The notes under the pieces: generated by a model
What the model was told of the DNA's origin: nothing
Seen by the model: only the letters and a program-made list of their open reading frames with translations
Database searches by the model: none
In this document: positions 1 through 64,000 of the stretch, in pieces
How positions within the stretch are numbered: the first letter of the stretch is position 1
Layout: each line of letters starts with the position of its first letter
Source: Dokdonella koreensis DS-123
Lineage (GTDB): Bacteria > Pseudomonadota > Gammaproteobacteria > Xanthomonadales > Rhodanobacteraceae
Assembly: GCF_001632775.1 (NCBI RefSeq)
Contig: NZ_CP015249.1
Span: forward strand, 2,894,686-2,958,685
Direction of reading: 5' to 3'
Length of the DNA stretch: 64,000 bases
Translations under genes and position numbers: made by a program

Positions 1-837
1 CCGGGCGGCACGGTGATCGTCACCGACGAGCTGGTCGAACTGTTCGGCGACGATCGCCAGCTCGATGCGGTGATCGCGCACGAGCTGGGCCACCAGGAAC
101 AACGCCACGCGCTGCGCCAGGCGCTGCGCAGCTCGTTCGTGGCGATCGCCGCGGCGTTCTTCGCCGGCGACGTGTCGAGCGCCAGCGCCGTGGTCGTCGC
201 GGTGCCGACCGTGTTGCTGCAGAGCCGCTACTCGCGCCAGTTCGAGGACGAGGCCGACCGCTTCGCCCACGCGCACCTGGCGGCGCTGGGCGTCTCGCCG
301 AGCTGGTTCGCGGCCGCGCTGCAAACGCTCGGCGAGGAAGTCCCCGACGATGCCGGCCTGGCCTGGATGTCCAGCCACCCCTCGACGCAGGCGCGCATCG
401 CCGCGGCCGACGAAGCCGGCGTCGCGTTCGTGGCCGCGCATCCGGAACGCGCCGGAGAGGAACCCGCTGTCGTATTGCTCGACGACGCGGACGTCGCCAC
501 GGACGAGGCGTGCCTGACGTGCGCCGCCTGCCGCGAGGACGCCGGCTGCGCCGGCGACGCGGACTGCACGGACTGTGACGACTGCGTGCCCTGCGACGAC
601 GCGGACTGTGCCGAGTGTGCCGCCTGCCGCGAGGACGCCGGCTGTGCCGACGGCGAGGACTGCACGGACTGCGGCGACTGCACGCCCTGCGAAGACGTGG
701 ACTGTGCCGGCTGCGCCGCCTGCCGCGAAGAAGCCGGCTGTGCCGATGGCGAGGACTGTGTCGATTGCGACGACTGCGCGCCCTGCGACGACGCGGAAAA
801 CACCTGCAAGGACGCCACGCTCCCGGCGGGTACCTGA
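1..837 (+). CDS. M48-family zinc metallopeptidase, 5' truncated, with Cys-rich repeat tail
   Basis: The frame is open from base 1 (PGGT then VIVTDEL), so the true start lies left of the window. The HELGH zinc motif at codons 27-31 and the downstream FEDEADRFA segment, carrying the third zinc ligand Glu, are those of M48 (Ste24/HtpX/BepA-like) peptidases, which cleave membrane or envelope proteins. A hydrophobic stretch rich in Ala, Val and Phe (about bases 130-225) separates the two motifs. The catalytic domain ends near base 450. An acidic linker follows, then three near-identical 32-residue units with eight Cys each, and a short end (NTCKDATLPAGT). Such a tail is not part of the M48 family as I know it. 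Membrane anchor or signal peptide cannot be judged because the N-terminus is missing. Family call is confident; substrate and tail function are unknown. Confidence 0.88.
   Translation, partial: PGGTVIVTDELVELFGDDRQLDAVIAHELGHQEQRHALRQALRSSFVAIAAAFFAGDVSSASAVVVAVPTVLLQSRYSRQFEDEADRFAHAHLAALGVSPSWFAAALQTLGEEVPDDAGLAWMSSHPSTQARIAAADEAGVAFVAAHPERAGEEPAVVLLDDADVATDEACLTCAACREDAGCAGDADCTDCDDCVPCDDADCAECAACREDAGCADGEDCTDCGDCTPCEDVDCAGCAACREEAGCADGEDCVDCDDCAPCDDAENTCKDATLPAGT
511..798 (+). repeat. Three tandem 96-bp coding repeats (Cys-rich, 32 aa each)
   Basis: Units run 511-606, 607-702 and 703-798, in frame with the M48 gene. Each encodes Cys at unit positions 1, 4, 7, 13, 19, 22, 25 and 28, so the spacing is C-x2-C-x2-C-x5-C-x5-C-x2-C-x2-C-x2-C-x4 before the next unit. 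The other residues are mostly Asp, Glu, Ala and Gly. The invariant core is AAC-RE-(D/E)-AGCA. The units are also similar at DNA level, so copy number may vary by slippage or recombination. Metal binding or disulphide-linked structure are both possible. Confidence 0.95.
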
Positions 838-852
838 CGGCTGGACACGACC

Positions 853-873
853 GATGCCGGCGCCGCCGGCATC
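853..873. terminator. Hairpin after the M48 gene, possible terminator
   Basis: A 9-bp perfect stem (GATGCCGGC and GCCGGCATC) with a 3-base loop lies 15 bases after the M48 stop codon. There is no T-run, so it is at best a weak intrinsic terminator. The convergent etfA gene ends at 990. Confidence 0.3.
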
Positions 874-989
874 CGCGAGCGCTGAACCCGCCGGCCGCCG
901 GCCCTGCCCGCGCCGCGTACCCACCGGAACCTCATCGACGCCGCCGATCCGGGACCGGCGGCGTCAGCAGGCGCGATGCGAAAGGGCGA

Positions 990-1931
990 TCAGAGCGCCT
1001 GCTCGAGTTCCGGGATGATCTTGAACAGGTCGCCCACCAGGCCGAAGTCGGCGATCTCGAAGATCGGCGCGTCGGCGTCCTTGTTGATCGCCACGATCGT
1101 GCCGGCGTCCTTGATGCCGGTCAGGTGCTGGATCGCACCGGAAATGCCGATCGCGACGTACAGTTCCGGCGCGATGATCTTGCCGGTCTGGCCGACCTGC
1201 AGGTCGTTGGGGGCATAGCCAGCGTCGACCGCCGCGCGCGAAGCCCCCACCGCCGCACCGAGCTTGTCGGCCAGCGCGTAGATGATCTCGAACTGCTCGG
1301 CCGAGCCGAGCGCGCGGCCGCCGGAGACGACCTTGGCCGCACCCTGCAGGTCCGGACGATCGGTCTTGCCCTGCGCCAGGCCGACGAACCGCGTATGCGC
1401 CGGCACGGCCACGTCGAGGCTGAGCGTCTCGACCGGTGCCGCGGCGCTGCCGCGGGCGGCGGCCGGATACGACGCCGTGCGCACCGTGCCGACCACCAGC
1501 GCATCGGCCGGCGCTTCCACGGTGACGATCGCATTGCCGGCGTAGATCGGGCGCTTGAAGGTCTGGACGCCTTCCACCGCCATGATGTCCGACACCTGGG
1601 CGACCCCGAGCAGCGCGGCCACGCGCGGTGCCAGGTCCTTGCCGAACGTCGTCGACGGCAGCAGCAGGTGGCTGTAGCCCTTGCCCGCCACTGCGGCGAC
1701 CTGCGGCGCCAGCACGGCCGCCAGCGCGTGCGCGTTCTCGGCGCGGGCGACGGTCAGCACCTTGGCTACGCCCTCGATCGCGGCCGCCTCGGCGGCGACG
1801 CCGGCCGGATCGGCGGCCAGCACGAGGACGTCGATCGATCCACCGATGGCCTTGGCGCAGGACACGCTGCGCGCAGTGCTGGTATTGAGTTTGCCGTCGA
1901 GATGCTCGGCGACGATCAGAATCGTGCTCAT
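990..1931 (-). CDS. etfA: Electron transfer flavoprotein alpha subunit
   Basis: Encodes 313 residues starting [13 protein letters not shown]. The N-terminal nucleotide-binding-like domain is followed by the FAD domain, whose conserved stretch [16 protein letters not shown] and the later IVAINKD and [15 protein letters not shown] segments are typical ETF-alpha signatures. With EtfB it forms the soluble heterodimer that takes electrons from acyl-CoA and other dehydrogenases and passes them to ETF-ubiquinone oxidoreductase. The ATG overlaps the etfB stop by one base (TGATG), which supports this start over longer in-frame extensions and indicates translational coupling. Length is normal for the family. 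Confidence 0.97.
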
Positions 1932-2677
1932 CAGATCAGCCCCTTCGTCTTCAGTGCGGCGACCAGCTCGGCCACGTCCTTGACCATCACGCCCTTGCTG
2001 CGCTTGGGCGGGGCCGCGTAGTGCGTCGTCTTGAGGTGGTCGCCCGAGGCGACGCCGAGGCTGGCCAGCTCGATCGTCTCGATCGGCTTGGCCTTGGCCT
2101 TCATGATGTCCGGCAGCTTGATGAAGCGCGGCTCGTTGAGGCGCAGGTCCGAGGTGATGACGGCCGGCAGGTCCACTTCGATCGTCTCCAGGCCGGCATC
2201 GACCTCGCGCGTCACGCGCGCCACCGTGCCGTCCACCTCCACCTTCGAGGCGAACGTCGCCTGCGGGCGGTCCCACAGCGCCGCCAGCATCTGGCCGGTC
2301 TGGTTGGCGTCGTCGTCGATCGCCTGCTTGCCGAGCAGCACGATCTGCGGCTGCTCCTTCTCGATCAGCTTCAACAGCGCGCGCGCGGCGGTCAGCGGCT
2401 GGATCGCCTCGCTGGTGACGACGTGGATCGCGCGGTTGGCGCCCATCGCCAGGCCGTTGCGGATATGCGCCTGGGCGTCGGCCGGGCCGATCGTCGCGAC
2501 GATCACCTCGCTCGCGATGCCCTTCTCGCGCAGGCGCAGCGCTTCTTCCAGGGCGATGTCGTCGAACGGGTTGGCGGAGAGCTTGACGCCCTCGGTGACG
2601 ACACCGCTGCCGTCCGGCTTGACTTGGATGCGCACGTTGAAATCGACGACGCGCTTGTAGCCGACCAGGATCTTCAT
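1931..2677 (-). CDS. etfB: Electron transfer flavoprotein beta subunit
   Basis: Encodes 248 residues starting MKILVGYKRVVDFNVRI, the usual ETF-beta opening. Other recognisable segments are NPFDDIALEEALRLREKG, LLGKQAIDDDANQTGQMLA and LPAVITSDLRLNEPR, which belong to the AMP-binding ETF-beta fold. It is the first gene of a two-gene operon with etfA, with a candidate promoter about 90 bases upstream. Length matches the family (about 250). Role: beta subunit of the electron carrier linking fatty-acid and amino-acid oxidation to the respiratory chain. Confidence 0.97.
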   Translation of the reverse strand: MKILVGYKRVVDFNVRIQVKPDGSGVVTEGVKLSANPFDDIALEEALRLREKGIASEVIVATIGPADAQAHIRNGLAMGANRAIHVVTSEAIQPLTAARALLKLIEKEQPQIVLLGKQAIDDDANQTGQMLAALWDRPQATFASKVEVDGTVARVTREVDAGLETIEVDLPAVITSDLRLNEPRFIKLPDIMKAKAKPIETIELASLGVASGDHLKTTHYAAPPKRSKGVMVKDVAELVAALKTKGLI

Positions 2678-2765
2678 CGTGGGGGAATTCCTTCGGACAA
2701 ATCAGTGGACGCTGGCAGGCGGCTGGCTGGCCTTCGTGGCTACGCGCCCGCCGAAGCGGACCCGC

Positions 2766-2793
2766 ATTGTAGCGTGATTGACCGATCCGTCAC
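2766..2793 (-). promoter_or_regulatory. Candidate sigma-70 promoter of etfBA
   Basis: Read on the minus strand, GTGACG (2788-2793) is followed after 16 bases by TACAAT (2766-2771). The -10 box has five of six consensus bases and the -35 has four of six. It lies about 90 bases before the etfB ATG. The assignment comes from box match and position only. Confidence 0.45.
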
Positions 2794-3340
2794 GATCCGG
2801 ACCTCCCCCGGCGACCCGGCGGCCGGTCGCCGCAGCCGCCGCTGCGCCATCCGCGGCCTCTTTTGCGCCCTGCCAGGCGATGCCATGCCGCCCTCATGTG
2901 ATGCCGCCGTGCCGGACACCGGCGTGGCTGGCCAGGCCACCGTGCCGGCACCGCGCCGGCCCGGCACCGTCGCGCCACCCCGTTTTCGCGAGTGTTCTGC
3001 GACGCGTTCACGACCTGCCCCCGCGCAGGCTTTCTCTCGCGCGCACACACCCTCGTCGCCATCCGACTTTTCCACAGCCGCCGTGGACAGGCCTGTGGAT
3101 AGCTATGGGATGATGTCCTGCAGCGCGCGCCAGTACTGGCTGTCAACCCACATCGGTCAATCCTTGACCACCACGGTCGTCGATGCGCGCAGGCGAACGG
3201 CTCATCGGCACGGTGTGCGGCACGCGCGACGGCGCGATGCGCGCGCGAAAGCGGCATCGCGCCGCATCGATTCCGATACCCCGCAACCGGCGGCCGCGCG
3301 GCGTCGCCGTGGCGTGCCGTCCACCACGGCATCGCCCCGG
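2794..3340. other. Non-coding gap with two DnaA-box-like sequences
   Basis: No convincing gene is seen between etfB and the ATP-grasp gene (2678-3340). Open frames here have low-complexity Arg/Ala/Pro composition and no start signals. One notable feature is TTTTCCACA at 3068-3076, which fits the DnaA box consensus TTWTNCACA. An inverted near-match, TGTGGATAG, lies at 3094-3102 (one mismatch). There is no dnaA, dnaN or gyrB gene nearby, so I do not call an origin. Confidence 0.5.
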
Positions 3341-4237
3341 CTAACGGGCCAGGTGGCGCATCAGGCACGCGGCGAAGCGTGCCGCCGCCGCGGGCGCATG
3401 GTCGAGGAACAGCGACGGCTCGATCAGCTCCAGCTCCAGCAGGCACGGCGTGCCGTCATCGGCCCGGATCAGGTCCACGCGCGCATAGACCGGGGCACTG
3501 TCGAACGGCAGCGCCGCCAGCACTTGGCGCGCCAGGGCCTGTTCGTCCGCGTCGGCCGCGCGCGCGCGGATGTCCTCCGCCGCGAACAGCGCCTGCGTGG
3601 CCGGGGCCGCGCGGTGCAGCAGCGGCCCCTTGCGGATGGCGTGGCTGAAGATGCCGTCGAAGTGGACCAGCGCGGTCTCGCCGCGCGCATCGACGCCGTC
3701 GAGGTAGGGTTGCAGCAGCGCGCTGCGGCCGGCCGCCAGCAGGCGGCCGATGTGCGCGAGCGCCGCCGCGCGCGCGGTACGCGGATGCCGCTCGGCGTCG
3801 CGCGAGCCGGCGCCCACGGCGGGCTTGACGACCACGTCCGCGCTCGCCGGATGGGCGGCCAGCAGCGCATCCAGGTGAGCGGCGGCATCGTCGCCCGGTT
3901 CGACGAAACGCGAGGGCACGATGGCGACCCCGGCGGCGGCCAGCGTCGCCAGGTAGTGCTTGTCGATGTTCCACCGCAGGACCGGCACCGGATTGAGCAG
4001 CCGCGTGCAGGCGCCGACCGCGCCCAGCCAGTCCATGAAGGCCGGCAGCCGCTCGCTGTAGTCCCAGGTCGAGCGCGGCAGCACCAGGTCGAAAGCGGCC
4101 CAGTCCACGGACGGATCGTCCCAGTCCACGGCGCTGGGCCTGGCGCCGGCGGCCTGCAGTGCAGCCAGCAGCGGCGCCATGTCCTCGTCCAGGCCGCGCG
4201 CCGCGCGCGCGGTGGCCAGCGCGATGCGCGGGCTCAT
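3341..4237 (-). CDS. ATP-grasp domain protein (DcsG/RimK-like ligase)
   Basis: Encodes 298 residues. The sequence has features of the ATP-grasp family related to RimK, glutathione synthetase-like ligases and the cycloserine enzyme DcsG. These are an N-terminal pre-ATP domain (LPRSTWDYSERLPAFMDWL), the ATP-binding lysine strand VVVKPAVGAGSRD, LQPYLDGVDARGETALV, FSHAIRKGPLL, and the metal-binding end LLELELIEPSLFLDH. Such enzymes join a carboxylate to an amine or similar nucleophile with ATP. The substrates here are unknown. It is the last gene of the kinase-CheR-CheB-GGDEF operon and overlaps its upstream neighbour by 4 bases (ATGA), so it is translationally coupled to a signalling module. I know of no standard reason for that. 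Family confident, function not. Confidence 0.85.
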   Translation of the reverse strand: MSPRIALATARAARGLDEDMAPLLAALQAAGARPSAVDWDDPSVDWAAFDLVLPRSTWDYSERLPAFMDWLGAVGACTRLLNPVPVLRWNIDKHYLATLAAAGVAIVPSRFVEPGDDAAAHLDALLAAHPASADVVVKPAVGAGSRDAERHPRTARAAALAHIGRLLAAGRSALLQPYLDGVDARGETALVHFDGIFSHAIRKGPLLHRAAPATQALFAAEDIRARAADADEQALARQVLAALPFDSAPVYARVDLIRADDGTPCLLELELIEPSLFLDHAPAAAARFAACLMRHLAR

Positions 4238-5250
4238 TCGACCGGGGTCGGCGGCGGCGCGATCACGCTGCGGCCACTGCGCGCGCGCTTGGCCACGTAC
4301 ATGGCCTGGTCGGCGGCGCGGATCAGGCCATCGGCGTCACGCCCGTGTTGCGGACACACGGCAATGCCGATGCTGACCCGCACTTCCAGCGTCAGCGAAC
4401 GCTGGTGATCGGCCGATACGACCGCGAGCGGTGTCTTCAGGCAGCTGGCGACGCGCTCGGCCTGCGCGGTGGCGGCGGCGGCGTCGGCGATGTCCTCTAT
4501 GACGATCGCGAACTCGTCGCCGCCCAGCCGTGCCACGGTCGAGCCGTCGCCGAAGAAGCCGCGCAGGCGCTCGGCGATCCGCAGCAGCACCTCATCGCCG
4601 ACCACGTGGCCGTGCTGGTCGTTGATCGGCTTGAAGCCGTCCACGTCGAAATACAGCAGCGCGCAGGACGCCGACTCGGCCGTGCTGCGGGCGACCGCCC
4701 GCTCCAGCACGTCCATGAAATGGCGGCGGTTGGGCAGGCCGGTCAGATGGTCGTGACTGGCCAGGTGGCGGACCTCGGCCTCGGTCTGGCGGCGCTCGGC
4801 GATCTCGCGCTCGAGCTGCGCGTTGCGCTCGGCCAGCTGGCTGAGCGCACGCCGCAGCATCGTGCCGCGCCGGTAGAGGTCCAGGAACACCTGCACCTTC
4901 GATCGCAGGATGCGTTCGTCCAGCGGCTTGGTGATGTAGTCGACCGCGCCGGAGTGATAGCCCTGCAGGCGGTGCACCTCGTCGGAGTAGGTCGCCGAGA
5001 CGAAGATGATCGGTGTCTCGCGCGTGCTCGGCTCCTGCGCCAGCAGGTTGGCCACCTCGAAGCCGCTCATGTCCGGCATGCTGACGTCCAGCAGGATCAG
5101 CGCGAACTCGTTGTCGAGCGTCGCCGCGAGCGCCTCGTTGCCGCTGCGCGCCTCGATCACGTCGACATCGAACCTCGACAGCAGCTTGCGCACCGCCATC
5201 AGGTTGGCCGGGGAGTCGTCGACCGAGAGGATCTTGGGCTTTCCGTTCAT
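4234..5250 (-). CDS. Response regulator-diguanylate cyclase (REC-coiled coil-GGDEF)
   Basis: Encodes 338 residues from the start MNGKPKILSVDDSP. This start is chosen because its ATG overlaps the cheB stop by 4 bases; a longer in-frame start at 5301 would lie inside cheB. The receiver domain (about 5-125) has the acidic pair D11-D12, phospho-acceptor D55 in LILLDVSMPD, and the Lys in ITKPLD. A helical linker (LSQLAERNAQLEREIAERR) leads to a GGDEF domain with intact RLGGDEF, so it should make cyclic-di-GMP when phosphorylated. The usual RxxD inhibitory site five residues before GGDEF is absent (the segment is GDGSTVARLGGDEF). The cognate kinase is probably the hybrid kinase of the same operon. 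Confidence 0.94.
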   Translation of the reverse strand: MNGKPKILSVDDSPANLMAVRKLLSRFDVDVIEARSGNEALAATLDNEFALILLDVSMPDMSGFEVANLLAQEPSTRETPIIFVSATYSDEVHRLQGYHSGAVDYITKPLDERILRSKVQVFLDLYRRGTMLRRALSQLAERNAQLEREIAERRQTEAEVRHLASHDHLTGLPNRRHFMDVLERAVARSTAESASCALLYFDVDGFKPINDQHGHVVGDEVLLRIAERLRGFFGDGSTVARLGGDEFAIVIEDIADAAAATAQAERVASCLKTPLAVVSADHQRSLTLEVRVSIGIAVCPQHGRDADGLIRAADQAMYVAKRARSGRSVIAPPPTPVE

Positions 5251-5822
5251 GCCAGACACATCCTGTTGAGCAGCGGCGCGATCGCCTCCAACGGCAGGCA
5301 ATGGTCCGCGCCTGCCAACGCCAGCGCGGCCTCCGGCATCGCCGCGGCTTCGGCCGTTGCCGGATCCTGGACCACCGCGATGCCGCCGCGGCGCCGGACG
5401 CGGAGCAGGCCCGCCGCCCCATCGTGGTTGGCGCCGGTCAGCACCACCGCGATCAGGCCGCTGCCCCAGGTCTCCGCCGCCGACTCGAACAGCACGTCGA
5501 TCGACGGCCGCGAAAACCCCACCTTGGCGTCGATCGACAGCGCAAACCGCCCGCTGCGCTCGATCAGCAGATGATAGCCGGACGGTGCCACGTGGACGAC
5601 GCCCGCACGCGGCCGCGCCCGTTCGCGTGCCTCCTCTACCGGCAGGCAGCTGTAGTGGGCAAGCAGCTCGCAGAACACCCCCATGTCGCTCGATCCGGTA
5701 TGGCTGACGATCACCATCGGCACCGGCAGCGCACGATCCAGGCCGCGCAACAGTACGTGCAGCGCCCGCAACCCGCCGGCCGAGGCGCCGACCACGATGG
5801 CCTGCACCTGCCGCCCGGTCAT
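5247..5822 (-). CDS. Stand-alone CheB-type methylesterase domain protein
   Basis: Encodes 191 residues consisting only of a CheB catalytic domain, with no receiver. The Ser-His-Asp triad is visible: Ser in VVGASAGGLRAL, His in VIVSHTGSSD, and Asp in VVLTGANHDGAAGLL. CheB enzymes remove methyl groups from, or deamidate, glutamyl side chains on receptors. No chemoreceptor gene is in the window. The partner is therefore more likely the adjoining hybrid kinase, whose long coiled coil rich in Glu pairs could be a methylation target (inference). It overlaps cheR at its start (5819-5822) and the GGDEF gene at its end, so the three are coupled. Confidence 0.93.
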   Translation of the reverse strand: MTGRQVQAIVVGASAGGLRALHVLLRGLDRALPVPMVIVSHTGSSDMGVFCELLAHYSCLPVEEARERARPRAGVVHVAPSGYHLLIERSGRFALSIDAKVGFSRPSIDVLFESAAETWGSGLIAVVLTGANHDGAAGLLRVRRRGGIAVVQDPATAEAAAMPEAALALAGADHCLPLEAIAPLLNRMCLA

Positions 5823-6655
5823 AGATCCCTTACCGCCCGCCGGTAGATCCGTGCACGCCGGTTGACCGCGGCGAAGTCGCTCGCGCTGGCAGCCAGCTCC
5901 AGGTTCTCGCGGCTGCCCAGGCAGAGGAACCCGCCCCGGACCAGGCTGTCACGGAACAGCCGCAGTACCCGGTCCTGCAACTGGTCGTTGAAGTAGATCA
6001 ATACATTGCGGCACAGGATGAGATGCGCCTCGCAGAACACGCCGTCGCAGACCAGGTTGTGGTTGGCGAAGGTCATCCGCGCCTTGAGCCGCTCGTCGAA
6101 CTTCATGAAGTCGTAGCGGGCGTGGTAGTAGTCGGCCAGCGAGCGGCGGCCGCCGGCCGCGAGGTAGTTCTCCGAGTAGGCCCGTGCGTCGCGCACCGGG
6201 AAGATGCCTTCCTGCGCGCGCGCCAGCGCCACGTCGCTGAAATCGGTGGCGTAGATCTGCACGCGCTCGTAGAGACCGGCCTCCTCCAGCAGGATCGCCA
6301 GCGAGTAGACCTCCTGGCCGAACGCGCAGCCGGCCTGCCAGATGTTGACGACCGGATAGGACGCCAGCAGCGGCAATACCTCGTCACGCAGCGCCCGGAA
6401 CACCGGCGGGTCGCGGAACATCTCCGACACCGGCACCGAAAGGCCGGAGACCACGTCGGTGACCAGGCGGTCGTCGCGCAGCACGCGCGCGGTCAGGTCA
6501 CCGATGTGGGCGCTGCCGGTGCTGTGGACCAGCCCCAGCACGCGCCGCTTGAGCGACGCGGGGGCGTAGTCGCTGAAATCGTAGCCGTGGCGCATCCGCA
6601 TCGCCCTGACGAACAGGTCGATCTCGATGTCCTCGATGTCCGCCCGTCCCCGCAT
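5819..6655 (-). CDS. CheR-type protein-glutamate methyltransferase
   Basis: Encodes 278 residues. The N-terminal CheR helical domain (IDLFVRAMRMRHGYDFSDYA, VSEMFRDPPVFRAL) precedes the SAM-binding domain with IWQAGCAFGQEVYSLAI. There it carries a variant of the usual SAGCSTGEE motif (Ala-Phe-Gly-Gln-Glu instead of Ser-Thr-Gly-Glu-Glu). IYATDFSDVAL and LCRNVLIYF are intact CheR motifs. It transfers methyl groups from S-adenosylmethionine to glutamates on a receptor or kinase. The gene follows the hybrid kinase by 4 bases and overlaps the CheB gene by 4, so the two opposing enzymes are made together. The start at 6655 fits the compact operon. Confidence 0.93.
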   Translation of the reverse strand: MRGRADIEDIEIDLFVRAMRMRHGYDFSDYAPASLKRRVLGLVHSTGSAHIGDLTARVLRDDRLVTDVVSGLSVPVSEMFRDPPVFRALRDEVLPLLASYPVVNIWQAGCAFGQEVYSLAILLEEAGLYERVQIYATDFSDVALARAQEGIFPVRDARAYSENYLAAGGRRSLADYYHARYDFMKFDERLKARMTFANHNLVCDGVFCEAHLILCRNVLIYFNDQLQDRVLRLFRDSLVRGGFLCLGSRENLELAASASDFAAVNRRARIYRRAVRDL

Positions 6656-6659
6656 CGCC

Positions 6660-10322
<3,663 letters not shown>

Positions 10323-10735
10323 CGCCGCTCTCCCGCCCCTCGCAAGGCAGCCAGTAGATCACGGAAACAGAACGTCTACATCGTTGATCAGGCGTGGAAA
10401 AGTACCACTGTGACAGTTGTTCAAAATTGCGGCTCAGGGGCCGCTGACGCCGGCCTGCCAGGCCGGCGGTGCCCGGCCGCCATGGTCCGGCGGGCCGTAC
10501 CACCGAACGCAAAGGCCCGGGGTGGGGAAGCGCCCCGCACACCGGCGCGCCTGACGGCGGACGGCTGTCGGGTCTTCTGCGGCGTGATGGCGTCGCCACG
10601 GCACACCGCTGGCGGTGCGGTAGTCACACCCGCGCAAACCACCTGTTCAGCCGGCCCCGCACACCGGGGGCGATCGAAACGCTCTCTGCCCCGGGACCGC
10701 TCTCCCCTGCCCCAGGATGGACCGTGTCCCGCTAC
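10323..10735. other. Intergenic gap upstream of the kinase operon
   Basis: No gene is seen. It must hold the promoter for the kinase operon (start at 10322), but no strong box pair stands out. An 11-base inverted repeat (ACTGT-G-ACAGT, 10407-10417) lies about 90 bases upstream of the kinase start and could be a regulator site. A 21-base hairpin (10448-10468, arms CGCCGGCCTG and CAGGCCGGCG) is also present. Confidence 0.5.
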
Positions 10736-11095
10736 CTACTTGAGCGCGCGGCCGAACGAGGAACGGCCCTTCGCCGCCGGCGTGGGCGCCGGCAGCGGAT
10801 CGAGGTTGTCCAGCAGCAGGCGCAGGTCCACCACCTTCTGCACGCCGTCACCGGCCAGGTCCAGCTTGCCGGGCGCCGTCTTCGACAATGCCGCACGATC
10901 CAGGTAGACCTCCTCGCCCACGGCCGGCTTGCGCTGTGCGCTGCACAGCTTCCGGCTGAGCGTCAGGGTGCTGGTGCCGGACTTGCGCCACGGCGCCGCC
11001 GGTGCCAGCCGGTTCACCATCACGCTATCGAGCTGGACGACGACTGCGTCGCCTTCGATGGCCCTGCAATTGCCGATGCCGATGTCATAACTCAT
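10736..11095 (-). CDS. Small hypothetical protein (119 aa)
   Basis: Encodes 119 residues starting MSYDIGIGNCRAIEGD. I do not recognise the family. The composition is that of a folded protein (alternating hydrophobic strands, VVVQLDSVMVNRL and VVDLRLLLDNLD), without signal peptide or membrane segment. A GAGG ribosome-binding sequence sits 5 bases before the ATG. It lies 55 bases downstream of another small minus-strand gene, and the two may be co-transcribed. Coding status rests on codon pattern and the ribosome site. Confidence 0.55.
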   Translation of the reverse strand: MSYDIGIGNCRAIEGDAVVVQLDSVMVNRLAPAAPWRKSGTSTLTLSRKLCSAQRKPAVGEEVYLDRAALSKTAPGKLDLAGDGVQKVVDLRLLLDNLDPLPAPTPAAKGRSSFGRALK

Positions 11096-11150
11096 GTCGG
11101 CCTCGCGCCGTTGGGATAAAAGGAGAAGCCGCGCACCGCGCGGCGGCCGC

Positions 11151-11423
11151 CTACGAAGGGCGGACCGTGGAGAAGGTGGCCACCAGGCCCGATTCGGCCA
11201 GCAAATGGCGAAGACGAGCCTCGATCACCGGCAGATCGTCCAGCCGCGACGGCCCGCAGAGCGCATACGTGGGGACACTTTTGCCGAATCCCAGGGTCCG
11301 GATCTCGCGCTGGACCGAGACGTCGGCAGACTGGCAGGCCCGCGACCACAGCCTGCGCAGCGCCCTCGGCCCGATGCTCTGGCTGCTGCTCAGTCGAAAC
11401 TGGAACAGGATGGTGTGATGCAC
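11151..11423 (-). CDS. Small hypothetical protein (about 90 aa)
   Basis: The frame encodes HHTILFQFRLSSSQSIG... to ...GLVATFSTVRPS. There is no ATG in it. A GTG at 11423 preceded by AGGA is the best start; a TTG at 11450 is the alternative. It looks like a compact alpha/beta protein (TILFQFRL, LPVIEARLRHLLAESGLVATF), with no signal peptide or membrane segment and no family I can name. It is upstream of the 119-aa gene in the same direction. Confidence 0.45.
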   Translation of the reverse strand: MHHTILFQFRLSSSQSIGPRALRRLWSRACQSADVSVQREIRTLGFGKSVPTYALCGPSRLDDLPVIEARLRHLLAESGLVATFSTVRPS

Positions 11424-11714
11424 GTCGTCCTGCCATCTGGCGAGCGCCAAGTATGCGCTTTTTGGCGCCTTCCCGCTGAAACCGGGGTTCGCGCACTCCG
11501 ACGCTCACGCTCCCGACCGTAGCGATTCGTGTCAAAAACCCGCACTTCACCCCCTGCAGAAGCGGTGTCCAGAGTGCCGACCGCGGGCCCTGACGGGGAA
11601 CCGCGGGAGTCCCCACCCCTCGCCGTAGCGGCTCCGCATGTCCCATCGCTGGCCGTAACAGCCGCCTCACACGTAACCGCCTATCATGGAGCGGCCTTCC
11701 TCCAGGATCTCGCC

Positions 11715-12842
11715 ATGCCATCCCCACCGCCGACGCTGCTCGGCGGGGTATCCGCTGCAGCAGCGGCACCGGCCGCGCGACTCCGGTTCGACAGCGACCG
11801 GCGTTTCCAGAACCGCCTGCAACACCACGTGGACGCCTACTTCAGCACCCGCGGCCGCCGCCCACGCGACGTTCCGTGGATGTACGCCAAGACGGCGCTG
11901 ATCCTGGCCGTCTTCGCGCTCAGCTATGGCTTGCTGGTCTTCGCCTCGCCCACCTGGTGGCAGGGCCTGCTGCTGGCCGTGGTGCTCGGCATCGCCATCG
12001 CGCAGATCGGCTTCAACATCCAGCACGACGGTGGCCATCAGGCCTATTCGCGCCATCGCTGGATCAACCGCGCGATGGCCGCCACGCTGGACCTGATCGG
12101 TGGCAGTTCGTACGTGTGGCACTGGAAGCACACCGTGTTTCACCACACCTACGCCAATATCGCCGGCCACGACAGCGACATCGACCTGGGCATTCTTGCG
12201 CGTCTGGCGCCGGCCCAGCGACGCCGGTCGTTCCACCGCTGGCAGCACATCTATCTATGGGCGCTGTACGGCTTCACCGCCCTGCGCTGGCATTTCTACG
12301 GCGACTTCCGCGACCTCATCACCGGCCGCATCGGCGACCGCCCGTTCCCGCGGCCGCGCGGTGCGGACCTCGCCCTGCTGATCGGCGGCAAGGTCGCATT
12401 CGTGACGCTGGCCTTCGTGCTGCCGCTGGCCTTCCATCCCCCCGGCATCGTGGCACTCACCTACCTGATCGCCGTCGCCGTCACCGGCCTGCTGCTGGCA
12501 CTGGTATTCCAGTTGGCGCACCTCGTGGAGGGCGCCCAGTTTCCGGTGCCGCCCGCCGATACCCAGGCGATGCCCGTTCCCTGGGCTGTCCACCAGGTCG
12601 GCAGCACGGTCGACTTCGCCCGCGACAACCGGCTGCTGACCGAACTGACCGGCGGCCTCAACTTCCAGGTCGAGCATCACCTGTTCGCGCGCATCTGCCA
12701 TCTCCACTATCCCGCCCTCGCGCCGCTGGTCGAGGAAACCTGCCGCGAGTTCGGCATCCGCTACCGGCATCATCCCACGCTGCGCGAAAGCGTCCGGTCG
12801 CATTTCCGCTGGCTGCGGCAGATGGGACGCGGGCCAGACTGA
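11715..12842 (+). CDS. Membrane fatty acid desaturase
   Basis: Encodes 375 residues from MPSPPPTLLGG. The three His boxes of membrane di-iron desaturases are present: HDGGH, HTVFHH and QVEHHLF. In the third box Gln replaces the first His, a feature typical of front-end desaturases (delta-5/6 type). No cytochrome b5 domain is fused. About four membrane segments are visible (for example LILAVFALSYGLLVFA and ALTYLIAVAVTGLLLALVF). It should insert a double bond into an acyl chain in the inner membrane; position and substrate are unknown. In-frame codons upstream to 11529 are low-complexity and probably not translated. It appears to be a single-gene unit. Confidence 0.9.
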   Translation: MPSPPPTLLGGVSAAAAAPAARLRFDSDRRFQNRLQHHVDAYFSTRGRRPRDVPWMYAKTALILAVFALSYGLLVFASPTWWQGLLLAVVLGIAIAQIGFNIQHDGGHQAYSRHRWINRAMAATLDLIGGSSYVWHWKHTVFHHTYANIAGHDSDIDLGILARLAPAQRRRSFHRWQHIYLWALYGFTALRWHFYGDFRDLITGRIGDRPFPRPRGADLALLIGGKVAFVTLAFVLPLAFHPPGIVALTYLIAVAVTGLLLALVFQLAHLVEGAQFPVPPADTQAMPVPWAVHQVGSTVDFARDNRLLTELTGGLNFQVEHHLFARICHLHYPALAPLVEETCREFGIRYRHHPTLRESVRSHFRWLRQMGRGPD

Positions 12843-13005
12843 CAGCGGTCGGCGGCACGGAGAAATCCACGGCTGGCTGCGGGTCCGCGCACGGCTATCG
12901 GCCGTCCGCTCATCCCCCAAACCTCGGGCTGGCGGCCTGCCATGCAGGCGTCGCGCCGCCATCGTGCCACCTTTGGCGAGACCGGCGTCGGTAGCCTGCA
13001 CCCGC

Positions 13006-13257
13006 TCAGCGCGACGCCGGACGCCAGCCGGCGCCCTTCACGCAGGTATCGATCTCCCGCAGCAGGTGCTGAAAGTTCTCGGCCAGCGCCGGGATGGGGA
13101 TCGCCAGCGTGGTCTCCGGCCGGTCGTCCGCCGCCGACCGCGGTGCCGCCAGCAGGGCCAGCAGGCGCACGCGCTCACGCAGTTGCATCAGCGCCACGTA
13201 GGCGTCCTCGGAAAGCAGGTAGTGGCCGGCCACCGCCGGCGGGTCCAGCGTGCTCAT
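13006..13257 (-). CDS. XAC0095-like small protein
   Basis: Encodes about 83 residues (MSTLDPPAVAGHYLLSEDAYVALMQLRERVRLLALLAAPR...). The pattern YLLSEDAYVALMQLRERVRLLALLA followed by a Pro-containing middle and a C-terminal helix (ALAENFQHLLREI) resembles the XAC0095 family of small Xanthomonadales proteins, whose function is not known to me. GAGG precedes two close ATGs; 13257 has the better spacing (8 bases) and 13263 is the alternative. The family name is from memory of the pattern and should be treated as tentative. Confidence 0.6.
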   Translation of the reverse strand: MSTLDPPAVAGHYLLSEDAYVALMQLRERVRLLALLAAPRSAADDRPETTLAIPIPALAENFQHLLREIDTCVKGAGWRPASR

Positions 13258-13394
13258 GTTCATATCCTCGGACCGGAGGCGAGACACCCTACCCTGCGCC
13301 CGCGCCGCGTCGATGGCTCGACGCCGTGCCTGCGTACTACGGCTAGGAACTTCGCTTGTGTCTCGTCAACCGGCGCGCACTACGCCCCCACTGA

Positions 13395-13601
13395 CTAATC
13401 AAATGCCAAATAGATAATTGCAATACCAAGCACTACATTAAGTATTCGCATTAAATTTCGAGAAAGAAAAATCCTTAGCAGCGAATGCGTATAGAATAGA
13501 GCCATACTTCTCGGCGGGTCATTTATAATTTTTAGATTTAAAATTCCCCCAACGACAAGAAATATGCCGAACAAAAAGAAAATTATTCTTCCCGAACTCA
13601 T
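13395..13601 (-). CDS. Small membrane protein behind the RHS tip, candidate immunity protein
   Basis: Encodes 68 residues starting MSSGRIIFFLFGIFLVVGG. Two hydrophobic segments are visible: about residues 6-22 and a C-terminal one (ILNVVLGIAIIYLAF). They are separated by a basic loop (SLLRIFLSRNLMR). The ATG lies one base after the TGA of the RHS gene, so it is translationally coupled to the variable tip. Its DNA is very AT-rich: I count 85 G+C in the 240 bases 13,381-13,620, in a genome near two-thirds G+C. Position and composition match immunity genes of polymorphic toxins, and a membrane location would suit a toxin acting on the membrane or periplasm. I recognise no family. Longer starts up to 13637 overlap the RHS gene and are less likely. 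Confidence 0.65.
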   Translation of the reverse strand: MSSGRIIFFLFGIFLVVGGILNLKIINDPPRSMALFYTHSLLRIFLSRNLMRILNVVLGIAIIYLAFD

Positions 13602-13602
13602 C

Positions 13603-16600
13603 TCATTCAGAGAAATTAACTGGCATCCCAACACCAAAACCCAGATTCACGCAAATTTCCTCATCGTTCGCAGTGCTCACCCCAAGCCTCCTGCCAATAC
13701 CAAACGATGCTGTTTCGAATTTGCTGCCAAACAAGGTAATAACAGGGATACGCTCTCTGCAATTCTCTGGCTTGCAACAACGCACAAGCGTGAACCCTAC
13801 CTCCGGGAGAAGATTGCCATCACTACTCATCTCCCAAGTCGGATACTCCCAATTTATATTCCAAAACCATGTTGCCATGGAAACGAAAGTCCGACAGCCC
13901 CTATCTCTGTTGTCAGGAGGCGGAATTATAGGCACATCAGTCCTACAGTATTTTGTGCCGCACATCTGCTCTTTTCCATTGCTGTCAACAAAATTGACAG
14001 GAGATGCCTGCACATATGAATACGTACTACTACCCCCTTTTAGTCCAATAGAATCGCTCTCCACATACCGCCCCGTGCCCGGTTCGTAATCGCGGAAGTA
14101 GTTGTAATGTAGCCCGGTCTCGGCATCGTAGGCCTGCCCCGGGTAGCGCAGGTTCAGCGTCAGCGGATCGCTGGCCGGCAGCGTCGGCGCGTGCTCGCCG
14201 AAGGCGGTGCCGAAGAAATTCCACTGCCAGCGCCAGGCCTTACTGGCCGGATCGACCGCCAGCCGCGGCGTGCCCAGGTGATCGGTCTCCAGGTACACCA
14301 GCGCGCCGCCGGCATTGACCGCCACCGGCAGGTCATCCAGGTAGAGGTATTCCTGCAGCTGCGGCGCCGTACCGAGCCCGCCCAGGCTGTCCGTCAGGCT
14401 GTACAGCCGCCTGCCGGCCTCGTCGTAGGCCACGTCCTCGCGCGTGGCCGTCCGCAGCTTGGTGACCCGCTCGCCACGGCCGTTGTACTGGTAACCGATC
14501 GTCTCGCTGCCGACGGTCGCCGTCGCCAGCCGGTTGCGGTCGTCGTAGGTCATCGCCGCGAACGGCGCTCCGGTCAGGTTGCCGTTGGCGTCATGGGTGC
14601 GGCTGACGCCGCCGACGCTGGCGAGGTGGTGCGTGCTGGCGGTGTACGTGTACGCCTCGGTGGGGTTGGTCCCGACCGTCTTGCCGAGCCGGTCGCCGGT
14701 CGGGCCGTACGTGAACGCCTCGATCAGGTCGGCGTTGCCGTCGCGGACTTCCTTCAGCCGGTACAGCCGGTCGTAGCCGTAGGTGATCTTCGGCGTCGGG
14801 CTGCCGATGGCATCGGTACCGGCAATGATGTTGCCCATCACATCGACGGTCAGCTCCAGGTTGAGGCCACCGGTGACGCTGCTGGCGACGTGGTCGATCG
14901 CGTAGTCCTGGTCGTAGGTCTTGGTCAGCGTACGGCCGTTGCCGAAGGTCAGCACGTTCAACGGACCGAACGGGTAGTAGGTCGCATTGCTGACGACTAT
15001 CTGCGGCGTGGCACTGGCGTTGGCCTTCCAGGTCAGGCCGGTCACCTGCCCGATCGCATTGCGCGTGTAGCTGACGATGGCGCCGCTCGGGTAGGTCAGG
15101 CCGGCCAGCCGGTCGGCCTTCGTCCAGGTGTAGCTGACCGTCAGCGTGGTGGTGCTGGTGACCTGGGTCTTCTTCGTGATGTTGCCGCGGCGGTCGTAGC
15201 AGTAGGTGGCGCTACCGCTGGCGTCGGTGATCCGCGTCAGCCGCCCGGCCGGGTAGGAACCGCTGCAACCGGTGGTGCCGTCGGCCTGGTCGTAGGCGAA
15301 GCTCGTGTCCAGGCTGCTGGTGGGGTAGCTGATGCCGGTCAGGCGATTGAGGGCATCGTAGGTGTAGGTGGTCGTGATGCCGCGGGCGTCGGTCTGGGTA
15401 CGGCGATTGCCGGCGGCGTCATAGGTATAGGCGGTGCTGCCGGTGTCCGGGCTCGACAGGCCGGTCTGATTGTTGAGGCCGTCGTAGGTGTAGCTGGTCG
15501 TCAGGCCGTCCGGGTCGGTGACGCTGACCAGGTTATCGCGCGCGTCGTAGCCATAGCCGGTGGTGGTGTCGCGGGTGGCCGGATCGGGCCCCAGGTAGTC
15601 CTGGATCGTCTGCGTCAGCCGGTTCAGCGGGTCGTAGCTCTGCCGCGTCTCGACACCGAGCCCGTCCACGCTCTGGGTGGGGTTGCCGTTGAGGTCGTAG
15701 CCACCGACGGCCGGCCAGGTCTGGGTGGCCTGGCTCTGGGCGTTGAGTTGGGCGGTCAGCTGGCCGAGTTGGTCGTAGGTCCGCCGCAGCGTGCGCGTGA
15801 CCGCGCTCGCGCCGGTCCGCGTCTCCTCGATCCGCCGGTTACCGGCGCCGTCCAGGCAGTCCGCCGTACCGGCGCCGGCGGGGCAGTAGTCGAGCGTGTT
15901 GCCGAGGTTGTCGGTGACGCTGACCAACCGGTGGGCGGTGTCGTAGCCGTAGTCGAGGTAGCTGCCGTCCGGCTGGGTCACCCGGGTGACGTTGCCGACG
16001 GCGTCGTAGGCCAGCGTGGTGGTGGTGTCGTCGGCGGAGGGGAGCCCGCTGGCATTGGCGCGCACCGTGCGTGTCAGCAGCCAGCCGCGCGAGTGGTACG
16101 TGAAGTCGCTCAGCGTGCCGTTGGCGTCCTTAGCTCGCGTGATGCGGCCGTTCTTGTCGTAGCTGACGGTCTCGGCGACCTGGCCGAGCGCATTGGTGAC
16201 CTTCCATAGGTCGCCCTTGCGGTAGCTGCAGGCACCGGCGCTGGCGCAGGTCGGATCTTCGGTCTGCCGGTACGTATAGGTGGTCAGGTCGTCGAGGCCG
16301 CCCATGCCCGGATCGGCCGTGGCCCGCGGGCCGTTGACCGACAACAGCAATCCGACCAGCGGGCAGGTGCCGGCCGTGACGCCACCCGACTCGCAGTAGG
16401 TCATCACCGTGCGGCGCACCTTCGCGCCCGCCGGCGGCGCCGTGGTCGCGCTGCAGGTGTAGGCCATCGCCGCGGTATCGGCGGGGTCGAGCTCGCAGGC
16501 GGCCGTCACCTGGCCGCGGGCGTTGTAGGCCCATTGCGTGCGCGCCTGCAAAGCGCTGGCAGCGTCATAGGCGCGCTTCTCGGTCGGCACGTTCAGCGTG

Positions 16601-18375
16601 CTGTGCCAGTCGGTCTGCGTCGTGCGCTTGGCCGAGCCGGGGCCCGTCGCCGTGGCCGCCTCGATCCGCTGCGTCTCCAGGCCGCGTGTGTTGTAGCTGT
16701 AGTCGGTGACGGTACCGCCGTAGTCGGTCGCCTGGTCGCGGTTGCCGTTGGCGTCGTACGTCACGCTGGTGCTGGCGATCACCGACGAGCAGGTTGCGTT
16801 CGCGCAGCGGTCCTCGCCGGCGTCGCGCAGGATGCCGTTGACGGCAGCGAACTTCTTGCGCCGCGTCTGGCCCAGGGCATCGGTCGTGCGCGTCCACGAC
16901 GTCGCCGTCATGTAGTTACCCGAGAACACCAAGGTCAGCTTGTTGGCATTCGCGTTGCCGTGCCATTCCTCATAGGCGCGGCCGCTAGCGTCGTACTTGT
17001 ACGACGCGTAACGGTTGCCATTTTCGTCAACGATGCCGGTCAACCGCTCCCAATAGGAGTTGGAACCCGCAGCATAACCCGGCTCGTTGTACAAATACCC
17101 CCGGGTAGACGGACTAACTCCAGGGCGATCGACGAATGCCAAGCGCTTCCATTTATCGTAGCGGTACTCGGTGACTTCCCCATCCGGGCCAATCATCTGT
17201 GTAATAAGCGAGTGCGCGTCGTAGCGCAACTCCAATGCACGCCCGGTCCAGTCCTGGACCTTGATGAGTAGACCCGAAGCCGGCGCTACCGAAACCGGTG
17301 TCGAACCATCGCTGTAGGTCAAGGTCGTCACCAGCCCGGCCTTGGTCGTGATCGACTGCAGCCTGCCGGTATCGTCGTATAGCTCCACCGTGTCTGCGGC
17401 ATCGACATAGCGCCAACCGGTTGTGATACCGCCGCTGGTCAACTCGATCAAGGATTCGGACTTGTCGTTGCGACCCGCCCAGATACCGCCAACCCACTTG
17501 AAATGGCGGTAGTCGCCGTTCGGCTGAACGACGTAGGCTACTGATTCCTCCGAAGGAGAGGCCGCCAGTTGCACTACGACACTACGCTGCCATACGTGAC
17601 GCCAAACAGCACCAAAACCATCTCTTGGCAAATCTAAATGGGGAGCACTGTAGAACCCAACACTAGAATAATAGCGAGCAAACTCAAGCGATGAGCTGCT
17701 CGCAGCCATCAAATCAAACTCAATCTGTGTCTTTTGTCCGCCCGCGCACTGAATAGGATTGCCTACCGGGCAAGCCTCCGGCTTGTATCTAATACAGGAC
17801 TCGACCCCATTATAATAATGATGTGAATATCCAGATGAACAATAAACATAACGCACACAACTAGACTCGGCCCTACCAGGACGGAGCGCAGGAGTGCACA
17901 TTCCGCTACCCCAATTAAAAAATGCGTAGGTCACATCTTGCCGGAATCGCATATTGACATCCAGCCCCATATCCTGCGCACGGGGCAATATTTCTATGCG
18001 ATTACTCCGATAAGGGCCATAGCAAAGAACGGTGTCACCCACTGTGCCTGGCGGATATTTAACTGGCGCGTACGCATCGGCGAACGCCCATGCCTCGTCT
18101 ATGCTGCATGTCTTTATGACATCTCCGGGCCCAATACCTTGGCCGTTATCGTAATACCTGCAAGGTGCGCTGCTGACCAGCATATCCGGATAGTTGCTTC
18201 CACACTCCCAAGGAGTTGCTTCGGGCCCTCGACACTCGGCCGCCCCGCCATTTATGAAGCAATCTTGCGCATAGGCAAGTTGAGACCCATCCCAAAAGAA
18301 AGTTACAACAATCAATATCAGCGTCGCACGCACTCTTCCTAAGAATTCGCCCGCCGCCATTGAACAAATACTCAT
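13603..18375 (-). CDS. Secreted RHS/YD-repeat protein with variable C-terminal tip
   Basis: About 1590 residues. The start at MSICSMAAGEFLGRV is favoured by a G-run just before the ATG; 18360 is an alternative. A Sec signal peptide (RATLILIVVTFFW then SQLAYAQD) is followed by a Cys-rich N-terminal region, then a DUF6531-like entry segment (PIQCAGGQKTQIEFDL). Dozens of YD repeats follow (YDANGNRDQ, YDALNRLTGI, YDQLGQLTAQ). The RHS core runs to GLHYNYFRDYEPGTGRYVE. The last 120 or so residues, from about DSNGKEQMCGTKYC, are a tip rich in Cys (CCKPENC) and Trp. RHS cores form a shell around a C-terminal toxin, and by analogy this tip is the effector candidate. G+C falls sharply at the core/tip junction (near 14,060) and is also low in the N-terminal 250 codons. 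No PAAR, VgrG or T6SS gene is present, so the signal peptide implies Sec export. Confidence 0.9.
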   Translation of the reverse strand: MSICSMAAGEFLGRVRATLILIVVTFFWDGSQLAYAQDCFINGGAAECRGPEATPWECGSNYPDMLVSSAPCRYYDNGQGIGPGDVIKTCSIDEAWAFADAYAPVKYPPGTVGDTVLCYGPYRSNRIEILPRAQDMGLDVNMRFRQDVTYAFFNWGSGMCTPALRPGRAESSCVRYVYCSSGYSHHYYNGVESCIRYKPEACPVGNPIQCAGGQKTQIEFDLMAASSSSLEFARYYSSVGFYSAPHLDLPRDGFGAVWRHVWQRSVVVQLAASPSEESVAYVVQPNGDYRHFKWVGGIWAGRNDKSESLIELTSGGITTGWRYVDAADTVELYDDTGRLQSITTKAGLVTTLTYSDGSTPVSVAPASGLLIKVQDWTGRALELRYDAHSLITQMIGPDGEVTEYRYDKWKRLAFVDRPGVSPSTRGYLYNEPGYAAGSNSYWERLTGIVDENGNRYASYKYDASGRAYEEWHGNANANKLTLVFSGNYMTATSWTRTTDALGQTRRKKFAAVNGILRDAGEDRCANATCSSVIASTSVTYDANGNRDQATDYGGTVTDYSYNTRGLETQRIEAATATGPGSAKRTTQTDWHSTLNVPTEKRAYDAASALQARTQWAYNARGQVTAACELDPADTAAMAYTCSATTAPPAGAKVRRTVMTYCESGGVTAGTCPLVGLLLSVNGPRATADPGMGGLDDLTTYTYRQTEDPTCASAGACSYRKGDLWKVTNALGQVAETVSYDKNGRITRAKDANGTLSDFTYHSRGWLLTRTVRANASGLPSADDTTTTLAYDAVGNVTRVTQPDGSYLDYGYDTAHRLVSVTDNLGNTLDYCPAGAGTADCLDGAGNRRIEETRTGASAVTRTLRRTYDQLGQLTAQLNAQSQATQTWPAVGGYDLNGNPTQSVDGLGVETRQSYDPLNRLTQTIQDYLGPDPATRDTTTGYGYDARDNLVSVTDPDGLTTSYTYDGLNNQTGLSSPDTGSTAYTYDAAGNRRTQTDARGITTTYTYDALNRLTGISYPTSSLDTSFAYDQADGTTGCSGSYPAGRLTRITDASGSATYCYDRRGNITKKTQVTSTTTLTVSYTWTKADRLAGLTYPSGAIVSYTRNAIGQVTGLTWKANASATPQIVVSNATYYPFGPLNVLTFGNGRTLTKTYDQDYAIDHVASSVTGGLNLELTVDVMGNIIAGTDAIGSPTPKITYGYDRLYRLKEVRDGNADLIEAFTYGPTGDRLGKTVGTNPTEAYTYTASTHHLASVGGVSRTHDANGNLTGAPFAAMTYDDRNRLATATVGSETIGYQYNGRGERVTKLRTATREDVAYDEAGRRLYSLTDSLGGLGTAPQLQEYLYLDDLPVAVNAGGALVYLETDHLGTPRLAVDPASKAWRWQWNFFGTAFGEHAPTLPASDPLTLNLRYPGQAYDAETGLHYNYFRDYEPGTGRYVESDSIGLKGGSSTYSYVQASPVNFVDSNGKEQMCGTKYCRTDVPIIPPPDNRDRGCRTFVSMATWFWNINWEYPTWEMSSDGNLLPEVGFTLVRCCKPENCRERIPVITLFGSKFETASFGIGRRLGVSTANDEEICVNLGFGVGMPVNFSE

Positions 18376-18596
18376 TGCCCCCCCACACCGATTCAGAACA
18401 GAGCAAAAACTTGGATGAACTTGCCACAGCCCCCTCAAGAGAGCAACCGATAAGAAACTGGGTCACGCGGAAACAGGACGTCACCCCGTCAGACCAAAAA
18501 AAACCGCCTCCCCCAGCAAACGGAGCCACGCCCTCTTGAAATCGAGCGCTACAACCTGTTTATGCTTCACATCCCCAGAACGACGATCTCTCGCTC

Positions 18597-19337
18597 ATGT
18601 CCCGCTGGAAAGCCGCCTCCATCCACCTGTGCATCAGCCTGGCGATTGGCTTGATCGCCGCCCTGTTGATCTTCGGCGTCTGGTATCCACCCCCGTATGC
18701 ACAGGCCGCCGGCGCCAGTCATCTTGTCTTGCTGCTGCTCGGCGTGGACCTGCTGCTCGGCCCGTTGCTGACGCTGGTGGTGTTCAAGGCCGGGAAGAAG
18801 AGCCTGCGGTTCGACCTCAGCGTCATCGCGCTGGTACAGATCGCGGCCTTGGTCTACGGGCTTTCCATCGTCGTGCGTGCACGCCCGGCCTTCATCGTGG
18901 GCGCTGATGACCGCTTCACGCTGGTCTCGGCCTATGAAGTCGATGCGGCGGATCTGGCGGATGGGCGCGCTCCGCTTTTCCAATCAGCATCATGGACGGG
19001 GCCCCGCTTGGTGGCAGTGCAACGGCCGACAGCTGAAGAGGAAAAGAAGGCCCTGACCGACGACCTCTTCCGTGGCAAGGATCTGGAGTACCTGCCGCGT
19101 CACTACGTCGATTACGAGCAGGAGGCGCCGAATTTGGCTTCTCGCGGGCGCCCGCTGGCCGAACTACGGAACAAGCCGGGCGGCTCCGCCGTTCTTGATG
19201 CCTGGTTGGAGCGCAGCGGACGCAAAGAGGCTGACGCCGTCTACGTCCCGCTTCGCTCGTCCACGAGCGGATTGGCGATGATTCTGGAGCCCCGGAGCGG
19301 GAAGCTCCTGGATGTGCTCCCCATCGACCCCTGGTAG
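18597..19337 (+). CDS. tfpZ: TfpX/TfpZ-family type IV pilin accessory protein
   Basis: Encodes 246 residues. Three N-terminal membrane segments (SIHLCISLAIGLIAALLIFG, HLVLLLLGVDLLLGPLLTLV, FDLSVIALVQIAALVYGL) precede a soluble domain that ends EPRSGKLLDVLPIDPW. This matches the TfpX/TfpZ accessory proteins usually encoded beside their cognate pilin and thought to help its surface assembly. It lies immediately upstream of pilA in the same direction, as in other Xanthomonadales and Pseudomonas pilin loci. The start is the first ATG, after a gap of about 220 bases from the divergent RHS gene. Confidence 0.85.
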   Translation: MSRWKAASIHLCISLAIGLIAALLIFGVWYPPPYAQAAGASHLVLLLLGVDLLLGPLLTLVVFKAGKKSLRFDLSVIALVQIAALVYGLSIVVRARPAFIVGADDRFTLVSAYEVDAADLADGRAPLFQSASWTGPRLVAVQRPTAEEEKKALTDDLFRGKDLEYLPRHYVDYEQEAPNLASRGRPLAELRNKPGGSAVLDAWLERSGRKEADAVYVPLRSSTSGLAMILEPRSGKLLDVLPIDPW

Positions 19338-19667
19338 TCGAAGCGCGCCGTCACGCCCGTGCCCGCTTCGCCCCCGGCCGCCTTACCGCGTATGCGAGCC
19401 ACCGATTGCTCACCGTTACGCACCGGCCTGACACAAGATGTCACTTTCTGACGATCCGCGCGCTCCGTGTCATGCCCTGCCGGAATGCCCAGAGGGCTGA
19501 GACGGGATGAGGATGCTGCGGTGCAGCGCACTGTGATGCAGACACCTTTTTGCAACGATCCGGACGCCCAAGCGTCACCTGAAACATCGGACAATTTATT
19601 GATATATATGGTTTTATTTCTCCTCTGACAGTTTGTAACGACTGCATCGCGCTTTTCTGAACGGGGT

Positions 19668-19683
19668 TGGCATACATGCTGCA
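19668..19683 (+). promoter_or_regulatory. Sigma-54-type promoter of pilA
   Basis: TGGCATACATGCTGCA has GG at 19669-19670 and GC at 19681-19682, exactly 12 bases apart as required for -24/-12 promoters (consensus TGGCAC-N5-TTGCA). Transcription would begin near 19694, giving a leader of about 110 bases before pilA. PilA genes in Pseudomonas and Xanthomonas are driven by sigma-54 and PilR. The PilS/PilR genes are not in this window. The rest of the 469-base gap between tfpZ and pilA holds no gene I can see. Confidence 0.8.
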
Positions 19684-19806
19684 CCATACCCAGCACGCTT
19701 CCGGTAGCAGTCGAAGCGGGCGATAGGGAGGCATCACCGCCCGGCAGGGACCGGAAGGAACTCAGGGGATATCCGGATCAGATCTTTTTTCCAAGAGGAA
19801 ACATCC

Positions 19807-20277
19807 ATGAACTTCAAGAAGACCCAGGGCTTCACGCTGATCGAACTGATGATCGTCGTTGCGATCATCGCCATCCTGGCGGCCATCGCCATCCCGCAGT
19901 ACCAGAACTACGTCATCCGTTCGCAGGTTTCGCGCGTGATGTCGGAATCTGGCCAGCTTCGTACGGCCATCGAGACCTGCATCAACGAAGGCCGGACCGC
20001 GATCGGCAACGCTGCCGGCGAGTGTGATCCGGGTGCGACTGGATCGAACCTTCTCACTGGCGGCAATGCCGCTCCCGGCGTGACCGTTCCTGCCACTGCC
20101 GGCACCGCGCAGATCACCGATCCGCTTACGGATGCCAGCACGATCGTTTCGACCTTTGGCAACAATGCCAATATCTCGATCGCCGGCGATGACCTGACCT
20201 GGACCCGTGATGCTTCGGGTGCGTGGGCCTGCAGCACCGGTGTCGATCCGAAGTGGGCGCCGACCGGTTGCCAGTAA
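19807..20277 (+). CDS. pilA: Type IV major pilin
   Basis: Encodes 156 residues. The 7-residue leader MNFKKTQ then [17 protein letters not shown] gives the prepilin cleavage site after Gly, the methylated Phe and the conserved Glu at +5. A globular domain follows, with a C-terminal disulphide pair (ACSTGVDPKWAPTGC), plus a second Cys pair (TCINEG and GECD). It is processed by the PilD encoded at 23996 and polymerised by PilB/PilC. A strong ribosome site (AGAGGAAA) precedes the ATG. It has a sigma-54-type promoter upstream and a strong terminator after it, so it can be expressed at high level independently of the following pilin gene. Confidence 0.97.
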   Translation: MNFKKTQGFTLIELMIVVAIIAILAAIAIPQYQNYVIRSQVSRVMSESGQLRTAIETCINEGRTAIGNAAGECDPGATGSNLLTGGNAAPGVTVPATAGTAQITDPLTDASTIVSTFGNNANISIAGDDLTWTRDASGAWACSTGVDPKWAPTGCQ

Positions 20278-20329
20278 AACTCGCAGAACAAGCTAACCTG
20301 CTGATTTGATTGGCAGGCCAGGCTTCCAG

Positions 20330-20358
20330 AAGGCCCCCGAATACGGGGGCCTTCTTTA
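20330..20358 (+). terminator. Intrinsic terminator after pilA
   Basis: A 10-bp perfect stem (AAGGCCCCCG and CGGGGGCCTT) with loop AATA is followed by a T-rich run (CTTTATTTT). It lies 52 bases after the pilA stop. Confidence 0.9.
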
Positions 20359-20407
20359 TTTTCCTTACTGGCATGAAATCTGCTGCGCCACGCCAAAGGG
20401 GGAATAA

Positions 20408-20797
20408 ATGAGCACTCGAGGATTTACGCTCATCGAGCTGATGATTGTTGTCGCGATTCTTGCAATCCTCGCGACAATTGCCATTCCAGCGTATCAAGGC
20501 TATGTCGCGCGCTCAGTTGCGGTGTCTGGGCTTGCCGAGATAGCGCCAGGAAAGGCCGGGTTTGAAGCCAAGATCAACGACGGAATCACATCCTTCACGC
20601 TTGGCGACATCGGTCTCGCTGCGACGACCGATCGATGCGACATCTCCTTGAATGTCGCCACCGGCACGATCACCTGCCTATTGAAAGGCAATCCACTGCT
20701 TGGCGGCACAACGCTCATTCTGACCCGGGCGAGCGGGGGCGATTGGAGCTGCTCTTCCACGGTACCGGCACCGTACAAACCTAGCGGCTGTTCGTGA
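20408..20797 (+). CDS. Second type IV pilin (short)
   Basis: Encodes 129 residues with a short leader MSTR then [17 protein letters not shown], including Glu at +5. The globular part is smaller than that of PilA and has Cys pairs DRCDISL/ITCLLK and [11 protein letters not shown]. The N-terminal helix is nearly identical to PilA's, but the rest is not, so this is a diverged paralogue, possibly a minor or alternative subunit. It sits behind the pilA terminator with its own ribosome site (GGGGG, 5 bases before ATG). Codon use is a little less GC-rich than in pilB. Confidence 0.93.
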
Positions 20798-20972
20798 GCC
20801 CGAGGCGCACTGCTTCCTCAGGCGCACTCCATAGCGCTCCGCGAAGCCGGGCCCTTGCCGCACGCTCCTCGCCTTGTGGATGACGTGACGATTTTTGTGA
20901 TGCACATGGTTCTACGTGACCCCGGTTTGCGGTAGATTCAGCCGATCCGACAGGGGCTTGCGTGACCTTCTT

Positions 20973-22700
20973 ATGGCTGTACCGATGAATACGGCGGCGC
21001 TGGCGGGCCTGAGCGGCATCGCCCGGCGTTTGGTGGCCGACGGCATCCTCGGCGAGAACGAAGCGCGCAAGGCCGCCGACGAAGCGGCCCGCCAGCGCAT
21101 CCCGATCGGCCCCTGGCTGATCGAGCACGGCCTGGTCGGTAGCGGCCTGGTGGCCCAGGCGACCTCGGCTGAGTTTGGTATCCCCTTGATCGACCTTGCC
21201 GGCATCGACGTCACCCAGGTGCCGATCAAGCTGGTCAAGGAGGAACTGGTCACCAAGCACCGCGCCCTGCCGTTGTTCAAGCGCGGCAACCGATTGTTCC
21301 TTGGTGTGTCGGACCCGACCAACCTGCGTGCGCTGGACGAGATCAAGTTCCAGTCCAACCACAGTGTGGAGCCGATCCTGGTGGACGATGCCCTGTTGGA
21401 CCGGGCGATCGACCAGGCACTGACGGCCACCAACGCGACGCTGGAATCCCTGGGCGACGACGAGGGTCTGGAGAACCTGGACCTCGGCGGTGTCGATGGA
21501 GACGAGGCCGAAACCGGCGTCGACGCCAACTCCACCGAGGACGCCCCGGTGGTGCGCTTCATCAACAAGGTGCTGGTCGACGCGATCAAGCGCGGCGCCT
21601 CGGACATCCACTTCGAGCCCTACGAGACCGCCTACCGCGTGCGCCTGCGCATGGATGGCATGTTGCGGGCGGTCGCCTCGCCACCCGTCAAGCTCAACTC
21701 ACGCATCGCCTCGCGCCTGAAGGTCATGAGCGGCCTGGACATCGCCGAGAAACGGGTGCCGCAGGACGGGCGCATCAAGCTCAACCTGTCCAAGACCAAG
21801 TCGATCGACTTCCGCGTCAGCACCTGCCCCACGCTGTTCGGCGAGAAGATCGTGCTGCGTATTTTGGATGCCGCGGCGGCCAAGCTCGGCATCGACAAGC
21901 TGGGCTACGAGGAAGACCAGAAGAAGCTGTTCCTGGAAGCGATCGAGAAGCCCTACGGCATGGTGCTGGTCACCGGCCCGACCGGCTCGGGCAAAACGGT
22001 ATCGCTCTATACGGCGCTCAACATCCTCAACGTGGAGGGGCGCAACATCTCCACGGTGGAGGACCCGGTCGAAATCCGTGTGCCGGGCATCAACCAGGTG
22101 CAGCAGAACGCCAAGCGCGGCATGACGTTCGCCGCAGCGCTGCGCAGCTTCCTGCGCCAGGACCCGGACGTGATCATGGTCGGCGAGATCCGCGACCTGG
22201 AAACCGCCGAGATTGCGATCAAGGCCGCGCAGACCGGCCATATGGTGCTCTCGACCCTGCACACCAATGACGGTCCGCAAACGATCTCGCGCCTGATGAA
22301 CATGGGCATTGCGCCCTACAACATCACCAGTTCCGTGACGCTGGTGATCGCCCAGCGGCTGGCGCGGCGCCTGCACGACTGCAAGCGGCCAGCCAACATC
22401 CCTGCACCCGCCCTGCTGGCCGAAGGCTTTACCCAGGCCGAGATCGACGCAGGACTGGACATCTTTGAAGCGGTCGGCTGCAACGGCTGTAACGAGGGCT
22501 ACAAGGGCCGCCTGGGCATCTACCAGGTGATGCCGATGAGCGAGGACATCCAGAAGATCGTTCTCGCCGGTGGCAACGCCATACAGATTGCCACCGAGGC
22601 CAAGCGCATCGGCATCAACGACCTGCGTGCCTCGGCCTTGCTCAAGGTCAAGAACGGGCATACCAGCCTCGCCGAAATCAATCGCGTCACGAAGGACTAA
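20973..22700 (+). CDS. pilB: Type IV pilus extension ATPase PilB
   Basis: About 575 residues from MAVPMNTAALAGL; 20985 is an alternative start. The N-terminal MshEN-like domain is followed by the secretion ATPase. This has Walker A GPTGSGKT near residue 335, Walker B region DPDVIMVGEIRDLETAEIA, and the His box TGHMVLSTLHTND. A CNGCNEGYKGR stretch belongs to the zinc-binding motif. PilB powers pilus extension from the cytoplasmic face of the inner membrane. The gene is 4 bases upstream of pilC. No pilT is in the window. Confidence 0.97.
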   Translation: MAVPMNTAALAGLSGIARRLVADGILGENEARKAADEAARQRIPIGPWLIEHGLVGSGLVAQATSAEFGIPLIDLAGIDVTQVPIKLVKEELVTKHRALPLFKRGNRLFLGVSDPTNLRALDEIKFQSNHSVEPILVDDALLDRAIDQALTATNATLESLGDDEGLENLDLGGVDGDEAETGVDANSTEDAPVVRFINKVLVDAIKRGASDIHFEPYETAYRVRLRMDGMLRAVASPPVKLNSRIASRLKVMSGLDIAEKRVPQDGRIKLNLSKTKSIDFRVSTCPTLFGEKIVLRILDAAAAKLGIDKLGYEEDQKKLFLEAIEKPYGMVLVTGPTGSGKTVSLYTALNILNVEGRNISTVEDPVEIRVPGINQVQQNAKRGMTFAAALRSFLRQDPDVIMVGEIRDLETAEIAIKAAQTGHMVLSTLHTNDGPQTISRLMNMGIAPYNITSSVTLVIAQRLARRLHDCKRPANIPAPALLAEGFTQAEIDAGLDIFEAVGCNGCNEGYKGRLGIYQVMPMSEDIQKIVLAGGNAIQIATEAKRIGINDLRASALLKVKNGHTSLAEINRVTKD

Positions 22701-22703
22701 GCC

Positions 22704-23996
22704 ATGGCAACCGTCACCGCACTCCGAGCGAAACAGGCCAAGGCCCAGGCCGACGCCCGATCAAAAGTGGCCCGGGAGCGCGCAAAGGTCAGTGAGCTGC
22801 AGACCTTTGTCTGGGTCGGCTTGGACAAGCGCGGCACCAAGATCAAGGGCGAGACCAGCAGCAAGAACGCCAGCTTGGTCAAGGCGGACTTGCGCAAGCA
22901 AGGCATCAACCCGCAAACCGTCAAGCCGAAGCCAAAACCCTTGTTCGGCAAAAGTGGCAGCTCGATCAAATCTCGCGAAATCGCCATTTTCGCGCGCCAG
23001 CTGGCGACGATGATGGCGGCCGGCGTGCCGATGGTGCAAGGCTTCGAGATCGTCGCTGGCGGCCAGAAAAATCAGCGCATGAAGGACATGCTGACCAACA
23101 TCAAGACGGACATCGAGGGCGGGTCGGCGCTGAACGAGGCGCTTGGGAAGTATCCCGTGCAGTTCGACGAACTGTTCCGCAACCTCGTTCGTGCCGGCGA
23201 GGCCTCCGGCGTGCTCGATACGATTCTCGACACGGTCGCAACGTACAAAGAAAACATCGAGAGTATCAAGGGGAAAATTAAGAAGGCAATGTTCTATCCG
23301 GCTGCTGTTATCGCAGTTGCCATCATCGTCTCTTGCGTCCTCTTGATCTTTGTTATTCCCCAGTTCGAAGCCGTATTCAAAGGATTTGGAACCGACCTCC
23401 CAGCTTTTACGTTGATGCTGGTAGCGGCGTCTGATTTCCTTGTCGAATGGTGGTGGGCTTTACTGCTTGTCCTTGTCGGCGCGATTACTGCTTTTGTCTT
23501 TACGATAAAACGATCGACAAAATTCGAACATCTTGTCGGGCGGCTCATGTTGAAGATTCCAGTCGTGGGAGAAATCCTGCGGCAATCCGCCATAGCCCGC
23601 TACGCACGTACGCTCGGCGTCACGTTCAAGGCGGGTGTTCCTCTGGTGGAGGCTCTCGATTCCGTGTCCGGCGCCACCGGCAGCCCGGTCTACAACGAGG
23701 CGGTCAAGCGCATCCGCGATGACGTCTCGGTCGGCCATCAGCTGCAACTGGCAATGAAGCAGACGGACCTCTTTCCCAACATGGTCACGCAGATGGTCGC
23801 GATCGGCGAAGAAGCCGGCGCGCTCGACGCGATGCTGTTCAAGGTGGCCGAGTTCTACGAAGAAGAGGTCAAGAACGCCGTCGATGCGCTGTCCAGCCTG
23901 CTGGAACCGTTCATCATGGTGATCATCGGCGTGGTGGTCGGTGGCATGGTCATCGGCATGTACCTGCCGATCTTCAAGCTCGCGTCTGTCGTTTGA
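22704..23996 (+). CDS. pilC: Type IV pilus inner-membrane platform protein PilC
   Basis: Encodes 430 residues. A basic N-terminus and a WVGLDKRGTKIKGE segment precede two GspF/PilC domains, with motifs FARQLATMMAAGVPMVQGFE and RYARTLGVTFKAGVPLVEALD. Membrane helices are at FYPAAVIAVAIIVSCVLLIFV, the WWWALLLVLVGAITAFVF region, and the C-terminal IMVIIGVVVGGMVIGMYLP. It is the platform that couples PilB to pilin assembly. Oddly, bases 23,221-23,580 are only about 47% G+C by hand count (171 of 360) while flanking lines are 60% or more, so this middle block may have been exchanged by recombination. Confidence 0.97.
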   Translation: MATVTALRAKQAKAQADARSKVARERAKVSELQTFVWVGLDKRGTKIKGETSSKNASLVKADLRKQGINPQTVKPKPKPLFGKSGSSIKSREIAIFARQLATMMAAGVPMVQGFEIVAGGQKNQRMKDMLTNIKTDIEGGSALNEALGKYPVQFDELFRNLVRAGEASGVLDTILDTVATYKENIESIKGKIKKAMFYPAAVIAVAIIVSCVLLIFVIPQFEAVFKGFGTDLPAFTLMLVAASDFLVEWWWALLLVLVGAITAFVFTIKRSTKFEHLVGRLMLKIPVVGEILRQSAIARYARTLGVTFKAGVPLVEALDSVSGATGSPVYNEAVKRIRDDVSVGHQLQLAMKQTDLFPNMVTQMVAIGEEAGALDAMLFKVAEFYEEEVKNAVDALSSLLEPFIMVIIGVVVGGMVIGMYLPIFKLASVV

Positions 23997-24862
23997 TGGG
24001 TGACTACGCCTGGCTGGCGCAGCCTGCGCCGCTGATCGTGCTGTGCGGGCTGCTGGGCCTGATCGTCGGCAGTTTTCTCAATGTGGTGATCCTGCGCCTG
24101 CCGGCGCGGCTGGAGCATGGCTGGCGGCAGCAGGCGCACGAGTTCCTCGGCACTGTGCCGACCGCGGAGGCAGCGCCGCCAGACCTGGTGGTCACGGCGT
24201 CCCATTGCCCGCACTGCAAGCACCGGCTGGCCGCCTGGGACAATATCCCGCTGCTCGGCTGGCTGTTGCTGCGCGGGCGCTGCCGCTACTGCAAGGCGCC
24301 GATCTCGATCCAGTACCCGCTGGTGGAACTGCTGACGGGCGTCGCCTCGGCGGTGATCGCCTGGCAGCTCGGCTTCGGCTGGCCGCTGCTGGCGGGGTTG
24401 GTCTTCACGTGGATCCTGATTGCGGCCAGCGGCATCGATTTCCGCACCCAACTGCTGCCGGACCAGCTCACCCTGCCCTTGCTGTGGCTGGGCCTGCTGA
24501 TCGCCCTGCTGCCGCTGTTCGTCGATGCGCCGACCGCCATCCTCGGCGCGGCGATCGGCTACCTCAGCCTCTGGTCGGTGTTCTGGCTGTTCAAGCTGCT
24601 GACCGGCAAGGAGGGCATGGGCTACGGCGACTTCAAGCTGCTGGCCGCACTGGGCGCCTGGATGGGCGCGGCCAGCCTGCTGCCGATCATCCTGGTCTCG
24701 TCGCTGATCGGCGCGATCATCGGCGGCACGGTGCTGGCGGTGCGCGGCAAGGACCGCTCGACGCCGATCCCGTTCGGCCCGTTCATCGCGGCGGCGGGCT
24801 GGGTCTGGTTCGTCTTCGGCGATCGCCTGTCCGTTCTCTACGCGAGCCTGTTCGGGCTCTGA
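23996..24862 (+). CDS. pilD: Prepilin leader peptidase/N-methyltransferase
   Basis: Encodes 288 residues from MGDYAWLAQPAP; the ATG overlaps the pilC stop by one base. It has the cytoplasmic zinc motif made of two CxxC pairs (CPHCKHRL and CRYCKAPIS), about eight membrane segments, and the two catalytic Asp residues of aspartyl prepilin peptidases in SGIDFRTQLLPD and GYGDFKLLA. It cleaves leaders of the PilA-type proteins and methylates the new N-terminal Phe. The order pilB-pilC-pilD is standard. The coaE gene that often follows pilD is not present here. Confidence 0.97.
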   Translation: MGDYAWLAQPAPLIVLCGLLGLIVGSFLNVVILRLPARLEHGWRQQAHEFLGTVPTAEAAPPDLVVTASHCPHCKHRLAAWDNIPLLGWLLLRGRCRYCKAPISIQYPLVELLTGVASAVIAWQLGFGWPLLAGLVFTWILIAASGIDFRTQLLPDQLTLPLLWLGLLIALLPLFVDAPTAILGAAIGYLSLWSVFWLFKLLTGKEGMGYGDFKLLAALGAWMGAASLLPIILVSSLIGAIIGGTVLAVRGKDRSTPIPFGPFIAAAGWVWFVFGDRLSVLYASLFGL

Positions 24863-24992
24863 CCGGCACGGTCAACGGTATCCACCGATAGGTCAACCGC
24901 GGCGCCTGCTGCTTGCCGCAGCGAATGCCGGCACCCGACCGCACCGCCGGTGCCGGTCCTCACGCTGAGCCGGCTGGAAAGCCCCGGCGGTT

Positions 24993-26144
24993 TCAGGACG
25001 CCCCGGCCGGCCGCGCGCGCACCGCTGCGCCCGGGCGCAGCAGCGCGTTGGGATTGGCGATCACCGCCTCGCCGGCCTTTACGCCATCGAGGATCTCGAC
25101 CTCCGGTCCCAGGTTGCGCCCGACGACCACGGGGCGATGCGTCAACGTGGAATCGGGACCGATGGCGGCGACCCGGGCACCCTGGGCGTCCTGGATCAGG
25201 GCGCTGATCGGGATCAGCGCGGCCTGGCCTTCGCGCGGCAGGCTGAGGCGGACCTCGCCTACCATGCCGGCGGGCAGCCGGTTGCCGGGATTGGGCAAGC
25301 GCAGCTCGACCCGCATGCCGCCGGCGCCTTCGGAAATGCTCTGCGCGCTGCGCGTGATCTCGGCCGGCAGCGCAGTGGTGCCGAGTTCGGGGAAGTGGAC
25401 CTGCGCCTGCTGGCCGGGACGCACCTGCAGCACCGCGCTCTGCGGCACATCGACGGTGATCCGCAGCGGATCGAGTGCGGCCAGCTCGAACAGCGGCGAA
25501 GCGCCGGACTGGTCGCCGACGACCCGATCGCCCCGCTCCGCACTGCGCGCGACGATGACGCCGGCGAACGGGGCGCGCACGGTCTGGAAGCCCTTGCGCT
25601 CGCGAGCGCTGGACAGACGCGCCTCGGCGGCGGCGCGCGCGGCCTTGGCGACGTCGAAGGCGGCACGGCGCTCGCTGTGGGTCTCCTTGGCGATCGCGCC
25701 GGTGGCGATCAGCGTGTCGGCACGCTCGAAGTTGACGCGTGCCAGTTCCTCGTCGGCCCTGGCCTCGCCGAGGCCGGCTTCGGCCTCGCGGACGGCCTGG
25801 TCGATCTCCGGTGCCGTGATGACGGCCAGCACCTGTCCGGCCTCCACGCTGTCGCCGAGGTCGACACGGCGCTCGGCCAGGAAGCCGGTCGCGCGCGCAT
25901 AGATGCGCGCGGATTCGCCCGGCATCGCGCGCGCGGGCAGGCGCAGCTCGAAGCTGTCGCCGGCCGGCTTGGCGTCGACGGTGAGGACTTCGGTCACCGT
26001 GGCCGGCGCGGTGGGCGACGGGGCCGGCGGCTCGGCGCCGCCGGTGCTGCAGGCCTGGAGCAGCAAGCCGGCCAGCGCGCCGAGCACGGCAACGGAAAGA
26101 CGCGCCGGGCGCAGGCCGATCGGGGACGGGACGGAAGGCTTCAT
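24993..26144 (-). CDS. RND efflux periplasmic adaptor lipoprotein
   Basis: Encodes 383 residues from MKPSVPSPIGLRPARLS. A lipoprotein-type signal ends LLLQACSTGG, so it should be anchored by a lipidated Cys. The membrane-fusion protein pattern follows. It comprises a split lipoyl-like domain (ATGFLAERRVDLGDSVEAGQ, then VRAPFAGVIVARSAERGDRV), a helical hairpin between them, and beta-barrel segments (DPLRITVDVPQSAV, AALIPISALI). Its ATG overlaps the TGA of the upstream RND gene by 4 bases. Adaptor and pump are thus co-translated with the pump gene first, the reverse of the commoner order. No outer-membrane factor gene is adjacent. Substrate unknown. Confidence 0.93.
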   Translation of the reverse strand: MKPSVPSPIGLRPARLSVAVLGALAGLLLQACSTGGAEPPAPSPTAPATVTEVLTVDAKPAGDSFELRLPARAMPGESARIYARATGFLAERRVDLGDSVEAGQVLAVITAPEIDQAVREAEAGLGEARADEELARVNFERADTLIATGAIAKETHSERRAAFDVAKAARAAAEARLSSARERKGFQTVRAPFAGVIVARSAERGDRVVGDQSGASPLFELAALDPLRITVDVPQSAVLQVRPGQQAQVHFPELGTTALPAEITRSAQSISEGAGGMRVELRLPNPGNRLPAGMVGEVRLSLPREGQAALIPISALIQDAQGARVAAIGPDSTLTHRPVVVGRNLGPEVEILDGVKAGEAVIANPNALLRPGAAVRARPAGAS

Positions 26145-29100
26145 GGGGTCACTCCGGTAGGGGCGAGCGCAGTATCCGCGGCAGCGGCAGGCCGTTCGGC
26201 ACGGCCGCGACGACGACCGAGCACGGCGAGCAGCGACGGAACGAGAATCAGGGTGGCCGGCGTGCCGAACAAGAGGCCGCCGATCACCGCGCGGCCGAGC
26301 GGCGCGTTCTGCTCGCCGCCATCGCCCAGGCCGATCGCCATCGGGACGATGCCGAGCACCATCGCACTGGCGGTCATCAGTACCGGTCGCAGGCGTACCG
26401 CGGCGGCCTCGTAGGCGGCGACGACCGGATCGTGGCCGGCGGCGATCAGGTCGCGGACGAAGCTCGAGACCAGCACGCTGTTGGCGGTGGATACGCCGAT
26501 CACCATCATCACGCCCATCAGTGCCGGCACGCTGAGCGGCGTGCCGGTGGCCCACAGGCCGATGGCCGCGCCACTGATCGCGATCGGCAAGCCGGACATC
26601 GCGACCAGCGGCAGGATCCACGACTGGAAGTTGACCACCAGCACCAGGAATACCAGCACCGCCGACATCAGCAGGCCACCGGCCAGCTCGCTGTAGGCGC
26701 TCTGCATGGCCTCGGCCTGGCCGGCGATCTCGATGCGGTTGCCCGGCTTGAGCTGCGGGCGGACCTGGTCGGTGATCGCGACGAGGCGGTCGTAGACGGC
26801 ACCGAGGTCGGTGCCCTGCACGTTGGCGAGCACGCTCACCGTCGGCGCCAGCATGGTGCGCCCGAGGCTGGCCGGCACGCTGCGCGGCGTCACCGTGGCG
26901 ATGTTGCGCAGGAGCACGGCCTCGCCGTTGGTCCCGATGCGCAGCGGCGTGTTGAGCAGGGTCTCGATGCTGTCCAGGCTCGACGGCGGCGCCTGCACCT
27001 GCACCGTGTACGAAGTGGCGCTGACGCTGTCGACCCAATAGACCGGCGTGACCGTGCCGGCCGAGCCGAGCACGGCCAGCACGGCACGGTTGGCGTCCTG
27101 CGCGGTGATACCGAGCTGGGCGGCGCGACTGCGGTCGACCTGGATACGGTACTCGGGCAGGTCCAGCACCTGCCGCAACGCCACGTCGACGGCGCCGGGC
27201 ACCTCGCGCAGGCGCTGTTCGATCGTGCGCGCGGCGGCCAGGTTGCCGGCGCTGTCGCGGCCGTTGATGCGAATCTCGAAAGCGGCGACCGCGGAGCCGG
27301 CCAGCGTACGGCTGGTGGCGTCGGGCGGACGCTCGAACAGCTTCACGTCGGGAAACTTCTCGGCGATCCGCTGGCGGATCTGCGCGAGGTACCCGGCACT
27401 CGGCGCGTGCGGGCTGCGCAGCTGCAGCATGATCTCGGCCTCGAACGAGCCGACTACGGCGCTGTCGACCCAGGCCAGGTTGACCGCATCGGGAATGCCG
27501 ATCTGCTCGTAGACGGTCTGCAGCTCGGCCGGCGGGATGATCTGGCGGATCTCGCGCTGGATGTCGGCCAGCCGCATCGAGGTCTCCTCCAGCCGCGTGC
27601 CGGTCGGCAGCCGCACCTGCAGCCGCAGCTGGCCGGCGTCGACGGCCGGAAAGTACTCGCGCCCCAGCGACAGCGTCGCCAGGCCGCCGAGAGCGACGAT
27701 CAGGAGCGCGCCGATCCCGATCACCAGGCCGTGCGCGCCGAGCCGCTCGAGCAGGGCGTGATGGCGCTCGCGCAGCGCATCGAGGGTGTGCTCGAAGCGG
27801 TGGTTGACGGCCAGCAGCAGCTTTTCCGCTCCCCAGCGCGGGTTGCGCCGGCTCTCGACATCGGCCGGCAGCAGCATCAGCGCCAGCACCGGGATCAGCG
27901 TGCGCGACAGCAGGAACGAGGCGGCCATCGCGAAGATCACCGCCAGCGCCAGCGGCGTGAACACCCAGGCCGAGAGGCCCGACAGCAACAGGATCGGCGT
28001 CAGCACGATGCAGATCGCGATCGTCGAGACGAACTCGGGAAAGACCACCTCGCGTGCGCTGTCGAGGATCGCGGTGGGCACGTCCTTGCCGAGCGCGATG
28101 TTGCGATTGGTGTTCTCGACGTCGACCACGGCATTGTCGACCAGGATGCCGATCGCCAGCGCCAGGCCGCCGAGCGTCATGACGTTGAACGTGTAGCCGA
28201 GCAGGTTGAGCATCGCCACCGACGCGAGCAGCGCCAGCGGGATCGCGCTCAGCACGATCAGGCTGGAGCGCCACGAGCCGATGAACACCAGCACGACGAA
28301 GGCGACCAGCAGGCCGACCAGGACTGCCTCGTGCTGGATCGAACCGATCGCGTTGTCGACGAAAACGGACTGGTCGAAGATCGGCTCGATGCGCGTGCCG
28401 GCGGGTGCGGAGGCGATGATCTCCGGCAGCCGCGCGCGTACCGCGCGCACGATCTCCACGGCCGAGGCGCCACCGAGCTTGATCAGTGCGACCGAGACCG
28501 CGCTGGTGCCGTCCATCCGCGCGACGTTGGTCTGCAGGGCACCGCCGTCGCGCACGGAGGCGACGTCGCGCACGTAGATGACGTTGCCGTCGCGGGAGGC
28601 GATCGGCAGATCCAGGAAGCCGGCCGCGGTCTCCGGACTGGTTTCCAGCGCGATCTGCATCTCGCGCTCGCCTTCGCGGATCGTGCCGGACGGCAGCGTG
28701 GAACTGCCGCGCTCCAGCGCGGCGGTGACGTCGGCCGGCGTCAGGCGGTAGGTCTGCAGGCCGCGCGGATCGAGATCGACCATGATCTGGCGCGCGGCAC
28801 CGCCGTACGGCAGCGTCATGCGGATGCCGGGGATGGTCTGGATCTGCGAGCGCAGCTGCAGGCGGGCGTAGTCGTAGAGCTGCGCCTCGGTCATCGCATC
28901 GGACGAGAGCACCAGCTGCAGCACCGGTGTGCTGGAGACGTTGTTGCGGACCACCAGCGGCGGCGACGTGCCGGGCGGCATGCGCCGCAGGATCGTCTGC
29001 GAGACTGCGGTCAGCTGCGCCAGCGCGCGCTCCAGGTTCACCCCGGTCTGGAAATCGATACGGACGATGCCGACGCCGTTGAGCGATTCGGAACGGACTT

Positions 29101-29338
29101 CCTTGAGGTCGTCGACGTTGTTGAGGATCGCGATTTCCGAGAACGAGGTGATCTTGGCGGTCATCTCCGCCGCCGGCAGGCCGGTGTAGGTCCAGATCAG
29201 GTTGACCGAGGGGATGCCGACCTCGGGCAGGATGTCGGTGGGCATCCGGCGCGCGGCCAAGGTACCGAACAGCAGGATCAGGATCGCCAGGACGCCGATG
29301 GTGTAGCGGCGTGCCAGCGCGTATTGAACGATCCACAT
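26141..29338 (-). CDS. RND-family efflux permease
   Basis: Encodes 1065 residues, starting MWIVQYALARRYTIGV. It has the RND layout of 12 membrane helices and two large periplasmic loops. Recognisable parts are MPTDILPEVGIPSVNLIW near the N-terminus, the TM4 motif LALAIGILVDNAVVDVENTN, and C-terminal helices ALMGVMMVIGVSTANSVLV and LRPVLMTASAMVLGIVPMAI. TM4 has one Asp followed by Asn where AcrB has an Asp-Asp pair, so its proton-relay site differs from classic drug pumps. It belongs to the AcrB/MexF-like superfamily. The gene is followed by its adaptor, and both probably start from a promoter in 29339-29500. Confidence 0.94.
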   Translation of the reverse strand: MWIVQYALARRYTIGVLAILILLFGTLAARRMPTDILPEVGIPSVNLIWTYTGLPAAEMTAKITSFSEIAILNNVDDLKEVRSESLNGVGIVRIDFQTGVNLERALAQLTAVSQTILRRMPPGTSPPLVVRNNVSSTPVLQLVLSSDAMTEAQLYDYARLQLRSQIQTIPGIRMTLPYGGAARQIMVDLDPRGLQTYRLTPADVTAALERGSSTLPSGTIREGEREMQIALETSPETAAGFLDLPIASRDGNVIYVRDVASVRDGGALQTNVARMDGTSAVSVALIKLGGASAVEIVRAVRARLPEIIASAPAGTRIEPIFDQSVFVDNAIGSIQHEAVLVGLLVAFVVLVFIGSWRSSLIVLSAIPLALLASVAMLNLLGYTFNVMTLGGLALAIGILVDNAVVDVENTNRNIALGKDVPTAILDSAREVVFPEFVSTIAICIVLTPILLLSGLSAWVFTPLALAVIFAMAASFLLSRTLIPVLALMLLPADVESRRNPRWGAEKLLLAVNHRFEHTLDALRERHHALLERLGAHGLVIGIGALLIVALGGLATLSLGREYFPAVDAGQLRLQVRLPTGTRLEETSMRLADIQREIRQIIPPAELQTVYEQIGIPDAVNLAWVDSAVVGSFEAEIMLQLRSPHAPSAGYLAQIRQRIAEKFPDVKLFERPPDATSRTLAGSAVAAFEIRINGRDSAGNLAAARTIEQRLREVPGAVDVALRQVLDLPEYRIQVDRSRAAQLGITAQDANRAVLAVLGSAGTVTPVYWVDSVSATSYTVQVQAPPSSLDSIETLLNTPLRIGTNGEAVLLRNIATVTPRSVPASLGRTMLAPTVSVLANVQGTDLGAVYDRLVAITDQVRPQLKPGNRIEIAGQAEAMQSAYSELAGGLLMSAVLVFLVLVVNFQSWILPLVAMSGLPIAISGAAIGLWATGTPLSVPALMGVMMVIGVSTANSVLVSSFVRDLIAAGHDPVVAAYEAAAVRLRPVLMTASAMVLGIVPMAIGLGDGGEQNAPLGRAVIGGLLFGTPATLILVPSLLAVLGRRRGRAERPAAAADTALAPTGVTP

Positions 29339-29509
29339 GTCGGCATCTCCGCTATACGAGGTTAGGGCTCATGGTGCGTCGCAGGAGTTACAGCCGGTGC
29401 TGCTGGCTTCCGGCCGTACCGTCCGCGAGCTTGCGCGGGACTCAGCGCTGCTGCGCCACACAATAAACAGATGAACAAAAGACAACGCAGGAAGTTTCTT
29501 CCGTGCCGG

Positions 29510-29534
29510 GAAAGGCTCCCTTTCGACGGGAGCC
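29510..29534 (-). terminator. Likely terminator of the aldo/keto reductase gene
   Basis: A 7-bp perfect stem (GGCTCCC and GGGAGCC) with a 7-base loop lies 20 bases beyond the reductase stop in its direction. It is followed by TTTCCC, a short T-run. Confidence 0.5.
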
Positions 29535-29553
29535 AGAGTCACGCATCACGCCG

Positions 29554-30567
29554 CTAGCGATCGATATAGGCCATCCGATCGGCCGGATAGCGCGCACCGA
29601 CGACCGGCCTGTGCGCCAGCACGGCATCGATGCGCGTCCGCTCCTCGGCGTCCAGCGTGATCTGCGCCGCCGCGAGATTCTCTTCGAGGCGCTCGATCCG
29701 CCGCGTGCCCGGGATCGGCACGATGTCCGGCCCGCGGTCGAGCAGCCAGGCCAACGCCAGTTGGGCCGGCGTGCAACCGCGCGCCGCGGCAATCGCGGCC
29801 AGGGCATCGGCCAGCGCGCGGTTGGCGGCGAGGCTGTCCGGCGCGAAGCGCGGCAAGCCGCGCCGCCAGTCGCCCGGCGGCAGGTCATCGGCCTGGCGGA
29901 TCGCCCCGGCCAGGAATCCGCGCCCGAGCGGGCTGTAGGCAACCAGCGCCACGCCGAGCGCGCGGCAAGCGGGCAATGCATCGGCTTCGACCTCGCGCGT
30001 CCAGAGCGAGTACTCGCTCTGCAGGGCCGCGATGGGGTGCACCGCGTGCGCTCGGCGCAGCGTGGCGCCGGAGGCTTCGGACAAGCCCAGATGACGTACC
30101 TTGCCGGCGGCCACCAACCGGGCCATCGCGCCGACGGTGTCCTCGACCGGGACGGCCGGGTCGATGCGATGCAGGTAGTACAGGTCGACATGGTCCACGC
30201 CGAGGCGCCGCAGGCTCGCGTCGCAGGCGCGGGCAACGTAGTCGGGCCGGCCGTTGAGGCCGGTCACCGTGCCATCCGGCGCCCGCTCGAAGCCGAACTT
30301 CGTCGCCAGGACCACCTCGGACCGGCGCCGCGCGAGCACCTGGGCCAGCAGGCGCTCGTTGGCGCCGTTGCCGTACATGTCGGCGGTGTCGAGCAGGTTG
30401 ACGCCCCGGTCGAGCGCGCGGTCGAGCACGGCCAGGGAAGCGCGCTCGTCGGCCGGCCCGTAGAAATCGGACATGCCCATGCAACCGAGCCCGAGCGCCG
30501 CCACCTCCAGGTCCGCGATGCGGCGACGCGGAATGGAAGGGACCCTGGGCGCCTGCGGCGGATTCAT
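29554..30567 (-). CDS. Aldo/keto reductase
   Basis: Encodes 337 residues from [17 protein letters not shown]. Family motifs are [13 protein letters not shown], the catalytic Asp and Tyr in [16 protein letters not shown], the catalytic Lys in VLATKFGFE, and the His in [10 protein letters not shown]. The NADPH-binding region includes [15 protein letters not shown]. It is close to the YajO/AKR13 type of NADPH-dependent reductases that reduce aldehydes or ketones in the cytoplasm. It is divergent from an AraC regulator 161 bases away, which is a common arrangement for such reductases and suggests regulation by that protein (inference). Confidence 0.94.
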
Positions 30568-30728
30568 GGCCGCCACGGTAGCGGCCCGGCGACGCGACCG
30601 GGTAGACCATTGCTGGCCGATCCTTGCCCGATCCTGCTTTTCGCGGGCCGAGGCGCGCCCGCCCGGCGGCGCCCGGGGCAATAATCGCCCTGCCCTCCGC
30701 GCCCGCCACAACGCCAAGGAATCAGCGC

Positions 30729-31643
30729 ATGTCCGCCGACTCGACGTTCTCCACCGCGATCCCGGCTGCCCAGGCCGAGCTGGCCCGGCGCATTGCCCGA
30801 TTCGCGCCAGGCGATGGTGTCCACGACACCGCGGTGCCGGCGCTCAAGCTGATCCGCAGCAGCACGGCGACGGCGTGCACGCCGAGCGTCTACGAGCCGC
30901 GGCTGTGTATCGTGGCGCAGGGCAGCAAGATTGCCCTGCTCGGCGGGGAAACCTACCACTACGATCCGCTGAACTACCTGGTGGTGTCGGTCACGCTGCC
31001 GATGGTCGGCCAGGTGATCCAGGCCTCGCCCGAGGAGCCGTACCTGTGCCTGCGGCTGGACGTCGATCCGGACATGCTCGGCAGCCTGATCCTGGACACG
31101 GGCCCGTCGCCGGCCACGGCGATCGATCGCGGCCTCTATGCGGCACGTGCGCATCCGCAGCTGCTCGATGCCGTGCTGCGGTTGATGCGGATGCTCGATT
31201 CGCCGGCGGACCTGCCGGTGCTGGCGCCGCTGGCGCTGCGCGAGATCTTCTACCGCGTACTGGTCGGCGAGCTGGGCCACCGCTTGCGCGACCTGGCGAC
31301 GGCCGACAATCGCTCGCACCGCATCGCCCGCGCCGTGCATCTGCTGCGCCAGCGCTACCTGCTGCCGGTCAGCATCGATGCGCTGGCCGGCGAGGTGCAC
31401 ATGAGCACCTCGTCGCTGCACCGGCAGTTCAAGGCGGTCACCGCGATGTCGCCGCTGCAGTTCCAGAAGCAGCTGCGCCTGCACGAGGCACGCCGCTTGA
31501 TGCTGGTCGAGGGCATCGAGGCCACGTCGGCGGCGCATCGCGTCGGCTACGAAAGCGCCTCGCAGTTCAACCGCGAGTACAAGCGCCTGTTCGGCGCCCC
31601 GCCGCGCTCGGAAGTCGAACGGATCCGCGCCATCGCCGGCTGA
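30729..31643 (+). CDS. AraC-family transcriptional regulator
   Basis: Encodes 304 residues from [17 protein letters not shown], chosen for the AAGGA ribosome site before it. The N-terminal half is the AraC_N cupin-like domain ([33 protein letters not shown]). The C-terminal half has two helix-turn-helix units ([20 protein letters not shown] and [19 protein letters not shown]). Such proteins often activate a divergent oxidoreductase gene, here the aldo/keto reductase. The inducer is unknown. Confidence 0.93.
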
Positions 31644-31752
31644 GGCCACGCCGGCTCAACGCACGGCGCCCTTCCCGGACGGCGCCGCATGGCCCGAAAG
31701 CCGCTCCGAACGGCCCGGCCGCACCACCCTGTGAGGAAAAACCAATCACCCC

Positions 31753-31780
31753 TTGACGCCCGCGGATTTGGTGTTATAGT
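31753..31780 (+). promoter_or_regulatory. Sigma-70 promoter of the YtrA-type ABC operon
   Basis: TTGACG (31753-31758) and TATAGT (31775-31780) are separated by 16 bases. The transcript would start near 31787, inside the palindromic operator, about 37 bases before the first ATG. Confidence 0.75.
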
Positions 31781-31792
31781 TAACTACAACAC
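31771..31792 (+). promoter_or_regulatory. 22-bp palindromic operator for the GntR/YtrA repressor
   Basis: The half-site GTGTTATAGTT is mirrored by AACTACAACAC; only one symmetric position pair is mismatched. It covers the -10 box and the predicted start site, so a bound repressor would block transcription. YtrA-type GntR regulators are known to bind long palindromes of this kind at their own promoters, and the regulator is encoded second in this operon. Binding by it is inferred. Confidence 0.75.
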
Positions 31793-31823
31793 TACTTCAT
31801 CAACCGCCTCCAAGGAGGTCGCC

Positions 31824-32177
31824 ATGTCCGCCCGCCTCATTCCCGCCCTGCTGATCGCTACCGGCCTGCTGGTCCTCACGATCGGCATCTCCGGCATGCC
31901 GCACCGCCCTGCCGCTGCCCATTCCGCCGCCACCATCCCCGCCGCGCTGCCGGTCCTGCCGACCGTGCTGGTCCGCCCGGACATGGAGGTGATGCCCGAA
32001 GTCGTCGTGCAGCCCACCGCCGAGGAACTGGCGGCCGCCAACGAGGAACCGGGTGCCCGCGGCCATGCGTCCACCCTGCCCGCCAGCCGTGACGGTCTGG
32101 TCGGAAAGGTCTCGCTGGACATGCCCTACTACTCGTTCGGCAAGACAAGCCCCTCGCGCGCGTCGGTCAAGGAGTGA
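31824..32177 (+). CDS. Small membrane-anchored hypothetical protein heading the YtrA operon
   Basis: Encodes 117 residues from MSARLIPALLIATGLLVLTIG, preceded by a perfect AAGGAGG. One N-terminal hydrophobic segment (about 6-24) is either a signal anchor or an uncleaved signal. The remainder is Pro/Ala-rich, then an acidic stretch (AEELAAANEEPGA) and a short end (VSLDMPYYSFGKTSPSRAS). I recognise no family. As first gene behind the autoregulated promoter, it is co-expressed with the regulator and transporter and could be a small partner of the ABC exporter, exposed in the periplasm (inference). Confidence 0.75.
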   Translation: MSARLIPALLIATGLLVLTIGISGMPHRPAAAHSAATIPAALPVLPTVLVRPDMEVMPEVVVQPTAEELAAANEEPGARGHASTLPASRDGLVGKVSLDMPYYSFGKTSPSRASVKE

Positions 32178-32179
32178 CC

Positions 32180-32557
32180 ATGACCGTCGCCTGGAACGAT
32201 TCGACGCCGATCTATCGCCAGCTACGCGACCGCGTAGTGGCGATGATCCTGGACGGCGTTCTCAAACAGGGCGATGCGCTGCCTTCGGTGCGCCAGGTCG
32301 CGGCGGATTTTCAGATCAATCCGATCACCGTGTCCAAGGCGTACCAGGAGCTGGTCGACGAAAATCTGGTTGAAAAACGACGGGGGCTAGGCATGTACGT
32401 TACCGACGGGGCGCGCAAGGCGCTCCTGCAATCCGAACGCGATCGCTTCCTGAGCGAGGAGTGGCCGGCGCTCTATACACGCCTGCAACGGCTGGGCCTT
32501 GACCTGGCCGAATTGATGGCCGAAGCCGCCAAGCACGGCCAGGAAGGCCGGTCATGA
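32180..32557 (+). CDS. GntR-family regulator, YtrA subfamily
   Basis: Encodes 125 residues from MTVAWNDSTPIYRQLRDRV. AAGGAG lies 5 bases before this ATG, which favours it over the GTG at 32174. The winged helix-turn-helix is typical (GDALPSVRQVAADFQINPITVSKAYQEL, then VEKRRGLGMYV). The C-terminal part is only about 50 residues, too small for the ligand domains of other GntR groups but right for the YtrA group. It is followed with a 4-base overlap by the ABC ATPase gene. It probably represses its own operon through the palindrome at 31771-31792 and responds to cell-envelope stress in related systems. Confidence 0.92.
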   Translation: MTVAWNDSTPIYRQLRDRVVAMILDGVLKQGDALPSVRQVAADFQINPITVSKAYQELVDENLVEKRRGLGMYVTDGARKALLQSERDRFLSEEWPALYTRLQRLGLDLAELMAEAAKHGQEGRS

Positions 32558-33411
32558 GCGCGGTGATCCATGCCCGCGGTCTCAGCAAGCGCTACGGCAG
32601 GGCGACCGCTCTCGACGCCGTCAGCATCGACATCGAACCGGGCCGCATCGTCGGCCTGATCGGTCCCAACGGCGCCGGCAAGACCACCGCGCTGAAGGCG
32701 ATCCTCGGCCTGACCGAATTCGACGGGGAACTGTCGGTGCTCGGCCTCGACCCGCGTCGCCAGCGCAGCGAACTGATGCAGCAGGTGTGCTTCATCGCCG
32801 ACGTCGCCGTGCTGCCGCGCTGGCTCCGCGTCAGCGAAGCGGTCGATTTCGTCGCCGGCGTCCACCCGCGCTTCTCGCGCGAGAAGTGCGAAGCGTTCCT
32901 GGCCCACACCAAGATCAAGCGCACGATGCGCGTACGCGAGCTGTCCAAGGGCATGATCGTGCAGCTGCACCTGGCCCTGGTCATGGCGATCGACGCCCGC
33001 CTGCTGGTGCTGGACGAGCCGACCCTGGGCCTGGACATCCTCTACCGCAAGGCCTTCTACGAGACCCTGCTCAACGACTACTTCGACGAGCAGAAGACGA
33101 TCATCGTCACCACTCACCAGGTCGAGGAGATCGAGCACATCCTGACCGACCTCATCTTCATCCGCGACGGCAAGATCGCCCTCGCCGCCACGATGGACGA
33201 GGTCGCCGACCGCTACGCCGAGGTCATGGTCAATCCGGACAAGGCCGACCAGGCGCGCGCGCTGGGGCCGATCAACGAGCGCCAGATCTTCGGCAAGTCG
33301 ATCTTCCTGTTCGACGGCGTCGAGCGTGCCCGCCTGGCCGCACTCGGTGAACTGCACAAGCCCAGCGTGGCCGACCTGTTCGTGGCCACGATGAAAGGAA
33401 CCTACGCATGA
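32554..33411 (+). CDS. ABC transporter ATP-binding protein
   Basis: Encodes 285 residues. Walker A is GPNGAGKTTALKAILGL and Walker B is LLVLDEPTLGLD. The signature motif is degenerate (RELSKGMIVQLHLAL instead of LSGGQ), as in the YtrB-like and CcmA-like exporter ATPases. The His switch is in IIVTTHQVEEIE. The C-terminal 60 residues form the extension common in this group. It overlaps the regulator and permease genes by 4 bases each, so the three proteins are translationally coupled. Substrate unknown. Confidence 0.94.
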   Translation: MSAVIHARGLSKRYGRATALDAVSIDIEPGRIVGLIGPNGAGKTTALKAILGLTEFDGELSVLGLDPRRQRSELMQQVCFIADVAVLPRWLRVSEAVDFVAGVHPRFSREKCEAFLAHTKIKRTMRVRELSKGMIVQLHLALVMAIDARLLVLDEPTLGLDILYRKAFYETLLNDYFDEQKTIIVTTHQVEEIEHILTDLIFIRDGKIALAATMDEVADRYAEVMVNPDKADQARALGPINERQIFGKSIFLFDGVERARLAALGELHKPSVADLFVATMKGTYA

Positions 33412-34382
33412 ACACGTTTTCCTGGTTGCTCAAGCGCGAATACTGGGAGCACCGCGGCGGCTTCTTCTGGACGCCGTTCTGGATCACCGCGACGATCCTG
33501 ATCTTCACGCTGCTCGGAATCCTGTGGGCCGAGATCCACGGCAGCCGCATGGGCGTCAACATCGGCGTCTCGCTGGACTCGATCGCGCAGATGGTCGCTT
33601 CCGGGCAGATCGAGAACGCCGGCAAGGCCCTGGACGTCGCCTACCTTTCGTTCGCAATGGTGCCGTGTATCGCCCTGTTCTTCGTGCTGTTCTTCTACCT
33701 GCTCGGTGCGCTGTACGACGACCGCCGCGACCGCAGCGTGCTGTTCTGGAAGTCGCTGCCGGTCGGCGATGCCGCGACAGTGCTGTCCAAGGTCGTCAGC
33801 GCGATGCTGGTCGCGCCGCTGCTCGCCCTGCTGGTCTCGACGGCGGCCTACGCGCTGTTCCTGGTGCTGATGAGCATCTGGGTGTCCTTCCACGGCGTCA
33901 ACCCGTTCACGCTGCTGGCCGCCTCGCACCCGTTCTCGATGTTCGGCCGCATGCTGCTGACGATCCCGGCCGATGCCGCCTGGGCGCTGCCGACGATCGG
34001 CTGGTTGCTGTTCTGGTCGGCCTTCGTGCGCAGCAAGCCGTTCCTGTGGGCGGTGATCCTGCCGGTGCTGGCCTTCATCGCCAACAGCTGGATGGGCGCC
34101 CTGGGACTGCCCAACATCGACCGCTCGGTGATGCTCAACGATGTGCTGGCACGACTGTTGTTCGGCATCGTGCCCGGCTCCTGGCTCAGCGAGGGCGGCT
34201 TCGGCTGGATCAACCGCAACGCGTCGATGCTGCAGAACGGCGTCTTGCTCGAAAGCCTCGCGCCGGCCCGTGTCTATGCGCTGTTCGGTACGGCCAGGAT
34301 GTGGATCGGCGTGGTCGTCGGCGCGGTCCTGATCGCGGCCGCGATCTGGTTGCGCGGTCGCCGCATCGAGACAGCCGCCTGA
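33408..34382 (+). CDS. ABC transporter permease
   Basis: Encodes 324 residues with about six membrane segments. They include WTPFWITATILIFTLLGILW, AMVPCIALFFVLFFYLLGALY, APLLALLVSTAAYALFLVLM and IGVVVGAVLIAAAIWL. The segment YDDRRDRSVLFWKSLPVGDAATVLSK is typical of ABC-2 type permeases found with YtrA regulators. It forms the membrane channel of the exporter with the ATPase encoded just upstream. A strong terminator follows the stop. Confidence 0.92.
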   Translation: MNTFSWLLKREYWEHRGGFFWTPFWITATILIFTLLGILWAEIHGSRMGVNIGVSLDSIAQMVASGQIENAGKALDVAYLSFAMVPCIALFFVLFFYLLGALYDDRRDRSVLFWKSLPVGDAATVLSKVVSAMLVAPLLALLVSTAAYALFLVLMSIWVSFHGVNPFTLLAASHPFSMFGRMLLTIPADAAWALPTIGWLLFWSAFVRSKPFLWAVILPVLAFIANSWMGALGLPNIDRSVMLNDVLARLLFGIVPGSWLSEGGFGWINRNASMLQNGVLLESLAPARVYALFGTARMWIGVVVGAVLIAAAIWLRGRRIETAA

Positions 34383-34428
34383 CCGGCACCTGCCGCGGAA
34401 CACGGCAGGCCCGGTTCGATTCGAGACG

Positions 34429-34458
34429 ATGCCCGCACGGATGCGGGCATTCGTTTTT
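34429..34458 (+). terminator. Intrinsic terminator of the YtrA-ABC operon
   Basis: A 9-bp perfect stem (ATGCCCGCA and TGCGGGCAT) with loop CGGA is followed by TCGTTTTT. It ends at the convergent gene's stop codon. Confidence 0.88.
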
Positions 34459-35252
34459 CAGCGGAAGCCCGAACGCGTGACCTGATACTTGTTGCCGCCT
34501 TCCTTGACGATGCCGTTCTGCTCCAGATTCAGCTGGCCTTCCAGCCAGAACCGATCGAGGCTGCCACCGTCGCGCCGGACGATCACGGCGGCCCCGTTGC
34601 GCACGTAGACCGTATCACCGGTACGCAGATCGCTCGGCTTGAGCCGCGAGCGGATGCGACGGTTGTCGTTGTAGGCCTTTTCGAGAAAGGCACGTTCCTC
34701 GGCCACGTCCGACGGTTCGGCGAAACGGTCGAACACCGGCGGCCTGATCGGCTCTTCCGGCGCCGACGCGACCGGCGCGGGTGCCGGCGTGGGTATGGAC
34801 GGACGCGCCGGCACCACGGCGGCGGCCGGCGCAGTCGGCGGCGGCGGCGGTGCCACCACCGGCGGCGGAGCGGCGGCCGGCGCCGGTGGCGGCGGACGCT
34901 CGGCGGGTAGCGGCGTCCGCGCGACCGCAGGCGCGGTCTCCGGCCGCGGCGGTGGCTCGGCCGGGGCCGCTTCCACACGCAGGACCACGTTCTCGTAGAA
35001 CCCGTCGCGCAGGACGATCGTGAGGCGACTGCCGCCACCGGCGCGAAGCTTCGCGGCGATCGCACCATGCCAGTACTGCGGCGCGGTCACGACGACACGC
35101 TGGCTGGCAGCGGCCGCCTCGCGTCCGATGCCGGCCAATCGCGCATCGGCGGCACCGGACGTCAGATCCTCGCCCTTGATGTCGACGCTTTGTTGCGCCG
35201 ACACGCTGCCTGCGGCCAGGGCGACCGCCAGCACCAAACCTCTCATCTTCAT
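34458..35252 (-). CDS. Exported proline-rich hypothetical protein
   Basis: Encodes 264 residues from MKMRGLVLAVALAAGSVSAQ, with a clear Sec signal peptide cleaved after SVSA. AGGGGG lies 4 bases before the ATG at 35252. The mature protein has three parts: a folded N-terminal region (VVVTAPQYWHGAIAAKLRAGG, LTIVLRDGFYENVVLRVEA), a central Pro/Ala-rich linker of about 75 residues, and a C-terminal region (AFLEKAYNDNRRIRSRLKPS, VYVRNGAAVIVRRDGG). I recognise no family. The layout suggests a periplasmic or cell-surface protein whose linker spans part of the envelope. It is convergent with the ABC operon and upstream of nothing obvious. Confidence 0.75.
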   Translation of the reverse strand: MKMRGLVLAVALAAGSVSAQQSVDIKGEDLTSGAADARLAGIGREAAAASQRVVVTAPQYWHGAIAAKLRAGGGSRLTIVLRDGFYENVVLRVEAAPAEPPPRPETAPAVARTPLPAERPPPPAPAAAPPPVVAPPPPPTAPAAAVVPARPSIPTPAPAPVASAPEEPIRPPVFDRFAEPSDVAEERAFLEKAYNDNRRIRSRLKPSDLRTGDTVYVRNGAAVIVRRDGGSLDRFWLEGQLNLEQNGIVKEGGNKYQVTRSGFR

Positions 35253-35495
35253 CACACCCCCTGTTTCATCTTCATCGAAAGATCCAAAGCATCATGTCCG
35301 GCACCGATCGCAAAGACCTGTGCCGGACGCCACGGACCATCCGATGGCCGGGGGCGGCGGTATCCGCGGCTGGCGCGACCTTGCGCGGCACGATCCGATC
35401 AGCGATCGAACCGCGCCGCAGCGCCTGCGCCGCGCACCTGCCGCAGGCTGCCCGCGGGCCGGAACCGCGCCCGGCGACCGGTGCCGGGACGAGGA

Positions 35496-36890
<1,395 letters not shown>

Positions 36891-37023
36891 CGGGAGTTCC
36901 TGCGGTTTCGGTAGGTGGTAGAGGGGCGCCGATTATAGCCGTCCGTCCCGATCCGCCGCCCCCGACGGGGTGCGGGGGGCGCGCAATGCTAGAATCGGTG
37001 GGCCATTCCCGTTATCTCGGTCC

Positions 37024-38331
37024 ATGCTGGGGAACCTGCTTTACCTTCTCGCCGCACTGCTGCTGGTCTTGCTGAACGGCTTCTTCGTCGCGGCCGAATT
37101 CGCCCTCGTCAAGCTGCGTCACACCCAGGCTGCCGGGCTCGCCGCCCAGCACGGCTGGCGTGGCCGCATCCTGCTCAACGTGCACGAGCACCTGGACGCC
37201 TACCTGTCCGCCTGCCAGCTCGGCATCACGCTGGCCTCGCTGGGACTGGGCTGGATCGGCGAGCCGGCCTTCGCCAGCCTGCTCGAGCCGCTGTTCGCCC
37301 GCTTCGAGATCGGCCCCGACAGCGCGCACATCATCGCCTTCGTGATCGCGTTCACCGTGATCTCGTACCTGCACATCGTGCTCGGCGAGCTGGCGCCCAA
37401 GTCGATGGCGATCCGCCGGCCCGAACGCATGTCGCTGTGGACGGCGGCGCCGCTCTACGCCTTCTACTGGCTGATGTACCCGGCCATCTGGCTGCTCAAC
37501 GCGAGCGCCAACCGCATCCTGCGCGGCGCCGGGCTGGATGCCCATAACGAGGAGCAGCAGTACAGCCGGGACGAGCTGAAACTCATCCTCCACGCCAAGC
37601 GCGCCGCCCGCAGCGGCCGGCCGGTCGGCGAGGAGTTCCTGATGATGAGCCACGCACTGGAGCTACCCGAACTGGTCGCCGGCGACCTGATGCGCACCCG
37701 CGACCAGCTCGCCTACCTGCACCAGGGGATGACGCTGGAGGAGGTTCTGGCCTCGTTCCGCACCGCGCGCTACAGCCGCTATCCGTGGTTCGACGAGGAG
37801 GAGGAGACCGTACAGGGCATCCTGCACGTCAAGGACCTGCTGCAGGCGGTGACCGAGAACGACGGCCACGTCGAGGACATCCCCGCCCTGCTGCGGCCGG
37901 CGGTGACCGTTCCGCTCGAGGCACCGGTACTGGACATCCTGCGCCGCTTCCGCAGCGGGCATACCCATATCGCGCTGTGTGCGGAGGAGTCCGGTCGCAT
38001 CGTCGGCTTCTTCACGATGGAGGACGTGATCGAGGTGATCGTCGGCGACATCGAGGACGAGCACCGGCGCAGCGGCCCCGGCGCGCCGCAGCGGGCGCCC
38101 GACGGCTCGTTCTCGATCTCCGGCGGCCTGCCGATCTTCCGCCTGGAGCGGATGCTCGAACGCGACATCCCCGCGCCCGTCCACGTCAATTCGGTCGGCG
38201 GCCTGATCATCGACCGGCTCGAGCGACTGCCCGCCGAGGGCGAGACGCTCGCCTTCGACGACTTCGACCTGATCGTGCGCAAGATGCAGGGCGCCCGCAT
38301 CAAGACCATCACCGTACAACCCCGAATCTAG
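37024..38331 (+). CDS. CNNM/CorC-type membrane protein (DUF21-CBS-CorC_HlyC)
   Basis: Encodes 435 residues from MLGNLLYLLAALLLVLLNGFF. The DUF21/CNNM membrane domain (NGFFVAAEFALVKLRHTQ, LGELAPKSMAIRRPERMSL) has about three to four helices. It is followed by two CBS motifs (PELVAGDLMRTRDQLAYL and PVLDILRRFRSGHTHIALC) and a CorC_HlyC transporter-associated domain (FSISGGLPIFRLERMLE, GGLIIDRLERLPAEGE). Proteins of this type are implicated in magnesium or cobalt export and were earlier named hemolysin-like. No good ribosome site precedes the ATG, so leader-poor initiation is possible. It is 15 bases upstream of purB and probably co-transcribed. Confidence 0.93.
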   Translation: MLGNLLYLLAALLLVLLNGFFVAAEFALVKLRHTQAAGLAAQHGWRGRILLNVHEHLDAYLSACQLGITLASLGLGWIGEPAFASLLEPLFARFEIGPDSAHIIAFVIAFTVISYLHIVLGELAPKSMAIRRPERMSLWTAAPLYAFYWLMYPAIWLLNASANRILRGAGLDAHNEEQQYSRDELKLILHAKRAARSGRPVGEEFLMMSHALELPELVAGDLMRTRDQLAYLHQGMTLEEVLASFRTARYSRYPWFDEEEETVQGILHVKDLLQAVTENDGHVEDIPALLRPAVTVPLEAPVLDILRRFRSGHTHIALCAEESGRIVGFFTMEDVIEVIVGDIEDEHRRSGPGAPQRAPDGSFSISGGLPIFRLERMLERDIPAPVHVNSVGGLIIDRLERLPAEGETLAFDDFDLIVRKMQGARIKTITVQPRI

Positions 38332-39717
<1,386 letters not shown>

Positions 39718-39724
39718 TCGCAGC

Positions 39725-39766
39725 CTTCCCGGGCCGCCCCCGCAACGGGCGGCGGCCGCCGGGAAG
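39725..39766. terminator. GC-rich hairpin between convergent purB and fur
   Basis: The outer arms CTTCCCGG and CCGGGAAG and the inner arms GCCGCCC and GGGCGGC form a long stem between the two convergent stops. There is no T-run on either side, so any termination is less certain than the fold. Confidence 0.45.
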
Positions 39767-39774
39767 CCGGAGCC

Positions 39775-40182
39775 TCAGCGCTTCTTCTTCGCCCGGACGT
39801 ACAGGACCAGGCTGTGTTCCTCGAGGACGTAGCCGTGGCGGTCGGCGATCTCGTGCTGCAGCCGCTCGATCTCCTCGCTGGTGAACTCGATGACCTTGCC
39901 GGTCTCGATGTCCACCATGTGATCGTGATGCTTGCCGCGGTCGAGCTCGTAAACGGCCTGCCCGCCCTCGAAGTTGTGCTTGAGCACCAGGCCTGCGGCC
40001 TCGAACTGCGTCAGCACGCGGTAGATCGTCGCCAGGCCGATGTCCTCTTCGCTCTCGAGCAGCTTGCGATAGATGTCCTCGGCGCTGAAATGCTTGCCAT
40101 CCCCGGCCTCGAGAATGGACAGGATGCGCATGCGCGGGTGCGTCACCTTGAGTCCTGCGCGACGCAGGTCGGTGGTTTCCAT
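39775..40182 (-). CDS. fur: Ferric uptake regulator
   Basis: Encodes 135 residues starting METTDLRRAGLKVTHPRMRI. The winged helix DNA-binding domain (EEDIGLATIYRVLTQFEAAGLV) is followed by the dimerisation and metal-binding domain with HHDHMVDIETGKVIEF, which holds the iron-sensing His and Asp residues. There is no CxxC structural zinc pair, as in Pseudomonas-type Fur. It represses iron-uptake genes when loaded with Fe(II). It is divergent from bamE, an arrangement shared with Pseudomonas and Xanthomonas. The 295-base space between them has no gene. Confidence 0.97.
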   Translation of the reverse strand: METTDLRRAGLKVTHPRMRILSILEAGDGKHFSAEDIYRKLLESEEDIGLATIYRVLTQFEAAGLVLKHNFEGGQAVYELDRGKHHDHMVDIETGKVIEFTSEEIERLQHEIADRHGYVLEEHSLVLYVRAKKKR

Positions 40183-40477
40183 GGTCTCCTCCAGTGATAC
40201 TGGCCGGCTGCCGGGTGCTGCTGAGCAGGAGGCGGGCCAAGGTCGGTGCTATACAAACCCAGAGCGTGCCACGATCCCGGCGCGAACGCGAGCGCCGGGG
40301 GCTCTTTGTCCGACCACGGTGCCGGCTGCACCGCGCCTCCGGTCCGGCCGGCCCGGCGTCCCTGCCCTTCCCTGAACGCAATGCCAGGGGCAGGACGCGC
40401 GGCGGCGCCTGCGGCGAGGCCGATAACACGCTCTGGTGTATCATCCGGGCGCTTTTACCCTCGCTGGATACCCGCGC

Positions 40478-40906
40478 ATGCGCAACATCGTGGTCGCTCT
40501 TTTCTGCCTGGTCGCGCTCGGCGGCTGCGGCATGGTCTACAAGCTCGACGTACAGCAGGGCAATCTGTTCGACAAGGAAACGGTCGATGCCCTGAAGACC
40601 GGCATGACCAAGCGCCAGGTACTGCTGGTCATGGGATCGCCGTCCGTCGTCAGCCCGTTCGACCAGGACCGCTGGGACTACGTCTCCTCGATCCGGCGCG
40701 GCCGCGGCAAGATGGAAAGCAAGGACTTGACGCTGTATTTCGAGAACGACGCCCTGGTCAAGGTGGAAGGCGACTACTTCCCCGAGGACGCCAACCAGCT
40801 GATCAAGGACGCGCGCAAGTTCAAGCGCCAGTATCCCGACGAGAAGCGCCCCAAGGAAGAGCGTCCGACGCCCAGCGGCCAGGGCGGCCCGCAGCGTCAG
40901 GGCTGA
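40478..40906 (+). CDS. bamE: Outer membrane assembly lipoprotein BamE (SmpA/OmlA)
   Basis: Encodes 142 residues from MRNIVVALFCLVALGGCGMVYKL, with a lipobox LGGC and lipidated Cys at about 18. The BamE fold is indicated by LKTGMTKRQVLLVMGSPSVVSPFDQDRWDYV. A charged tail rich in Lys, Pro and Gln extends beyond the usual domain. It is a subunit of the BAM complex that inserts beta-barrel proteins in the outer membrane. The upstream in-frame ATG at 40436 is less likely because it would put residues before the signal peptide. Its end overlaps the convergent rnfH gene by 10 bases. Confidence 0.95.
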   Translation: MRNIVVALFCLVALGGCGMVYKLDVQQGNLFDKETVDALKTGMTKRQVLLVMGSPSVVSPFDQDRWDYVSSIRRGRGKMESKDLTLYFENDALVKVEGDYFPEDANQLIKDARKFKRQYPDEKRPKEERPTPSGQGGPQRQG

Positions 40907-41196
40907 CGCGGCGGCTTTCCTTTCGCCGCGCGCCGGCGGCGCGCGTCCTTGGGATCGGCCTTCAACGGCCGGTAGATCTCGATGCGGTCGCCATCCGCGA
41001 GCACGGTGTCCGGCGCGGCCTGTCGCGACCAGACGCCGACCGCGAGGGTCCGCCAGGTGATGCGGCAGATCCGGTCAACCTCGGAGGCCTCCAGCGCCTG
41101 CGCCAGCGTCGTACCGGCCGCGAATCGATGCTCGGCGAGAAACTGGTGCGCCGCATCGGCGTAGGCGATCTCGACGCGGATCGAAGGCTCAGCCAT
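40897..41196 (-). CDS. rnfH: RnfH-family ubiquitin-like protein
   Basis: Encodes 99 residues with the beta-grasp pattern of the RnfH/YfjF family (IRVEIAYADAAHQFLAEH, VGVWSRQAAPDTVLADGDRIEIYRPL). A basic tail (DARRRRAAKGKPPRQP) follows. The exact function of the family is not established. Pairing with ratA is conserved across gammaproteobacteria, and here the start overlaps the ratA end by 8 bases. Confidence 0.92.
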   Translation of the reverse strand: MAEPSIRVEIAYADAAHQFLAEHRFAAGTTLAQALEASEVDRICRITWRTLAVGVWSRQAAPDTVLADGDRIEIYRPLKADPKDARRRRAAKGKPPRQP

Positions 41197-41620
41197 AGAC
41201 GTCGCGCGCTACCTGGCAGAAATCGTCGACCATGCGATCGGCCAGGCCCTGGAAACCCAGCCGCAAGGCGGCACCGGCCAGGCGGCTGGAAAACTCGAAA
41301 TCGAGCGCCAGCGAGACCTTGCAGCCGGCATCGCCGAGAGGCTGGAACAGCCAGACGCCTTCGAGCGACCTGAAGGGTCCTTCGACGAAGCGCATGTGGA
41401 TGCGCTCGGGTGCGGCAAGGGTGTTGCGCGTCGTGAACCCCTGCACGATGCCGGCGAAGCGCAGGTCCAGGCGCGCGGTGATGGCGTCTTCGTCGCGCTC
41501 GAGGATCCGGGCCGCCGAGCACCAGCGGAAGCGGCTCGGGTATGCTTCGACGTCGTTGACGAGGTCGAACATCTGCCGGGGCGTGTAGCGAACCAGCGCG
41601 CTGCGACTGATATGGGTCAC
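41189..41620 (-). CDS. ratA: RatA/COQ10-type START-domain protein
   Basis: Encodes 143 residues with a GTG start ([21 protein letters not shown]); in-frame codons further upstream to 41677 lack the family pattern. [20 protein letters not shown] and [25 protein letters not shown] are typical of the COQ10/RatA SRPBCC family. It is described as a ribosome-association toxin in E. coli and as a ubiquinone-binding protein elsewhere. The ratA-rnfH pair is divergent from smpB, the standard gammaproteobacterial arrangement. Confidence 0.94.
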
Positions 41621-41703
41621 GCGAAGGCTCCGACGACAAGGACGCGCATGAACGAATATGGGACGGGTGCCCGGCACCTGCGGATGACGGCAGTGTAACC
41701 AAG

Positions 41704-42192
41704 ATGGCCAAGCAGAAAGACAAGGAAAAGGGTGGCGGAACGATCGCGCTGAACAAGCGCGCGCGCCACGAGTACCACATCGACCAGCGTTTCGAGGCCG
41801 GCATCGCCCTGCAGGGGTGGGAGCTGAAGAGCCTGCGCGCGGGACGGGTCAACTTCGGCGACGCCTACGCCATCGTGCGTGGCGGAGAGATCTTCCTGTT
41901 CGGGGCCTCGATCGTGCCGCTGATCTCGGCCTCCACCCACGTGGTGGCGGACGACCGGCGCACGCGCAAGCTGCTGCTGCACCGTGAAGAGATCGACAAG
42001 CTGATCGGCGCCGTCGAGCGCAAGGGCTACACCCTGGTGCCCACGGCGATGTACTGGAAGCAGAACAAGGTCAAGCTCGAGATCGGCCTGGCCCGCGGCA
42101 AGCAGGACCACGACAAGCGCAATGCCGAGAAGGAGCGCGACTGGGACCGCGAGAAGCAGCGCACGATGCGCGCCCACAACAAGGCGGCCTGA
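41704..42192 (+). CDS. smpB: SsrA-binding protein SmpB
   Basis: Encodes 162 residues. The conserved core is visible in [40 protein letters not shown] and [22 protein letters not shown], followed by the basic C-terminal tail [20 protein letters not shown]. It carries tmRNA to stalled ribosomes for trans-translation. The tmRNA gene itself lies 192 bases downstream on the same strand. Confidence 0.97.
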
Positions 42193-42384
42193 CCCCGCAC
42201 CGCCCCTTCCTCGCCCGAGGACCGCGGCGGTCCCGCTCGATACCGGGCGGGCGTCGCTCCAGGACACGCCGGACCTGCACGCACGCCCGTACCCGTCGCA
42301 CGGATGACGCAAGCACCTGCACTACCGGCTTGAGCCGTGCGCGCATGCCCCCATGTGTATCCCGTGGTACGATCCACGGTCCCC

Positions 42385-42739
<355 letters not shown>

Positions 42740-42774
42740 ATCGAGCATCCCGCCACGGCGCGATGCACCCCATG

Positions 42775-42799
42775 ACCCCGCAGCGATGCGGGGTTTTTT
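42775..42799 (+). terminator. Intrinsic terminator of ssrA
   Basis: An 8-bp stem (ACCCCGCA and TGCGGGGT) with loop GCGA is followed by six T, 36 bases beyond the tmRNA 3' end. Confidence 0.92.
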
Positions 42800-42896
42800 C
42801 TTGCCTGCCATCCCGGCTCGTCAGCCTGGCCCCTTGACTGACCGTATGGTCGAGAGCGGGGTTCGCGGAGCGCAGGCCACCGAGGTGGCACGCCCC

Positions 42897-43874
42897 TCAC
42901 CGATGAGCCCGATCGGCGGCGTCCAGGGCGCGCGCCAACCGCTCGCCGGCCGAGCGCAGCCGCGCCTGCAAGGCCGCGGGCTCGAGCACCTCGAAATCGA
43001 CATCCAGCGCCAGCAGCCAGTACATCAGCCCGTCGAGTTCGCCGGCACCGCATTCGAGCAGGCAGCGCGTGTCGTCCAGCGGCTGCAGCACGCCGGCATC
43101 GGATGGGATGCGGCGCGCCATCTGCGCCTGCGGCGCATGCAGCACGATGCGCGCCTGCTCGGCGTAGGGCGCCACCGCGAGCGAGCGCGACACGTAGGCC
43201 CGCAGGTCGCCGCCATCGGGCAGGCTACGGGGCGCAAAATGCGCGCCGACCATCGGTTCGCCGGCGATGCGGTCCACGCGGAACGTGCGCCAGTCGCTGC
43301 GTGCCAGGTCCCATGCCACCAGATACCAGCGCCGGCCGGTGTGCGCCACGCCCTGCGGCTCCACCTGGCGCGAGGCGCTGCGCCCGCGGCTGTCGGCATA
43401 GGCGAATTCGAGCCGCAGCTGGTCACGACAGGCGGCGGCCAGGATGGCCAGTCGCGAGGCGTCCACCACCGGGCCGGCGCGTTCCAGCGGCACGATGGCC
43501 GAGCGCAGCGCATCCACGCGCTTGCGCAGGCGCGCGGGCATCGCCTGCTCCAGCTTGACGAGCGCCCGCAGCGCGGGTTCCTCGATGCCGCCGACCGCGC
43601 CGGCAGTGGCCGTGCGCAGCGCGATCGATACCGCCAGCGCCTCCTCGTCGTCCAGCAGCAGCGGCGGCAACGCCTGACCGGCGCGGAAGGCATAGCCTCC
43701 GGCCGCGCCGCTGCTGGCCTGCACCGGGTAGCCGAGCTGACGCAGCCGGTCGATGTCGCGCCGGAGCGTGCGCGGGTGTACCTGCAGCCGTTCGGCCAGC
43801 TCGGCACCGGCCCAGTGGCGGCGCGTCTGCAGCAGCGACAGCAGGCGCAGCAGGCGGATGGAAGCGATCAGCAT
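42897..43874 (-). CDS. YafY-type transcriptional regulator (HTH-WYL)
   Basis: Encodes 325 residues from MLIASIRLLRLLSLLQTRRHW. The N-terminal HTH_11 domain (WAGAELAERLQVHPRTLRRDIDRLRQLGY) is followed by a WYL domain (LEFAYADSRGRSASRQVEP, GRRWYLVAWDLARSDWRTFRV) and a C-terminal extension. WYL domains sense ligands, often nucleic-acid related. The gene is divergent from a glutathione S-transferase gene (94-base gap), a pairing seen in many proteobacteria that suggests the regulator controls it. Codons upstream of 43874 in this frame run into that gene and are not part of it. Confidence 0.92.
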   Translation of the reverse strand: MLIASIRLLRLLSLLQTRRHWAGAELAERLQVHPRTLRRDIDRLRQLGYPVQASSGAAGGYAFRAGQALPPLLLDDEEALAVSIALRTATAGAVGGIEEPALRALVKLEQAMPARLRKRVDALRSAIVPLERAGPVVDASRLAILAAACRDQLRLEFAYADSRGRSASRQVEPQGVAHTGRRWYLVAWDLARSDWRTFRVDRIAGEPMVGAHFAPRSLPDGGDLRAYVSRSLAVAPYAEQARIVLHAPQAQMARRIPSDAGVLQPLDDTRCLLECGAGELDGLMYWLLALDVDFEVLEPAALQARLRSAGERLARALDAADRAHR

Positions 43875-43967
43875 CGGCGTCCAGTCTATCGCTGATCGAG
43901 GGCGGAATCTGTCCTCAATGCGGCCTACAGTGCGGCATCGCTTGTCCCCACCCGAAAGGAGCCTTCC

Positions 43968-44576
43968 ATGTCCATCGTCCTGTACTGGCATCCCCAATCC
44001 AGCGCCACCCCCATCGCCGCCGCCCTGGCCGAGCTGGCGGTGCCGCACGAGCGCGTGAAGATCGATATCCGCACCGGCGAGCAGCGCCGCCCGGACTACC
44101 TGGCGCTCAATCCGAACGGCAAGGTGCCGACCCTCACCGTGGACGGCGCCCCGTTGTTCGAGGCCTTGGCCATCCACCTGTGGCTGGGCGAGCGCTTCGG
44201 CGTCGCCCGCGGCCTGTGGCCCCAGGCCGGCACGCCCGCGCATTTGCAGGCGCTGTCGTGGTGCACCTGGTCGTATGTCACCTACGGCGCGGTGCTGGTG
44301 CGCCTGCAGGTGGCGACGATGGGCGATCCGGCCCTGCACCATCCCGCCCACGTTGAGGCGGCGCGCGAGGGCCTGAACCAGTTGCTGGCACTCCTGGACG
44401 AACGCCTCGCCGGGCAGCCCTGGATGCTCGGTGCCGACTATTCGCTGGTGGACCTGGTCGTGGGCTCGGTGATCGGCTACAGCGTCTATATCGGTGCGCC
44501 GGTAGACGCCCATCCGCATGTCAGCGCGTGGCTGGGCCGGGTGCAGGCCCGGCCGGCGATGCAGGGCGCGCACTGA
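43968..44576 (+). CDS. Glutathione S-transferase family protein
   Basis: Encodes 202 residues starting MSIVLYWHPQSSATPIAAALAEL. The N-terminal thioredoxin-like domain has YLALNPNGKVPTLTVDGAPLFEALAIHLWL, where the cis-Pro and the Glu-Ala pair bind glutathione. An all-helical C-terminal domain follows (WMLGADYSLVDLVVGSVIGY). AAAGGAG precedes the ATG. The enzyme would conjugate glutathione to electrophiles or have a related role; its substrate is unknown. It is probably regulated by the divergent WYL protein. Confidence 0.9.
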   Translation: MSIVLYWHPQSSATPIAAALAELAVPHERVKIDIRTGEQRRPDYLALNPNGKVPTLTVDGAPLFEALAIHLWLGERFGVARGLWPQAGTPAHLQALSWCTWSYVTYGAVLVRLQVATMGDPALHHPAHVEAAREGLNQLLALLDERLAGQPWMLGADYSLVDLVVGSVIGYSVYIGAPVDAHPHVSAWLGRVQARPAMQGAH

Positions 44577-44865
44577 CGGCGCGGCCCTGGCGTCCGCCCG
44601 ATCCTGCAGCGGTCGACACACGTGCTCACCGCGCTGAGGGCTTGCGCAGCGGGACGGGTGAGCGCGGAACGACCGGGGTCTCGGCGGCATCGCGCTGATC
44701 GCCAGCGACCGGATCGGCCTCGTCGGCCGTGGCCTGCGGCCCTTCCTGCGCAAGCGCGATGCCGCCGACGGCACACCGGCCTGGGAGAGCCGGGCACCGG
44801 GCGGCTGGCCCGTAGCGTCGAACGGCGATGGAACGCGCACGCGGGTCGAAGCGGCTGATGGAAAC

Positions 44866-44891
44866 CGCCCGTCGCCGGCCGGCGACGGGCG
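44866..44891. repeat. 26-bp perfect palindrome
   Basis: The arms CGCCCGTCGCCGG and CCGGCGACGGGCG are exact reverse complements with no spacer. It is in the gene-free stretch after the GST gene. Confidence 0.9.
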
Positions 44892-44911
44892 CGGCTTCGT
44901 CGTACTGCGCC

Positions 44912-44935
44912 CCGGATGAGGGCTGCCCTATCCGG
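44912..44935. repeat. REP-like hairpin
   Basis: The outer arms CCGGAT and ATCCGG and the inner arms AGGGC and GCCCT enclose a single T, with one bulged G. The form resembles REP-type palindromes common in intergenic regions of these bacteria. Confidence 0.7.
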
Positions 44936-45375
44936 CTCGCGCAATGCACTAGCCAGAAGGATGCGCGTCCGGTCATCGGCGGCTCGCTTGCCGGTGGTCG
45001 AACCACGCCATGGTCTTCGCCTGGCGTGCCCTCGCCTGCGTCGATCGGACAACGCCGGCAGTCCGAAATGCCGACCGGTCGCCCGGCCTGCAATCACGGC
45101 ATTCGCTGCAGCGCTTTGCCGTCGTGTGCAGGCACAGGCCCATCGGGCGTCGGCGGCATCATCGCGCGCCGCCCTGACGGGATGCATCACGCTCCGGTCA
45201 CCGTATACTCGGGCCCGGTCGGCAGGCGCCTGCGCCCGGACCGGGCGGGAATCTTTGCGCCCGCGAGGCAGGTCTCTGCGTGACGGAACAGCCCCAACGC
45301 AGGCATCGCCCGATAGCGAGGAATGGAAGATGGATCATCCACTGACAACCGTCCCTGCACCGGAGCGGCGCGCCC

Positions 45376-45669
45376 ATGCCCCGCTCGCTTGAGTTGCATC
45401 TGCAGGAAGGTTTTTCCGGCCAGGCCGTCATCGTCGCCGTCGATGCGCAGGTGTGCGCACGCTTCGACGCCCGTACGCGCCTCCAGCTGGGCCTCGCGCA
45501 CGTCGAGACGCTCAGCGTGGAACCCGGCCAGACCGTCACCGTCGAGGTGCCTTCGCTCGGCCTTCGCCAGACCTATGCGGTCGCCGACCAGGACACGATC
45601 CTGACGGCCAACCTCGTCGATCACGCGCTGATCCTGCGCCCGGCACGGGGGCCGGTCGGGTACTTCTGA
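45376..45669 (+). CDS. Small hypothetical protein upstream of the metzincin
   Basis: Encodes 97 residues starting MPRSLELHLQEGFSGQAVIVAV. The pattern of short hydrophobic strands (VETLSVEPGQTVTVEVPSLGL, TILTANLVDHALILRPA) suggests an all-beta fold. There is no signal peptide or membrane segment. I recognise no family. It is 48 bases upstream of the protease gene on the same strand and probably co-transcribed, so it could be a partner, chaperone or inhibitor of the protease (inference). Confidence 0.7.
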   Translation: MPRSLELHLQEGFSGQAVIVAVDAQVCARFDARTRLQLGLAHVETLSVEPGQTVTVEVPSLGLRQTYAVADQDTILTANLVDHALILRPARGPVGYF

Positions 45670-45717
45670 AAAAGCCGTTTCAACGGACGCATCCCCTCGC
45701 CTGAAGGAGACTCCTAC

Positions 45718-47985
45718 GTGCCCAATCGCAAATCCTCCGACTCGAACCGTTCCGCGAAGCCGGGGAGCCGGCAGGCGAGCACGTCCATCGCCGCCGACGC
45801 CCCTTCCGATTCCCGGAGCGGCTCGGCCGGCGAAGGCACCGTTCTCGCCCAGGCGACACCCGCTACCGATGCTTCGGCCGGACCGGCCGTCTCATCGCCC
45901 GAATCGCTTTCGGCAGGCCCGCCGGTCATCGGGCCTTCCCGGCCCCCCGGCCTCAATCCGGTCAAGTGCGATCCCGTCAGCGGCCGCTACGTGTACAAGC
46001 CGGTCGGGACCGAGCTGCTGACCTTCACGGTGCGGGTCGATGTCGATGCCCCGTATCCGCAGCGACGCATCTCGATCACGGTATCGCGCCTGGATTCGCG
46101 AAACGCAGCCCATGTCGTCGCCGAGGTGACGGCTGACCAATGCCTGGCCTACAACCACCGGCGGATCACCGCGGTGGTCGTCTACCGCAACGGCAACCCG
46201 GACCTGATGCCGGGCGACCAGGTCACCTTCGAAGCCTCGCGGGAAAAGGCGACCACCTACCAGAACTACGCCTTGACACTGAGTGTCGCCGGCGCTGCGA
46301 TTCGCCGCTATCCGTTGACGTTCGATTCGCGCTACTTCGACGCCGTCGAGTTCGAGGTCGATCGCGTCGAGAACGCCGGCGAGCCGGTGCTGAAGTACGA
46401 CACCGCGTCCCATTCCAACCGACCGGCCGATCTGCCGCAGGAGGTGCTGTCGCTGACCGCCGTCTACCAGCGTGCGGGATTCGCGGCGACGCTGTCGCCC
46501 AATGGCACGGTGATTCCGCTCAGCGCGGCCGGCGTGAACGGCACCTGGTCCACCGCCGAGCTGCACGACGCCATGGTCACCTACTGGTCCCGCTACGCCG
46601 ACCGGCCGCAGTGGGCGATGTGGATGCTCTGGGCGGCCCGCCACGACCTGGGCCGGAACGTGGGCGGCCTGATGTTCGACGACATCGGGCCCAACCAGCG
46701 GCGTGGCGCCGCGCTTTTCTCGGAGAGCTTCCTGTTTGACCCGCCGGCGGACGACAAGCAAGGCGCCGCCTGGCGCCAGCGGATGATGTTCACCATCCTG
46801 GCGCACGAGATCGGCCACACCTTCAACATGGCCCATTCGTTCCAGAAGGCACTGGGCGTGGGCCAGGGAGCGCCCGGCGATCCCTGGATCCCGCTGGAGA
46901 ACGAACCGGAGGCTCGCAGCTTCATGAACTACCCGTCACTGGTCGCGGGCGGCCAGGCGGCGTTCTTCTCCGATTTCCGCTTTCGCTTCAGCGACGAAGA
47001 ACTGGTGTTCATGCGCCATGCGCCCCGGCGGTTCGTGCAGATGGGCAACTCGAAGTGGTTCGTCGATCACGGCTTCGTGGCGCCCGAGTTGCTGGAGGAC
47101 CACAGCGACTGGCGGCTGGAAATCCGGCCCAATCGCGAGCGTAACGACTACCAGTTCCTCGAACCGGTGGTGATCGAGTTCAAGCTGGCCAATGCATCGA
47201 CGCTCGAGGCGGCGGTCGACGCCGATACACTGACCGACGGCCACCACATGACGCTGTTCATCCAGCGCGAAGGCGGCTCCACAGCCCAGTGGCGGCCGAT
47301 GGTCCAGCGCTGCGACAAGGTCGAGAGCGTGACGCTCAAGCCGGGCGAGGCGATCTATGCCGCGCACCTCGTCAGCGCCTCGTCGGTCGGCTGGTTGATC
47401 GACCAGCCCGGCTTCTACCGGATCCAGGCTGCCGCCGAGGTCGGACCGCGAGAGGTCGTGTCCAACGTGCTGCGCATCTATGTCGCGCCCTCGCGATCGG
47501 ACGAGGAAGACCGGCTGGCGTTGGACTACTTCACCGAGGATGTCGGCCGTGCACTGGTGTTCGGCGCCACGCCGGCCTTGTCGCAGGCCGCCACGACGCT
47601 GCAGGAACTCGTCGCACGGTGTCCGAGCCGCGCAGCCGCGGTGCATGCGGCCGTCGCCCTGGCGTCGCCGAAACTGCGCAACCAGAAGCGCCTGGAAGCC
47701 GGGCCGGGCCCGCACGACCTGGTGATTCGCTGCGAAAAGGCGGCCCCCGAAGCCGCCGCCGCGCAGATGGCGGCGCTGACGAATGCACCGGACCGTGCGG
47801 CCGATACGCTCGGGCACATCCGCTACTTCGACATGCTCGACAGCCTGGCCAGCGCCCTGGCCGATGCGGGCGACGAGAAAACCGCGCGCCAGGTCATGAA
47901 GCGCTCGGTGACGACCATGAAGGCACGCGACGTGCTCGAATCGGTCATCCGGACCGCCCAACGCAAGCTCGACCGCATGAAATAG
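45718..47985 (+). CDS. Metzincin-like zinc metalloprotease, 755 aa
   Basis: GTG start preceded by AAGGAG. The first 75 residues are Ser/Ala/Gly-rich and disordered-looking, with no hydrophobic signal peptide. Strand-rich regions follow. The zinc motif HEIGHTFNMAHSF has ligands H363, H367 and H373 and catalytic E364. It is the metzincin HExxHxxxxxH pattern with Asn in place of the usual Gly. The Met-turn is likely SFMNYPS (M403). Beyond it lie beta-rich segments (LEPVVIEFKLANAS, ESVTLKPGEAIYAAHLVSA) and a helical C-terminal 150 residues. The absence of a signal means a cytoplasmic role or a non-Sec export route. The fold outside the zinc site is not one I recognise. It forms a two-gene unit with the 97-aa protein. 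Confidence 0.82.
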   Translation: MPNRKSSDSNRSAKPGSRQASTSIAADAPSDSRSGSAGEGTVLAQATPATDASAGPAVSSPESLSAGPPVIGPSRPPGLNPVKCDPVSGRYVYKPVGTELLTFTVRVDVDAPYPQRRISITVSRLDSRNAAHVVAEVTADQCLAYNHRRITAVVVYRNGNPDLMPGDQVTFEASREKATTYQNYALTLSVAGAAIRRYPLTFDSRYFDAVEFEVDRVENAGEPVLKYDTASHSNRPADLPQEVLSLTAVYQRAGFAATLSPNGTVIPLSAAGVNGTWSTAELHDAMVTYWSRYADRPQWAMWMLWAARHDLGRNVGGLMFDDIGPNQRRGAALFSESFLFDPPADDKQGAAWRQRMMFTILAHEIGHTFNMAHSFQKALGVGQGAPGDPWIPLENEPEARSFMNYPSLVAGGQAAFFSDFRFRFSDEELVFMRHAPRRFVQMGNSKWFVDHGFVAPELLEDHSDWRLEIRPNRERNDYQFLEPVVIEFKLANASTLEAAVDADTLTDGHHMTLFIQREGGSTAQWRPMVQRCDKVESVTLKPGEAIYAAHLVSASSVGWLIDQPGFYRIQAAAEVGPREVVSNVLRIYVAPSRSDEEDRLALDYFTEDVGRALVFGATPALSQAATTLQELVARCPSRAAAVHAAVALASPKLRNQKRLEAGPGPHDLVIRCEKAAPEAAAAQMAALTNAPDRAADTLGHIRYFDMLDSLASALADAGDEKTARQVMKRSVTTMKARDVLESVIRTAQRKLDRMK

Positions 47986-48408
47986 CCACTCCTCCCCGAG
48001 GGCCCACCGGCGGCGGAAGCCGATGGCCGACGCCCTTGGCGAGATCCGCATGCGCCACGGCGACGGCCAGCGGGCCGTCGAGAAACAGCCTCGGCCTGAT
48101 CCAATCCGGGGAGGGATCGGTCGCAGGACGACGACGCGGACGGCCGGTCGGCACCGGTGGCGCGGCTCTGCCGCGAGCATCTAGGGCGTACGCCGGCACC
48201 TCCCGATGATCGCAGCCGGAGACATCCGGCGCCGCCGTCGGGGACTGCGGAAAGCCTCCGGGCGCCATCTGCCACTGGCCCGTTGCGTCCCGCTTTCCCG
48301 TACCGGGAAGCATGCCCACCCGCCGCCGCCCACGCGACGCCGATGCGTCCGAATCCCACGATGGTTTGGTTAAACTGCCCGCCTGCCCGACATGGCGCGA
48401 GGCCGGCG
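47986..48408. other. Gap between protease and ECF sigma genes
   Basis: No gene is supported. An inverted repeat TTCCCG-TAC-CGGGAA (48295-48309) lies about 100 bases before the sigma gene and contains part of the CTTTCCCGTA string found at two other sites. The sigma gene promoter should be in this stretch. Confidence 0.5.
48293..48302 (+). promoter_or_regulatory. CTTTCCCGTA element, copy 1 (before the ECF sigma gene)
   Basis: This 10-base string is repeated exactly at 51647-51656 and 56980-56989. Here it is 107 bases upstream of the sigma factor start and overlaps a small inverted repeat. It may be a promoter element used by that sigma factor, or a fragment of a dispersed repeat. Confidence 0.4.
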
Positions 48409-48978
48409 ATGGGGGATCTGAGCATCTTGCTGGCTGCCGCCGGCCAGGGCGACCGCGAAGCGGCGGATCGCGTCTTTGCGCTGGTGTATGCGGAGCTGCG
48501 CCGGATCGCGTGCCGTCAGGTGGCACGCAGCATCGACGGCCCTGGCGCGACCTCGCTGGTGCACGAGGTCTATCTGCGCCTGGCCCGGCCCGAGGCGCTG
48601 CACGTGGCCAGCCGTGAGCACTTCTTCTCGCTGGCGGCGCGTGCGATGCGGCAACTGGTGATCGACCATGCGTTGGCCCGCGCCACGCAGAAGCGCGGCG
48701 GGAACGTGGTCAAGGATTCGCTGGACGAAACCACCGACCTGCCCGGCCACCTCGGCGACGCCGAACGCCTGCTGGAACTGGACCAGGCCCTTGCCCGTCT
48801 GGCCGCCCTCGATCCGAGCCTGGTGGCGCTGGTGGAAATGCGCTATTTCGCGGGCCTGGACCTGTCCGAGATCGCACAGGTCACCGGCCGCTCCGAGCGC
48901 TCGTTGAAGCGCGACTGGCGCAAGGCCCGGCTGGTGCTGCACGCGGCGCTCGAAGGTGGAGACCTTCCCGATGAATGA
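48409..48978 (+). CDS. ECF-type RNA polymerase sigma factor
   Basis: Encodes 189 residues from MGDLSILLAAAGQGDREAADR. Region 2 is AELRRIACRQVARS...HEVYLRLARPEAL with FFSLAARAMRQLVIDHA. Region 4 is LDPSLVALVEMRYFAGLDLSEIAQVTGRSERSLKRDWRKAR. This matches the ECF subgroup encoded beside Ser/Thr kinases (TIGR02999-like, ECF43-type), where the kinase takes the place of an anti-sigma factor. In Xanthomonas citri the EcfK/PknS pair of this type controls a type VI secretion system; no such genes occur here. The end overlaps the kinase gene by 8 bases. Target genes are unknown. Confidence 0.93.
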   Translation: MGDLSILLAAAGQGDREAADRVFALVYAELRRIACRQVARSIDGPGATSLVHEVYLRLARPEALHVASREHFFSLAARAMRQLVIDHALARATQKRGGNVVKDSLDETTDLPGHLGDAERLLELDQALARLAALDPSLVALVEMRYFAGLDLSEIAQVTGRSERSLKRDWRKARLVLHAALEGGDLPDE

Positions 48979-51598
48979 AGCACGGTGGGAGCAGCTGTCG
49001 GACCATCTCGACGTCCTGCTCGATCTCGACGAAGCGGCACGCGAACGGCACCTGCAACAGATCGAAGTCGCCGACGCCGAGCTCGCGAACCGGTTGCGCC
49101 GCCTCCTGGCGCTGGAAACGAAGACCGGCCTGCTCGACGGCGACGTGGCACGAGCCGCACCCACGGTGATGACGCACCTGCTCCAGTCCGACGACGCCCT
49201 CGCGCAGAGCGGCAGGCGCATCGGCCATTGCCGTCTGGTCGAACGCATCGGTACCGGCGGCATGGGCGAGGTCTGGCGCGGCGAGCGCGTGGACGATTTC
49301 GAGCAGGCCGTCGCGATCAAGCTGATCCGCCCGCTGCTCGATTCGCCGAGCTTGCGCGAACGCTTTGCACGCGAGCGGCGCATCCTCGCCCGGCTGGATC
49401 ATCCCAATATCGCGCGCCTCCTGGACGGCGGCGTGGCCGAAGACGGTACGCCATGGTATGCGATGGAGTTCGTGCGCGGCACCGACATCGTGCGCTACGC
49501 CAACGAGCAGGCGTTGTCCGTGCGCGAGCGGGTGCAGCTGCTGCTGCAGGTCTGCGACGCCGTGGCCCATGCGCAAAGCCAGCTCGTGGTCCATCGCGAC
49601 CTGAAGCCATCGAACATCCTGGTCGATGCGCAAGGCCGCGTCCGCGTGCTGGATTTCGGCATCGCGCGATTGCTGGACGACTCCGCTGCGGAAAAGCTCA
49701 CCGGTACCGGCGTGCGGATGTTTTCCCCGGCCTACGCCGCGCCCGAGCAGATTCGCGGCGAGGCCGTGGGCACGGCGGCGGACGTTTTCGCGCTCGGCGC
49801 CGTGCTGTACGAGCTCCTTGCCGGCGAACCGCCACACCCCCAACGCAGCGTCGCGCCGGAGCGCCTGCTGGCGGAACTGGCCGCCGAGACCGCGCCGCGC
49901 CCGAGCCAGGCACTGAAGTCACGCGGCCGCGACACCGGTGACGCGAAAGCCGCGACCACGGCGCGCGAGCTGGCCGGTGATCTCGACACGATCGCGGCCA
50001 CCGCACTCCAGCCGGATGCGCAACGCCGCTACACGGGTGCGGCGCAGCTGGCCGAGGATCTGCGGCGCTGGCTCGACGGCCGCCCGATCGCCGCACAGCG
50101 GGATACCGCCGGCTATCGCATGAAGAAGTTCGTGACGCGCCATCGCATCGCCGTGGGCAGCGCCAGCGCGGTGCTGCTGGCACTGCTCGCCGGATTGGCG
50201 CTCGCGCTATGGCAGGCCGACGTTGCGCGTGATGCGGCGCGGCGCGCCGACGCCGAAGCCGTGCGTGCCAAGGCGCAGGCCGAGCGCACCCGGAAGGTGA
50301 AGGCGTTCCTCGTCTCGATCTTCGTGCAGGCCGATCCGATGCGGCGCACGCAGGACAGCCCGGAAACCGTGGCACAGGCGTTCGACGTCGCGATCGAGCG
50401 CGCGCGCACGGAGCTCGCCTCCGATCCGGTGCTGCAAGCCGACGTGCTCGACGACTTCGGCGAGATCCTCGCCAACCAAGGCAAATTCGGCCCGGCCAAG
50501 GCGCTGTTCGAGCAGGCGGTGGCCGTGGCGGAGAAGGAGTACGGCGCGGAGCATCCGGTACTGGCCGAATCGCTGACCAACCTCGGCGTGGTTTCGCTGA
50601 TGTCGCGCGATTCGGTGGCGGGCGCACCGTACCTGGAACGCGCCGTGGCGATCCTGGAACGCGACGACGGCGGCGACCACAAGGCCCAGGTCACGGCGAT
50701 CAGTGCCCTGGCGGCGGCGCGCCAGCAGCAGAACCGCCTTTCCGAGGCAGCCGAACTCTCGCGCCGCGCGCTCGCGCTCGATCGTCGGTACAGCGCTCCG
50801 GACGACATGGAGCTGGCGGTGCGCATCACCAACGTCGCGATCCTCGACCTCAACGACGAGCACCTCGCGCAGGCCGAGGCCGGCTTCCTGGAAGCCATGC
50901 GCATCGTCGAAGCACACCAGGGGGCGGATTCCCCGAACCTGTGGCCGAACCTGTCCAATCTCGCCGACATCCAGTACCGGCGTGGCCAGTTGGCGCAGGA
51001 AGCGGCGACAGAAGAGCGAGCCCTGAAGATCGCGCAGACCCACTTTCCACCGGATCACCCCTGGGTCGCCGACAGCCTGATCGAGGTGGGTCGCGTGCGC
51101 GTCCGCAACGGCGACCTCGTCGCGGGCGAGGCGGCGATCCGCGAGGGCATCGCGATCTACGAGAAACTGCAAAGTCCGCGTGTCGTCACCGGCCTGCGCC
51201 AGTTGGGCGCGATGCAGGCGCAACGCGACGATGACACCACCGCACTCGCCAGCCTCGAGCGCGGCTGGCGCGAGTGCCAGAGCGAAAACGCCTCCATCGT
51301 CGAGCAGCATTGCGTGATATTGCGCGCCGAGCGCGCCGAGTTGCTGGCGGAAACGGGACGCGCCGAAGAGGCCCTGCACGAAGCCGACGCCGCCCTCGCG
51401 CAGCTGGCCCCCCGTCCCGGCTTGAGCTCGGAAAAGTCCCGCGCTCAGCAGGCGCGTGCCGCCGCGCTCGCGGCCCTGCAACGCCACGAAGAAGCCCGTA
51501 TCGCACAGAATGCAGCCGTCGCCCTGCTCGAAACCGCCTACGGTACCGAGCATCCGGAGACCCGCCGCGCGCGTGAGGTCCGCGCCAGCCTGGACTGA
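48971..51598 (+). CDS. Membrane Ser/Thr protein kinase with TPR sensor domain
   Basis: Encodes 875 residues from MNEARWEQLSDHL (GGTGGAG before it). A short N-terminal helical region precedes the kinase domain. This has Gly loop IGTGGMGEVWRG (93-104), K117 in VAIK, HRDLKPSN (208-215), DFG (228-230) and YAAPEQ. A membrane helix at about 393-414 is followed by a C-terminal part made of repeated helical TPR-like units (LAESLTNLGVVSLM, AELSRRALALDRRY). The kinase is predicted cytoplasmic and the TPR region periplasmic, so it may sense an envelope signal and phosphorylate the adjoining sigma factor. It is translationally coupled to that gene. Confidence 0.95.
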   Translation: MNEARWEQLSDHLDVLLDLDEAARERHLQQIEVADAELANRLRRLLALETKTGLLDGDVARAAPTVMTHLLQSDDALAQSGRRIGHCRLVERIGTGGMGEVWRGERVDDFEQAVAIKLIRPLLDSPSLRERFARERRILARLDHPNIARLLDGGVAEDGTPWYAMEFVRGTDIVRYANEQALSVRERVQLLLQVCDAVAHAQSQLVVHRDLKPSNILVDAQGRVRVLDFGIARLLDDSAAEKLTGTGVRMFSPAYAAPEQIRGEAVGTAADVFALGAVLYELLAGEPPHPQRSVAPERLLAELAAETAPRPSQALKSRGRDTGDAKAATTARELAGDLDTIAATALQPDAQRRYTGAAQLAEDLRRWLDGRPIAAQRDTAGYRMKKFVTRHRIAVGSASAVLLALLAGLALALWQADVARDAARRADAEAVRAKAQAERTRKVKAFLVSIFVQADPMRRTQDSPETVAQAFDVAIERARTELASDPVLQADVLDDFGEILANQGKFGPAKALFEQAVAVAEKEYGAEHPVLAESLTNLGVVSLMSRDSVAGAPYLERAVAILERDDGGDHKAQVTAISALAAARQQQNRLSEAAELSRRALALDRRYSAPDDMELAVRITNVAILDLNDEHLAQAEAGFLEAMRIVEAHQGADSPNLWPNLSNLADIQYRRGQLAQEAATEERALKIAQTHFPPDHPWVADSLIEVGRVRVRNGDLVAGEAAIREGIAIYEKLQSPRVVTGLRQLGAMQAQRDDDTTALASLERGWRECQSENASIVEQHCVILRAERAELLAETGRAEEALHEADAALAQLAPRPGLSSEKSRAQQARAAALAALQRHEEARIAQNAAVALLETAYGTEHPETRRAREVRASLD

Positions 51599-51605
51599 AA
51601 CCGGC

Positions 51606-51642
51606 TCGATGCGGGCCACCGAACCACGGTGGCCCGCATCGA
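51606..51642 (+). terminator. Strong hairpin after the kinase gene
   Basis: A 16-bp perfect stem (TCGATGCGGGCCACCG and its exact complement) with a 5-base loop begins 8 bases after the kinase stop. Only a CTTT follows rather than a long T-run. It probably ends the sigma-kinase transcript or protects its 3' end. Confidence 0.65.
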
Positions 51643-51645
51643 TGA

Positions 51646-51708
51646 CCTTTCCCGTAGCCCGATATGACGGCGCACCTGCGCGCCGACGATCGAGCCACAG
51701 GAGCCGTC
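51646..51708 (+). repeat. Shared intergenic element, copy 2 (before the beta-helix gene)
   Basis: It begins CCTTTCCCGTAGCCC and ends GGAGCCGTC. The copy at 56979-57038 has the same 15-base start and a matching end, with a diverged middle that retains GGCGC-type stretches. In this copy the end includes the AGGAG ribosome site of the gene at 51710. It may be a conserved promoter-leader unit or a small dispersed repeat. Confidence 0.6.
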
Positions 51709-51709
51709 C

Positions 51710-53215
51710 ATGTCCCGGTTATTTCGATTCGCCGCGCTCGCCCTGATCTGCGGCGCAGCCCAGGCCGAAACCTTCGTCGTCACGCGCTTCGACGATCCCG
51801 TGCCGGACACCTGCACCTCACAGGACTGCTCGCTGCGCGAGGCGGCCATCGCGGCGACGCAGAACGACCCTGCGGGGCCGGCCGACCGGATCGATCTCGC
51901 CGTGGGCGCGTACGCGCTCACCCGGGGCGCGCTGCCGGTCGCGCCGCAGGGCATCGAGGTGGTGGGCGCAGCCCTGGACCAGACGCTTCTCCGATCGGCG
52001 ACCACCCTGTTCGCGTCGAACGGGCCGCTGACCCTGCGCCACCTCGCCCTGCAATCGCTCGACGGCAACGTGCTCGATGGCAGGAAGCGCACGCTCGACA
52101 ATGTCCGGATTCCCAAGGCCCTCGGCGCCTACCCGGCCGGCAAGCTGCTCTTCGCCGGCGCCGACCTGGACATCACGATTCGCAACAGCGTCCTCCAGGG
52201 CTTCTTCTCCTGCCATGGCGCGGGCGCCTGCGCGATCACCGGCAGCGAGATGGTCCACTTCCAGGCCTACTCGTACGCCGGCTCGTCCCTGGACGTGCAG
52301 ATCAAAGGCAGTCGCATCGAGAAGGCCGTCAATCCCGACCACTACAGCTACCTGACGGTGGCCGAAGGGCACACAGGCCGCATCACGATCGAGGACGCGA
52401 CCATCGCCGGAGGCCATGTCGCGGTGAACAGCCCAGGCAGCACGCTGACCTTCCGCCGCGTGCGCTACCTCGAGAACACCGGACCGGTGAAGACCACGGC
52501 CGCCGCGCAGGTCATCGTCGAGGACAGCGAGTTCCGCGGCAACACCGATCGCGCCGTCCTCGCCGACGGCGGCGCCGAATGGCTCGTCGAGCGATCCAGC
52601 TTCATCGGCAACCGCACCCACCGGGACGCCGGCGGCGCCGTGTTCATCACCGGCAATGCGGACATGACGATCCTCAACAGCACCTTCTCCGGGAACACGT
52701 TCACCGTCGAGGCGGCCGGAAACGGCGCACATGGCGCGGCCATCGGCTGGGACGGCGTCAACGGCGCGTCCCTGTACCTGGCGCACGTCACGGCGGTATC
52801 CCCCACCTTCCTGCCGGCCGGCATCCTCGGCACGCTGATCGGAGGCGAAGGCGGCGGCATCGACCTGATCGCCAACAACAGCATCCTGCGTGGAGCCTGC
52901 CATCTGGACCCCGGCGCATCCTGGGGCGGCGGCACCTTCGGCAACATCGAAAGCCCCGGCCACTCCTGCGGCCTCCAGGCCGGCCTCAACCTGGCCGACG
53001 TGACTGCGTCCGCCTTGGCGCTCGGGGAACTCGGCAACCATGGCGGCTTCGCCCCGACCTACGCGCCGGGCGAAGGCAGCATCGCCGTCGACCTGCCGCA
53101 GGCCTCCGCCGGCCTGCCTGCCGACCAGCGCGGCCATGGCCGCCCGTTCGGCAACGGCTACGACGCCGGCGCGATCGAGGCCGGCGACAACGTGTTCGCC
53201 GACGATTTCGAATGA
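51710..53215 (+). CDS. Exported right-handed beta-helix protein (CSLREA domain)
   Basis: Encodes 501 residues with signal peptide MSRLFRFAALALICGAAQA cleaved before ETFVV. The mature start has the CSLREA motif (TSQDCSLREAAIAATQ), followed by parallel beta-helix repeats with Asn/Gly turns (ADMTILNSTFSGNTF, IDLIANNSILRG). The end is like choice-of-anchor Q proteins (LGELGNHGGFAPTY, GYDAGAIE). The C-terminus is DNVFADDFE, closely similar to the DTIFTEGFE near the end of the next protein. It is probably extracellular or outer-membrane associated. It is followed after 34 bases by another exported protein gene. Confidence 0.88.
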   Translation: MSRLFRFAALALICGAAQAETFVVTRFDDPVPDTCTSQDCSLREAAIAATQNDPAGPADRIDLAVGAYALTRGALPVAPQGIEVVGAALDQTLLRSATTLFASNGPLTLRHLALQSLDGNVLDGRKRTLDNVRIPKALGAYPAGKLLFAGADLDITIRNSVLQGFFSCHGAGACAITGSEMVHFQAYSYAGSSLDVQIKGSRIEKAVNPDHYSYLTVAEGHTGRITIEDATIAGGHVAVNSPGSTLTFRRVRYLENTGPVKTTAAAQVIVEDSEFRGNTDRAVLADGGAEWLVERSSFIGNRTHRDAGGAVFITGNADMTILNSTFSGNTFTVEAAGNGAHGAAIGWDGVNGASLYLAHVTAVSPTFLPAGILGTLIGGEGGGIDLIANNSILRGACHLDPGASWGGGTFGNIESPGHSCGLQAGLNLADVTASALALGELGNHGGFAPTYAPGEGSIAVDLPQASAGLPADQRGHGRPFGNGYDAGAIEAGDNVFADDFE

Positions 53216-53249
53216 TCGATGGCTGCGACCGGCCGATCGAGGACACCGC

Positions 53250-54623
53250 GTGCTCGCAGCATCGCTGCTCGCCATTGCTGCGTTCGCGTTCGGCGCCGCC
53301 ACCGCGCTCGCGGCCGAACCCACCGTGATCGTCTCGCTGCCGGACCGGCAGAGCGGCAGCGGCAACGGTGGCCAGGCACTGCCCACGGCCACGCTGTCGC
53401 ATGACGGCCGCCATGTCGCGTTCACCTCGCGCGCCTCGGGCCTCTCCGATCCCGAGCCGAATCCGAACGACCAGGATGCCGACGTCTACCTGCGCGACGT
53501 CGCGCTCGGAACGACGATCCGCATCAGCAATCCGGCCGACGGCGGCGACTATGCGAACGCGGGCAGCGGGTCACCGCGGATCTCGGCGAACGGCCGCGTC
53601 ATCGCCTTCCTTTCCTCCGCGAACGATCTCGTCGCAGGCGACGAGGTCGATTCGCAACCGAGCATCTTCCTGCACGATCTCGACACCCACCGCACCGTAC
53701 GCATCGACATCACCAACGGCGGCCCCACCGCGCACCTGGGAAGCACCGGACCCGCGCTGTCGGCCGATGGCGGGCACGTCGCCTTCCACTCGAAGCTCGC
53801 GAACCTGGTGGACGGCGATGTCGTCGACGACCTCGACGACATCTTCGTGCACGACGTCGCGGCCGGCCTCACGACCAAGATCACGGCCGGTGCGAACGGC
53901 TTCAGCAATTCGTCTTCGATCGCAGGCGATGGCCGCCGTATCGCGTTCACGAGCCGCGCGAGCAATCTTTCACCGCTCGACACCGACGGCTCCGACGACG
54001 TGTACGTGTACGACCGGGACGCCGATACGATGATCCTCGCCAGCGTCGGCCTCGGCGACGCCGAGCCGGACAGCTACAGCCGCAGTCCCGCGATTTCCGC
54101 CGACGGGCGCTTCGTTGCCTTCACCAGTCATGCCACCAACCTGGTCGCGGGCGACGCCAACGGATTCGTCGACGTATTCGTACGCGACCTCGAACTCGGT
54201 GTCACCGAACTGATTTCGCGCGGCCATGACGGCGCGGGCGCGAACGAAGCCTCCTATGCGCCCTGCATCTCGGCCGACGGCCGCATCATCGCCTTCCATT
54301 CCGACGCCAGCAATCTGGTCCCGGGCGACATCGTCACCATCGACCCGGACGAGGACCGCGACGTGTTCATATACGACCGCGACACCGGTTCCCTGCGCAT
54401 CGCCAGCGTCGCCTTCGACGGCGGCCCTGGCGACGACTACGCCGAGAACTGCGGCGTATCGGGCGACGGCCGCTACGTCGCCTACGAATCGGAAGCGACC
54501 AACCTCGTCGAGGACGACCCCAACGGCGACCTCAACGACATCTTCCGCGTAGCTACCGGCGGCGACACGATCTTCACCGAGGGCTTCGAGCACCCGTCCC
54601 CACCCGCGGACGGCACGCCGTGA
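53250..54623 (+). CDS. Exported TolB-like beta-propeller protein (PD40 repeats)
   Basis: About 457 residues from a GTG start preceded by GAGG, giving signal peptide LAASLLAIAAFAFGAATALA then AEPTV. The mature part is a series of PD40/TolB-type blades of the form ISADGRFVAFTSHATNLV...VFVRDLELG. These repeat about six times and are rich in Asp/Gly, with possible calcium sites. Near the end is DTIFTEGFE, then a short Pro-rich tail HPSPPADGTP. It lies in the same operon as the beta-helix protein. Probable cell-surface or secreted structural or binding protein; the ligand is unknown. An upstream ATG at 53040 would lie inside the previous gene and is rejected. Confidence 0.87.
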   Translation: MLAASLLAIAAFAFGAATALAAEPTVIVSLPDRQSGSGNGGQALPTATLSHDGRHVAFTSRASGLSDPEPNPNDQDADVYLRDVALGTTIRISNPADGGDYANAGSGSPRISANGRVIAFLSSANDLVAGDEVDSQPSIFLHDLDTHRTVRIDITNGGPTAHLGSTGPALSADGGHVAFHSKLANLVDGDVVDDLDDIFVHDVAAGLTTKITAGANGFSNSSSIAGDGRRIAFTSRASNLSPLDTDGSDDVYVYDRDADTMILASVGLGDAEPDSYSRSPAISADGRFVAFTSHATNLVAGDANGFVDVFVRDLELGVTELISRGHDGAGANEASYAPCISADGRIIAFHSDASNLVPGDIVTIDPDEDRDVFIYDRDTGSLRIASVAFDGGPGDDYAENCGVSGDGRYVAYESEATNLVEDDPNGDLNDIFRVATGGDTIFTEGFEHPSPPADGTP

Positions 54624-54802
54624 AGCATGGCCGCTTTTCCGTCCCCGGCAACCGCCGGCCGCGGGCGGGTGCCGGACATGCGGACCTGATGACGATTCGC
54701 GCTTCTGCGCTGGCCAGGTGAGCGGCGACGCGGCCGCTGGCCCGAGTCACCGCGCGATCCCGTGTCAGTGAGAACCGATCACCGCACGGACCTCGCCCGC
54801 CC

Positions 54803-56869
54803 ATGACCTCGCCACGCCCGATCGTCCCCATGCACCGGCTGCTCGGCGGCATCGTCCTGCTGCTGCTCGCCGCGCTCGCACTGCTGCGCTCGTCCATCGG
54901 TACGCAGCTGGACGGCTTCACCGTGGACGAGCCCTGGCACATCGTCGCCGGAACCGCCTATGTGCGCGGCGGCGAGCGGCACCTGAATCCCGAGCATCCG
55001 CCGCTGGTGAAGCTGTGGGTGGGCGCGGCGATGCCGGAGGATTTCCGGCTGGGCCCCGAACCCGAGCTGCGCGAGAAGGCGCAGGAGCGCGAATGGGTCG
55101 AGAAGACGATGTTCCTGGACAACGACGCCGACCGTGCGCAGCAGCGCGCGCGCATCGCGATGTGGGGTTTCCACGGGTTGCTGCTCGCCGCGCTCGGGGT
55201 GCTGCTGTGGCGCGCCGCGGGCTTCGCCTGGGCCGCCGGCACGCTCGCCTTTCTCGTGCTCGAACCGACCATCGCGGCCTACCTGCCGGTGGTGATGACC
55301 GATGGGCCGCTGGCCCTGACGTTGACCTGCGCCGTCGTCGCCGCCGGCATCCTCGCGGCGACCTGGCAATGGCGCTGGGTCGCCATCACGGGAACCGCAG
55401 CGGGGCTCGCGCTGGGCACGAAGCACTCGGCACTGGCGGGACTGCTGGGCGTCTGGCTGGTGCTCGTCGCCGGCATGTACGCGGGACTGCACCACGGCGG
55501 CCTGCGTGAACTGCTGCGCCGCAACGGCCAACTGCTGGCCTGCGCGGCGCTGGCCATCGTGGTGCTGTGGGCGCAGTACGGCTTTCGCTTCCACGCCGAT
55601 CGCGACGGCGGCGATGCCTTCAACCGGGCGCTGGACGACAAGATCGCCGAGGTGGCCACGCCGTCGTTGCGCGGTGCGCTCGAAGTCGCCGACCGCCTGC
55701 ACGTGCTGCCCCGCGCCTATCTGTGGGGCCTGGCCGACACGGTGCGCACCGGGGTCGAAGGCCGGGGCTGGCCGGTGCATCTGGTCTGGGGCCACCGCTA
55801 CGAAGGCCGCACGCCATGGTTCACCTGGCCCGCGATCCTCGCCGCGAAACTTCCGCTGGCGCTCTCCGCGCTGGCATTGCTCGGCGTCGCCCTGTTGTGG
55901 CGCACACCCCTGCCTGCGACCGTGCGCTGGATGCTGGCGGCCTTGCTGGCCGCGAGCGTGATGCATCTGGCCGCGCTCGCGATCTCGCCTGCTGCCTGGG
56001 GCGGCGTGCGCCATGCCACGCCCTTGATCGCGGCGGCGGCGGTACTCGGCGGCGGCGCGTTCGCGGAAGCCTGGCGGCGGCGGTCACGCACGCTGCTGGC
56101 GGGCTGCGCCGTCTTGCTCGCCGCCGCCTTCGCCATGACGATCCGCGAACCGCGCCTGTGGGAATACCACAACGAACTGGCCGGCGGCAGCGCCAACGCC
56201 TGGCGCTATTTCAGCAACGAAGGGCTCGACCTCGGCCAGCGCTTCAACGAGATCCGCGCCTTCCACGACCGCGAGATCGCGTCCAGCGGCCAGCCGCTGT
56301 ACTCGGGCGTGTGGCTGGTCGAAAGCCAGATACGCGCGGCGCGGCTGGCCTACCGGCCGCGGGTGGAAACCCTCGACGACACCAACGTGGACGGCGTCTA
56401 TGAAGGCTGGTTCGTCTACGCCAACACCGATCGCCTGCCCTTGCCGCAGACGGACTGGGATCCGGAGGAGGTGTTCAAGGACCTGACCCTGGTGGCGCAG
56501 CTGGGCAACGTGGGCATCTGGCACGGACGGCAGGTGCGGCCGAAGACACGCGCCTCCAGCCTCGCGTTCCGCGTGATGGAGTACCTCTACAAGGAGAATG
56601 GCAAGGACTGGGCGCTGGTGGCCAGGCGCCTGGAAGAAGTCGCGGCGCTGATGCCCTACAAGGTCGATGCGGGCGTGGAGCTGGGCAATGCCTACCTGCG
56701 CCTCGGGCAGCGCGACGCCGCGCTTGCGGCGTATCGGCGCTTGCTCGAACAGAAGAAATTGCCGCTGGATGCGAAGGTCGCCGACCAGCTGCGCGCGCAC
56801 ATCGCACGCATCGAGAGCGGACAGGCGCTCGCGACGATCGAGCCGATGCGCAATCCGTGGATGGAATGA
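54803..56869 (+). CDS. GT-C-like integral membrane glycosyltransferase with TPR-like tail
   Basis: Encodes 688 residues. About ten membrane segments (LLGGIVLLLLAALALL, LLLAALGVLLWRAAGFAWAAG, LALSALALLGVALLW) span the first 450 residues. The first periplasmic loop has the acidic motif TVDEPWHI and NPEHPPLVKLWVGA, as in the PMT/ArnT (GT-C) family that uses lipid-linked sugars. The last 120 residues form TPR-like helices (LGNAYLRLGQRDAALAAYRRLL). It probably transfers a sugar in the periplasm; acceptor and donor are unknown. It stands 180 bases after the propeller gene on the same strand. Confidence 0.8.
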   Translation: MTSPRPIVPMHRLLGGIVLLLLAALALLRSSIGTQLDGFTVDEPWHIVAGTAYVRGGERHLNPEHPPLVKLWVGAAMPEDFRLGPEPELREKAQEREWVEKTMFLDNDADRAQQRARIAMWGFHGLLLAALGVLLWRAAGFAWAAGTLAFLVLEPTIAAYLPVVMTDGPLALTLTCAVVAAGILAATWQWRWVAITGTAAGLALGTKHSALAGLLGVWLVLVAGMYAGLHHGGLRELLRRNGQLLACAALAIVVLWAQYGFRFHADRDGGDAFNRALDDKIAEVATPSLRGALEVADRLHVLPRAYLWGLADTVRTGVEGRGWPVHLVWGHRYEGRTPWFTWPAILAAKLPLALSALALLGVALLWRTPLPATVRWMLAALLAASVMHLAALAISPAAWGGVRHATPLIAAAAVLGGGAFAEAWRRRSRTLLAGCAVLLAAAFAMTIREPRLWEYHNELAGGSANAWRYFSNEGLDLGQRFNEIRAFHDREIASSGQPLYSGVWLVESQIRAARLAYRPRVETLDDTNVDGVYEGWFVYANTDRLPLPQTDWDPEEVFKDLTLVAQLGNVGIWHGRQVRPKTRASSLAFRVMEYLYKENGKDWALVARRLEEVAALMPYKVDAGVELGNAYLRLGQRDAALAAYRRLLEQKKLPLDAKVADQLRAHIARIESGQALATIEPMRNPWME

Positions 56870-56978
56870 GGCCGGAGGTTCATTCCGCTCCACGGGACCG
56901 GTGCATGTCGCCGCAGGCCGCCATCACCATCTCGTCCTGGAAAGCCCGGCTGCGAACGCGCCTGGCCCGGATCGGCGG

Positions 56979-57038
56979 CCTTTCCCGTAGCCCAGCAAGG
57001 AGCGGTGCACTCGGCGCGCTGGAGCGACGGGAGCCGTC
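56979..57038 (+). repeat. Shared intergenic element, copy 3 (before the exported unknown)
   Basis: It starts CCTTTCCCGTAGCCC and ends GGGAGCCGTC, matching the copy at 51646-51708. A small hairpin (CGACGG-GAG-CCGTCG) is formed at its end. It is about 100 bases upstream of the gene at 57141. Confidence 0.6.
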
Positions 57039-57140
57039 GGCATCGCCCCGGATGCGCAGCACTCGCCCTGCCTGGGCGTCGTGCACGCGCACGCAGAAAA
57101 CCACCGCACAGGCCCACACCATGCCCTGGGAGACACCGCC

Positions 57141-58061
57141 ATGAACATCCTCCGATCCGTCTTCGTCCTCGCCAGCCTGCCCACGCTGGCCCACTGCGCG
57201 GACAAGCAAGCCGCCTTCACGCACGCGTTGCAGGTCGCCCTCGACCAAGGCGATACCGCTGCAGTCGCGAAACTCGCCGATCTGACCCACGCGCCGGCGA
57301 GCCTGCGCTTTCTCCTGCTCGACAGCGCCCGCGAATGCGGCAGCGTAGCCGCCTGCACGGTATCGCTGGCGCCGATCGACGCGGCGCGGCAGAGCCAGAT
57401 CGCCGAGGCCGCGGCTAAGGGCGGCATGACCGCACCGGCCGTCGTCGGCACGGTCGTGGTCGAAATGAAGCGGACGGACGGTACCGGCTCCGACACGATG
57501 CGCCTGCCCTACGGCGAGTACGGCGGTGCGTACAAGCTCGCCACGCTGCACTACACGCCCGAGCAGCTTGCCGCGCAACGCGCGCGCACGAACGAACAAC
57601 TGGTCGAGGAACTGTTCGAGCGCGGCATCTACGACATGCAAAGCGGCGAAAAGCGCACCGATTGGGCCAAGGCGGCATCCAGACTGCCGGCCGGCGGCGG
57701 TGCCCCCGGCGCTGCATTGGTCGAGCAGACCCGCGCCCTGGCCGCTGCGGTCGATGCAAACGATCCTGACGCGGCGGCGCGCGCGGGCGATCGCTTCGTC
57801 GCGCAGGTCCTCGCCGACACGCGGCCGAACGGCGAGCCCGTTCCGCTCGCCGAACGCCAGGCCCTTTTCGCCACGCATGCGTTGCGCTTCCTGCGCGACG
57901 TCGTCGTCAAGGAGGGCTGGCAGCTCGGCAACAACGCGGTGCTGGTCATCGAGGCCAAGGACGGCATCGGCTGGACCGTGCGCGGTCCGGTAGTCCTCAA
58001 TCGCATGGACGATGCCTGGATACGCAGCAGCGAAAACACCGTGGAGTATCCGGCGCAATGA
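57141..58061 (+). CDS. Exported hypothetical protein (306 aa)
   Basis: Encodes 306 residues from MNILRSVFVLASLPTLAHCADK, with a Sec signal peptide. GGGAG precedes the ATG at reasonable spacing. The mature protein is mainly helical with many Ala (ADKQAAFTHALQVALDQGDTAAVAKL). It has a Cys pair in SARECGSVAACTVSL and a C-terminal strand region (NNAVLVIEAKDGIGWTVRG). I recognise no family. It may be periplasmic. It is the last gene of the cluster that follows the sigma-kinase pair and carries the shared element upstream. Confidence 0.72.
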   Translation: MNILRSVFVLASLPTLAHCADKQAAFTHALQVALDQGDTAAVAKLADLTHAPASLRFLLLDSARECGSVAACTVSLAPIDAARQSQIAEAAAKGGMTAPAVVGTVVVEMKRTDGTGSDTMRLPYGEYGGAYKLATLHYTPEQLAAQRARTNEQLVEELFERGIYDMQSGEKRTDWAKAASRLPAGGGAPGAALVEQTRALAAAVDANDPDAAARAGDRFVAQVLADTRPNGEPVPLAERQALFATHALRFLRDVVVKEGWQLGNNAVLVIEAKDGIGWTVRGPVVLNRMDDAWIRSSENTVEYPAQ

Positions 58062-58295
58062 AGACCGCGGAGGCGCACCGCACCCATCCGGCCCCGATCC
58101 GCTCTGGCCGGCGCCGACACGCCTGCGGGTTCTGAAACACATCCTGCAGCGTCACGGACGATGAAGTCATTCGCCCGCCCAACCGCAGCAAAGAGAGACC
58201 AGGCGGAATCGGGCCGGCACCCATCGTCCGAACCGCCTGTGCGGCGGCCCCGGGCAGGAGGCGAGAAATCCCGCTGGACAGCAAACATCGAGCAC

Positions 58296-58323
58296 AAAAA
58301 AACCGGCTTGAAAGGCCGGTTTT
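58296..58323 (-). terminator. Terminator after tRNA-Phe
   Basis: Read on the minus strand, a 9-bp stem (AAAACCGGC and GCCGGTTTT) with a 7-base loop ends in a run of eight T, 12 bases beyond the tRNA 3' end. Confidence 0.88.
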
Positions 58324-58334
58324 CTTGTATGAAA

Positions 58335-58410
58335 TGGTGGCCGGGGACGGAATCGAACCGCCGACACGGGGATTTTCAATCCCCTGCTCTACCAACTGAG
58401 CTACCCGGCC
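58335..58410 (-). tRNA. tRNA-Phe (GAA)
   Basis: The 76-base gene on the minus strand starts GGCCGGGTAGCTCAG, has anticodon loop TTGAAAA (anticodon GAA), T-loop GGTTCGATTCC and an encoded CCA end. All four stems pair. A strong terminator follows. Confidence 0.98.
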
Positions 58411-58615
58411 ATTGAAGCGGCGCTGCCGCCGTGCGCAGCGAAACCTCGCGGCGCGCCCCGCCGGCGGCGGCTCGAAGCGGATGCTGGCCGGCCCTGCGGG
58501 GCGCGCAATCCTACAAGGTTCCGCAGCGGCTGTGAACACCCGCAGCGAAAATCGTCGTTCCAGGCTGCCCCGGCACTTGCTACCCTCCGTGCTTGTCCGA
58601 CATGAGGAACAGGCA

Positions 58616-59716
58616 TTGGCCGACTGGATCGACCGCAACGAAGCGTTGCGCGACATGGCGGGGACGCTACCGGCGCTGATCGGTCTCGACACCGAGTTCA
58701 TGCGCATCGACACCTTCTATCCGAAACTGGCGCTGGTGCAGCTGGCCTCCGATTCGCGGACCGCACTGATCGATCCGCTCGCCGTGGACGACACCGCCCT
58801 TTTCGGCGAGGCGCTGGCGGCTCCGGAACGGACCTGCATCATGCACAGCGCCAGCGAGGACCTGGAAGCGCTGACGAACATCGTGCCGCGCGGACTGGGC
58901 TGCCTGTTCGACACGCAGATCGCGGCCGCTTTCGCCGGACTCGGGCCGGGGCTCGGCTACCAGCGGCTGGTCCACGAGCTGACCGGCGTCGAGCTGCCGA
59001 AGGCCGAGACGCGCTCGGACTGGCTGCGGCGGCCGCTGAGCGCCGAGCAGCTGGAGTACGCGGCCCAGGACGTGACCCATCTGGCGGACCTGCACGGGCA
59101 GTTGTCCGAGCGCCTCGCGCAGCGGGGCTATGCCGGCTGGCACGCGGAAGACTGCCGTCGCATGGTCGAACGTGCCCGCCGGCGTGAGCCCGATCCGCAG
59201 CCGCAGATGGCGCTGCGCGGTGCGGCGGGCTGGCCGCTGGAGAAGCAGGCGCTGCTGCGCCGGATCCTGCTGTGGCGCGACGTGACCGCCCGCGCGATCG
59301 ACCGGCCGCGCTCATGGCTGCTGGACGACCCGCACGCCCTGGACCTCGCCTTCCGGCCACCGGCGGACGGCGAGGAGCTGCACCAGCGCAGCAAGGGATT
59401 GCGCGCGTTGCGAGGACCGCAACGGGCGGAGTTGCTGTCGGTGCTCAACCGCCCGCTGGAAGCGGCCGAGCGGGACATCGACCCGATCCCGGCCTTGCCG
59501 ACCTCGGCCGACAAGCGGGTGATCGCCGCACTGAAGGCCTTCGTCAACACGACGGCGCTGCAGCTGGACCTGCCCGAAGGCCTGCTCTGCGCGAGACGGC
59601 ACCTGGAATCGCTGCTGGCGACGCGCCGCTGGCCCACGGCGCTGGAAGGCTGGCGGCGGCAGGTGTTGTTCGACGGCCTCATGACGCGGCTGCCGGACGG
59701 CAACAGCGAGGCCTGA
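58616..59716 (+). CDS. rnd: Ribonuclease D
   Basis: About 366 residues. A TTG at 58616 (ADWIDRNEALRDM) with GAGGA 7 bases before it is the best start; a GTG at 58589 is an alternative. The DEDD exonuclease residues are in GLDTEFMRID, MHSASEDLEAL, FDTQIAAAF and YAAQDVTHLADL. An HRDC domain follows (WPLEKQALLRRILLWRDVTARAIDRP). Rnd trims tRNA and small RNA precursors from the 3' end. Length is normal for the family (about 375). Confidence 0.93.
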   Translation: MADWIDRNEALRDMAGTLPALIGLDTEFMRIDTFYPKLALVQLASDSRTALIDPLAVDDTALFGEALAAPERTCIMHSASEDLEALTNIVPRGLGCLFDTQIAAAFAGLGPGLGYQRLVHELTGVELPKAETRSDWLRRPLSAEQLEYAAQDVTHLADLHGQLSERLAQRGYAGWHAEDCRRMVERARRREPDPQPQMALRGAAGWPLEKQALLRRILLWRDVTARAIDRPRSWLLDDPHALDLAFRPPADGEELHQRSKGLRALRGPQRAELLSVLNRPLEAAERDIDPIPALPTSADKRVIAALKAFVNTTALQLDLPEGLLCARRHLESLLATRRWPTALEGWRRQVLFDGLMTRLPDGNSEA

Positions 59717-59809
59717 GCGCCGGCCGGCCTTCCGGTTGGCGAAGCGGGACGCCCGCATGAACGCAGCGCCGACATCGGCCGCACATCCCGGCCGCCTGGG
59801 AGACCGCCC

Positions 59810-61474
59810 ATGAACACCGCCGACCGTTTCCGCACCCATACCGTCGAGAACCAGCCGCCGCCGCTCGCCCCCTATGACGCGTGGGCGACCGACCTGCCGC
59901 TGCGCGAGGCCATCCGGCGCGAAGGCGGCGGCTGGGCCGAGGATCACCTGGCAGCGTTTGGACCGGTCGCGGGCGGCGAACTGATGGAGCTGGGCGTCCT
60001 GGCCAACGAGAACAAGCCGCGGTTCGTGCCCTTCGATCGCTACGGCCACCGCATCGACAGCGTCCAGTTCCATCCGGCCTATCACGCGATCATGGCCCTG
60101 GGCATCCGGCACGGCGTGCCCAGCTTCGCCTGGCGCCATGCCGAACGGACCGGCGCCCACGTCGCGCGTGCCGGGCTGACCTACCTGCACAACCAGCCCG
60201 AGCAGGGCAACAACTGCCCGCTGACGATGACCTACGCGTGCGTGCCGGTGCTGCGTCACCAGCCGGCGCTGGCGCGGGACTGGCTGCCGCGCGTCACGGC
60301 GACCGAGTACGACGGCCGCTTCGTGCCCGCCTGGGACAAGCCCGGCAACACGATCGGCATGGGCATGACCGAGAAACAGGGCGGATCGGATGTGCGTGCG
60401 AACACGACCCGCGCCACGCCGATCGGCCAGGCCGGTGCCGGCCAGCTCTACGAGCTGGTCGGCCACAAGTGGTTCTTCTCGGCGCCGATGTGCGATGCCT
60501 TCCTGGTGCTCGCCCAGGCCGGTGCCGGCCTGTCCTGCTTCCTGCTGCCGCGCTTCGCGCCGGACGGCAGCCTCAACGCGATCCGCCTGCAGCGGCTGAA
60601 GGACAAGCTGGGCGACTGGAGCAACGCCAGCTCGGAGGTCGAGTTCCAGGGCGCGCTGGCCTGGATGATCGGCGAAGAGGGTCGCGGCATCGCGACGATC
60701 CTGGAAATGGTCGCGCTGACCCGCCTGGACTGCCTGATCGGCTCCAGCGCGATCATGCGCCAGGCCCTCGTGCAGGCCCTGCACCACGCCGTGCACCGGC
60801 GCGCCTTCGGCCGGCGCCTGATCGACCACGCGCTGATGCGCAACGTCCTGGCGGACCTGGCGCTGGAGTCCGAGGCGGCGGTCGCGCTGACGATGCGCGT
60901 CGCGCGGGCGGTGGACGCGGCATCGCGCGACGCCGGCGAAGCGGCTTTCGCCCGGCTGGCCACCGCCTTGGGCAAGTACTTCGTCTGCAAGCGCTGCCCG
61001 CCGTTCGTCAACGAAGCGCAGGAATGCCTGGGCGGCGCCGGCTACGTCGAGGAATCGATGCTGCCGCGCCTGTATCGCCAGGCGCCGCTGAACTCGATCT
61101 GGGAAGGCAGCGGCAACGTCCAGTGCCTGGACATCCTGCGGACGCTGGAGCGGGAGCCCGCCAGCCGGGAGGCCTTCTTCGCGGAACTCGACGAGGCCGG
61201 CGACGGCCACGCCTTACTGCGCGAGGAGGCCGCCCGCCTGCGGAACCTGCTCGCGCAGACCCAGGACCGGGAACTGCGTGCGCGCTTCCTGGCCGAGCGC
61301 ATGACGCTCGCGCTGCAGGCTGCCTTGCTGCTGCGCGCCGGCCACACCGCCGTAGCAGAGGCGTTCTGCCGCTCGCGGCTCGGTGACGAGGCGGGGCGCT
61401 GCTACGGCACGCTGCCGGCGACGGCCGACCTGGGAACCCTGCTGGGCCGCGCCTGGCCGGCGGCGGCCGATTGA
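59810..61474 (+). CDS. aidB: AidB-type acyl-CoA dehydrogenase
   Basis: Encodes 554 residues. It follows E. coli AidB along its length as I remember it: THTVENQPPPL near the start, GMGMTEKQGGSDVRANTTRA, LVGHKWFFSAPMCDAFLVLAQ, LKDKLGDWSNASSEVEFQ, and LYRQAPLNSIWEGSGNVQCLD. AidB is an FAD protein that binds DNA and is induced by alkylation damage in E. coli; its enzymatic role is unclear. The gene is preceded by a GGGAG site and stands after rnd on the same strand with a gap of 93 bases. No ada or alkB gene is in the window. Confidence 0.94.
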   Translation: MNTADRFRTHTVENQPPPLAPYDAWATDLPLREAIRREGGGWAEDHLAAFGPVAGGELMELGVLANENKPRFVPFDRYGHRIDSVQFHPAYHAIMALGIRHGVPSFAWRHAERTGAHVARAGLTYLHNQPEQGNNCPLTMTYACVPVLRHQPALARDWLPRVTATEYDGRFVPAWDKPGNTIGMGMTEKQGGSDVRANTTRATPIGQAGAGQLYELVGHKWFFSAPMCDAFLVLAQAGAGLSCFLLPRFAPDGSLNAIRLQRLKDKLGDWSNASSEVEFQGALAWMIGEEGRGIATILEMVALTRLDCLIGSSAIMRQALVQALHHAVHRRAFGRRLIDHALMRNVLADLALESEAAVALTMRVARAVDAASRDAGEAAFARLATALGKYFVCKRCPPFVNEAQECLGGAGYVEESMLPRLYRQAPLNSIWEGSGNVQCLDILRTLEREPASREAFFAELDEAGDGHALLREEAARLRNLLAQTQDRELRARFLAERMTLALQAALLLRAGHTAVAEAFCRSRLGDEAGRCYGTLPATADLGTLLGRAWPAAAD

Positions 61475-61537
61475 ACCGGCTCGCCGGTGCCGCCGCAGGA
61501 CAGCGCCCGGCGGCGGCGATCACACGGACGAGACGCC

Positions 61538-62107
61538 CTAGTCGGCGGGCGTGACGCTCACGCGCACGCGCATGCGCTCGCCCGGGTCGTAGTCCAGGCG
61601 CGACATGAAGACGTCGCCGCGGTAGCGATACTGGACGTCGTATCCGGCGATGCGCCGCTCCTCGAACGACTCGCGAACCGTGCGGCAGTGCGTCTCGGTA
61701 TCGGTGTAGTAGCGGTCGTTGCGGCCGCCGATGTTGTTGCCGATGGCGCCGCCGGCCAACGCGCCTGCGACGGTCGCGGCCTTGCGGCCGTCTCCCTTGC
61801 CGATGGTGTTGCCGAGCACGCCGCCGACGATCGCACCGAGCACGGTGCCGCCTGCCCGGTTGCCGGTTTCCCGCTGCTCGACTTCGGCCTCGTAGCACTC
61901 CTCGCGGGGGCGGGAATTCCTGATCTGTTCATAGATCGGGTCCACGCGCAGCACGTCGGCCCATACGAACTTGACGTTGTCGTCATAGCCCTCGCCGCCG
62001 CGTGACGCCTCGTACGGAGGCGGGGGCGCCTCCTGGGCGACCGCCGGCCGGATTCCAAGTCCACCGATCAGCACGACCGACAGACCCGAAAGTACAAACA
62101 TCTTCAT
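61538..62107 (-). CDS. Glycine-zipper 2TM domain exported protein
   Basis: Encodes 189 residues from MKMFVLSGLSVVLIGGLGIRP, with a signal peptide cleaved after AVA and GGAG 7 bases before the ATG. The middle has the glycine zipper GTVLGAIVGGVLGNTIG and AGALAGGAIGNNIGG typical of the 17-kDa surface antigen/2TM family. The C-terminus has a Cys-containing strand domain (THCRTVRESFEERRIAGYDV). A second Cys is in REECYEAE. Likely outer-membrane associated. Function is not established. It is convergent with aidB and divergent from cysS. Confidence 0.88.
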   Translation of the reverse strand: MKMFVLSGLSVVLIGGLGIRPAVAQEAPPPPYEASRGGEGYDDNVKFVWADVLRVDPIYEQIRNSRPREECYEAEVEQRETGNRAGGTVLGAIVGGVLGNTIGKGDGRKAATVAGALAGGAIGNNIGGRNDRYYTDTETHCRTVRESFEERRIAGYDVQYRYRGDVFMSRLDYDPGERMRVRVSVTPAD

Positions 62108-62307
62108 TTGAATCTCCGAATCGGGGGTGGCACGTCGCCCATGCGATACGGATGTCGCACGGGCCGTGACCATATTTGCGCGGAATTACAGCACCGGATC
62201 CCTGAATCGCCGCCCAAGATACTGCCGGATCAGGAGTTTTTACAATCCCGAAAGAGGCCCCCCGGCAAGCTGCTATGATGCGGCGAAGCAACAAAATCCC
62301 CGTCCGA

Positions 62308-63705
62308 ATGAGCCTACGCCTGCACAATTCCCTGACCCGGCAGACCGAGGAATTCGTTCCCCAGGATCCGGCCCGGGTCACGATGTACGTCTGCGGACCG
62401 ACCGTCTACAACTACGTCCACATCGGCAATGCCCGGCCCCCGGTCGTGTTCGATCTTCTGGCGCGCTTGCTGCGCCGCCGTTACAGCCGCGTTGTCTACG
62501 CCCGCAACATTACCGACGTGGACGACAAGATCAATGCCGCCGCGCTGCAGGCCGGCGTGCCGATCGGCGATATCACCGATCGCTATGCCCGGGCCTACCA
62601 CGAGGACATGGCCAAGCTCGGCGTGGCCCCCCCGGACATCGTCCCGTACGCGACGGCGCACATCCCGCAGATCGTGGCGATGTGCCAACGGCTGATCGAC
62701 ACGGGACATGCCTACGAGGCCGAGGGCCATGTGCTGTTCGACGTCGGCAGCTTCCCCGACTACGGCCGGCTGTCCGGCCGCTCGGCCGAGGACATGATCG
62801 CCGGTGCCCGCGTCGAGGTCGCTCCGTACAAGCGCAACCCGGCCGACTTCGTGCTGTGGAAGCCCTCCACGCCCGAGCTTCCCGGATGGGACAGCCCGTG
62901 GGGACGGGGCCGGCCGGGCTGGCACATCGAGTGCTCGGCGATGGCCGCCGCGCACCTCGGTGAAACGATCGACATCCACGCCGGCGGCAACGACCTGCTG
63001 TTTCCGCACCACGAGAACGAGATCGCCCAGAGCACCTGTGCGCACGGGGGCAAGGTCTTCGCGCGCTACTGGCTGCACAACGGCATGCTGAGCATGGAAG
63101 GGCGCAAGATGTCCAAGTCGCTCGGCAACGTGCTGGTGCTGCACGAACTGCTCGACCTGCATCCGGCCGAGTCGCTGCGGCTGGTGCTGCTGAAGGCGCA
63201 CTACCGGCAGCCGCTGGACTGGTCCGAATCGGCCATCACGCAGGCCACGCGCACGCTGGATGGCTGGTACGGCGTGCTGCGCGACCTGGCGGCGATACCG
63301 ACCGAGACCGCCCCGGTCCCGGCCGAGCTGGAAGCGGCGCTCTGCGACGACCTCAACACGCCGGCGGCGTTCGCCGTGCTGGCTGGCCTTGCGGACGCCG
63401 CTCGCAAGGCGACCTCGGTCGAGGAGAAGCGCACAGCCAAGGCCGACCTGCTCGCGGCGGGCGAACTGCTGGGCGTGCTGCAGCAGGATCCCGAGGCCTG
63501 GTTCCAGCAGGCGGCGGGCGGGCGGACGATCGATGCCGGCTGGGTCGAATCCCTGCTCGAGCAGCGCCGTGCCGCGCGTGCCGCGCGCGATTTCGCCACC
63601 TCCGACCGGATCCGGGACGAGCTGGCCGCCAGCGGCATCCTGATCGAGGACGGCGCCGGGGCGACGCGCTGGAAAGTGGCGAAGAACGATGACTGCCCGG
63701 CCTGA
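62308..63705 (+). CDS. cysS: Cysteinyl-tRNA synthetase
   Basis: Encodes 465 residues from [16 protein letters not shown]. Class I signatures are [14 protein letters not shown] (HIGH-type) and MSKSLGNVL (KMSKS). The zinc-binding residues include [19 protein letters not shown] and HHENEIAQS. It charges tRNA-Cys with cysteine. In-frame ATGs upstream (62275, 62278) lack the family start and are less likely. The end overlaps sufE by 17 bases. Confidence 0.97.
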
Positions 63706-64000
63706 CAGCGTGATCGAAGACACGGCCGAAGCCGCCCAGCTGGCGATCGCCGAGGAATTCGCGTTCTTCGGCGACTGGACCGAGCGGTACCAGTACCTGA
63801 TCGACCTGGGGCGCAAGCTGCCGCCGTTCCCCGAAGCGCTCAAGACCGAGGAGCACCGCGTCCAGGGCTGCCAATCGCAGGTATGGCTGGTGGCCGAAGG
63901 CGATGCGCAGGCGCTGCGGTTCCAGGCGATCAGCGACTCGGCCATCGTGTCGGGCCTGATCGCATTGCTGCTGCGCGTCTACTCGGGACGGTCGGCAGCA
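63689..64000 (+). CDS. sufE: SufE-family sulfur acceptor, 3' truncated
   Basis: The window ends after 104 codons from [65 protein letters not shown] and [15 protein letters not shown] are typical of SufE/CsdE, with the active Cys in VQGCQSQVW. It accepts sulfur from a cysteine desulfurase for iron-sulfur cluster assembly. The start overlaps the cysS end by 17 bases, so it is probably translated from the same mRNA. No sufBCDS genes are in view. Confidence 0.9.

Follow-up and report, generated by a model that had tools for sequence, protein, structure and literature searches.

Here, we present an M48 peptidase of Dokdonella koreensis DS-123 that carries, behind an apparently normal catalytic domain, an acidic tail built from three Cys-dense copies of a 32-residue unit. 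We show by sequence comparison that the tail was enlarged in this species from a short, roughly four-Cys version. Related species still carry the short version, and the tail is for this reason a real, lineage-specific addition. We tentatively propose that the tail forms a disulphide-bonded appendage that modulates the protease.

Architecture of the M48 protein

The gene lies at the edge of the window, by which we mean the whole 64,000-nucleotide stretch of DNA that was analysed (Table 1). Its start codon is 599 bases before window base 1 (L005:9401), and the full gene (L005:9401-10837) begins with ATG and encodes 478 amino acids. The order of parts in the full protein (P0001) is DUF7092, a membrane helix recognised by eye, the M48 domain, and the Cys tail. 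A Pfam scan places DUF7092 (PF23368) at residues 8-84, over threshold at 70.8 bits (cut-off 24.5), and Peptidase_M48 (PF01435) at residues 167-338, with 89.6 bits against a curated cut-off of 20.3 (E 2.9e-25), which makes the protein a member of that family. The putative helix spans residues ~101-123. An earlier note, made from the window letters, had listed anchoring of the enzyme among possible roles of the tail; this role is not needed, because the N terminus supplies both DUF7092 and the apparent membrane helix.

The same note had described a normal HELGH peptidase ahead of the repeats, and the domain match and intact motif bear this out. Across 12 aligned sequences the motif residues do not vary, and neither do E282 and the H, P, and R of HPSTQAR; E282 is probably the counterpart of E201 in BepA. 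Both the M48 structure 3c37 and Escherichia coli BepA are matched by a profile built from window positions 1-834 and 19 relatives. The protein is a predicted zinc-dependent protease.

Table 1. Positions of the M48 gene, its parts, and the neighbouring genes in the window.
Feature	Position	Strand	Basis
3′ part of M48 gene, 278 of 478 codons	1-837	+	Window placement and full protein P0001
Peptidase_M48 domain (P0001 residues 167-338; begins upstream of window)	1-414	+	PF01435; profile match to BepA, 3c37
HELGH zinc-binding motif	79-93	+	H227, E228, H231 invariant in alignment
Glu of FEDEAD, aligning as the third zinc ligand	244-246	+	E282 invariant
HPSTQAR, HPx4R active-site plug motif	376-396	+	H326, P327, R332 invariant
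Linker between peptidase and repeats, acidic near its end	415-510	+	Sequence, alignment
Cys repeat unit 1 (32 residues, 8 Cys)	511-606	+	TRF, in-frame comparison
Cys repeat unit 2 (32 residues, 8 Cys)	607-702	+	TRF, in-frame comparison
Cys repeat unit 3 (32 residues, 8 Cys)	703-798	+	TRF, in-frame comparison
C-terminal end with 25th Cys and stop codon	799-837	+	Sequence, ORF
Electron-transfer flavoprotein alpha gene, convergent neighbour	990-1931	-	ORF; named from sequence
Electron-transfer flavoprotein beta gene, neighbour	1931-2677	-	ORF; named from sequence

The gene immediately upstream, which overlaps the start of the M48 gene, encodes a DUF898 protein (PF05987, 5e-112). This arrangement is found in all 12 loci from the genus and its near relatives. 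In named loci from several phyla (L044-L065), the M48 gene again has a DUF898 match upstream in 22 of 22 cases, spanning at least 118 residues in 18 of them and only 73-74 residues in four. These 22 were examined out of 80 retrieved from other lineages, a set from which records of the same or near genomes may have been excluded. DUF898/DUF7092-M48 is a widespread, uncharacterised gene pair; our literature search found no paper on DUF7092, and none of the titles retrieved for YjgN or DUF898 concerned the pair.

A tandem array of Cys-dense units

TRF detects an array at positions 510-797 with a period of 96 bases, 3.0 copies, and 85% matches, and its score of 411 is the highest in the window. 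The in-frame reading agrees: there are three 96-bp units of 32 residues, each with eight Cys in fixed spacing, as the earlier note had it. The spacing, C-x2-C-x2-C-x5-C-x5-C-x2-C-x2-C-x2-C-x3, is identical in all three and puts Cys at unit positions 1, 4, 7, 13, 19, 22, 25, and 28. In the repeat blocks 25% of residues are Cys, compared with a background of 1.0% (129 of 12,766 residues in 24 long, high-GC3 window frames). Over its 124 residues the tail has a net charge of -34 and contains 15 CxxC pairs. The GC content by codon position is 0.71/0.62/0.86 in the tail and 0.78/0.48/0.91 in the peptidase part, and this shared excess at the third position supports the reading frame of the tail.

We find that 12 of the 32 columns vary between units, and that none of the eight Cys columns is among them (hypergeometric p = 0.012). 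The Cys codons themselves differ silently at 4, 4, and 2 of 8 positions in the three unit pairs. Furthermore, proportional nonsynonymous differences (0.13-0.16) are lower than synonymous ones (0.25-0.49) in each of the three pairs, although over only ~20 synonymous sites. At the DNA level, the three pairs agree at 79/96, 74/96, and 80/96 bases (77-83% identity). Recent duplication of the units, which had been suggested from their DNA similarity, is weakened by this identity and by the synonymous differences; the duplication is not clearly recent.

AlphaFold2 returned no confident fold for the tail, either alone (pLDDT 47.2) or as part of window positions 1-834 with 19 relatives, where the tail blocks scored 44-63 and the last block 39. 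A fold search ranked M48 structures first, none at E ≤ 0.001.

Distribution of the tail

The tail matches no family in Pfam or NCBIfam at E up to 1, metallothioneins and other catalogued Cys repeats included, and the enlarged unit was not found in the other genomes searched; both results support the earlier note, to which no M48 member with such a tail was known. Bacterial metallothioneins have a high Cys content, a feature that the Dokdonella tail shares without matching them. The sole PHROGs match is to a family of unknown function (0.0054). A search with 112 residues of the tail gave 34 pattern stretches in genome_contigs and two in viral_contigs, none of them confirmed, and nothing in plasmids; records of the same or near genomes may have been excluded from all three. 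Among sampled genomes of the class (369) and the phylum (398), two sets that partly overlap, the tail was found in the source genome and in none of the 368 and 397 others, respectively. Literature searches for such a Cys tail returned no paper.

Several weak candidates were rejected. No significant match to the tail was found in the PDB, and the matches to an antifreeze protein (E 6.1) and tubulin cofactor C (E 0.25) were set aside as compositional. A weak match in the source genome at G000:C1:862818-863024 (E 0.008) was set aside, as its two most Cys-rich frames are unlike the repeat. The eight-Cys spacing pattern matches in 52 of 398 genomes of the order; among the matches listed, those outside the window are TGC/TGT-rich simple repeats as far as examined. 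The pattern also picked up a 9-base tandem repeat (TGCGCCGGT) in the source genome at G000:C1:4207617-4207754, outside the window.

The gene is present in all 10 genus genomes examined, D. koreensis DS-123 included. Eight of the nine other members carry an acidic tail of 35-61 residues, counted from a conserved P, with 4-5 Cys. The start of the tail, P-[GD]-Y-D-x-C-x5-C, is kept in all eight, while tail length and the later Cys positions differ widely. The novelty claimed in the earlier note needs qualification: the 24-Cys array was not found in other genomes searched, but it is an enlargement of a genus-wide four-Cys tail and not an isolated invention.

The ninth member, G001, is the closest relative and has a one-base frameshift between plug and tail. 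Its in-frame product retains the peptidase and ends 26 residues past the plug. The alternative frame runs for ~110 strongly acidic residues with seven tail Cys and a coding-like codon composition. A frameshift in close relatives had been named in advance as a result that would speak against production of the tail; it occurs in this one of nine relatives, and the other eight are in frame. The frameshift could be either a true loss or an assembly error.

At the family level, 32 of 233 sampled genomes have DUF7092, and C-termini were read in 31 of these (G428 is without a locus). An acidic Cys tail is found in 11 of the 31, counting G001: the 10 genus members and G067, which belongs to a different genus and has a four-Cys tail with C-x4-C and C-x2-C (CPNGVC...CADC; L136). 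The other 20 end 11-34 residues past the HPx4R plug with at most one Cys. The g40 genomes G080, G1188, and G1192 are without a Cys tail. In a FastTree phylogeny of the 31 family sequences and five outgroups, G067 clusters with the genus (support 0.959), and the tail-less G1188 and G080 fall outside. This placement fits a single gain of the four-Cys tail in the ancestor of the genus and G067. Outside the family, the 22 named DUF7092-M48 loci have the same domain order beside DUF898, with 4-43 residues C-terminal of the plug. A Cys-rich tail is found in none of them: past the plug, 17 lack Cys altogether and five contain a single one.

When the eight intact genus tails are combined into a profile, it matches units 1-3 at 20.2, 25.9, and 24.6 bits. 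An equal score was reached by one of 2000 shuffled tails and by one of 2000 column-permuted tails. If Cys are left in place and the remaining columns are permuted, 62 of 2000 permutations reach that level, and the link between the units and the genus tails therefore lies mostly in Cys spacing and acidity. Beyond Cys spacing, the homology signal appears modest.

Possible roles of the tail

E. coli BepA is a close point of comparison. It has the same M48 fold, HEXXH, Glu, and HPx4R plug, followed by a C-terminal extension. BepA has TPR repeats past the plug, whereas the Dokdonella protein has its Cys-dense acidic tail there, and the Pfam scan of P0001 contains no TPR family. With the NCBIfam BepA model the protein reaches 37.1 bits, far below the cut-off of 570, and it does not qualify as BepA by this model. 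Nor does it qualify as E. coli LoiP, which shares the M48 domain and is its best NCBIfam match (2.5e-12): it scores 46.8 bits where the cut-off is 365. LoiP is a lipoprotein, as its model name also says; where it has a lipoprotein signal, the Dokdonella protein has DUF7092 and the apparent membrane helix.

The reading that we prefer, and hold tentatively, is that the tail is a disulphide-bonded acidic periplasmic appendage next to the plug, modulating access, partners, or stability. The gene product is most likely an M48 zinc protease anchored in the inner membrane and belonging to the DUF898/DUF7092-M48 pair. To judge from sequence inspected by eye and from analogy with BepA-like relatives, its C-terminal half, including the catalytic part, is most likely periplasmic. 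Disulphide bonding is favoured because Cys in the periplasm would tend to be oxidised. The sequence comparison shows that a short acidic extension at the C terminus, with some four Cys, arose in the ancestor of the genus and G067 and was enlarged in this species to the three 32-residue copies. The resulting appendage would be compact and strongly acidic and would sit just behind the HPx4R plug, where BepA has its TPR domain; it would most likely tune the protease, either as a docking site for partners or substrates or as a restraint on the plug. The domain order, the intact catalytic residues, the clade-confined tail, the match of the genus-tail profile to all three units, the conserved start of the genus tails, and the invariant Cys columns count for this reading. 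Counted against it are the topology read by eye and by analogy, the modest homology signal beyond Cys spacing, the low AlphaFold2 confidence, the out-of-frame tail of G001 with its peptidase kept, and the odd Cys total of 25. In addition, CxxC spacing suits redox-active or metal thiolate sites no less well than disulphides with a structural role.

This last point leads to one of two serious rivals, both of which we consider less likely. The tail might be a metal-binding module, in which Cys with Asp and Glu hold Zn, Cu, or another soft metal for buffering or sensing near the active site. The CxxC pairs and the strong negative charge suit such a module, but the tail matches no metallothionein or other metal-binding family in Pfam or NCBIfam, thiols in the periplasm would tend toward oxidation, and the genus tails hold only 4-5 Cys.

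The second, about as likely as the first, is that a permissive, disordered acidic tail grew near-neutrally, through slippage in DNA rich in GC and in GACTGY, and has little function. TRF detects an inner 18-base periodicity in the array, the genus tails differ widely in length and in the placing of their later Cys, the frame of G001 is lost right before the tail, and the AlphaFold2 confidence is low, all as expected for such growth. However, the Cys columns are invariant between units, nonsynonymous differences stay below synonymous ones in every unit pair, and C-x5-C is retained in every intact genus tail.

The BepA plug also counts for the preferred reading. According to excerpts of PMC7950410, H246 of BepA, the equivalent of the His in HPSTQAR, lies on a mobile active-site plug with the motif HPX4R, and in BepA-type enzymes the plug His is the fourth zinc ligand. 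When the plug was tethered by an engineered disulphide, function was abolished, and a reductant restored it (PMC7950410, excerpts). Redox restraint near the plug is possible in an M48 enzyme on the strength of this result. A protease gated through redox or metal by a Cys-repeat tail behind the plug, with a strength set by repeat number and a tail derived from the four-Cys tail of the genus, seems to us improbable. Least probable of all is a cysteine switch, in which tail Cys in their reduced state would bind the catalytic zinc or obstruct the cleft until oxidation frees them: the tail does follow the plug, which in BepA occupies the zinc, but in BepA-type enzymes the plug His already serves as fourth ligand (PMC7950410, excerpts), 45 residues separate the plug His from the first tail Cys, and 24 Cys far exceed the needs of such a switch.

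M48 enzymes have a common catalytic core and differ mostly in the parts before and after it. The tailed lineage bears on how the plug is controlled in members without TPR repeats. It offers a natural series on one scaffold, from tail-less proteins through a four-Cys tail and an out-of-frame tail with seven Cys to the 25 Cys described here, in which the influence of a Cys tail on an M48 protease could be tested directly. In the wider picture, a conserved DUF898/DUF7092-M48 system has acquired a lineage-specific Cys tail that was enlarged in one species.

Neighbouring sequence

The electron-transfer flavoprotein alpha gene lies within the 1.5-kb flank of the M48 gene in nine of 10 genus loci. 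After the tail, the highest Cys density over 96 codons in any frame of the window is 18 Cys, within a Cys- and Arg-rich open shadow frame at 8621-9418 on the minus strand, whose codon-position GC is not coding-like. TRF also finds a 21-base tandem repeat of 3.2 copies at 8778-8845.

Follow-up and report, generated by a model that had tools for sequence, protein, structure and literature searches.

We found that the window (the whole stretch of 64,000 nucleotides analyzed here) carries on its reverse strand an Rhs/YD-repeat gene that ends in an orphan C-terminal tip and is directly followed by a gene for a tiny predicted membrane protein. Very probably, the two genes encode a polymorphic Rhs toxin and the protein that confers immunity to it, toxicity and protection both being predicted from sequence and layout. 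By its architecture, the locus would be a known kind of bacterial weapon, the Rhs polymorphic toxin system, and what appears new is only this sequence-orphan pair. The locus is made up of the following features.

13603..18438, minus strand: Rhs/YD-repeat polymorphic toxin gene, 1611 aa as an open reading frame (profile matches)
18375 (residue 22), minus strand: likely Rhs start ATG (an inferred choice of start)
18265..18375, minus strand: likely Sec signal peptide, residues 22-58, ...LILIVVTFFWDGSQLAYAQ (read from the translation)
17764..18264, minus strand: variable, Cys-rich, low-GC N-terminal region, residues 59-225 (unaligned in most relatives)
17569..17763, minus strand: DUF6531, the N-terminal plug of Rhs shells, residues 226-290 (just under the Pfam cut-off)
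13975..17568, minus strand: YD-repeat shell and Rhs-associated core, residues 291-1488 (Pfam, NCBIfam, PDB, family alignments)
13975..14055, minus strand: aspartyl self-cleavage motif DSIG-X19-DSNG, D1462 and D1485 (sequence, compared with Tse5)
13606..13974, minus strand: orphan C-terminal tip (Rhs-CT), 123 aa, predicted toxin (sequence, searches)
13395..13601, minus strand: small open reading frame, 68 aa, predicted two-helix membrane protein and predicted cognate immunity protein
13392..14068, no strand: low-GC block of the tip, the small gene and the final ~30 core residues (GC change-points, end of the DNA match)

The initial annotation of this DNA had reported that G+C falls to about 50% in the tip and about 35% in the next gene, and that the small-gene ATG lies one base past the RHS stop, a layout it read as a toxin and its immunity gene imported together. 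Our measurements agree with the description: G+C is 0.68-0.71 on both flanks and falls to 0.48 across the tip and to 0.338 across the small gene, whose ATG at 13601 is indeed one base past the Rhs TGA. A three-segment change-point fit placed the borders at 13390 and 14068, and a four-segment fit placed them at 13392, 13620 and 14112. The left border coincides with the small-gene stop codon (13395), and on the other side the low-GC block reaches ~30 residues into the Rhs core, so that it takes in the self-cleavage motif. Because the change-points fall at 13392 and ~14068, the tip and the small gene, together with ~30 residues at the core end, are likely one imported block. The closest same-genus copy (G003) is 78.5% identical in DNA to the Rhs gene up to base 14042, past which it has a different, very short end and a different gene; the homology break and the GC break thus agree within ~30-70 bases. 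The idea of a joint import is supported by these breaks, and the tip, immunity gene and core end probably arrived together through recombination inside the conserved core end. A search for a promoter or terminator between the tip and the small gene found nothing informative, and the desaturase neighbour of the locus is absent from sister genomes. Type IV pilus genes adjoin the Rhs gene at 19807-23996 of the window, including a pilin (19807-20277) and a PilC-like T2SSF protein (22704-23996).

The vehicle itself matches known Rhs shells. The open reading frame matched RHS_repeat (E 4e-68), Rhs_assc_core (E 1.4e-21) and DUF6531 (E 1.6e-4) in Pfam and NCBIfam, and several comparisons place the end of the conserved part at nearly the same residue: the Rhs-associated core match finishes at residue 1488, full-length family alignments stop at residue 1485-1488, and matches to shells in the PDB (Tse5, Rhs1/Tre23, RhsA, Tse15) end at query residues 1486-1489. 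Tse5 (PDB 8cp6) stops at query residue 1487; the listed chain has 1121 residues and the match ends at 1119, so it is the shell part that is compared, and the tip matched no PDB chain. At the other end of the protein, most family matches begin near residue 215-226, and the N-terminal stretch of the gene, ~17.5-18.6 kb, is likewise low in G+C. Within it, the segment 17764-18375 is Cys-rich, has a G+C of 0.48-0.53 and is unaligned in most relatives; it looks as though the end that serves export or targeting could be exchanged as well. Delivery of the Rhs protein by a type VI secretion system (T6SS) seems unlikely, because a likely Sec signal peptide precedes the shell and TssB/VipA (PF05591), a sheath gene and the sole T6SS marker sought, is absent from the 4.45-Mb single-contig genome. 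With its complete sequence and four Rhs loci, the genome would offer a test case for how Sec-exported Rhs toxins get to their target cells in the absence of a T6SS.

The conserved core ends in a putative self-cleavage site. In Tse5, the tip is released by an aspartyl motif, DPXG-X19-DPXG, and is cut after the Leu following the second motif (PMC10684867). The window Rhs keeps the two Asp with Tse5-like spacing, both prolines are replaced by Ser, and the cut is predicted after K1489. Among 81 aligned cores, the window core included, the second Asp is invariant (81/81), the motif Gly is present in 80/81 and Leu occupies P1 in 70/81, where the window core has Lys. Given the constancy of the Asp and the Gly, self-cleavage is likely to be retained, with non-standard neighbours around the predicted site; the two Pro-to-Ser replacements and the Lys at P1 suggest that it may be weaker than standard.

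The shell is widespread, and the window tip is not shared by the relatives that we read. This Rhs shell was detected at E <= 1e-40 in 115 of the 234 family genomes, and we read the core end and downstream DNA in 80 relatives. None of the 80 bears the window tip, and the sequence past the same motif differs from the window tip in each. The initial annotation had held that conservation of the pair along with the core in all relatives would speak against its reading; the relatives keep the core and carry other tips. The tips on this core have a median length of 148 aa and fall into 59 single-linkage clusters, the window tip included. When 79 of the relatives' tips were scanned, few matched Pfam (12 families, one or two members each) and none matched NCBIfam; the Pfam toxin matches include Ntox10 (E 1e-44), Ntox33, DUF4329, TseH-like, Tlde1 and Peptidase_M91. 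Genes behind tips on this core include members of the known immunity families CdiI_3 (E 2e-25) and Imm27 (E 3e-17), as well as of DUF4279 and Sel1. Coupling of the two genes is the rule: an ATG-initiated open reading frame of at least 50 aa lies near the tip stop in 70/76 relatives, compared with 18% of shuffled controls, and the downstream frame starts at -4..+5 of the tip stop in 42% of relatives, compared with 1.6% of shuffled controls. The locus adds one orphan toxin and immunity candidate; of more use, the Rhs cores across the family prove to be a rich store of undescribed tips.

The window tip is itself an orphan. Of its 123 residues, 7 are Cys and 4 are Trp, the Cys- and Trp-rich composition with CCKPENC that had been described earlier, and it lacks a strongly hydrophobic helix. 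Its single-sequence model is poor (pLDDT 39.5), with a beta-rich look at low confidence, and is too poor for a fold search. We found no significant relative of the tip in Pfam, NCBIfam, PADLOC, the PDB, plasmids, phages, viral contigs or genome contigs (a patterned search), nor in 233 other family, 368 class and 398 order genomes (overlapping samples). Weak whole-genome matches were rejected: three (L012, L013, L049) fall within unrelated non-Rhs genes or on the strand opposite to them and are due to chance, and two (L051, L052; E ~0.003) are frames with stops that we took as chance.

One weak match, an own-genome match that extends beyond the core, falls in another Rhs tip of the same genome (C1:4402145-4402570; L007, L134; phmmer E 0.008, 28% over 57 residues). 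This tip belongs to an apparently unnamed, Gly-rich family of Rhodanobacteraceae without a Pfam match (L134-L144, L146, L147), found at the search threshold in 12 of the 234 family genomes, of which the match in G130 looks spurious. Each Gly-rich tip is followed by a small membrane-anchored protein, mostly with one N-terminal transmembrane (TM) segment and an exported domain bearing a conserved FCK-like motif, or else by a 51-aa single-TM protein. The window tip shares with these tips the vehicle, the host family and a Gly-rich C-terminus, and the match at E 0.008 is its best weak match among relatives, as would be expected of a divergent member. However, it scored only 3.0 bits against the 11-member family profile, a value like those of its own shuffles and of unrelated tips. 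We therefore rejected its assignment to the Gly-rich family, and consider membership very improbable.

The product of the small gene has hydrophobic segments at residues 6-24 and 49-67, and its AlphaFold2 model consists of two helices (mean pLDDT 87), in line with the two TM segments initially attributed to it. Most of its positive charges lie in the loop between the helices, so that probably short tails alone would face the periplasm. The protein had no significant relative in Pfam, NCBIfam, PADLOC, the PDB, plasmids, phages, viral contigs, genome contigs or the sampled family, class and order genomes, and a fold search with its model returned no match. Its closest likeness is to Imm17 (PF15562), also a small protein with two TM helices and an Arg between them: the alignment covers the full length at 14.7 bits (E 0.029), below the curated cut-off of 25 bits. 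Shuffles of the small protein that preserve its TM segments match other Pfam families at E 0.012-0.06, and while the Arg between the helices is present, the WxW signature given for Imm17 by Zhang et al. (PMC3482391) is absent. We thus rejected membership in Imm17; since the shuffles score alike and WxW is missing, the protein is Imm17-like in shape only.

The missing homologue, and a likeness to Imm17 no better than that of shuffled TM sequences to other families, would also fit a different explanation, namely that the 68-aa frame is a chance or relic open reading frame, and that the tip lacks protection, has decayed or is countered by the product of a different gene. We consider this improbable. 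When the body of the small gene was shuffled with dinucleotide frequencies preserved, the frame stayed open for 67 codons in only 0.9% of trials; the start lies one base past the Rhs stop, the product has two helices and the GC border falls on its stop codon. Moreover, relatives as a rule have a downstream gene at close spacing. A dedicated immunity gene thus remains our preferred reading of the small frame, although the absence of any homologue that could attest to a common history or point out an active site counts against the toxin-immunity interpretation of the pair.

The best functional precedent for the pair, by analogy, is Tse5/Tsi5 of Pseudomonas aeruginosa. There, the tip of Tse5/RhsP1 forms pores and depolarises membranes (PMC9637101), and it is neutralised by Tsi5/RhsI1, a 76-aa protein with two predicted TM helices encoded by an overlapping open reading frame (PMC9637101, PMC4067218). 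Both systems have an Rhs shell with DUF6531, an aspartyl DxxG-X19-DxxG motif and a short C-terminal tip (PMC9637101, PMC4067218, PMC10684867), and Tsi5 and the 68-aa protein are both tiny and encoded at the 3' end of the toxin gene. The window Rhs differs from Tse5 in its likely Sec signal peptide and in a genome without TssB, and its tip, with a beta-rich look in a low-confidence model, differs from Tse5-CT, which is predicted to be helical and hydrophobic. In its likely export, the locus resembles the Sec-exported (T2SS-type) Rhs toxins, for which a signal peptide, Rhs repeats, a variable C-terminal toxin and an adjacent immunity gene have been described (Zhang et al. 2012, PMC3482391). The same four-part layout is predicted here, with a tip that has no match among the Pfam and NCBIfam toxin families.

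From these comparisons, we infer a sequence of export, cleavage, intoxication and protection. The YD-repeat shell would be exported, probably through the Sec pathway and a type II or comparable system, while enclosing its final ~122 residues, which it would cut free by its own aspartyl motif. The released tip would be a toxin against related bacteria. The 68-aa protein would sit in the inner membrane of the producer and block the tip there, which makes the inner membrane the most likely site of action; on the analogy with Tse5/Tsi5, we hold this target with about even confidence. There, the tip might act in or on the membrane, for instance as a pore or depolarising agent. Two observations count against a pore, namely that the low-quality tip model (pLDDT 39.5) gives no fold support and that no strongly hydrophobic helix is present.

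As the main alternative, the two genes could form a toxin-immunity pair in which the tip is a periplasmic enzyme, acting for example on the cell wall or lipids, and the small membrane protein binds or displaces it at the membrane surface. With its 7 Cys, the tip would suit an oxidising environment outside the cytoplasm, Tlde1 and alpha/beta-hydrolase tips occur on this core in relatives, and 31 of the 77 downstream proteins of relatives have a TM or signal-like segment. Yet the single orphan sequence shows no recognisable catalytic motif, and hardly any of the small protein would be exposed on the periplasmic side, so that we regard such an enzyme as rather unlikely. Under the inner-membrane reading, the tip might found a class of Cys-rich, mostly beta-structured Rhs toxins that are Sec-exported, T6SS-independent and paired with a two-helix immunity protein unrelated to Tsi5 or Imm17, a proposal we put forward tentatively and with some doubt. 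As for the initial suggestion of an undescribed toxin-immunity pair fitting no known family, it holds at the level of sequence, the homologue searches having returned nothing significant, whereas Tse5/Tsi5 already provides an example of the layout, two-helix immunity protein included.

A recurrent Rhs tip family (L085, L116, L122, L125, L127; NLFP... GAHGNP... SCNTG) is accompanied by Sel1-repeat downstream proteins, several of them with signal-like N-termini, and its His/Cys pattern is reminiscent of the cysteine peptidases of self-processing toxins. Finally, two Rhs genes of the same genome, at approximately C1:296,000-299,500 (L008) and C1:365,000-370,000 (L009), have tips with the motifs HEYYH and HEGQH, respectively, which are suggestive of metallopeptidases.
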